Source: Scatophagus argus
Taxonomy: Eukaryota; Chordata; Actinopteri; Scatophagidae
NCBI RefSeq assembly: GCF_020382885.2
Contig: NC_058513.1
Location: 9,581,774-9,645,773 of the forward strand
Length of the DNA: 64,000 nt
Direction of reading: 5' to 3'
The position numbers and the translations under genes are program-made. Shown here in pieces: positions 1-64,000 of this stretch. Position 1 is the stretch's first letter. Every line of letters starts with the position of its first letter. The notes under the pieces are model-generated. The model saw only the letters and a program-made list of their open reading frames with translations. It ran no database searches and was not told where the DNA came from.

Positions 1-2059
1 ACCAAAATACAGACATATACACAGACACGGTTAATACTCACTTGCGTTTGGTTCAGGTTCGTTTCGAGTGCGTGCGGAAACACGCACATCAAGCTTTAAG
101 ATCAATCAAAATGTAGTTTTCTTTGTTAGATCGCTCTTTCTTATGATTTCAGAGAGTATCCAGTTTCTCGCAGGCATTCAGATGATCTTTTTCACCCCCG
201 ATTTTAAACAAATCAAAATAGGATTGCGCGCGTCTGTTGCTGAAAATCTCGTTTTGACACCGTTATTGCCGAATGTTACTTAAAGCTTATGGTCATGCTG
301 ATGATGGCAGGGGATGAGTCTTTCGGATGAAATGAAGCAGAAGTCCCTCTGAAAACTGGCTTTTTTTTTCCCCCCTGCTATTTCCCTCGATTTCAGAGCC
401 CCTCTCCCACCTCTTTGTTATTGCCAAAAATAATTGCCAGCCTTTGTTACAGTGTCTCTACGCTTCCAGGGTGTAGCTACCATTCAGCTCCTTCCTCTGT
501 CTCCCCTTTCCAAATGTTTCAATGGAGATGCAGCCTGCAGACACCTCTCTCTTTGCCTTTCCCTCTCTGTGCCTCTCTCTGTTCCTTTGGAGGAGCGTCA
601 CCTTCTGCACTATTTTTTTTCCTCAGACGATACATGTGGGCGGATTAGAGAACAAGACAGAGGGGTGGGAGGACCCCGGTGAATACAGAGGCTAATTTCT
701 CATATGGCTGCTGAACTTCATAAATAGGCCTACGTATGCTTTAAAAAAAAACAACAACAACAACAACAAAAAAAGAAAAAAAACATAAACAAAACACACA
801 CACGGCAGCGCTATGAGAGGAAGGGATTGTGTTGATTTATTTGATTTTTTTTTAATTTATTTTCCCCTTCTCCCCCCTCACACGTCCTCCCTCCGTCCTC
901 CCCACTTATCCTACGTTGCCCACACATGCTCACTCTGCTGGACGGGCGCACAAACACCATTTTGTCTACAGGTTCCCAGCCTTGACTGGCTCGGCTGACA
1001 TCAGCAGTCATGTGGTAGCAGAGGAGCAGGTGGGTTGTATGACAGCATGGGTAGTATATTCAGTAATTATCATAATAATAATATACCAATTATAGCAACA
1101 GGGACTGTTTTGATTGTTATCTTTGCTCTCTACCCTGAGCAAAGAAAGGGATTTGTCCATATATTTATTTTAAATGTCACTATATGAATGAAATTCCTGA
1201 AACAAGACAATTTACTGGAACAATATAACCAGATTATTTCAGTCTAAGTGTTTGGATGTTACTGGACTTCTTCCACAGTGGTCAGTAATGTTGCTGTTGC
1301 ACTTATGGACAGGAAACTCGTCAAACATCAGCTCATAAAATTTACAACAGCCGTAAAAGGGCAAAAGGCTATTGCTTAGGTGCCTGCGTTTTTCCCTCGA
1401 CCACAAAATGTTGTTGTAAGAGCAGAGTGCGGATAGAAAATGGATGAGTTAAGGAGAGACAATGAGAAGGGAGTTTTTTTTGTAAAGCGCATTGAGTGTG
1501 AAACATACAAAGGAGATTATGTTGATGGTTAATAATTTAAAAATGCCAAAAAAAAGCATAAAATGTCAGAGTTGTGTCAGGCTTTGAAATGCAATAAAGT
1601 GAAAACATTTAAAATGTCATATATGTACAGAAATAAGGCTTGGATCAGCAGCCACTCTGGATTGCGGATACAGACGAGCAAGAAACTCAACCATCAAACA
1701 TGTAAAGGTCTTGTAAAGCTGCTTTTTCATCTATATTTTCTGTCTAGTATTTAGGAAACAAGTCACACTTCATGTAACTCAACCAATACTCCGAACTAAG
1801 CGAGACTTTTACAGCTGTTTTCTGCACGCTCAGGAAACAATGCATAACTCTATTCGGCACTATATCACTCCCTGTTCATAGCCAACCCCAGTCTGGGGTG
1901 GGTCAAAGGTGAGATTTTTACAGGGACTGTACTGCGCTACTACCTGCTGAATTTGTTGATAATTTTTGCTGTTAAAACAGCAGCTAGAGACCAGGAGCAA
2001 ATTCTGCAGAAGTGCACATACAGTAGTTATAGCATTTAACATACAGTTTGTTAAAGGCA
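1..2059. other. Intergenic stretch, no gene supported
   Basis: No frame here resembles a known protein. The segment is CpG-containing and pyrimidine-rich between about 360 and 660, with short AAC and AC microsatellites near 741-805. On the minus strand a good donor-like sequence (CAA then GTGAGTATT) ends at position 42, so the region could hold a first exon of a gene running off the left edge. Nothing else supports that. Confidence 0.4.
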
Positions 2060-2240
2060 TTAAAACAAGATTAAGAATCTACAGCCATGCTAGCGGCTTA
2101 GGCACTGCAGTGCTACGGGATCAACAGGCTAACCTCAGCATGCTAACACACTGAGAGTGACAGTGCATGTTAGCAAGCTAAGATTTGCAAGTTAGCACAA
2201 AGTACAGCTGAGACTGGTGGGAGTTTCAGTTTGATATTCT
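2060..2240 (+). repeat. Interspersed repeat fragment rich in GCTAGC/GCTAAC words
   Basis: The stretch has repeated CATGCTAGC, CATGCTAAC and AAGCTAAG words and ends with CACAAAGTACAGCTGAGA. From memory this matches a very common interspersed element of percomorph fish, here shortened and diverged. I cannot assign it to a class; a non-autonomous DNA element is my best guess. Confidence 0.45.
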
Positions 2241-3079
2241 GAATTTCATGGAAAAGCCTGTTCACAAAAGTGGGATTTGAGAAGTGATTTAAAACAGCTC
2301 AATGATCTCACAAGCCTTATCTCATCGAGCAGGTCGTTTCAATGTCGAGGAGCTCTAACAGCCCGGTCACCTTTAGTCTTTAACTTTGACTTAGGAAGAC
2401 CAAAAGGGACCCATTCGAGGACCTCAGGCTGCAAGCTGGTTCATAGGGGGTCAACAATTCTGTTATGCATGATGGGGTCAGACCCAGATGTGCTTTAGAA
2501 GTGATCAGTAAGATCACTTTTATCTTACTGATCACTAATAATGGCACTAGATGAACAGTCAGGAGATCAGAAATGTCATTAGAATTTACTATCTAAGGAC
2601 CTTGAATATCAGTAGGCTTGAGCTAAAAGATTTCAAGCCAGTCCAACCAATAATTGGCAAGACATTGGAAAGACAAAATTGAACAAAAGACACCAACCTG
2701 CTGGTGGTGCGAGAGCAAACGTCACGTTCACTGGGTCAACAGAGTCATTAAGATTCATCTTCTGGGGATCAATTTATCCTATTGTTGCTGATATATTTCA
2801 GTCTGGAGTAAAGTGGTGGAATGAGGAACCAACAGACCAGCACTTCTATTCAGAGAGGCCTGCTGCAAATCAATGTACAGCATTTACAAGTTCATTTAAG
2901 ACCAACAATATCCAATAACAACAAGCCTGTCAATCACCTCTCATCAAGGCAACATCCTGGGCATAAAACTAAAAGTGAACTCACCCTCAGCATCAGCAGA
3001 CCAGAACAGATGGGCAGGAAGTCATCCACAGAAACTAGCTGACAGTGTTTCTTCAACAACCTGCATAAATACTGAATGT

Positions 3080-3676
3080 TCAACTTTGTTCATCTGAAGA
3101 CTGAGCATTAGTCAACACGGACACATCCACAGTCAGTCTCTTGGCGGCAGCATAGCGCAGCTCATGCATAAGGAAGCAGCAAGCAGCAGACCTGAGGAGA
3201 CACTGTGTGGTCACAAGAAGATTCACAAGCACCAGCAGAGAAAAGAAAATCTGTGAGGAGGCCCAGTAAATGTTACTGTCATTATTGTATGGGTAGACAT
3301 TATACACTGTATATATTATACAAATGAAAATGAACAACAAACAGCCTATAATAGACACTGTATTTGGTGTGTATCTATGATGTAGTGTATATTTCCACAG
3401 ATGAGGATTGCACTGCAGGGTAAACACAAAGGATTGCTGTCCTTGAGGATGCAAAGACCAACTGACAATGAGAAACTGGTGGTTCAATAATCTGTATTGA
3501 TGTTGTCCATCACTACTCAAACAACAGTGTCCAAAGACTTGGTGGACAGAAATGAAAAACGCCACTTCAGAGGTGAAACTCGTAGTGATCTTCAGGTCTA
3601 TAATGTATTTTATTTTCAGCAGAAGGCGGTCGCATGGAGATTTAGAATTTGGTTTTGGTATGAGAACGTAAGACAC
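3080..3676 (-). CDS. Hypothetical 198-codon frame with two hydrophobic helices
   Basis: This is an uninterrupted frame on the minus strand. Two hydrophobic stretches can be seen, at about residues 107-128 (VSIIGCLLFIFICIIYTV) and about 142-165 (IFFSLLVLVNLLVTTQ), followed by a charged tail ending SSDEQS. I do not recognise the family. Another minus frame just upstream (3642-3860) starts with a leucine-rich, signal-like MGLEALLLLLTW, but I see no clear splice pair joining them. It may be the last exon of a small membrane protein, a pseudogene, or chance. Confidence 0.22.
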   Translation of the reverse strand: MSYVLIPKPNSKSPCDRLLLKIKYIIDLKITTSFTSEVAFFISVHQVFGHCCLSSDGQHQYRLLNHQFLIVSWSLHPQGQQSFVFTLQCNPHLWKYTLHHRYTPNTVSIIGCLLFIFICIIYTVYNVYPYNNDSNIYWASSQIFFSLLVLVNLLVTTQCLLRSAACCFLMHELRYAAAKRLTVDVSVLTNAQSSDEQS

Positions 3677-3860
3677 ACAAAAGAAGCACTGCAGAGCTGC
3701 TGCTCATAAACCCACAGACCACACAACAAATGTCAACATTGACTCTAATCACTTTGGAGGCAGAAACAATGCGCAGTAGTATGGAAGACTGTAAGCTACA
3801 GTTTATTGAATTATGAAGTAAGTGCCATGTTAGCAACAGCAGTAATGCCTCCAGTCCCAT

Positions 3861-5410
3861 CAGGAGATTTGTTAAACCAGTGGACGCTTTCCTATTACCA
3901 TGTTATTTCCAGCAGTGCAGTGATCAGATGGAAAATTCCAGCAAGCCAGTCCGTCAGGAGGCTCTGAGGCCTCACTTTAAATACATAAATACTGTGTTAT
4001 TGTGAGAACTTAACCAAAACCTTGATTATGTCTTCAACAGGGCCCTATCGAGACCACAGTTTTATACAAACTGAAGTTCTTCCAGACTCAGTCTGGTATC
4101 AGAATCGTAACACAAATGATTCTGAAAGGCACGAAACGAAGGCTATTGCCAGATGAGATGAAATCATGTTTTGGGCTCATTCAAGCAAAAATGAAATTAG
4201 CCATCAATATCTAATTGAATAGATGTGTTCTGTTCTGCTTGTCTGTAATCCATCACAGTGTGCAGCCATACAGGAAGCACAGGGATGGATCGAGCAGGGC
4301 ATGAAGGATAACCGCATACTGTGTGGCCAAATGGATCCTGTACCATTTCTCTCATGTCTTTACAATAAAATTTTAATAAAAGTTCCCTTGACTCATAACA
4401 ATCTTTACTGGGTGTTGTAACTTGACTTCCTGAAAACAGCCTCTTAGCGGGTGTAAGTGTTTGAATGACAGCAACAAATATATCTGGAACACACCGCACA
4501 TAAAGGCGATAGGAAATCTTAAAAATCTTTGTCTAGTGATGAACGACCCAAGATCTGAACAAACAGTTTATATAACACTGGAACAATATGTCTCATTTAA
4601 ATGATTCTGAAATTTTGAGTTCTCAAGAGTACTCCAGAGAAGGAAGTGGATTTGAACATTTGCCTACAAATTCTAAGAAAAACATTTCTTAGAAACTATG
4701 TGATATTTAAGGTCATTCCCCATACACACGATTCTAACCGTGTCCGGCTGTGTCTTTATTTGTCAGTATCTCAGCTGCAGAATGTTCAAAAGACTGTATA
4801 TGTACGTGAGACAGCATCACAGCTTTTACCACAAGACTCCCAATAGTGTAACCAGGATTCATCCTGTAAACACACTCAATTTGGGACATTATGAACTAAA
4901 AAGAAATTTGCAAAACACATTAATCTTTGTGATCACAGCTGAAGGAAACTGGTGACATTTTAAATGTTGATTTCTGTTAAAAGTGTCTTGATTCCCAGGA
5001 AATGGTAGTCATGCCTTAAAATCTTGGATGGCGACCCTGAACAGATGTGGGATCTCAGGATATCACTGGCACAAGGGAGATCATCTGAGGGTAATCTGAT
5101 CTGCTCCAAATGCAGCTGCAAGATCACATAATGGGAACTAAATAGTACCGGTAAGCCTTTAGGAGTTATCTTCAGCAATGCATTTCATACAACAGCTACA
5201 ACTAGTGTGTGTCTTCTCCTCATAAACCCAGACTGAGCTGCATGATGAGTGAGTCTCCATCTCCATCCTTCAACGGCTGCAATTAATTTTCATTATTTAT
5301 CAATGTTTCAGGACATCCAGTCTCTCTAACTTGTTCCTCCATTTTAAGATCCAGACAAAACAGGCTTAATACAAACAGGTGAAGCTCAACATCATCATAA
5401 TGAATCTAAC
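3861..5410. other. Intergenic stretch, nothing recognised
   Basis: AT-rich unique-looking sequence. Short frames on both strands show no domain, and no RNA gene or tandem array was seen. Confidence 0.4.
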
Positions 5411-5895
5411 ACATTATATAGACAAAAGTATCCAGACAGACCTCTTTATGGGGTTGTTTTTCAGGTGTTGTCCCTTACTTCCAGTGAAGGGAAATCATAA
5501 GGCGTCAGCATACCAAGACATTTTGGACAATGCTGTGCTTCCAACTTTGTTGCAAGAGTTTCTATTACAGCATGACTGTGCCCCAGTTTGGTGTGGAAGA
5601 ACTCGACTGGCCCTCACAGAGTTCTGACCTCAACCCCATAAAACACCCCTGAGATGAACTGGAACAGAGATTGTGAGTCCGACCTTTTTTGTTCAATGTC
5701 TGACCTCACAAACGCTCTACTGCATGAATGCGCAGAAATTCCCACAGAAACACAGAATGAGCCAGAATAGAAACCCATAGAGGAATAGAGGAAGCCGTTA
5801 TAGCTTCAAAGCTGTCAGTGTATTTAGAATGTGACGTCATTAAAGTCCCTGTTGGCGTAATGGCCAGGTGTCCCAACACTTTTGTCCATATAGTG
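5411..5895 (+). mobile_element. Internally deleted Tc1-like DNA transposon
   Basis: The ends are inverted repeats: the left end reads TATATAGACAAAAGTAT, and the reverse complement of the right end reads CACTATATGGACAAAAGTGT. Between them are broken pieces of a Tc1 transposase in order: a segment like VKGNHKASAYQDILDNA, then QHDCAPV, then in another frame EELDWPSQSSDLNPIK. Most of the transposase is missing and the frame has shifted, so this is a non-autonomous fossil copy. It is about 485 bp, against roughly 1.3-1.6 kb for complete Tc1 elements. A second copy of the family lies at 14105-14368. Confidence 0.8.
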
Positions 5896-7729
5896 AAAGT
5901 TACGTTACAGACGTTGAGTAGAGCCCCACAAACGTTTAACCACTATAGTCATGAAACGGCCTTACCAAAACACCCAGCGTTATCCAGACAACTTAAATGA
6001 GTCGATTCCTGCATTTAAATTTACACTGAGGTTGGCTGCGCTGCTTTTTTTCTGCCAGAGGCCTTCAGAGAGTCTGACCGAGCTCTATATAGAGCTTAAT
6101 TTAGAGCCTGGAGGCTGCACACCAAGGGCATCGGTATCAGTTCAGCAATGTGGGCCAAACTGTGCATCAGCTACTGAGCAACAAATTACACATGACACAC
6201 TGTTGGCACACAGGGAGCCTAAATTCCTTACTTCATCACTATGGATGGAAAAAAATGGGCACGGTACATGTGCAACCATACAAAAAATGTTTGTATTTTT
6301 AAAAAAAAACCAACAAAAAAAAAAAAACAAAACAACTTGCAGTTGAAGAAGAAACAAACAGAAAACTGATTCTTCTAAAACTGAAGGGAACCTGTCCTTC
6401 TCATTGAGTGTTTAAAAAGTATAAGAAATAAATCTTTCATCTGCCTGAGACCTCCACAATCTGATCAGACTCCAGAACTTCACAGGTTAATTTAGAGCCT
6501 GGACTCTTCTGACTAAGGTTTCATATCTGCTGGGAGAGGCACACTTCCTCCATCAGAAACGGGCAACAAATCACACCGACATGGTGTGAGGACACAAGGA
6601 GCCTAAATCCCTCGCTCTGGCACTGGAGTTGAAGCACAAGATGTTAAAGTTGTCATAAGTGCAAAGTATTGACTTTTGTTTTTTTTTTCTTGGACACCAT
6701 ATTTTTTAGAAAATATAAAATATCGGCATTTAAGAGTACCAAGAGGAAGGAACAGTTCTCTGGAACTCCAGGTGTGAGCACAAAGATGACAATACAGTAC
6801 TTGTGGCAGTTTAACTTTGGACAAACTGGCTGTCAGTGAGGCAGAAATTTATCCAACAAACTATGCTACTGTAAACCAGCATCCTGTGGATCATTAAGTA
6901 GTAAGAAAGCTGCAGATTACATAAAAATCCAAAATGGAGCACATTTTTCTTTCAGAGATTATGGCCAGACTGAACCTGGATGAGTTTGCTTCTGTCTTTC
7001 ACAACAACTGTATCACTGGAGAGGAGTTTAATGAATAGTAATTAGAATATAGCTAAATAAAAATAATTTCTCTCACGTTTTATTCATGAAACAAACAACT
7101 TGTAAGGCAACCGGAATCAAATTCTGTACAGACCAAATCATGGAAGATCCAATATCTGAAACAAACAATTTATATAACCCTGGAACAATGTGCTATGCGT
7201 GCTAGAAAATGACCTTCAGTACTCAAGGACACTCCATAGAGGAAAGCGGATGTTTCGCAATTTGAACATCTGCTTCCAACTGTTAAGAACAACATTATTT
7301 GGAAATAATGTTGATATTTAAGAATTAATAAGGAAACAGCTGAAAGGATCCGTGTAAATCAAGATTCCTTGCTCTCCCAGACACTTTAAACCCTGTGAGA
7401 GTCACAGCCTGAGATGCTCGGACAGAATACTCATAGCTTTGTGCAAGTCTTGGCAAATGAGAAAAAAGCAATTGTTCATATCTTGAAATGTCCCATGTGA
7501 GGCGCTCTGGCTGACAAAATAACATCTGTGGACATCTTTCATTCTCATTGCTATTCTTCATGGTTTGCTTTTGCTGTAATAGATCTTAGATAAGCTCCCA
7601 AGTGTTTAACATCTGTCAATTTAAATGTCTCCCGGTGGTTTTGTCTTCAAAACACAAACCCAAACCTCTAATTGTTTCAGTCGGGTCTGCTCCGATCCAG
7701 GGATGATCTTTCCTCTTGCAGCTTTGACT
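5896..7729. other. Intergenic stretch downstream of rexo4
   Basis: No gene recognised. It has A-rich runs around 6298-6340 and low-complexity AT-rich sequence. The left part of rexo4's 3' UTR probably lies in the right end of this stretch. Confidence 0.4.
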
Positions 7730-10700
7730 TCAAAGTCCCATGAGCTTCTTGTCCTTGTTCTTGGGAAACCTGGGCTCTCTCTCATTCTTATTGTCTGAGA
7801 CTTTGTTCTTCTGTTTGGCTTTAATCTCTGCTTCCCACTGTTTTTTCACCAGCGTGTAGAGCCTCATGGTGGCCTGTGCATCTTGGACCTGGGAGCAACA
7901 GCGGAAGACAGAGAGAGGGGGGGGGGGGGGTCAGTCCAAGACGCTCTGTGTTGCAATAGCTGTGGCCATGTTTCAGCTTGAAAGAAAGAAAAGTGTTTGA
8001 TTACGACTTACGGATGAATGTTCACCCTGTTGGACATTGACGTTGAGTATTTCTCTACAGAGGAGTTTCAGTGAGGGTCGTCCGCACTGAAGAAAAATAA
8101 TAACAATCACTTAATATACAACACCTCTTGTGAGAATTGGTCAGGGACTCTATAAGGTCCACTCAGTCGTACCTTTACAATCTTCTTAAAAGGTTTGTAC
8201 TTCTGAGTGTCCCGGATTTTCTTTTTTGGATGATCCAAGAGTAAAATCTGAAACACGGGATGGAGATTGGTTTAGAAGTGCGTACATTTATTTTATTTCA
8301 CTTCCCTCTGAGACCTTAGACGCAGGCTACCTTTAAGTCATTGTGTATCGCATGTCCAACCACTATTCTCCCTTTCAGTATCTCAGCAACCTCCCTCTGC
8401 ACAATCCGGACATCCTCTCCTGCAGTGAAGCGAGATGAGAAATTATGGGACAACAGGACACAAACATTTTCTCATTACAGACGCTTTCATGACTCACCAT
8501 TTCTGATGTCCTGCGGTCGGATGCCACTGACGGCTGTCCTGTAGTCTGTCACCTTCTCCGTGGGCTTTACATGTTTGTCATAGATGCATTTCCCAAACTG
8601 GTTCACGAGGGACACACGAGCCAAGATGCTGTCCTCTCCGTCAGCACCGACTCCCACCATCTCGCAATCGATGGCCACAGCTCTGGTGAGGCTATACAGG
8701 CGAAAAGCAAACAGGGTGACAAGCGAGGACAGTCGTCACAACTAAGTCAACGCAGAGAAGTTAAGCTGAGATGATCTGTTCTCTCTGCTTTTGTTACATA
8801 CAGATGTAATATAGTCTGCTTTTAGTATGTTTGTCACTTTAGCTAAATTGGTTGCATCATCTTTAAAAAAAAAAAAAAGTGAGCTGTAACGTTGTACTAA
8901 AAATTTATCTATCTCACTCCTCTTTTTCCTCCACATGTTGTAATGTGTTACCATTTATGAGTTTGAAATTCATTAAAGGCTGCTGAAGGTTCAGATTTGT
9001 ATTCACAAACTTTGCTGCCAGAAAGGGAAGCACAAATAAATGCAATTAGAATCATTACTTCTTCAGCTTCACCATAATGGCTCTTATTAAGTCATGTCTC
9101 AGGTCTCAGGTGTAAGACGACCAACCCTTGAACATATCTCCAACGAGGCATTTTTTGTTGGTTTTGTTGGGTCTCTCTAAAAATCAAATGAAAGAGTTTG
9201 TTCTAGATTTGCTTTAATTGGAAAGTGTCATGAGACAACTGTTGTTGTGATGTGGTGCTGTATAAATACATTGAATTAAACTGAACCTTGAAAACAGCAC
9301 CCACTCTTAAACAGAAGGTTTTATGTCACTGTAAATTGGTTTTCAGGCTGTTACAAAACAAACTGAAAACAACTGCTGTCTGGAAGGCAGACGAAACACA
9401 TTCATCACTCTAAACCAGTACGGTATGGCAGGGAAAACAGTAGGCAGTAAAGTGTATTACTATTCTTGCAAAAAATTAGATGAGAAGATCAATCCTATTC
9501 CCATGCATGTCCATTAAGTATAAAGCTGTAGACAGCACCCAGATTGTCTATCGTAACATAAAGTCTTGATGTAGGAGGAAACACCTAGTCTTGCTCTGAG
9601 CCAAAGGTAAGGACTTCCTGGAGTTGTGCTGTAACGGTGAGGTTGGAACGGAACCAGCTGAGACTCCAGGAAGTCAGTAATTAGCTGCTGGCAAGCAGAC
9701 TGTGTTGCCTACAGAAAGAGCTAGGTGAGATTTTTACCGTACAGACGTGGGAGTGGTATTGATCTTCTCATCTTATTATCAGCAAGAAAACAAATAAGCA
9801 AATTACACAAAAAGTCAAACACAATCTACACCGTTTGCAAAAACGACAGCAGTAAAGCACAAGTATGCACACCTTCCACTCGGAGGACAATGCTGAAATC
9901 ACAGAGCTTTTCAGGGTGGCCAACAGCAGAATAAGTTGTGAATGTTACTGTACCGACCTGTCATTGAATTTTTATGACACAAACCCTCTTGAAGTACAAC
10001 TGTGGGGTTACAAAAACACACTCCATCATCACTCACCCGTCAAAGGCTTTTTCTTTGACCAGGGCGCTCTGTGTGTCCTTGTTCTTTTGAATGCCCTGCT
10101 TCTTCCTCATGACCTCTGCTGCCTCTGCTCCCACTGTTGCCTCAATGTCATCAGGGTCCACATCATCAAACCAGAGGTCATCTCTACAACAGCACAGGGC
10201 GAGACGAAGTTAGAGGCGACAACTGACTTAAACATTACCGGAAGTTTTGGGCCGTATACTTACTCTGTAGGTTTCTTCTCCTCAACAACATCCTTCCTCT
10301 TCTTCTTCTTCTTGGCAGATTGCTCACTGTTTGACTTTCCCCTGTCCCTTTCCCTTTTTGGAGCAGCAGACTGTCTTGTCTCTGAGACACATGGAAGCTT
10401 CGAGTTGACCTGACCGTCCTTGGGGAGAACACTGTTAGGAACTGTTTTCTGCTTAGTTTTCTTCTCAGCGTCTGTCTGGCTGAGAGAGAAGCTGCTCTTT
10501 GGAATATTTTTAGAAGTATTTTCTTTGGCGTCCTCTTTTTGCAGAGTGCCATTCCGACATTGTGGTTGCACAGGCTGCTGCTGCTTCGCCGGTTGACTGA
10601 CTTTCAGCATCTGTGGAAAGTTGAGAAAAGTTGTGAACAATCTCCAGGGAAGTACTGAACCTGACAAAATCTAATAAACAGATATGACACATGAACTTGC

Positions 10701-10955
10701 TAGCCAGACCAAGCTCTTTTAATGACAAACCTCTTGCAATGTTTTCCAGTTAGCAGAGAACTCTTGGGCATCTTTTGGAGGTGCCGTTTGCTGAACTTTG
10801 GCTTTTTGTTTGTCCTGGGGAGGAGGCATTTTCTTTCTGAACTTCTCTTTCATCCACTGTTTCCTTTTCTTTTTTGCTGTGTGATTTTTCTCTGTAGGTT
10901 TTGGTCGTTTTGTTTTGGCAGGAGCGTCTGTCTTCATTGCCTTTACCTTTGACAT
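7730..10955 (-). CDS. rexo4: RNA exonuclease 4 (REXO4), eight coding exons
   Basis: Nuclear/nucleolar 3'-5' exonuclease of the DEDDh superfamily, implicated in rRNA processing. Coding exons on the minus strand are 10731-10955, 10264-10610, 10037-10183, 8498-8691, 8331-8419, 8173-8247, 8012-8086 and 7730-7888. They sum to 1311 nt, giving 436 aa, close to human REXO4 (422 aa). The N-terminal third is a lysine-rich basic tail, then an acidic DDLWFDDVDPDDIE segment as in the orthologue. The nuclease domain has all DEDDh parts: AIDCEMVGVG (D, E), GHAIHNDLK (D) and EHSSVQDAQ (H, D). KPTEKVTDYRTAVSGIRP is diagnostic of the family. The start ATG at 10955 matches the orthologue's MxKxK beginning. A run of 13 or more G lies in the last intron near 7917-7930. 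The gene is divergent from pigp. Confidence 0.95.
9735..9815 (+). repeat. Interspersed repeat fragment in a rexo4 intron
   Basis: The string GGGAGTGGTATTGATCTTCTCATCTTA followed by CAGCAAGAAAACAAATAAGCA resembles the right half of a common percomorph repeat, recalled from memory. A fragment of its left half appears at 56475-56600. Class uncertain. Confidence 0.4.
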
Positions 10956-11889
10956 TCTGGTCAGTTTGGATAAAATTAGTTTTGTATCAGTTAAAAGTCT
11001 GTAACGCCTCTTAGCTGTCTTCAACCACGCCGGATAGTCAGAGCTGCGACATTCGTTCAGCGGGTAACGCTTTTAAAAAACGTAACGGTCAAAGCCGTCT
11101 CACCAAGAAAAGTCTCCCCGGAATTAGTTTATCGGGTAGCAGCACAAACCCTGGGAAAATGTTTGAATATTGTCGTTAACTGATGAGAAAATTGCTCAGT
11201 GGTACACTCCAGGTGCTCCAAAGCCATGCTGAAATGTGTTTTTCCGAGATGTGTATCCGTCAAATGTGTCCGGAAATGACATACGTTCGAAAAGCACATA
11301 ATTACCAAGCCAGAATATAAAACAGAGACACAGCACACAATTAGTCTATATCAGGTCGTATCCACACCAATGTATAAAATGTACTGATACGTTAAAATTA
11401 TGATTTGCACTTTGTTTAGCTTCTTATATCAAATGTGGAACTTCTTATGGTAAACATTTGACATCGGACTGAATATCACGTAGGACAAAATGTAGGCAGG
11501 ACTAATCGATTGACGAAGGTTGAGTGTGAAATTTTAAATGTAATAGAGAGAAGAATTCGTCTCGGTTTTGGGAAAGATGTTCATTCCTTAACTTTAATTT
11601 TATCTTTTTTTAAACGTGCATTTTGGATAACTGCGACTCGTGGCATATTTCGAGGATATTCTGGTAAATAACTCAGTTAAAGCTTAGTTTATATGCGCTG
11701 AAAGAGAAAATGTCTGGCATCGTTAGATTTCACACATCGGGATGTTGTCAGGAGGCTTGTACTAGCTGTTAACTCAACCAAACATTTAGGAATTTAACTC
11801 CATCTAACTTTTGGCCTGAAGCTTGATGTATTTCTTGAATTGTGACAATTCTTCCATAGTAAGTTTGTTTCTTGTTGTGGTTTCAGATC
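10956..11889. promoter_or_regulatory. Divergent promoter region between rexo4 and pigp
   Basis: The rexo4 start codon and the first coding pigp exon are about 930 bp apart and point away from each other. CpGs cluster between about 11020 and 11130. No TATA box is obvious, which fits housekeeping genes. The pigp start codon lies just after an acceptor (TTTCAG), so a non-coding first pigp exon must lie in this interval. I could not place its ends. Confidence 0.45.
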
Positions 11890-13204
11890 ATGGTGGAGAG
11901 CACTCCCTCTCCTCTGCCCGAAAGAGCAATTTACGGGTTTGTTCTTTACCTTGGCTCCCACTTCGGCTTCTGTAAGTAAAATATTGTTATTTCACTCTTC
12001 AGTATGAAAACCTTAGCAGGTGTGATTTAAAATGAAGCGAACTGGTTAGAATTTGTATATAGTCGTGCATACATTAGCAAAACAAGAGCACAGACATTAT
12101 TCCAGTTCATCAAGTTTGACTTCACACGTTATAATGTACCGCAGGGATGTTATGTAGCCCTATATACACAATCACATAGTAAAATTGTTTGTGCCTCTCA
12201 TATATTATTATTACACCCCTCTCTCTGTGGCTGCTATACACACACACTCACTCTCAAGTCATTTATAAAGTCATTTAGCCTGAACATAGTGTGTCATTTA
12301 GCTTTATACAGAGCCCGGTCAGACTCCCTGAAGGCCTCTGGCAGCAGAAAAGCAGCGCAGCAAACCTCAGTGTAAATTTAAATGCAGAAATTTGCTCCTT
12401 TTAGTAGATAACACTGGGTGTTTTGGTAAATTTGTTAAATGACTATGACTAGTGGTTGCAAATTCATGCAGTAATACTGGCTGTGTGTGTTCAATTTTTA
12501 ATTTCCCAAACAGTGTGAAAAAGTACAAGACAAAAAGAAAAATCCGTCTTAACTATGTCTGTAATTCTACATCTACTTTCTTTCTTCTGTCCACAGTTCT
12601 GTATTGCCTGTGGGCATTTATACCAGAGGAGTGGCTTCATTCAATAGGACTGACTTACTGGCCTCAAAAGTAAGTAGAACAAATAGTAGTTATCCAATTA
12701 GGAGGTTTTTTTCTTTTGTCTCTTAAATGAAAAAGATGTACCACATTAGAAGCTTGCAGTCTGTTAACATTTTGCCTTTTGTAGATATTGGGCCCTTGCT
12801 GTGCCGATCTATCTGCTGGTTGCTTTAATGATCAGTGTGGTGTTGCTGTTTGGAGTCAACATGAACAACACGGCTCCACTCGACTCCATGGACACCATCA
12901 CAGGTGACCTGCTGGTGACGATGCATCTGTTTGGCAACATCATCATTTTATATCCTCTACACATTTGTACTGCAAAGCTACCGATATTAATACTGTAATC
13001 AATGCACTGTAAAATGGTAAGAGGAATTTGTCATAGAGTTTTAAACTTCTACACCGTAACACCCTTGAACCTCTGCTTTCTATTACAGATGTGTATGCTC
13101 AGGGCCAGAGGACACAATGCTGCCACAAAGGGGGAATACCCACACTGAAAGATGTTTCAATCAGTGAAGTCAACAAAATGTTCTATTTGTCACCCGAGGA
13201 ATAA
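11890..13204 (+). CDS. pigp: PIG-P, subunit of GPI GlcNAc transferase
   Basis: Small ER membrane subunit of the complex that adds GlcNAc to phosphatidylinositol, the first step of GPI-anchor synthesis. Exons 11890-11971, 12597-12669, 12785-12903 and 13089-13204 give 129 aa (human about 134). The protein starts [19 protein letters not shown] and contains the conserved [18 protein letters not shown]. Two membrane segments are visible: about residues 15-33 ([19 protein letters not shown]) and about 54-73 ([20 protein letters not shown]). The tail [15 protein letters not shown] is nearly identical to the orthologue. Reading past the third exon's donor would give a different tail ending at 12998, which lacks the conserved C terminus, so the four-exon form is preferred. 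Confidence 0.95.
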
Positions 13205-13288
13205 CAAGCACCAACTGTTTTTAGCTGGACGCACAGCAGAAGAGAAGCTGCTGGGGATTTATTGTGGTGTCACTATTTATCTATTGTT

Positions 13289-13294
13289 AATAAA
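13289..13294 (+). terminator. pigp polyadenylation signal AATAAA
   Basis: A canonical AATAAA lies 85 bp after the pigp stop codon, a plausible 3' end for a short UTR. Confidence 0.6.
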
Positions 13295-14104
13295 AGAACA
13301 ATTATACTTATTTATTTATACATGGACAATGCAGCGTGGGTGAAATGACTTTTTCTGATGCTTTAAACATCTGTATTGGACAAAATCATGTCCTGTGTAT
13401 GTGTTAATAACTGATATGCTGATCTAACACAACACCATGAACAAGTGAGCCTCCTATCTGACCTACTTGTGCACTGGATATAAAAGGTAATGTGAACAAT
13501 AATTATACATGATCTTATTATTTGAAATATACTAACACTGTCATCTTCGTACATATGATAACCTGTTACAGGAAGAATATTAAGGGAAATTCTAACCTAA
13601 AATTCAACTTCTCACAATTTGTTATACATTGTTAACTCTATTTCTGCTTTTTTACTTTTGATTGGTTGGTTTATATAGAAACAATACAATTTAAAGAAAA
13701 GATTTTCTTTAGATTTCCCTTTGCACTTGTTGTAATTTTAATTTTACAGAGAGGGAAGTCAGCACCTGTGCCTGATCTCCGTGCAAACATACAGCTAACA
13801 AACCAGGAGCTGACATGGACTGGAAAGTCACAGAATATCTTATCAGTAGAGATGGGAGTGTTGATGTCATAACATCTAAAAGAAAATGAAGCCAATGAGT
13901 CAGTTATTTACAAAGCCTTACAGGAGAAAGAAGAAAACAATTATTGGTAAATGTCACAATTATCTGTAAAAACTGGTTTTAAGTTGCCCTCAATGTGTTT
14001 ACTCACAATTCTGAAACAGTTTACAGGAAGAAAGACTTACAGTTAAAAACAAGGTGAACAGAGTGAAACAGAGCACAACTTAACAGAACTCTGCACACAC
14101 AAGC
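13295..14104. other. Intergenic stretch between pigp and the Tc1 relic
   Basis: AT-rich, no recognisable domain. Overlapping frames on both strands around 13670-13895 are of unrelated composition and look like chance. Confidence 0.4.
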
Positions 14105-14368
14105 AAGTTTATACACAAATGTACATAAAAAGTAACAACATCAATGCATCGACAGCTTTGCAGCTGTAACAGCTTCCACTCTTCTGGGAAGGCTTTCCAG
14201 AAAATTTTGGAGAGTTTCTGTGGGAATTCATGCAGTATAGCGTTGTCCAGAATGTCTTGGTATGCTGAAGCATTAAGATTTCCGTTCGCTGGAAGTGAAG
14301 GGGCGAACTCAAACCCTTGAAAACAGCCCCATAACGTGATGTGTCTCAATATTTTTGTCTATATCGGG
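14105..14368 (-). mobile_element. Short internally deleted Tc1-like transposon copy
   Basis: Read on the minus strand, the element starts with a terminal repeat (GATATAGACAAAAATATTGAGACAC). It then carries the Tc1 transposase fragment ANGNLNASAYQDILDNA and jumps directly to sequence equivalent to the 3' part of the copy at 5411-5895 (TACTGCATGAAT then CCCACAGAAA). The far end near 14105 is decayed, with no clear terminal repeat. It is a deletion derivative of the same family and lies just upstream of the harbi1-like gene. Confidence 0.7.
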
Positions 14369-14393
14369 TAGATGCATGTGGTTTTAATCCCGT

Positions 14394-14408
14394 CCACCAG
14401 GTGGCGAT
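14394..14408 (+). promoter_or_regulatory. CTCF-like motif upstream of the harbi1-like gene
   Basis: The sequence CCACCAGGTGGCGAT matches 14 of 15 positions of the CTCF core consensus (CCASYAGRKGGCRSY). It sits about 140 bp before the harbi1-like start codon, so it may mark the promoter. This is a motif match only. Confidence 0.4.
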
Positions 14409-14543
14409 AACGATCATCTTGCGGACTGCATAAACTTTAAAGAAGAAGACAGTGCTCCGATGATACTGGCTGCTGTTCATTTGTCACTCGTGCTGTGATC
14501 TTTGTTGGATGTTTGTATGTGAACGCATCACAGTAGTAAACAA

Positions 14544-16332
14544 ATGGCCTTCGCGCTGCCGGTGTGGCTCGCGGTCCAGGAAGAGCTCCTCGAATATGGC
14601 GCAACAGACTATGGAGCTCCGAGCTGTTTCGACGAATTCGACGACGAAGCTTTGTTCGAGATGTTTCACCTTACCAGACCCTGCCTCTCTTTCATCAGAG
14701 ACGCCGTGTGTATCCGCATAAAGAAAGTTACTGTTAAGAAACCTGCGTTATCTGTGGACGCGATGGTCATGGTGGCACTGAACTTTTACGCACAAGGAGT
14801 CTTCTCCGTTGCAGTCCTTCAGGGAGTCGGACTGAGCCAAATCGACTGCCCTGCGGTTATTAACACCGTGTCCGGGGTCATCGCAGGGATGGCCGATCAG
14901 TTTATCTCGTTCCCTCTAACCGGGGAGGCTAAAGCCAATGTCGCCTTGAAGGTAGAGAAATTATGTGGGATCCCCAACGTGCTGGGTGTCCTGGCTCCAG
15001 CTCACTTCAAGATCAGAGCTTCTCCGTATGAGAAGGACACTTTCAGGTCTTTTGTCAACACTCTGGGTTACACGTCTGTCGTGAGTCAGATCATGTGTGA
15101 CTCCGACGGTAACCTACTGAGTGTGGAAAAATGTTGTGTGGGCAGCACGTTTGAGCAGGACATGTGGGAGTCGTCTTTCAAAGGAAGGGAAATGGAGGAG
15201 GAATTGCACGGGCCATATTGCGTTATTGGTAGGATGTACATTCAGTATACAAACAAAACTGATTTTTTGGCACTGGATAAGAGAGAGATTTGATCATCAA
15301 AAAGTGGCGGTGCTTTGGATTTATAGACTTTACTCAAAGCAATTTCCAAACATGCTCAATATGTGCCAAGATACTGTATGTTTCTGTGTAAAATCAGCCA
15401 ACTCACACGGATACACAACCTACTCCGTAACGCCCCAGTCACTAAACATATTAAGAATACATATTAAACACAGCTATTCTGAAGGTCTTATAAAGCTTTT
15501 TTTCTGTATCGTTCAACAAACAGATGAGTTTGCTCAGTTTTAGAATCTCCATGGCAACTGAGCAGACTGCGGTTGCTGAGCAAGACCACAATATGTGGTT
15601 GAAATCTCTGGAAAAAGTTCACCTTGGATCAAAATATTCAAGAACAAACGTTCTAATTCAGTACTTACATCACACAAAACTGATACTTTGTTAATGCCAT
15701 TTTGTAACGTGTGATCTTTTTAACATTATTCAGTTAGGAAACACATTATTGCTTCATCATCTTCTATATAAAACACAGGTGTTGTCATCCTGGTTTCATT
15801 AGAGTGTCATGAATTCCTGGCAGACTGTACCCTACAAGGGCAGGTGAGGTCTTTAGTTATTGATGCTGTACTAATTGCATCCTCTCATGTCTTTCTTAAA
15901 GCTGGAAGAGGCTACCACTTGAGCAAACATGTCTTGACTCCTGTGTCAGAACCCACAAATGACAACGAGACCCGCTTCAATGAGGCCCACAAAAAGATCC
16001 ACAACGTGATGCGGACAACGCTCGGCTCCATGAAGAGGCGTTTCAGGTGTTTGATGCAACTTGGTTTTGCACAAGAAGGCTCTTTGGACAAAAAGTCCAA
16101 CATTATAAAGGCATGTTGTGTCCTGCACAACATCGCTATGAAGTTCTCTGTCCCTCCCCCGCCGGTAGTTGGTAAAATTGAGCACCTGCATCCGGGCAAG
16201 CTGCGTTCAGTGGCAGTGGAGCTCAACCCTGAGGCCCTAAAAGCCAGACAGGAACTCATGAACAGTATCTTCTCTGTTGTGTCCAGTAGCGAGGACCCAC
16301 CGAATAAAGGCATCAGAGAGGAGGAAGTGTGA
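14544..16332 (+). CDS. HARBI1-like protein, domesticated Harbinger transposase
   Basis: Two exons, 14544-15228 and 15902-16332, give 371 aa (human HARBI1 is 349 aa). The fold follows HARBI1: an N-terminal helical part, then SVDAMVMVALNFYAQGVFSV (compare the family's ALGFYTSG segment), ISFP, GIPNVLGVL and a C-terminal SKHVLTPVSEP, RFNEAHKKIHNV, RRFRCL and IIKACCVLHNIAM. The join is phase 1 and restores CVIAGRGYHLSKHVLTPV, which aligns without a gap to the family. Of the DDE catalytic residues, the first aspartate is replaced (LAPAH at about 150-154, where HARBI1 has VDCIH). The second may be kept (EQDMWE, D206), and the glutamate is replaced by arginine (NVMRTTLG, R266). A host gene is therefore likely, without nuclease activity. 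The start ATG has a good context (ACAAATGG). An AATAAA at 16693 fits its 3' end. Confidence 0.85.
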
Positions 16333-16692
16333 GCAGAGTGTGGTGTCTGCTCAAGGAAGTAAAGAGGACAACTGACATACTGACACTTTAAGGACAAACA
16401 AAGGAGCCAAAACCCAGCTTGAAATGCAGGATTTATAAACAGTCTGAGGCGAATTGCTGTTCTGTGACAGTTTGGCTCTAAAAAAAAACACATTCAGGTA
16501 TTAATAAGAATGTTTAATTTCTTATTCAGATAGAAAATCTTTTCTGCCTGCATTTCTTGTTTTGAAATTTAAAACAATTTAAAAATGCAATTTAAAAACA
16601 TTCTTCTGTCATTTGGGGTTTTTTTTCCCACAAATAATAACAATAATAATGATGATAATGAATGATAATGATAATAAGGAACCAAAAAAGTA

Positions 16693-16698
16693 AATAAA
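16693..16698 (+). terminator. Polyadenylation signal for the harbi1-like gene
   Basis: AATAAA 360 bp after the stop codon. A GATAAT/AATAAT microsatellite precedes it at about 16632-16678. Confidence 0.45.
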
Positions 16699-16833
16699 GT
16701 GTGCTATGTATACACAGTAAAGATGTGTTTTTCATATGTACAGCTTATAACAATATAGACCATGTAGACTTTACAATTAGTTTTGAATTAATTGCACAAA
16801 TGACTGACTGCAGGACTGTACATCTTATTTAGT

Positions 16834-28658
<11,825 letters not shown>

Positions 28659-31201
28659 TGTTACAGTTTCTAAGGAACACACATACTATGAACTTGATAA
28701 TTCCTCTGTTGTCCCCAGCTTCAAGATTCTATTTTCAGTACTACCACTGACATGCTGACGTAGACAACAACACTTAAGGCTTGCAAAGAATGTCTTCGTC
28801 CCTGGGCTGCCAAAGTCCAATATTAACTTTATTCCAGTGCTGTTGACTTTTAATTCTTAACCATGTCCTCCTTCTGTAACCTCTGGTCCCTTCTCATATA
28901 GGCAAGTGACTAAGTAAATTGCTGCTTCTCCTTTTTGGCCTTGTACAACCACAGAGACCTTTGCCCCGCCTTTACTTCCTTATTAACGGTTAAAGTGTAC
29001 ATGTTTTACATATTTATTCATGATAATTGCTCAACAGCTGCTATATAGTAATCATAACCAGTTTCATGTTTGTGACCGTCTGTGTACTATTAGAATGTGA
29101 ATGTTATTAATCATTTTAAATTTCTTACATTATTATATGATTTCTTAATCAAAGTGACCGTCTAATCCATCTATCTATCTATCTATCCACACTAGTACTG
29201 GTTTCACAGAAGATTTGCTTTTGGTTTCACCGCACTGTCTCTGGGGGGGTGATATTTATAGATTGCTTGTGGTTGAAATGTTTAAGGAACTACAAAAACA
29301 CCCCTAACACGTTTTTGTAAAAAACATGACAGCATTTACAATCTCACATTATGGCACAGCGTCCAATAACAGCGGTGTTACATCAAAGAGAACACTGTCC
29401 AGTGTCCAATGGGGAAACTTTAGGAGGAAGTTAAACATCATAATTATCATCTTTTCCCCAATCCTTAAATATTGCATAATATTAGTCATAAACAGGACAA
29501 CTATAATGAACTTCCTTATTATATATTGAGCATAACCAATGCTTGTTTTAAAATGCCCATTTATTCAACATTTATGGAAATGTGTATTTTATGATATTTG
29601 GCCACTACCCCAACTATAATTTCCTTATCACTCTAAGACTGGCATTATGAAGGTATGAAGAAGTGGAATTCATGTTCAGAATGGTCCTCATGTTTTTTGA
29701 GTCTTAGTTCTTAATACATACAAAAAAAATTCTGGCTAAACAATTTCAAAGGTCAATAAATGTTTTAAAACTAACAGCTCCTGCTGGACTTTGCTAGCAC
29801 CATAAATAAGCCCTACAGAAAAAACAGATGAAACACTCACATTTAAAACTGTATTTATTTGTCTAATCACTTTGTTGTAACTGAAACATTTTAATACAAT
29901 ATATAACATATATATCAAACAGCATGTGTGGTCATACTGTACAGTATCTGTGTTATATAACACTAACAAGTTGGATAAGTTCCTACACAATTGTTATGCA
30001 CTGGCAGTAATGCTGATAAGCTAATTTATGACTTTGATAGCAACCGTTTCAGTTGCCTCTTTTGATCCACTCTCCCAGAATTTTAAACATACTGCAGCGT
30101 ATATACAATAACTGTGCTACATCTCTCCTTAAAACCACCCAAGTTTCTGGACGTGTTCCCCAACCCGGTATGCTTCCCATTTCCACACACATACCTTCAT
30201 TATTGTCTGGTCTGTTCACTGTGGCGTTTGTTCAAGTAACGTCACAAGAAATTAATTTCATTTAAAATTATTATAATAATTAGCAGATCCAATATTGTTT
30301 TTTAAGCAATTTGTTGAGGTCGGGGTGAACGTACAATCCGTGAGTTAGACACTCAGGTTGTCTGAAATATAATGTGTCCACAGACAAACAAGAGGTGGCA
30401 GTACTGATGTACAGAGAATATAAATTCACAGTAGCTACCGTTGGCTGGGGGAGGGTCACTGTCCGTGGTGTGTAAACAAGAAGATACAGGCAGCCACGGT
30501 GTTGGCTAAGTGGAGTTAATGTTACCTTCACAGACCAAGTGAGTGACAAAAAACAAAAGTAACATTGACCTGTAATAGAATAACTCAACTTTAACGACAG
30601 TCTGGCTCAGCTAACACAGCGTTACAGGTTACCCAGGCTGTTAATGCTTATGTTGATGCTAGCGATAGCTAAACTTTCAGCATGCGACTATTGCTACCCG
30701 TCAGCCTTGACTTATCAGAGTTAAATTGGTTGTTAGTTCGTTTTTTTATGTGATTTCAGTAAACGAACTAAACTATACTCAGGTTTTGAGGCTAATTAAC
30801 GTTGTCTTTACTTCACTTTATCTAATTGATATCATTCGAACTGAAATTCGCAGCTATCAAGATGTGCTAACGTTAGCATTGCCTTCATTTGGTTATAGTC
30901 GTTAAAGCACAGTTGAATTCAGTTCACTTCGTAACACATGACGACAGTATGGCCGATGGTTTACTAAAGCTCTTAAACACCGGTTACTTAAAAGGTGTGT
31001 AGAAAAGCGGTGCAGAAACTTGACGAGCTCACTTGCGAGGGTGAGTGAGCAAAAGCGTTTGCTAGCCAGGTTAGCTGGAGAGGTATATTCTGTTATTTTC
31101 TTTTCTGGATTGTTTGTTGTTGTTGTTTGATGAGGAGCTTATTAGTTGTTTTGGTTTACATTATTATCCATTATTATTATTATTATTTCTGTCTTTTAGA
31201 A
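28659..31201. other. Spacer between ptprh and ferritin genes
   Basis: No coding signal beyond short chance frames. An ATCT microsatellite lies at 29168-29188. Sequence becomes richer in CpG and GCTAACGTTAGC-like words from about 30600, probably the ferritin promoter and 5' UTR. I saw no canonical iron-responsive element (a C-bulged hairpin with a CAGTGN loop) between 30300 and 31201. Confidence 0.45.
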
Positions 31202-32268
31202 ATGCAGTCTGTGGTAAAACAAAACCTCCATTCGGAGACCGAGGGAGACGTCAACAAACTCATCAACCTCAAGCTCAGTGCATCCTACACCTATCTTGCT
31301 CTGGTACGGTTTCTCTAATGAGTAACGTTAATCAACATCGGTATGGTTTCTCTGTGACTTTTCATATTAAGTGTTTAAATAATGTTAAAACGATAGATAT
31401 TTTTCCTCTTTGAAGGGAATGTTTTTTGTCACGCCTGCATTGGAATCCCCCTGAATACAGCGTTTCTTTCATCTCTGTAGGGGATGTATTTTGACAGGGA
31501 TGATGTTGCCTTGCCAAAGTTCTCCAGTTTTTTCTTGGAGCGCTCAGTGAAAGAGAGGGAACAGGCTGAGAAGCTGCTGGAATATCAGAATATGAGAGGA
31601 GGAAGAATTTTGCTTCAGACTATTGCTGTAAGTACACAATGTCCATCCCCCTCATTATTGATAAGATTTGTACATTTCTTGATATATATGTTTATCTGAG
31701 TATCAAATGTTCTAGAAACCAAGTAGAGAGGATTGGAGAGGTGGCCTGGATGCAATGTCCTTTTCCCTGGACTACCAGAAGTCTCTTAACACATGTATTC
31801 TCGATGTGCACCGCAGAGCTGGCGTCCACAGCGACCCTCACGTAAGTCTGGCACTGAGGTAGATATAACTGCCACTTGTGCTAAGGCTGTTGTTCAGCTG
31901 TGAGATAATCAATATGGTGTGAAACAGATACACTGTCACACATTGAAAGTACTTTTCTGTGTGAGTTCAATTCCGCATAATTAGTGTCAGGAAGATTTAA
32001 GGGGTGTTTATTCTCTTCATTATTAACCTTACAATAATTTATTTCCTAATTGGCCACCTTAATAACTTTGTTTGACATACATCTTACTCATTGTTTTCTG
32101 TCTTTCTTTGTTTTGTAGCTGTGTGACTTCCTCGAGCAGCACTTCCTCACTGACAGCCATGACACCATCAAGAAGCTGGGTGATTACATTGGCAGTCTGA
32201 CCCGCATCACTGCGTCCGAGACACACGGCTCTATGGGAGAATACCTCTTTGATAAACACACTCTGTAA
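31202..32268 (+). CDS. Ferritin H-like subunit with altered ferroxidase site
   Basis: Four exons, 31202-31303, 31481-31627, 31716-31841 and 32119-32268, give 174 aa, a normal length for the ferritin four-helix bundle. The family is clear from [39 protein letters not shown] and [10 protein letters not shown]. Aligned to human H ferritin, the ferroxidase ligands are: E27 to K (INLKL), Y34 kept, E62 kept, H65 to Q (KEREQAEK), E107 to Q (LDYQKS) and Q141 to S (LTDSHDT). The subunit should therefore bind and oxidise iron poorly, or serve as a structural partner in mixed shells. It is not a standard L chain either, because E62 is not K. No iron-responsive element was seen upstream. It interrupts the ptprh-syt5 neighbourhood known from human. 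Confidence 0.92.
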
Positions 32269-32699
32269 AGGTCACAGCAGCACAGTTACTCAAGCTCCAT
32301 ATTTCAAAAGATACACAGAGTCAAGAGGGCAACAGTCCCTCACACTGTGCATTCTTCTCCGTTAAGAAAATTGCAAAATATTTTTACAGTTTACCACACA
32401 TGTCACTATTGTACCAATGGCACAGGAGAAGTTCTCTGCAAAATAACAGAAAATACCTCAATTCTTCTTGAAAATTGGAAAAATAATAATGTCATTAATA
32501 TAGTGCTAAAATTTTTCCTAAGCTGTTAAAATGAGTCACATTTTTATGAAGACTCGATTGTATCATGTCATGCATTCCAGTTGGTCAGAGGTTTCATCCT
32601 ACACAAATATTTTGTATAATGCTAACTATTTTGAGTCAAACAAGTTTTTTTTTTTTTTTTTTTTAAGCATCGGAGATTTGAAATATCACTGAAATGCTG

Positions 32700-32705
32700 A
32701 ATAAA
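32700..32705 (+). terminator. Ferritin polyadenylation signal AATAAA
   Basis: AATAAA about 430 bp after the stop, preceded by a T-run at 32646-32664. Confidence 0.5.
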
Positions 32706-35035
32706 GATCAGTTTAAGGAGAGAGATATTGTCTTTGTCTTTTCTTACAACCAAGTAAAAAAAAAATTGTCCTGCCATTCAGATGCATAGTCATCTTATCG
32801 GTCTTTTCCTATCTGCACCTATAGAACACTATAAAGATACCAGTGGGACTTTGCTTACTCAGTATTGGATGGAAGCTTAATGTTTAAGCTACCAGACACT
32901 TTGTGGTTAAAAAGTCCTATGCTGATTCTCAGTAAATTACATGTTTCAGCAAAGATAAGATTCAGTTGCAGGCAAATGTCAACAGAGTGCCTAGCGTATG
33001 TCCTGTTGTACAGAGCTTCAGCTGCAATCCAGTGATAAAGTGCTGCAACACACCCAACACACTACAAGATATGAAATAAGTATTGAACAGTTGTGGAGAA
33101 AAAAAAAAAACATTTGCTTGATTCTTGACTGATTTGGAACACATTACTTATTTGAGTAGCAGAAAAACATGCAACTAAAACAGAGCATGCAACACTACGA
33201 ACAAAACATCACTGGAATACAATTAAAGTGGTCTCTTGTATAGCTGTGTATGATTTAAAGCTAGTGGACTACCTTAAATGGGGAAAACCAGTCCCAGTAT
33301 GTCATGTACAAACTGCACAGGAAAATAATGCAATCAAGTATACCAGCCCTGCAAAAAATGCTATGAACCTCACAATACTATTTTTTTCCTGTTTTGTTTG
33401 CATCTGCTGTTAAGTATTAGAGGAGGCTGTTGCATGTTGGATTGGAGCCACAGAGATCTCCAGATGTAGCAGTGCAAACACGTGGCAGCATGCCTGAGGA
33501 TTACGGTTCACAGTGCTCTAAATACGGTATGTGTTTTGTACAGTAAAATGGAAAGCCAAAGGATGGGGAGGATAAAGCATCCACTCTCAGTGAAAGTTGT
33601 TGGTAGATTGACGGCGAGGACAGCTATGCTGAAGGGATTAGTGAAGGGCCGTTTGCACTACAATCTCTTCAGTCTAATGGATTAACACAACCACTACTGC
33701 CATGTCTCATCAGTCTAATGAATGGTCACTTTTGTTACTCAAGGGTGAAGCCTTAAGTTGTTTAAGATATTTTAAATTTCTAACAGGGGAGTGGTAATAC
33801 AAGAAACGATGACTTGCTCTTTAGGCACCTTCAGTCAAACACAGAAGCAACAGATGTGTTTTCATTATAATATCGGGAGGAGGGGAAGGGGGGGGGATTA
33901 AATCGAAACACTGCTCGAGTGCTTTGCCAGTGCTTTTGCATTGATGGAAAGGGTTTCAGGGAGACTACCAGTCATATTCAGCGGCATACAAAAGTAACAA
34001 TGGGTTTATGAGTGCTCCAACAGGCCAAAGGGGAAGCAGCAAGAAATACACTTGGAACTACAAGTTGCTCAAAAAGCTTTTTAGGTGTAGAGGGACTTCA
34101 AGGAAAATATCAACAGGTAAGATAAATATACATCAGATTTCAAACATTTCTGTTATGATTAAGTGCAAGAGCACTATGTTGCAAAAAAAAAAGAATGTGA
34201 AAAAACTGCTAGACTTTTTAAATGAATTTAATTATTTTAATGATAGCATTAATTTTGTACTTGAAAATACCCACTAAAATCTCTTGACTGGCTCTTATAT
34301 AATAACAACATGAATGATTTGCCTATAGTTGCCTGAATCTGAACCAAATCTAGAGCTGACACTATTGATTACTTTCATTAGTCATTCATGTGCAGATTAT
34401 TTTCATTATTATGAATAATGATTGATCAATTAATCATTTAGTTCTCAAAATTCTCATTACCATTTCCCATGATGTCTAATGTTTAAATTTCATTAGCATC
34501 CTCTATTAAAAAGCGGCTGCAATTAGATTGTGACAACTGCATTTAAGAAATTCTATAATTCCAAAATTTTTTCTTATTCTTCTATGTATTTCTTGTATAT
34601 ATTATAGAAATAACAAAAAAGTCGTCATTCCAGAAAACAAAAAAGTAGAAAATTGAGGGTGGAGACTCCAATTCTTTTTTAAGTTTTGAGGAGCTGGGAT
34701 TTTGGATTATTATTGTAGCACCAGAGTTTAATCCAGTTACTCACAGAGACAATGACGAGTGAAAAACGGGCGGTGGGACAAACGGAGTGAAAGCGTGGGT
34801 TATGGGGCGGGGAGATGACGGAATGAGAGTAACAGAGGGATTAGGGTCAGCCATGTTGAGCATCTGGCTCAGAGATGTCCTATGCTCTTGAACTGTACTG
34901 CAATGCATGGACAGAGGGATTACACACTGTACATACAAAGTCAATTTATCTCTCACTTTAGGGTTCAGGATGACAGAGAACATAACAAACAGATATCACA
35001 TGAATAACTGCTGATTCTGATGTTTGACAGCTGAC
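32706..35035. other. Spacer between ferritin and syt5
   Basis: No coding domain recognised. The 5' UTR exon(s) of syt5 must lie here, because its start codon follows an acceptor (TTGACAG), but I could not place them. Only short low-complexity runs were seen (G-rich 33876-33896). Confidence 0.4.
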
Positions 35036-38341
<3,306 letters not shown>

Positions 38342-38522
38342 TGTGTCACCTTGTTGGAGTTTCAGTTACTGTTGATACATCACTTGTTGTTAATCCTGAT
38401 GTTTTCTCAACCTGCATGTTGTATAATCCATTTGTCTCTTTAAAGAAACTTTAATGTGTTTGTGTGTGTTTCTGTGAGGGAGGAGTGTGTGATGTACAGA
38501 CAAATTTTGATATTTGGTTGTC

Positions 38523-38528
38523 AATAAA
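38523..38528 (+). terminator. Proximal syt5 polyadenylation signal
   Basis: AATAAA 180 bp after the stop. A second AATAAA at 38790-38795 may be an alternative distal signal. Confidence 0.5.
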
Positions 38529-39015
38529 ACCATGGCTCCCTCACTTACCTTACACTGTAAACCAGTATGACTTTGTTTATACTTGTACACACTTATATGT
38601 AGATGTGCATTTCTTTGTGTGTATGCCCATGCATGGGCCTAGTAAAATTTGTATGCATAAAGGAAAGTTTCCAAAATTACTCTGTGTGCATCTCATAGTG
38701 TGTACACTTTTCTGCTTATTGTGTAGCACTGTGGTGCAACAGAGTCCTGAATAATGCTAGTTGTTACGCTCTGGATCATTTCGAATGCAAATAAAACCGC
38801 TATGGACCGTTTCACATCAATGTCTTCTCACTTGTACATTGTGGGTTCTGTCGGATGGTATTAGTTAGGTGTGCTGTTTAACTGTGAGAAACGACTGAAG
38901 AAAACTGTAGGAGCTGTGGAAATCAAAGAGAATCATATATGTATAATACAATTACCCAACCGCGGTTTTTGAAGGTCTTCAAATTTGAAGTGTGCTCTAC
39001 TAATAAATCCAGTCA

Positions 39016-39030
39016 CCGGTAGATGGCGCC
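39016..39030 (+). promoter_or_regulatory. CTCF-like motif upstream of dnaaf3
   Basis: CCGGTAGATGGCGCC matches 14 of 15 positions of the CTCF core consensus. It lies between the syt5 3' end and the dnaaf3 promoter, a reasonable place for an insulator. Motif match only. Confidence 0.4.
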
Positions 39031-39050
39031 CATCTTCCCCACTTGAAACG

Positions 39051-39063
39051 GTTGCCTAGCAGC
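39051..39063 (+). promoter_or_regulatory. RFX X-box-like motif at the dnaaf3 promoter
   Basis: GTTGCCTAGCAGC differs at one base from the classical ciliary X-box form GTTGCCTAGCAAC. It lies about 70 bp before a likely non-coding first exon, which ends with a donor at about 39137 (GGTGAGGTGAGT). RFX factors drive ciliary genes, and dnaaf3 is one. Confidence 0.55.
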
Positions 39064-39461
39064 AGAACCCAAACTTTCCGTTCAGACGGTTAGCTGCAAA
39101 CTTTATTCATTCATTTGTCATAATACATTCGGTGAGGTGAGTTTTTCTCGTCGTTTTTGTCTCAATGTATAGTATCTGGTCGCACTTTTTGGTAGGTTTT
39201 ATCAACACGTTTATGTCAGAGACGGTTTTGTGCCTCTGGTTAACAGTTTCATTGATAAGCTAACACACGATATTCTTTTGACCAATTTACCGTTAGCTGT
39301 GGTTACTTAACGTTCGTGCTAAGCAATGCTATCGCACATGAACACTACCAGCACTAACTGACACTGACATTGTTTAAAAAAAGCATCAGCCCTGATGTCT
39401 GACGTATTTTGTCAATCACTTACAGGCCAGTGGACGGCTGTGACTTTGTTTCGGCCACAGG

Positions 39462-42400
39462 ATGAGTGCTGGACGGGTGTTTGAGGGTGTGGGCTGCGTC
39501 ACTTGGTGGGGCTTCAGTCCTGCGCGCGACCTGCTGAGTATGGGTGAGAGCCTCACGCGCACGAGGACTCGTGGTCCTGCACTACATGCAGTGCTAGAAA
39601 ATAACTCAGTACCTTTACTTATGTAGGCTGCTGTACTTTGGTATTTCCATTTTAAACTTATTGTGCTTTTCATTTGACAACAATAGTATCATTTCTCATT
39701 AATTAATAATCTGTATAAAGTAACTATGACCTTAACTGTAACTTCTTGCTGAAAACAATAACACTATCGGTCCCTAATAATATCCTGTTGGCATCTGCTA
39801 TGGGGTTATTGCATTAAAAAGTAAAGTGTTTTTATTATTATCTGCATCTTATTTAAATGGATGGATATCATTTGAAATGTTTTAGATACAAACACTGACA
39901 CAATACCTTAATTTATTTTTTAACCTATCTTTTGGACCTGTAAGCATTTTGTCCAAGAAAAGGACCATGCTTTAAATATTTGATTAGAAGACATAACTAC
40001 AGATGTGACAAGGCATTTACTGGCAACTTTTGATACTCATATTTGCTACAGACACCTTTCAGTTCCTACTGATGTTGGTTAGGTTGGTACTGAGGCTCAA
40101 TACCCAGCCCTGTAAGTGTGGGTGTTGAAACTAGTGTATGCTGTCTCTCTCTGTGCCTAGGTCCTGTGAGGCATGAAGGGGAGAGCCACGTTTTGCTGGT
40201 TGGCAGTAGTGATCCACGACATATTTTGAAGACAATTGCTGGTTTGCAGCACATAGAAAACCTGCATGTGAGTGTCCCCTAAACTGTCATGTAATTCCTG
40301 AGAACAGATCGGTATGCATTTCTGCACTTCTCTCTGCTGCTCTGCTGCAGGTGTGGGTGATAGAAAACAGCATGGAGGTGGTGGCTAGACAGCTGTTGCT
40401 CCTCTACCTGGCACTGATGCCCCAAGAAAGCATTGGAAATAATGGTACATGGGATTTTGTGAAATTATCAACATTATAAATGTTCAGTAAAAAAAAAAAT
40501 ATATTAATGAAGCTAAACATTTGAATTATTTTGCCATGGTTTTCATTTTCAGAGAAGGCAGAGGTTTTCCTGGAGGTGTTCGGGAACAGTGAGATCCGCA
40601 GTCAGACAGATGAGACACTGAGACATGCAGCATCTCAGCTCTCTCTGTCTGTTACTGACACACTGGAGACACCCACACATGCCTGTCTGAACACAACTCT
40701 TCTCAAGGTACAATCATCTTGTGAAACAAGCCTATCGCCTGTCTTTCTTTAAGATTGTATTGTTGTTCGTTTCCTGAAATCAGCTATTGAAGCCTGATCA
40801 GTTAAACCCATGTTGCTCCATGAATCATTGGAAGTTGACTAATTTCAAACATTTCTATTTCTACAGTTCAAGGAGCGAGACGAGCTGGTCAGGATATTCA
40901 AGTCATGGATCCAACCTCAGTCTTCATCATCTATCTTAATGTCCAAAGCTTGGGATTATCGAGTCAGACAGCACCTTGGAACACGCTATGACTCCAAGAG
41001 GGGATGTTTCGACTGGGACCTTAAAATGAAACTGCATGAGAAAGGGGTATTTGAATATATTTTGTGCTTTCCCTTGTTCGCCCAATTTTTTAGATGGACA
41101 GAAATCTGGAGGCTCATACTGTATGTTGGAGCATGGTCACAATTTCTATACTCACTTACTATCTGCAGTGTGGTTCCATCAACAAACAACAATATGTACG
41201 ATGGAGGGAGCAGGGTTTGGCGTTTGAAATGAGGGAAGGTGCCTACCAAATAACCAATCCAACTTTGCTGTCTTCCAGAGTGTTTAGTCAGGTAAGTGTT
41301 TTTTGGTTTTTTTTTTCTACACAATGTAGCAATAAGATGATATGAAGGAACTTATCTTTGTGTGTTTCTGGATAGACAGGGGATAAAGTGGCTGTCAGGG
41401 GCTACTGGGGAGACATCATTTCCAGTCCTTACCTCGCCTTTGGCATTGAAACTGATGACAAGAGCCTGCTGAAGACACAGAATGGGCAACACATCAAGGT
41501 AAAACATACAAGCATGTTGTCATTAGTAGCAGTAAGTAGTAGCTGCAAGTTACACATATGATGAAGAATAAATTAGTGTCTGTTTTTTGTCTTCCCTTTC
41601 TGTCCTTACAGACAGCCCAGGATATTTCCTTTGCAAATGTACAGGCATTGTTCCAGTCCCTGTCCAGTAGACGGGGCTGCCCCACTACTTCTCAGCCAGA
41701 CGCAAAAACAGAGAAACCATCTCCACAGACTGACCGCAAATCTGTCACCATCAATGGTAAATGGCTAACAACGCTAATAGGCCTGTGGCTTCAGACGATC
41801 ACTTGATTGGTTGTTTCAGTGTGTTTTATGTATGTACATGTTTAAATACACTAAAGCAGAAACGAGAGCTGGGTCTTGAAGCTGTTCATGGTGTGGTGTA
41901 TCACTTCTCTGTTTTGGTATTTAGCAGACAGGAAACACACTGAATGTTATAAAATACTCTTCAGATTTGATGCATCTGAATGGAATCTGCGTGACCTTCC
42001 TGCCTATGGATTCACTTAACAAACTGCTCGAAAAAAAGAAATACTCCCACTTATTCAGTGCCATCTACTTCTCTGCCAGGTGAGAGCTTTTTATTTCCTC
42101 TAATTACTCTTAATTAATTAATCTAAATCTCTAATTAATCTGTATCTATATATTTAACCTTAAAATAGGGGGGTCCTTTCACTATCCAGTCATCTCAACA
42201 CTAGACTTCTGATATGACTGCTGACCATGTTTCATTTCTCTGTTTTTGTTTCTCTCTCTGTCAATGCTGTAAAGTTGTGTGCACCAGTTGGGCCCGATGA
42301 TGAGACAGATTGCAGCACCAGACGCTGTGCTCATCGTGGAGTTGGCCAAGTGAGGGTTTTTATAGTAACATGCCTTGTTACCATGGTGACAGTACAGTCA

Positions 42401-42693
42401 CCAAGAGTATAGTGTAATTGCAGTGCAGAGTATTTGCTTTTGTGCATTTGATTTTTTCATGCTTGCTACAAACCAAATTTTTATGTTCACTGACAAACAG
42501 TAAATAATAACTGTAACTGCACTGAAATTTATGTGTCACTGTGTATCTCAGGTACATTTTGGATCTGAACAAAGAGCAAGAAGCAGACCTTGCAAAGAAA
42601 GTGGCGAGCATCGCTCTCGATGCTGAATTTGAGCCATGGCATGAGGGGAAGAGTGATGGCGTCCATGCTGTTTTTGTTCCGCTGAAGAAGTAA
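39462..42693 (+). CDS. dnaaf3: Dynein axonemal assembly factor 3
   Basis: Cytoplasmic factor needed to preassemble axonemal dynein arms; loss in humans causes primary ciliary dyskinesia. Eleven coding exons (39462-39543, 40161-40267, 40351-40444, 40553-40707, 40867-41046, 41169-41291, 41376-41498, 41612-41756, 41965-42079, 42275-42349, 42552-42693) give 446 aa. Diagnostic parts are [14 protein letters not shown] near the start, [18 protein letters not shown] with HVWVIEN (a methyltransferase-like Rossmann segment), [46 protein letters not shown], and the C-terminal [10 protein letters not shown]-like and PLKK end. The ATG follows directly after an acceptor, so a non-coding first exon exists upstream. 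Reading past some donors gives shorter alternative frames, rejected because the orthologue continues through the listed exons. Confidence 0.95.
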
Positions 42694-42981
42694 AGGTAGT
42701 TTATTTTGGTGCAGTAGTTTACTCTGCTCTCACTGTCAGTAGCTTTACCCACACCATATGCAACAGACTGGTACTGCTTCACAACACAGAGAATTTATTT
42801 TTCCTTCATGAGGAAGTTTACCAGCTGTGAGTGGCCTCAGATGGTGATTCCCTTCTTATTTGAATTTTCACAAAAAGTAATCAGATCATTTTTCCAATTT
42901 GAATGACACTGATAGAAAATGTCCATTTTATGTATATACGTATTTAATAATAACAGATGAAATTGAAAGTGGATGTATGCC

Positions 42982-42987
42982 AATAAA
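42982..42987 (+). terminator. Candidate dnaaf3 polyadenylation signal
   Basis: AATAAA 290 bp after the dnaaf3 stop and only 116 bp from the tnnt1 stop codon on the other strand. A reverse-strand signal for tnnt1 (TTTATT on the plus strand) lies at 42794-42799, so the two 3' UTRs may overlap. Confidence 0.4.
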
Positions 42988-43102
42988 TGCCACATGAAAA
43001 TATCTTATCATAGCTTAAATGATGAATACTGCAAAACTGCTGCAATCTTGTCCACAAAGTGGTGACCTGTCTTCTTTTTCCTTTTTTTCTTGCCGTGTGC
43101 GT

Positions 43103-45627
43103 TCACTTCCACCGTCCTCCAACCTTCCCCTTACCATGGCCCTTTTTGCTGCATTGGCACAACAAAAAAAATAGAGCATTATAAATAACTGCAGTTCAGG
43201 CGGAAATGATAAGCACGTTACTGATTGGGCGTAAAAAGGGAAGTAGTTTGCACTTCTTGTCGCTCTGTGATCATGTCTCAGACATGTGCATCCTATTGTG
43301 ACAAGTGTTTCAGAGCGGTGAGTTTATCGATTCCATTGAGACTGTTGGCTTTTGTATGATGCGCTGCTTTTTCTCTCATGGGACATGAGAGTTGTGTAAT
43401 GGTAGTTTGAGATGAGCAGATACACTCACAATTTCTGAGCATGTTGGATTCTGTTCAGGAGGACATTGATCTGAAAAAGAAAAATCCCACAGATTCTGGC
43501 GTCATAAATTAGCCTTTTTTTTTAAAATATCTTCTTGTATATTCTCAGTTAAGGCTCACCTCATACTTCTGCCTTTTCATCTTCTCAGTCAAGTCAAACT
43601 TCTCTGACTCCAGCTGGTAGATACATTCCCACATCTCCTTGGCTCTCTCTCTAAAACACAACCCGAGATAACAGAAGTGTACACCTTTTAAAACGATGAC
43701 AATAAGCCACTAGCTACTCTGCATCAGCTTTAAATGGCATGTGCCTGACTTACCCAGGTACAGCCAATGTAATGAACATTTATTTAAAACAAACCAAAAT
43801 GCACTGCCAACGAAAAATGAAAAGATATCACTTTAATAGACCTCAAACTGACCTCAGACCATCCTCTCTCAGGTTGTCAATAGCCAGTGGCTTGCGTCTC
43901 TCTGCCAGAGTCTTCTTCTTGATTTCCCTCGCAGTTTGCCTTTTACCTCGTCTCTGTTCTACCTGCAGGAAACAAACACAACTCACACAAACTTTCAGAG
44001 GGCACAAAGAATTATATGATCACCACATATTATACTTTGTGGATATATTATTCTGACCTTGGCCAGGAAGCCTCCAAAGTGTGCCCCCATGTTGGAGAGC
44101 ACTTTCTTCTTCTTGGCCTCATCATCTGCCCTCTTCTTGGCCTCTTCATCCTCTTTCCTCTGCCTCTCCTCCTGAGGAAGTCATCTTCAGATGATTACTG
44201 CAGTTTCCGTTACTTAAGTTACTCTTTTACTGCATGTAGCGTCACAAGTCTGTGATCTGAGCAGATTATTGACATGCATGCATGGATTAAACAACATATA
44301 TGTAATACATTGTTAATCATTAATCACCGCAATACGTGTTTGTCTGTCCCGCTCTTTCTCAGCTCTCACACGCTGCTGCTCTGCTCTCTCTGCCCGGCGG
44401 CTTTCCTAAAACAGGAAAACCATACCAGTTGGACTTTTACACACAGATTTTAAATCACTAATATTCTGAATAATCAGTTTGTATTCCCTATAGACAAATA
44501 AATGGGAAAACAGCACAGGAAGGACATTACAATCCTTTCTTTGAGTCCAATCAGCTCCTCTTCCTCTTTCTTCCTCTGCTCAAAGTGCACATCAATCAGA
44601 GTCTGCAGCTCCAGTAGATCTTTCTCCATTCTTTTCCTATGGATATCCTAACAAGGACCAGCGGATACACGGATGATGACAAAATTACTGATGCTGGTGC
44701 TGCAAAAGTTTAATTGTTCCATTAATAACAATCTTGAAGGAACATACATCAAAGTCAACCCTCTCCCCCTCCGGAATTTTAGGGGCAGCGAGCTGAGTGA
44801 CCAGTGGCCTGCAAAATAACATGAAGGCATATCAACATGTACATTTCATATTTTTATTTGTTTGAGATGCATTTAAGGGTAAAATCTTAGGCATCAAATA
44901 TTATTTGATACTGAGAATTCCCATGTAGGCTTACTTGTATTTGGGACGTTCTTCTTCAACATAACAGCCAGAGCAGCGGTAAAGTAAAGTGATTGATTTC
45001 ATTTTTTTATTCAACAACAGGCAGATTTGAAAACACACAGAATATGAATAATGCAAGTGTAACTCATAAAGCAAATTTGAAAGAAGTTTTAATACATCAG
45101 AAAACACACAGACACAGTTCATGCCCTCTGTTCATAACCATAACTTTGTTTTACCATGCTACTGATGATGGACTTGCAAAAATATGGTTAAATAAACACA
45201 CCAGATGGATCACATTATGTAAATCAATATTTACTTTTTGAAGGTTATCCTGTGGGGATTCTTTCACTGACAGTTCGCTGTTATAGATTGTATTTGAATG
45301 TGTTATTGCTAAGGAGAGGTCAATAAAGACAGCACAGCTCAGCACCACAGTCTCACCTCCCTCTCCCTGCTCCTCATCTTCTTCTGGAGAAAGAAAGAGA
45401 GTGACAACGCAACTGTGCTGAGAGAAATGATGAAATTGCTGCTTAATTAAAGGCATAAATGTCCTTACCATCCTGATGACCTCTGAATAAAAAACAAGAA
45501 TTAAGAATATAAATCAGGCATTCCATAAAACAAAAGCTCATGTGTTATGAATGTAGAAAAGTTTATAAATGTAAAATAAGCTAACTGGTAAGACCTGTTT
45601 GACTCACCCATCTTCAAAATCAGACAT
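43103..45627 (-). CDS. tnnt1: Slow skeletal troponin T
   Basis: Tropomyosin-binding subunit of troponin in slow muscle. Coding exons on the minus strand: 45608-45627, 45469-45482 (14 nt), 45357-45383, 44935-44953, 44748-44808, 44531-44647, 44328-44405, 44058-44171, 43853-43962, 43560-43650, 43430-43470 and 43103-43148. They sum to 738 nt, 245 aa. The N terminus is short and acidic ([20 protein letters not shown]), encoded by tiny exons of the kind that are alternatively spliced in this family. Conserved core: [22 protein letters not shown], then [41 protein letters not shown] and the end [17 protein letters not shown]1 is chosen over TNNT2/3 from the short N terminus and the dnaaf3-syt5-ptprh neighbourhood. 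A non-coding first exon and TATA box lie at about 47.4 kb. Convergent with dnaaf3. Confidence 0.93.
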
Positions 45628-47359
45628 GGTTACACTGCAGAGAAAAGCAGACATATAAAAATCACCACTGTAAACCACTGATCTCAAAAAGAAATGAAAT
45701 AGTGAACAAATTTCATGACTTTAAGAGGGCCACAGGAGATACATGTCACATTTACTGCAGGTCAGTGCTATTGTTCAAAGAATAAGATTAAGGGAAAGGC
45801 CATTTGAAGTTAATGATCTAGGAATAGAAGAGGCCAGAGGGACTGTTGGCCAGGGCAGTGTCCTGTTACCCAGGATAAGAGCGAGGTATCAGCTGGCCAA
45901 TTCTTCTTCTTTAATTTGATTTACAAGAGAGAATGTGGTATGGACAGATTGAGCTGGTAGGCTGGCTGCTTGGCTTGGTACCAACCAAGTCCTCTGTTAT
46001 CATTTTGTCTGCTCATACTCTCACTGAACTCAAGGGCTATCTAAATGTGTGTGGAGTCCAATAAATCTTTCAGCATTCCTACCCATAACTGTAACAGTTT
46101 ACATGCGTGTTTAAGTGTGATTTCTTACAGGAGATACAGTGCTATAATCTTACATAGTCAAAACTGTTTGATGAGCTGCAGTTAAACTGAACAAACAGAA
46201 GAATTTCCAGGTAGACAAAATAAATAGAAGCCCTCTCAGCATCCGGACTATCCTGTCGATTGATCAAGCTGTGAGGTCCACCAAGTCTCCCATTAGATTT
46301 AATCCAAAATCTCAGAGCCTGAGCTTGTGAATCTGAATAAACACGGGCACATGAACAAAAGGCAGATGAGGGATTTGGAGAGGAATTCATCACATTAAAT
46401 CACTGCTGAATGTTTCTGGCTGAACTGACTGACTGAGTCACTGGCAGACAAAGAGGCCAAGGACACCCAGAATAACTTGTCATGGGGGATCTTACTCAGA
46501 GCTATAATACACCTTCATCAGTACCCAGTCCACCACTGGTGGGTCAGACTCCTGTCATGGTGTTATGTTTGGATCAGTTTTATTTTTCTTTTTTATTTTC
46601 TGTAGGCCTAGTAAATACATTGTGTGTGTAACATTGGACAATGAAAATAATAGGACTTTTTTTTTTAATTAATGAGGATATCAGTGTTAATAAAACAGAA
46701 TTCATTCATACGTCAATCATTGTCTTTTTTTTTAATGTAAAGCATATTTAATTTAATCATTTGTATATTTGCTATAATTTATTTGTTATAAAGGCAGTAA
46801 GCATTTTTTTGTTTGTTTTTTTTTTTTTTCATTTGCCCCCTTGCGGGCAACACAAACAAGCTGTCACACACTGAAATTTTATAACCTGTAAAATTGATAT
46901 GGCTAACTTGTTAGAAACCATTTACACATCCAGCAGACAACAACATACAGAGCAACATTTAGTCTCCTTTTAGCTCTGTTTTGGTCTCTACCAGCTCCTG
47001 TAGACAAGCTCCGGCTCCTCATATGCTGTTCGGTAGCATTTGTGACAGTTTAAACTCTGTCAATTCGTACTGGGCAAAAAGTGGACAGTTTTTTGTAGTT
47101 GTTTTTCTCTCAGAGAGTGAATCAGAACATGATGGTTGCAAACCCCATGTATTCAACACAATCATGTGCATGTGATTGTGCCAGATAAAAACAAAAAGAC
47201 TGCCAACACAATAAAAGAAAAGGAAAGAAAATCCCAAACTGCTTTGATGGCTTTGTGATTAACTGCAATGTCTTAGAAAGAAAGAAACTGCGTTGTACAT
47301 AAAAATCCACATCGGTTCAGGAAAAGAACATGTTAGAGTACAAGTCAAAGCAACATACC

Positions 47360-47405
47360 TGTACAGCAAAAGAGAAGGATGGTCACTGATGATGAAAACA
47401 GGAGG
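47360..47405 (-). other. tnnt1: Likely non-coding first exon of tnnt1
   Basis: A donor fitting CTGTACAG then GTATGT is read on the minus strand, ending the exon at about 47360. It pairs in type with the acceptor before the coding exon at 45627 (TCTCTGCAG). The 5' end is inferred about 30 bp from the TATA box. This leaves a first intron of about 1.7 kb. Confidence 0.5.
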
Positions 47406-47430
47406 AGTAACAACCAAGGGGGAGACAGAG

Positions 47431-47440
47431 CTATATATAA
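47431..47440 (-). promoter_or_regulatory. TATA box / MEF2-type site of tnnt1
   Basis: CTATATATAA on the plus strand reads TTATATATAG on the minus. It is both a TATA box at the right distance from the first exon and a perfect match to the MEF2 consensus YTAWWWWTAR, as expected for a muscle promoter. Confidence 0.55.
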
Positions 47441-49590
47441 GGGGTCCTGTGGGGTGACAGAGAAGTGATTTGGACTACAGTGTGTGTGTGGGGGGGGTGG
47501 GGCTGATTTAGACAGGGACCATAGGTGGATTATTAGCGGCTTTTGGGGGCATAAGCTGAAGTCTGGCAGGCAGGATAATGAGCAAAGTGTTTGTTGCTGA
47601 CATCACAGCTAAAACAGGAGACAAAGAGACAGGTGGCAGGAGATAAATAGAGACAGAAGAGACAGAATAACAAGGCAAAAACAAGACAATTTCTGTCAGG
47701 ACACAAAGAAGGGATCCTTCATACGGCCCAGGATATGAAAGGCTCTGAACATCACCTTGGTCACGGTTACAAAGCTGAAACTTGATAAATGATTCAGTGG
47801 AGGAAAAGATAGACCAAAGACAATAAGAAAGTCATGAACATTAGCTTTTAGACATCTTTCTTCAAACTGAATTGGTTTTGGCAATTTAATCACAGATAAA
47901 GACCAGTCAGCTGGTAAAGTCCAGGAACTGTTTCCCTGTGGAATACCACAAAGTCAGTCCTTACCAGGTCAGTGAAAAAAGAGCAAGAATGCAACAATCT
48001 ATATAACTATAGACATAGAAGGTAAAGCAAACCGGTTAAACATATTTACAGGGATTTATATCACACTGCTGTAACCACATGCCTTTTGAGGAGTCTTACA
48101 GATATGTTTGTGAAATGCAAACATGCCCTTGTGGGAATGACATATGCAAACAGAATTTCCATAAAGCTCTTTGGGAATGACAGAAACACAATATGAATGA
48201 GAGAAACACAGACTAACAACTTGCACAAGTCTACTTTAACTCTGACAAGAAAACATCTGTGCATAAGGTAAGAAGAATAATTTGAATATTTAGAATGATT
48301 AACAAAATAGTTATTGATATAGAATTAATATAGATTCTATATTAATATAAAATTACTCTGGCATACAATAAACAAGCCTTATGCTTAGCACTCTAAGGTC
48401 ATGAGCAGTAATGTCTATAATTTTTTTCTATTTTTTATTAACCTGCAAACACTTTTCTATAATATTTAATTAATTCTTCAGTATATTCGGAGCCTATTCA
48501 CATCTGGTTTTGCCCAATAACAGTCAAAGACCCAAACATATTTTGTTCCAGATCATATGAACCAGAGAAAAGCAGCAAAACACAAATCAACAAATCACAT
48601 TTGAGAGGCACCAAACAGAATTAGTCTTTTTTTTCTTTCTTTCTTTCTTTTTTTTTTTTTTTTTTTTAAAAAAAAACAGCTTTCATTTTCTGTTAATTGA
48701 CTAACTGATACAGATGTAGCTATGCAGATGTTGCTCTGTAACAAGACAGAAATTGAATCACTCTAGGCATGTATAATAGTCAAGGATTTTAACAGTAAAA
48801 GACAAAGGCAAAAAGAAGTAAACTGATAGTAAATTTCCAATTCATTCAGTGACTGATTGTGGCCTAGTAGATAACATTATCAAAACAACTTCAAAATATC
48901 CACCCTAGGCCTAAGTAAACTAAAATGCACATAGACAGCTGAGCCAACGTCACTTGACAAATTGACATGAACAATCAAAGCAGATATTTAAAGTTCTGTG
49001 CTCATTTTACTATTAACCCTCTATGACAATGGTGACACACCAGCAGACATGTCTGTGTTCACTGGAATGAGAGGCTGATGATCGTGTGGCCTTTTGTCTG
49101 GGGGGGTGTCCTTTAAAGTCCTTCAAAGAAGCCACATTAGACACAGTGAGCTTTAAGGGAGTCAGGAATAGTGGACCCCAAAAGGTCAAGCCAAAAAGAC
49201 AGAGTCAACAGAGTAACATGTGCATGTGTGTTTGCATAGATGTCAACGGATGACGAAGTCTATATAACACATTCAAATGTGTGCTTCCTGCTTCCTTTTT
49301 CAAGGAGGACGCAAATCTGATGCCAAAAAGAAATTTTATGATGCATATATTATTAGGGACACCCAAGCTCCCCAGAAATAGAGGGAAATATTTTTATTCC
49401 CCCCAAAAATAAAAATTCATTCACACTCACCTGTGTTCAGCTGAATTAAAGGTATTATATATTTTAACAAAATAAGCTAACAAGCATTATACATGAGCTT
49501 TGTTCCAGTATTGCTGCATAAGAAAATCTTTGTTTGATTCCTCTAACAACTTGTATGGCATTTATCCCTTTATATACAAGGAAAAAAAAT
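47441..49590. other. Spacer between tnnt1 and the lectin gene
   Basis: No coding domain seen. It probably holds tnnt1 upstream elements. A pyrimidine tract of CTTT repeats then T-run (48627-48667), followed directly by an A-run, is the main low-complexity feature. Confidence 0.4.
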
Positions 49591-52009
49591 ATGATCCATC
49601 TGGTGTTTTTGCTGCTAGCTTCAGGTAAGTGTCTTTGCATTAAATGAAATGATCGTGCAAAATTAAAATACATTTTGTTGCAATTGCAAGGCCTGCTGTA
49701 ATTGGTGTTTTGATGGGTGTCCCTCTGCAGGCTGTTTCACTTTGTGTTTACACATTCAGCGAGAGTATCACCTGATCAACAAGGCTGAGACATGGGAGAA
49801 GGCCCAGAGTTACTGCAGAAAGAGCTACACTGACCTCGCTACCATTGACAGCCACGATGACATGACGAGGCTGGTTAACATGACAGCAGCCAGTGGTGTG
49901 ACAGCAAATATCTGGATTGGTCTGAAAAAGAATGGGGCAGCATCTTGGTTGTGGTCTGTGGGGGCAACTCAGACCAGTCACGGAATAGCTGAATATACTA
50001 ACTGGGCCACTTTACCTGATTCTACTCACAACTGTGGAGGCATGAAGAGTGATGGGAAATGGCTCAGTGCATTATGTGGAACAAACCTTCCTTTTGTCTG
50101 TCAGGACGGTAAGCAAGATGACCTTTATTTGATCAGTATTTCAGATAGGATGATAGCCTAATTCACCATCTTGACAAGGGTGCACCAGCTTTGCAGAAAG
50201 ATTGGAAAAATTCACCCCAGATAGTTCCAAAGAAAAGCTCAGAAAAGTTGCCTTGCGCTGCTCTATAAGGTGGTGGAGGTGGAAGACCCATAATTTACAA
50301 AATGCACATCATGATGTGAAGATTTGAAGCTATAGTGATTGAGACCATAAACTCATTATGCAACAGCTTACTGAAGTGATAAATCAAGTGAGAAGTAGGC
50401 TCATTTCCTCATAAATTTACACACAATCTGACTTCTTTTCAAAAACTAATTGAGTCGCCCCCTGCTGGTCATTAGAAAGAATACAGGTTTAAGTCACATC
50501 TGTATTGGTTTCACTTATCACACCTGGAAGCAGGAGCTTACACTTTGTGTACTCTTAAAAGTAAGAAGATGCAAAGATGAGATTTATCCTTCATCAAAAG
50601 TCTTTTCAAACTGTACTGGTTGGTTTTATGAGAGAAAGTAGTGTAAGAATTTAGACTAAGTAGTTGTTTTGGCAAATGTTTATCTGGTTGATTGCTTCTC
50701 TTTGTCAAAGAGCAGCGCACAGTTGCATCCCTGAGCGTTTCTGTGGAACCTTACAGGACAGTCCAAAACAGTGCTAGCTGTAGCCTTATATTATATATTT
50801 TCCAGAATGTCAAAGTGTTCTTTTCTATGCATGCAGGGATATGTGTTTGATTCATTTAGGTGGAGTTTTACTTTAAGGTATCTTCAGAGTTATCTCAGAT
50901 TGGGCTGGAGACATTTAATATACCTGGCAGGAAAAGTTCTGATGAAAGATGATATCAAGTTGCATTATGGGAACTGTAGGAACTGCATCAGTTTTGGAGC
51001 TTGATCCATACTAGAGACTAAGTGCTCTTCGATTTAGATCAACCTTTTTGAAATGTGAGCCTTCTACATCACCCATCATTATTAAAGTGTGATTTAAATC
51101 GCTGGAGAAACTCTGAAGTGCACCTTTAAGTGCATGCAGCAGCTTGAAAACACAAACACCCTCCAAACATTTTAATCTGACAGTACATTTTGCAATATTC
51201 ACAGAGGATGGCTCCATGTATACGGTTTCTGAAAACAAACCTTGGAGGCAAGCCCAAGAGTACTGTCAACTGTATAACAGAGACTTGGTCAGTGTGAGGA
51301 GCCAGACTGAAAATCAAGCCTTACAGCAGATACTTAATGCGAGCGGGCCATCGTCATCCTCTTTCTGGATTGGTTTGTTCAGAGATGACTGGAAATGGTC
51401 GGACCAGAGTGACAGCTCTTTCAGATACTGGGAGAGCTCTCAGCCAAATAATGATGGAGCATGTGCATTGTACAACCCCTCTATCAAGAGATGGTACGAC
51501 AGAGGTTGTGCTAACCCATATCCCTTCTACTGCTATAGTGGTGAGCAGCATGTACTGTATAGCAAATGTCACCATAAACATGATTTATTTGACAAAAGAA
51601 ACTGAATGTATACTTGATGTAACATATTATGTTTTGTCTGACCACAGTAAAAGTCACGAGGCTGATTGTGAGGATGGAAATTAAGTCCAGTTCATTCTTT
51701 GACGTCAGTGACTCCACTTTGAGCGAAGCCATTTTGAGCAAGGTAAGTTTTTGTCTCCTCTAAAATTTTGGTGCTACTGCTTGTTTTCAAACACTGATAC
51801 CAGTGATACTGATACCAGTTTAGACGGGGCACTGTGGTAGTGACATAATAATCAAGGCATGGTTTGTCAATGCTATTTCTGTCTTGTGTCCATAGATCCT
51901 AAAAAACTTTGAGTGGGTCAAGCTGCACTGGAGAGTCCAGCCAGGTGGGAAGGTGTTCAGCGAAAAACAGAAAAAGAAGATCAGTGAAGTCTGTGTGAAA
52001 GTGACATAG
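49591..52009 (+). CDS. Secreted protein with two C-type lectin domains
   Basis: Five exons, 49591-49624, 49731-50108, 51205-51540, 51648-51742 and 51896-52009, give 318 aa. A short signal peptide (MIHLVFLLLASGCFTLC) is followed by lectin domain 1 (about 20-137: YHLINKAETWEKAQSYCR, IWIGL, CGTNLPFVC) and domain 2 (about 140-249: WRQAQEYC, FWIGLFRDDWKWSD, CANPYPFYC). A tail follows (about 250-318) with LSKILKNFEWVKLHWRVQP and FSEKQKKK. Neither domain has a full calcium/sugar set: domain 1 lacks EPN/QPD and WND, while domain 2 has QPN and WYD. The layout of two lectin domains plus this helical tail resembles fish macrophage-mannose-receptor-like and CLEC20A-like lectins. There is no membrane helix, so it is probably soluble. 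AATAAA follows at 52283-52288. Confidence 0.85.
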
Positions 52010-53882
52010 TTGAAGCTGCCACAAAGAGATTATCTGCAGTGTCAAACAAGACATTACAATTACCTCTGTACACCTGTATGGGCACTTCAAATGTGTAGTC
52101 GAGTTGAGTTGTTGTACACATTTTTCAAGTACTGATGAAGATAACTGACATTTTTCATGCTGACTTTCATATTATTAATTAGTTGTAGGTGTGCTGTGCC
52201 ATTTTGCAACAAAATTCCATAGAACAGATACACTAACTTTTTCCCTTCTGATCAGTCAAGGGGAACTCCACTGATTTACAACAATAAAATCTCTTCAGAA
52301 GTGCTGGGAAGTACTACTACTACTACTACTGAGAAACAAGCTGTATAAGGCCTGCTGTGGCTCCAGAGGGAGCGTCATGAAATCCAATAAATTCCCTGAG
52401 GAGACAGGGTGGCATTTTGGGTAATGTAGGCACCAAGTTTTGAAAATGGAGGAGAATTTGTAGAATAAGAAAGTGAAAGACATACAGTGTCTGTGATTCT
52501 GCTGCATTGATTTGAGGTTCTTTGTTTTTTTTTTATATATGTCAATCATGAATCCAGCAGGAGAAGTGCAACTGTAAGTGTGGGATACTCCTTTTAAACC
52601 AACTAAAAAAAAACACTCAAGGTTTTTCTTCTTTGTAGTACGACTTTATGCTCCCTCATAATATTGCATTAAAAAGACTGACAATAGCAATACAATGAGG
52701 CAATCCTGAATGATCAAGAGTGAAAACAAAAAAGGTAATAATCAACAGAGAATAACAGGAATCTGTTTCCCTGGTAACACACCATCCATCGAAGCAGATG
52801 GCTTTGACCACAAAATGTCACTCAACAAGTAATCCCCATCTGACCCGCAGCTCTGCTTGAAACTGAAAACCTGCAGACAATGTTCATTACAATAGCTTGC
52901 ATTGTTATAGTGCTGAGCTGATTTCAATAAGACATACAAAACAGATTTATGGATGGCAGTGAAATAACTGGACAACAGTATATTTTTTAAGTTAGCACGT
53001 TTGAAACCCCAACTGAGCACTGAAAGAAAATCCGACCGACTTTTTTAGTGAGTATAGTTTGAATATGTTTGAAAATAAAAAGTTGGCACTGAATATAATA
53101 CCAGTTGAACAGCAATGCCAGTATATAAGTTTAATAGATTAATAATTAATTATTTCACTACATGTAAAAACAGTCTCACTCTCAGCACAGCATTACAATC
53201 AAGTGTTATAGAAAGCAGGTTTTTACACTATTGAGTAAATCCAAAGAAGTCACAGACTTCTAAGAGTTTAAAACAGCAATGTTGCATTCAAATGGCAGAA
53301 GCTGGATTCAGGATGTATCACACACCTCCAACTGCATTGTCCAAATAAATTCAACAACATAAAAATACTTCATGGTGTCACAACATACTGCAATCAAATG
53401 TATATCAAATTCAAACTCCCTGCAAAAGGTCAAGTGTTAGAGATATCAACCCTAACTTTGAGTGGTGCAATTCAGACTGGCCTTTAAATAACAATCAAAC
53501 CATATGACGATACTAACTTTACTTTTAAGGATTAAGATTATTTTCTTCAATGGTTTGACTGTTAAAACCTAACTAAAACAACACACCTGTATCACATTTT
53601 TAAATTTGTTAGTCTATCGACCTTTTTCTTTCTCACACACCTACCACACAGCTAATATACATACACAAATACAGATGCAAATCGGTATAAACACCCTCTC
53701 CATTACACCGGTTTCCCCACAGAGTTGTCTCTGGAATATCGCTTGCTGGCTGTAAAATTCTCCCAATGCATGAGGAAAAAACAAAACAAAACAAAAATCG
53801 AACAAACAAAAAAAAAATGTCTTTCCTCACTTTGTAGCATGACATTCCTTCCTTTCAGCATCGGTTTCCCCTGAGTAACTGC
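52010..53882. other. Spacer and likely cpt1 3' UTR
   Basis: No gene recognised. The lectin polyadenylation signal is at 52283-52288 and a TAC microsatellite at 52312-52330. The right part, up to the cpt1 stop at 53883, is probably the cpt1 3' UTR. Confidence 0.45.
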
Positions 53883-56800
53883 CTACAGGTCTTTCTTGAC
53901 CTCTGGCCGAGTCTCTTCTGTCTTGCTGGGCTCTTTTTGGTTGGGACTCAGCAGCTGTAGCAGGTCATGCAGGGCTTTTCTGAGCTGAGCACCAAACTTA
54001 CGGGCATCCTGGAAGGGAAACACAAGAAATACTGAGCAAAAAAAAAAAGGAGGTTGTACTGAATGTCACCTTTTTAACACTCAAAGCTTATGTTCGTGTT
54101 CTTGAGTGAAGCTTCAAACGTCTGTTGTCATATTTCACCATCAACATCTTCACCCTAAAAAAAAACAACCCTCCATCCAAATAAAGTGATTTATCAGCTT
54201 AAATGGAGCACCAAGAAAATACGACCTTAAGAATTTACTATAATAGTGCTACAAGAATAGTGGTATCTCCTTCAAAGAAACATGTGTGTGCTTGTGCAGT
54301 GTGTGGTTAAGCTAGATTAGATTAATTTTTTTTAACTCTCAAACACTCACATCAGTATTTGCCTCAAGAATCCAGCATCAGTCTGGCTAAATGTTCAGTT
54401 TAAGTGATGCTACATTTTTCCTACAACACAACTCTAAAAAGGACTGAAACAATAAATAGACTTTTAAGGACAAAAAAGTAATGGACAGCATAAAAAGAAA
54501 AAGTCAGTCCAGATACAGTAATTCCTGCCCAGAGTTGAGGAGTTTATTTTCTGCCCTTTTCCTATGCAGCATCAAATTATTTCATTAAAACTCACGGTGT
54601 CTGGACATGAGTGCTTGCACGAGATGTGGAAGTTAATCACGTTCTCTCCCAAAATGCTGTAGGACACCCCATAACCGTCATCAGACACCTGGAAGAGATA
54701 CACAAAATATTTATACTCATGGCTGCTCAGTGACTATGAGAACAAAAAGCCACTTTCAAAGAAAAAGAACCTGTGTTGTAAAGGCAAGAAATACTTCAAA
54801 ACAAACAACAAAACTATTAGTTTATGTACTTCTGCAGTGTCAAAACTACAAACTAGAATTTTAAGAAATTTCCTCAAAGCTTTCCTAGGATATCACATTC
54901 GCATGAATAACAGACAGATGGGCAGACAAAGAGTGAAACTAACAGAGTGAATGAGGACCCACTACAGTAAAAGCTACTGTATGGCATAAAATGCAAATGT
55001 AGTTACATTTAAAAAAAAAAAAAAAGTAGAGTTACATCATATAATGGCAAAATAAGGGTGTTTATTTCAGGTTTCCAGCTTATCCATAACATGAACAGCT
55101 TAATGAGAGGCTGACTGAAACACTGACCGGTCCAAAGCCCCCTCCACAGGAGAGATACTCTGGGTGGTTGACTACGTCAAACAGCTCCGGCAGCTGGAAT
55201 GGAGTCTGACTTGTGGACAGCCGCCAGGGCTCAGACAGCACCTGAAACACCCACAAGAGGCCATTGTATCAGTTCGCTGATGTTGCTGCTGTAGAGACTA
55301 AACTGCACAGTATGATAAATAAAGTGAAAAAAGAAGGATTTAAACCTCTTTCAAGAAAGGAGACTCCACTCCGAGGTATTTGGATACCACGTAGAGGCAA
55401 AAGAGGTGTCTGTCGATTCCAGCACCGGTCATAGCCATGCGGTATAGTTGTTGGTGCTTTTCTGTTGCTGTGCGGAACAAACGCCTGCACACATCTGCTG
55501 CCTGTTGGAGAATTGCATGAGCGGCATGACTGCTTGATGTAGCACACATTAAAAATAGCCACTAGATGATTTATGCAAGGAAAATAACAATTAGACATAA
55601 TCATTTGCAATGCAAATTCAATTTGATCAGAGCACTCTCAATCATCCTCTTCTGAGTTACTATTTATATACTTCACCAAAAAATGACCTCAAGCGCTGCG
55701 CAGAAATGATGAAAATCAAGAGACGGTTCCAGCAATCTCACCTCTCCACCCTCCAGCGCTCGGATGAAGGCACAGCTCTCATTGGTGCAGGAGCGAACGG
55801 TCTCGGTCCTGCCCTCCCTGAACAGACGGGTCATCGAGGCTTCGTATGTAAGACAGAACGTCCTTCGGTTCTGGAACACAGAGACAAAACTCACATGCAA
55901 CAGATAATATTGACAGTCACAAGTTCAGTGTACAAACATCCAATGTAGTGCAGAGTGTACAGCCAAACCAACAGATGGACTGCCTTTGTGTTGATCATGT
56001 TGGTGTATCCATGTATATAAAGTATAACCACATACGGTGTGTTCTACTTCAGGGGGAGGCTTACCCTGTAGTAGGTCAACTGAAGAGCCATCTGAATGAA
56101 GGCATCTGGACTGACTCGACACTTCTTGATCTTTAGTTTGCCAAAGTCTTGGAAGGCAAACACGTGGAGCTCCACATCGTCAGCCAGGGCCTGGGCAACT
56201 GCCAGAGACTGGGAAATCTGCTCCTCACACTGAAACAACACATCCAAACGTCAGTCGGACTGAGATACCTATAACCACTGCACTGTGGTTTCAAAAGAAT
56301 AAGTTTTTACATGTTTCAACTGAATTGACTCTTGTCTCTTGAATCTAGGAAGTGATTTTAAAAATGAACACAGTGGTTAAAATAATCCAAATACAATGTA
56401 TTGGTAGTGTGCTCAGAACTTAAATGAATAATCTAATACAGATTATCAGGTGCTGGAAAGTGTATCTTTTAGACCTTTGAACGGAGCCAAGCCACTTGTT
56501 TCCTCCTGCTTCCAGTCTTTATGCTAAGCTAGGCTAACTGCTGATCTTCTCATTTAATTCTCACACCAACACCAAGAAACATATTTAAAAAAAATGTTGA
56601 ACCACTTGTGATCTTATAGTTTCAGTATGAGCATAATGTGACTTATGATAGCTAAAGGAAAGCTAAAGAAAATGTGTGAATGAATAACTAACTTCTGGCG
56701 GAATTTCCCAGTTCAGCTTCTGTGGTCGTGGTAATGATGAATCCACTTCTCCTTTGCAGTGACCCTCTGCATTGTAACCGAGCTGGAAACAGTCGGTGGC

Positions 56801-59800
56801 CAACATGTACTACAAACATATAATAATTATGTGTTATCCGAAGTGGTGGCCCCATTACAAGACAAGTTAACAACAACAGTATGTACCCTACTTTTCTTTC
56901 ATACTCCTTACCTCCCATAAGTGTGATACAACTGGCCCATCAGCCCACGAGTGCTCTGCATTTATGCCATTCTTGCCATTCTTGTAGTAAACAACAGAGA
57001 AGGACTTGTCAAACCACCTGCATGACAACGAGACAATGACTGAAGGCTGTATGGAAATTACAACAATTCAGCAACAAAACATTTTCATACTACACTTATT
57101 ATACTCTTGCTCACATGACAGTGATCAGTTTTGTGTAAAAATTACCTGTCGTAACATTTCCCATGCAGCAAGGATTTGGCGTAGCGATCTAAACTACCTG
57201 CTGGGTCATCTCCCATCATGCCCTGTTCATCATCATCCAGGGTCACAAAGAAGGCAGCTTTTTCAATGCAGTCCAGAGAGCGTTTATTGACCCCACTGCT
57301 GAAATACTTCATCCTGGCTTTAGCCCAAGGGATTCTGGGAAACATTTCAGAGGGAAGCGATGAATGTGCTGTGTAGTCCACGCGATTTAAGCAATGGTGA
57401 CTTGTCAAACTGACCTGTCTCCAGCGGTCAGGGCTCCCAGTTTTGCCTCTCCTGTGGAAGGAGGTGAAGCGTCGTCAAGGATCCTCTGAATTTGGAATTC
57501 AATCTCCCTGGGGCACAGGAGTCTGCCTGCGTGGTACACCCTAAGACGAAAGTAGCGACCCCTGTGGTACACTGCTACATAGTCACTGTCCTGCCAATGC
57601 TGCACAGTATCTTCACACACAAAAGAAAGAGGAAAAAAGAGGGGAACGTATTATTATTTAGTCAAAAACCATGTCATGGACACACAAATATCAGAATGCT
57701 GTGCTTAAATTGTGGATTCCTGTCTGCCTTGTGCTGAAGTTGGTTCAAAACCTGTCTGCAGAGCGAACCAGCAACAGTATTACTGCCCTCTACAAACACT
57801 GATTAGATCTTCTTTACTGACACAAACAACTGAGCATCTTTTTCAAGGATAAAATGTTACATGGATTGACATGAAAGAAATGTTGTGTCACTCTACTCTC
57901 CAAGGGATAGTTTAAGGTTCACCTAACCTACCGTGTGCTTCCAAGATGACTTAAAGCCTACTTTACAAATGAAGGAAAGAAGACATACTACAGGAGGCAT
58001 AACTGAGTAAAGATGAATTTGTGTTTATTTTCATTGTGACTAATTTGAAATTGCTGCCCGAGTGACTATTAAGATTTTGACGCATTTACTGTATATGTGA
58101 CAGGGATGTATCTTCATTTCTAATTATACATAGTAAAACATGTCAGGCACATTTCAGTTGTTATTATACTGGCTTGACACTTAGAAATCTAAAAACTAGG
58201 TTTGGGCCAATTGTGTAAAAATATAAATACTACCTGTTAGTGTTCCAGGGATTCGACAAGTGTCAAACATCCGCTCAAATTGATAGGAACAGCAAGGAAC
58301 TGCAGACCTCAACAACCACTGAGCGGGATAAAAAGAATTGGCCAGTACAAGAAAAGGAAGAGGGAGAGAGAAAGAGAGGAAACAAAATGGATGATAAGTA
58401 CAGGAGAGTGTTGGGTTGAAATAAAAAGAGAACCAGGTAAAGAGAAAGAAGAAAAGATGAGAAAACCAAGTGTGTGGGCAGGAGAAAGCCTTTCCAGAAA
58501 ACCTAGACACACCTGAGGTGAGATCAGAAGGCCACAGGACACAGATGGGAGATGACAAAATGGGCTGTATAGCAGACATATTATGACTCAGTGAATCACG
58601 CTTTGCTTGAGACCATATACATGCATACACACACACAGACAATTTTCCATCCCACACTTTAACCTCAGAGAGTTCAGAAATCTGCCTCATCATCTCTGAG
58701 GCAGTGGTGTGTTAGCAATGCTCATTATGTAGTCAGAAATAGGTGCCGGCTTTCTCGATGAAGCTAACTGCTCATGTTCAGACAGCATCATGTATCACAT
58801 ATCAGCACTGTGTGAAACGCCACAGTGAGTGTCTATGTGTGTGTACATGTTTGTCTCTTTACCAGTCTCCTCTCCAGGAGTGCGTGTGGTGTTGAAAATC
58901 CTCTCACACTGAGCTGCACACAGAGGAATGACAGTGCCGGGTATACGACTCTGGGGAAACGGAGAGGAGAAGCCGTAGGAGAAGAACAGAGGACAGCAGA
59001 GTAGGAAGCGGAGAGTCAAGCAAAAAGAGGAAGAACGAGGAAGGTAAATAAAGAGAAATCAAGGAGAGGTTGAAAAGAGTACAAAAACAAAGGGGTGAGA
59101 GATGAGCATGGTATGACATGAGGGGAATGTCGGCACATAAACATGAAAACTAAAAAATGAATGGAGCTGCGCATGCTGTCTATGATAAATGATCAAGCCA
59201 CGCAAACGCTGATGGGTGAATGTCATTCACACAGTCAGAACACACCCAAGACACGGATGGTCTTGTACATTTGTATTGTAATTATTGACCAGAACATCAT
59301 ATTTTGAATGTTCCACAAAGAAATATCCCAACGTTTCAAAGAGACATTTGATTAACAAGTCTTCTGTTCCCATGGAAAAGAAACATGAATAATGAACAGC
59401 TCCCTGTATATGGAGCAGCTGGGGCTGACTGGTGGTTAAACTCACAGGTTTAATTTCTTCTTTGTTGAGTTTGCGGCGATACAGGAAGAATGCGTAAATG
59501 TTGTTGCCTGCCCTGGCTGCTTGGATGGGTGTAGGTGTCACATACAAGAAGTCCTAGAGAGAAACAGAGACAGGAAGTCAGCAGAAGGGATAAGCATGAG
59601 CGATTATCGTCCAAATAAAAAAATCTGTATGGACGTCTGTGATTACAGAACCGAGATTCAATTCCTTCAGTTAGTAATGCTGTGGTTCCCTTGATCAAAA
59701 ACACAAAGGACTGTTTATGAAACACGTTTGAGGAAATTGATGTTTTAGAATCAATGATATTCACATTCTTGGTATTATATGGGTGGATTAATAAAAACAA

Positions 59801-62765
59801 GAGCGTCTTAGTTAAAGCACTTAAAACAAACCACACATCCATTATTTTCCAGTCCATATGACAAACAAATGCTCACAAATGATTCACAGAATGAATCCTC
59901 TAATATCTCTAAAGCCATTAAACAGAGTAAATGAAACAGGAAAAGTCAGTATGTCAAGCAGTACCCTGACACCAATCCAAAAAGAGGACTACACCATATT
60001 GGACTGGAATTTCTAACACCAAAGAGATAAAAAAAAAAATGTATACCATGCCATAATAGTTACTGTTGACCATTATGGGGCTTCGTCCACGTAGATAAAC
60101 ATATTCCTCCCACCAGTCAGTAACCTGAGGAATTAAAACACAAAGATATCTTGTGAGAAAGGTAATATTGCAGCCAACTGGCAGTCACATCACTTGCATA
60201 TTCAGACAGGATAAATAATTCAAACCACAGAACCTCACAAAGGAATAAATTGTTAATGGGATTTTAAATGTCCTTTGGACAGCTTTGCTTTGGACATTTA
60301 AGAGACGTGTTATGTTGCCAAACGTAGCCTGAGCATTGTGGTTGACCACTTACATAGTTGGCAGCCCAGAGAGCTTTGAGTTTGAGGTACCACTGCAGGC
60401 GGTTACCGAGGCTGCTCTCAAACTCCGCTCCCAACTTGGTCATGCGTTCATACTGTGTATCATCCAACAGCGGACGCACTGATTCCAATTAATAAAAAAA
60501 AAAAAAAAAAAAAAAAAGAGATGTGCAAAAAGAAATTCAGTTAGAAACAAAATGGCCAACAGGATTAGAAAATATTTATATAAAGGACACCTACAGTGAT
60601 GTGGAGTTTTCTACCATGACAACAAAACACAGTTGTTGTAATACCAAATCTCCTTTCAATTACATCTTCTCTCATCTGTCACATATACATAAATTTATAT
60701 GTTGTGCATTTTTCAACATTTCTCAACTAGCTGACACAGCCAGATAAACAAAAAAATCCAAACAATAACAAAGGAAATTTGGTGCAACCAAGGCAGAAAA
60801 TGATTAATGTGAGAAAGTGATCCATCTGTTTCATGGTTAGCGATCAGTGTGTTGTCATTTCCTCTTCTTCGTGTGACGTCTCACCCTCTTGACTGTTTCC
60901 TTGATGGCAGGCACAGGGAGGTTTGGCAACGAACCCTGGTAACTGTAGAGCAGAGGCTTTCTGCCAGAAAAGATCCGCACCAACGCCTGGCAAAGAAACA
61001 TTCAGAGAACAAACACACTCAAAATAATAAAGTGAGGACACACCTAGGGCTAATTTTTTATTTATGCTAATTCTTTTTAACAAGCAGATTTGCAGAATAT
61101 AATATTCCATGAAAACAAAATGCTTTAGAAATAAAGCAACAACAATCTTTTCTGAACAAGAGGATCATTCACTGTTGAAGCACAGTGAGCAGTTTTTTCT
61201 TACAGCAAAAACATTCTGTAGCATATGTGGACTCACTATGCTTCAGATTAGATTACACTGGGCTAACTCTATTTTTAACTATAGCATAAAAAAAGTAAAA
61301 AGTAGAAGATAACACTGACCACCCAGACTTTGGTGGTATTGGACATCTTGCCATGCTGCTCGAATATCCAGCGGTGGTAGGAGAGGAGCTGCTTGAGGCA
61401 CAGACGCATGGTAAAGATGAGCAAGAGCCAGAGCATGGTGCTGAAGAGCACTGCTGACACCAACGCCTGGCACTGGGTGCTCATAGACTGGCTGGGAATA
61501 GTGGGAGAAGATGGACAGATGGATAAGGGGGGGGGGAGAGGGAGGAAAAAGCAACAGTGAGTGAAACAGATGACTGAATAAAGATGAACAGGGCCAGGAG
61601 CAAAAGAACACACATAAGAATGGATAGGAAGAGAAGTATTTTTATCTTAATTAAAAAAGATTAATCATTAACTCAAACCATATCATGGCCACAAGATGTG
61701 TTACCTGACTGGCAGGTGCTCCTGTATCTTGGCTATGAGTCCCATGGACGGGTCGGAGCGAGTGTACATAGTAGCCAGGATTGCTATAACCACAAAAAGC
61801 CAGGAGGAGGGACTAGCAGGATATGCTCCTGTTATCACACTGTTCTGTTAATGTGAGAGAAGAGAAATTGATTTGGAATCCCATTCTTCCTGTTTATGAT
61901 CAGAACAGTGACATACCCACTGGTGATTCAGTTATGATCAGATTAATGCATGTCATATAAATGTTCAGTTCTGAGAATCTCAACTGCATTCAGCTCAGTG
62001 TCAGACATTAACCTGATTTCTACAACAGATTACCAGGAATTTAATTGTTATTTTAAGGCTTCTGTAGCAGGTGCATGTCTACCTTAACACACATCAAACA
62101 TCAGTTCAGTTTTTATTCACACAGTTTCTGAAAATGAATGAGCAGTGGAAGTGAGGATCAAACAAAGACATGAGGATACCCACAAACAATGAGTGTGTTA
62201 CAATGTGTGGGGTTCATTATTGATTCATGTAGTCCACACGTTCCAACAGCAAAAAACTCATTGAGAGCCAGGTCTCTTTTCAGGAATGCCCTGTGTACAG
62301 TGTTACACAAAACCAAATAACTAAAATACAACACTTTACACAGACTATAAAAGTATTATTTAAGTAGCAATGAAGAAACCTGCAAATTGAGATGAATGAG
62401 CAGAAAATCATGACATGCACAGCCCAATAGAACAGAATACTTGAAAAATTCTTCAATATTAAACACTGACATAGATGCAAGTGCCAACACGCAGAGTGGA
62501 ATGAAAGCAGTAATAAGAAGGAGGAAGAGGCACATTCCTGTGATTATTATAGACGGACACAGACACAGGCTAAGCACCAACAAACAAAAGAGACAACAGG
62601 CATAAAGAGTAGAGTTGGAGATACCTTGAGTCTGATGATACGCTTCTTCCACGAGCGCACACCAGAGAGGTAGATCTCAGTGAGGGCCTGGTGGGACAGC
62701 TGCACATCGATGCCCTCCAAAGTGACGGTGAACTGGAAGGCCACCGCTTGGTGGGCTTCTGCCAT
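53883..62765 (-). CDS. cpt1a: Carnitine O-palmitoyltransferase 1, liver-type-like
   Basis: Outer mitochondrial membrane enzyme that makes acylcarnitine, the gate of fatty-acid oxidation, inhibited by malonyl-CoA. Exons: 62625-62765, 61705-61844, 61320-61491, 60885-60986, 60354-60488, 60047-60124, 59446-59553, then one of 58863-58950 or 58234-58318, then 57415-57610, 57146-57334, 56912-57017, 56693-56809, 56065-56229, 55742-55870, 55346-55501, 55128-55241, 54596-54688 and 53883-54008. About 784 aa (human CPT1A 773). The start [15 protein letters not shown] is the conserved regulatory N terminus. Two membrane helices lie near residues 60-75 and 104-123. Catalytic His is in [24 protein letters not shown] and [13 protein letters not shown] are conserved. 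The fifth coding exon here (60354-60488) lacks a visible AG acceptor. Human CPT1C is also on chromosome 19q, so the exact orthology (1A or a pro-1C copy) is open. Confidence 0.92.
56475..56610 (+). repeat. Interspersed repeat fragment in a cpt1 intron
   Basis: GCCAAGCCACTTGTTTCCTC then CTTCCAGTCTTTATGCTAAG and CTAGGCTAACTGCTG match, from memory, the left part of a repeat widespread in percomorph genomes, with an internal deletion before GATCTTCTCATTTAA. It is related to the piece at 9735-9815. Confidence 0.45.
58234..58318 (-). other. cpt1a: cpt1 alternative exon B (CPT1B-like)
   Basis: 85 nt, entered in phase 0 and left in phase 1, encoding [18 protein letters not shown] then [10 protein letters not shown]. 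It has a good acceptor (CCCGCTCAG) and donor (ACAG then GTAGTA). CSYQxERMF is the form seen in muscle CPT1B. It is one codon shorter than exon A and occupies the same place in the protein. Confidence 0.8.
58863..58950 (-). other. cpt1a: cpt1 alternative exon A (CPT1A-like)
   Basis: 88 nt, phase 0 to phase 1, encoding [19 protein letters not shown] then [10 protein letters not shown]. The acceptor is TTTCCCCAG and the donor ACTG then GTAAAG. IPLCxAQxER and PGEETD are the forms seen in CPT1A. Using both A and B (173 nt) or neither would break the frame. Confidence 0.85.
60494..60517 (-). repeat. T-run at the cpt1 acceptor
   Basis: On the minus strand a 24-nt T homopolymer runs straight into ATTAA and then the TTG codon that starts the conserved ESVRPLL segment. 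No AG precedes that codon, so the normal acceptor is absent or was lost in assembly. Confidence 0.7.
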
Positions 62766-64000
62766 GGCTGCTCTGTGCATTACAGGGGCAGAAGGGAAGA
62801 CAGAGCAAAAAGCAAGAGAAGAGGAAAAAGAAACTGTCAACTGAAGTAGTCAGTCAACCTAAAAAGCAAGAGGAAATGTGTGTGTCCCGCCTTTCGAGTC
62901 AAACCTCAAACACCTTAAATACAAGTAAACTAATGAACATGGTGAAGCTACTGACCTCAGGGGAAAATGGAAATCATGCACAAATACTTGCATTCTTAAG
63001 AGACAAATGTGCTAGCAGTTGAAAGCAGCCCAGCTAAGATGTACAAACAAACTTGTTTAAATGCCTGATGTGGATTATTGGCATTTAAACATACAGGATT
63101 AGCCTGCAGTCAAACGGTCTTTGAAGGTTAAATATACGACAGTCACTATAGTACCAGCACCTCAAACAAACAACCAACCAAAAAAGCAAGTCGTTCATTT
63201 AATAAAGTTGAAAAAAATAAAACAATAATAATAAACAGTATCACGATTCAGCATCAAGATTCTGTTACTGCAAAACCCATTTCTCACCTAAAATGTATTC
63301 AGAAACATATCTTTGTGTACTGCTGTAATACAAGTATAGAAACATACCAAACTGCTGTGATGCTATATTAATATTCAAAAATCAATTGTAAGACACCCAA
63401 TATTCTCCTTTTTCATCTTTTTGAAACAAAAATGAATGAAATCTTCTGCCACACAGTGAAGATAATTCTTGGCTTGGCTACTCAAGTGTCACTTTTACTA
63501 CACCAGGACCACTTGGTCACTGTTGTGGGAGTTTGTGTTTAGACACAACACACAATACATCCAATGAGACCTCGATTGTGACATTTGGGCTCTCTGGAGG
63601 CCCGTTAAAACAATGGGCACATGGGTAAGAAGCTGCTTTTTACACCATATGACCCACTTAATAGCATGACAGCATGCAAGCTGTCAACACGGAAAATAAA
63701 CAAAATGAATCATGTAAAAAGCAAACAGCAACGTCCTTTTTGCTTTGTGATTTCCGATCACAATTCATATACGCAACTGCACTGCAGAAGCTGATGGCTA
63801 ACTGGGCCCTGAAGGTGGTATCAAGTGCCGTGAAGGCACTTACAGATGATTCATCAAATTGGTAAGGAACTGCAAAATGCATGTGCGTAGGCCTGGCAAA
63901 ACACATCCATCTTATGCATGTGCATTTTTTTAGAGAAGCTCAAAAGAGACATATTATTTATGAGTCCTTTCAAAAGTCAGCTTGAAATTTGTTAGGAAAG
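62766..64000. other. Upstream region of cpt1
   Basis: Contains the unresolved non-coding first exon(s) and promoter of cpt1. No TATA box or clear first exon was identified. Frames around 63658-63906 on both strands overlap each other and match nothing I know. Confidence 0.4.

Follow-up and report, generated by a model that had tools for sequence, protein, structure and literature searches.

The window, a 64,000-nt stretch of the Scatophagus argus genome, carries a cpt1 gene on its minus strand. This gene is probably a CPT1C/Cpt1a2, and, judging from its sequence, two of its exons are likely to form a functional, mutually exclusive pair. Exon A (58950-58863, minus strand, 88 nt) encodes 29 residues and exon B (58318-58234, minus strand, 85 nt) encodes 28 residues; both are entered in phase 0 and left in phase 1. 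They are separated by an intron of 544 nt and lie between two constitutive exons of the minus strand, the preceding one at 59446..59553 (phase 0 out) and the following one at 57415..57610 (phase 1 in). These are neighboring homologous exons for one protein segment, with equal phases, and the inclusion of both or neither breaks the frame, as in mutually exclusive pairs.

Exon A is bounded by the acceptor CCAG and the donor GTAAAG, and exon B by TCAG and GTAGTA. The reading frame was 784 aa long with exon A alone and 783 aa long with exon B alone, both values presupposing a start of exon 4 at 60488, a site without an AG acceptor. Inclusion of both exons led to a stop codon 14 codons past exon A, and omission of both led to a stop codon 11 codons past the preceding exon. 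The initial annotation of this DNA, which had claimed homologous exons with good splice sites and equal phases, only one of which could enter a transcript by frame, was confirmed on all of these points: AG/GT sites and phases 0 in and 1 out were found for both exons, and its coordinates for the exons, the flanks at 59446 and 57610, and the 544-nt gap were reproduced exactly.

Aligned with each other, exons A and B share 12 identical residues of 29 (score of 51; the highest-scoring of 2000 shuffles reached 14); a resemblance by chance is very unlikely. In a tblastn search of the 64-kb window with human CPT1A as a query, exon A was matched with an E-value of 1.9e-8, the match extending into the intron, and exon B with an E-value of 6e-6. 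Exon A had been assigned to the CPT1A type, and CPT1A was indeed the nearest of the human sequences (19 identities and a score of 102; 14 and 73 with CPT1B). The assignment of exon B to the CPT1B type stood only narrowly by score (78 versus 71 with CPT1A) and not by identities (16 versus 17 with CPT1A). The motif CRIPG, previously proposed as a mark of CPT1B, failed as such: human CPT1B has TRIPG, and the genome also contains CRIPG in a gene resembling carnitine acetyltransferase.

The whole cpt1 coding region occupies 53883..62765 of the minus strand and consists of 19 exons, both A and B counted; it opens with the ATG at 62765, and its stop codon ends at 53883. The product matched carnitine acetyltransferase (1nm8, E=1.1e-72, query 168-769), and its residues 1-42 matched the peptide of the CPT1 liver isoform (2le3, E=1.1e-14). 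The product is a CPT1: its N-terminus is that of a CPT1, and most of its length is taken up by the carnitine acyltransferase domain. Exon 4 (60488-60354, minus strand) has no AG acceptor in this assembly: positions 60488-60517 (minus strand) comprise a run of 24 T, then ATTAA, then TTGGAATCAG. In the models of the three other cpt1 genes of the genome, the exon-4 acceptor is AG followed by Tyr-Leu codons. Either the assembly is wrong next to the T run, or the acceptor has been lost and the window gene could be damaged here. With the exception of exon 4, the internal exons of the gene are open and have AG acceptors and GT donors.

An exon encoding a DUF4471 domain was found in the window at 40843..41232 (plus strand); it is a candidate DNAAF3 exon. 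Other neighbors include exons for C2 domains (synaptotagmin-like) and for a tyrosine phosphatase containing fn3 repeats, presumably corresponding to SYT5 and PTPRH of human 19q13. In the gene tree, the window gene (contig C21) formed a pair with the gene on contig C16 with a support of 100; human CPT1C was placed on the CPT1B branch with a support of 52 and a long branch. According to Lopes-Marques et al. (2015; PMC4589379), zebrafish Cpt1ca neighbors Dnaaf3, teleost Cpt1a2 is argued to be orthologous to mammalian CPT1C, and teleosts have two Cpt1c/Cpt1a2 genes; Syt5 and Ptprh are absent from that paper. The locus of the window gene points to the CPT1C/Cpt1a2 type because its DNAAF3-type neighbor matches that of zebrafish Cpt1ca in PMC4589379. 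The two teleost genes described there have their likeness in the C21 and C16 pair. The window gene is probably of the CPT1C/Cpt1a2 type and not CPT1A.

Several other features of the window were recorded. On the minus strand at about 23250-27000, there are seven open frames, each 100 aa long and much like the others, with starts 548-592 nt apart; an fn3 domain was detected in the one frame tested, and these are apparently amplified exons of the receptor phosphatase gene. Two open frames at 14523-16332 (plus strand) matched DDE_Tnp_4, the first with 19.8 bits, under the Pfam cut-off, and the second with 42.1 bits, over it; this is a transposase, probably of the Harbinger type. Two C-type lectin domains (49667-50161 and 51117-51605, plus strand) adjoin cpt1.

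The genome of the species itself (570.7 Mb, 48 contigs) was searched, and the best candidates were scored. It contains at least four cpt1 genes: the window gene on C21, the gene on C16, and two genes on C7. A match on C6 in the whole-protein search, with 30% identity, is outside this set. The exon layout of the three paralogue models follows that of the window gene, whose phases, together with open frames, were imposed on them by script; the model of the C7 gene at 17.16 Mb is without its last exon, which was not recovered. The C7 gene at 14.31 Mb is cpt1b-like and groups with human CPT1B at 92, and the gene at 17.16 Mb is cpt1a-like, the nearest human sequence being CPT1A with 74% identity.

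The initial annotation had proposed searching for both exons in other cpt1 genes, and within this genome the search revealed a second pair, in the cpt1a-like gene. Its A copy (L037:7459-7546, 88 nt) is followed by its B copy (L037:8052-8136, 85 nt), with the same order, lengths, and phases as in the window and a spacing of 505 nt versus 544 nt; here too, the frame is kept with one exon at a time only. The two copies are closer to each other (16 identities, score of 90) than those of the window pair (11 identities, score of 45). The C16 gene has a single 88-nt copy of the exon, and the cpt1b-like gene has a single 85-nt copy. At the DNA level, exon A had an 84% match on C16, and no relative of exon B was found elsewhere in the genome at E-values up to 10. 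In the protein search of the genome with exon B, the six matches listed were the window exon itself, four cpt1 exons, and one match on C22. The latter was rejected as a further cpt1 copy of exon B: it belongs to a carnitine acetyltransferase-like gene (C22, around 88-92 kb; L045:405-527 and 3469-3702, minus strand), whose best match was 1t7q (E=2.6e-21) and whose matching segment is PLCMKQFEQMISSCRIPG. Outside this genome, no relatives were found in the viral_contigs or genome_contigs collections, as expected for a vertebrate gene.

The length of the segment differs among the genes: in the human sequences, it comprises 29 codons in CPT1A (88 nt type) and 28 codons in CPT1B and CPT1C (85 nt type). 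This pattern suggests that an ancestral pair was sorted among duplicate genes. Window exon A and its C16 counterpart are alike in 26 of 29 residues, while A and B of the window are alike in 11 of 28; for third codon positions, the respective values are 20/29 and 11/28 (Fisher p=0.034). Because window A is closer to the C16 copy than to B, the pair appears older than the split of the C21 and C16 genes, with B lost from C16, unless B has evolved fast. The simplest case, in which B arose lately from A by duplication in place, was rejected on the same comparison. Most likely, the pair predates the C21/C16 split and perhaps also the split of cpt1a and cpt1c. We tentatively go further and propose, with somewhat less than even confidence, that the vertebrate CPT1 ancestor, perhaps already the bilaterian one, had the pair, and that, following the genome duplications, mammalian CPT1A retained A alone and CPT1B and CPT1C retained B alone, with both exons surviving in certain fish genes (cpt1a and one cpt1c).

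It is also possible, though we are rather doubtful of it, that the two pairs are independent: the exon would have been duplicated separately in the window gene and in the cpt1a-like one, and each time the downstream copy would have lost one codon. This alternative concerns the origin of the pair and is compatible with its being a working one. It requires the loss of one codon repeatedly and the 88-85 order arising twice; a single ancient pair, in turn, requires several exon losses, namely from C16, the cpt1b-like gene, human CPT1A, and human CPT1C. With protein data, a tree forced to separate the A from the B copies was practically equal to the free tree (difference of 0.002 log units), and the gene-wise tree expected from independent duplications was 4.8 log units worse; yet the gene-wise scheme was not rejected (p-AU of 0.194 for DNA and 0.193 for protein). 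The DNA trees (87 nt) do not discriminate between the schemes: the best of eight fits neither, and it is followed at 0.41-0.48 log units by the three ancient-pair trees and at 1.10 by the gene-wise one. By raw protein score, the B copy of the cpt1a-like gene is closer to its own A neighbor (90) than to window B (74), which is in line with independent origin. So is the fact that decayed copies were not clearly found. No window-B-like copy was detected in the C16 intron (278 of 300 shuffles scored as high), nor did the cpt1b-like gene show A copies within its short intron (276 and 265 of 300 shuffles); the B copy of the cpt1a-like gene gave a weak hint in the C16 intron, where 7 of 300 shuffles scored as high. 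On the other side, the donor GTAG is common to both paired B copies, in contrast to GTAA in the three A copies, a difference seen after the fact; GTAA is also the donor of the cpt1b-like copy.

Exon B retains nine of the ten residues that are invariant in eight other sequences (five from this genome and three human ones), a list picked by eye from the alignment of exon copies. Neutral drift was simulated from two related 85-nt exons with 20,000 runs per setting; at 0.3 substitutions per site, 1.4-1.8% of the runs ended with nine of ten residues and an open frame, and at 0.5 substitutions per site or above, no more than 0.1% did. The branch of exon B is long: 0.90 in the DNA tree and 0.79 in the best-fitting protein trees. 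Between exon B and the cpt1b-like exon, the first, second, and third codon positions are alike in 15, 18, and 17 of 28 cases, respectively; since third positions are no less alike, the constraint on B looks weaker than that on the B copy of the cpt1a-like gene. Such a fast branch, like the missing exon-4 acceptor, would be expected if exon B were a relic or hardly used, with the gene relying on exon A, or if the gene itself were decaying. We regard this as unlikely, as exon B is open and has both splice sites in addition to the retained residues, and the internal exons of the gene, exon 4 aside, have open frames and AG/GT sites.

If the pair is a working one, each mature mRNA would carry either A or B, both exons being in use, and the enzyme would receive one of two versions of a 28-29-residue segment of the acyltransferase domain. 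The segment is presumably equivalent to residues 294-322 of human CPT1A. The swap may alter substrate affinity or the response to malonyl-CoA, as reported for insect CPT1. Counterparts of C304, T314, and R316 are present in both exon A and exon B; CPT1A deficiency mutations at these three positions are listed in PMC10076611.

The initial annotation interpreted the choice of exon as a means of producing liver-like and muscle-like CPT1 from one locus. The part of this interpretation concerning two intact alternatives, exclusive by frame, one of the CPT1A type and the other of CPT1B length, was retained. Exon A also agreed best with CPT1A and exon B slightly best with CPT1B, as liver and muscle versions should. 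But exon B is nearly as close to CPT1A, the change is confined to 28-29 of about 784 residues, the locus points to CPT1C/Cpt1a2 and away from CPT1A, and a cpt1a-like and a cpt1b-like gene are present elsewhere in the genome; the production of liver-like and muscle-like enzymes is not supported and seems improbable to us.

Exon A is preceded by an AG-free pyrimidine-rich tract of 197 nt (58953..59149, minus strand) and exon B by one of 169 nt (58321..58489, minus strand), the longest and the second longest among 69 introns of the four cpt1 genes, a set which includes that of window exon 4 with no AG acceptor and leaves out the unrecovered C7 exon. In the other 67 introns, AG-free zones were at most 130 nt long, with a median of 41 nt, and the same two window introns were at the top of the 69 in pyrimidine content and PTB-like tetramers. 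This ranking is descriptive because the sequence had been read before the measure was selected. AG-free runs of at least 150 nt occur in the window three times on the minus strand, two of them being the tracts of exons A and B, and are absent from its plus strand. The pair of the cpt1a-like gene has AG-free zones of 49 and 41 nt and is thus without long tracts.

Regulated exons whose branch points are distant are known to have long AG-free zones, and in tropomyosin and alpha-actinin, the mutually exclusive exons are likewise homologous, occur in pairs, and have long pyrimidine tracts free of AG. The choice between A and B may be regulated via the tracts, probably through distant branch points and PTB-type repressors. 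Steric exclusion is unlikely because the AG-free zone before B begins about 370 nt from the donor of A. Intron-intron pairing was also considered as a way of enforcing exclusion and rejected: the two inverted repeats found in the A-B intron consist of simple TG/CA sequence and were judged uninformative. Transcripts with double or zero inclusion would be cleared by nonsense-mediated decay. That the exons serve mainly as an off switch, with both or neither giving a degraded mRNA and a lower CPT1 output, agrees with the early stops of both unproductive combinations but is very unlikely, as it leaves the second coding version in two genes unexplained, though it may act in addition.

Alternative splicing of CPT1 is already known in insects, and fish CPT I cDNA variants have been named in print. 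Price et al. reportedly described, in 2010, alternative exons of insect CPT1 (Drosophila whd); the alternative region reportedly comprises about 21 residues and is essential for the binding of substrate and malonyl-CoA. It may be located at the same protein position as the fish pair. The fish pair differs in being found in a vertebrate and in two paralogues. The CPT I variants of Synechogobius hasta were, reportedly, ascribed to alternative splicing by Wu et al. in 2016. In PMC5713373, the cDNAs CPT I alpha1a-1a, -1b, -1c, and -2 of this fish (Wu et al. 2016) are named, and the names suggest variants of one gene. The S. hasta variants may already include the cpt1a-type pair. The strings "exon" and "splic" were absent from the main text of PMC4589379 on Cpt1c/Cpt1a2, and nothing on CPT1 splicing was found in passages of PMC3968065. 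Mutually exclusive CPT1 exons of fish or other vertebrates were not found among the titles and abstract openings listed, by which the subscription literature is thinly covered. The new elements are the pair in a vertebrate, its occurrence in two paralogues, and the distribution of exon lengths, which suggests an ancestral pair divided among CPT1A, CPT1B, and CPT1C.

CPT1 sets the rate of fatty-acid entry into mitochondria, and mutations of human CPT1A deficiency affect three positions of the swapped segment. A vertebrate gene exchanging this segment by splicing would represent a natural single-segment experiment on CPT1. If the proposed division of an ancestral pair is true, part of the difference between the liver and muscle isozymes at this segment would go back to an old choice between exons that later became fixed in different genes, and the splicing of insect CPT1, the fish paralogues, and the mammalian isozymes would share one history.
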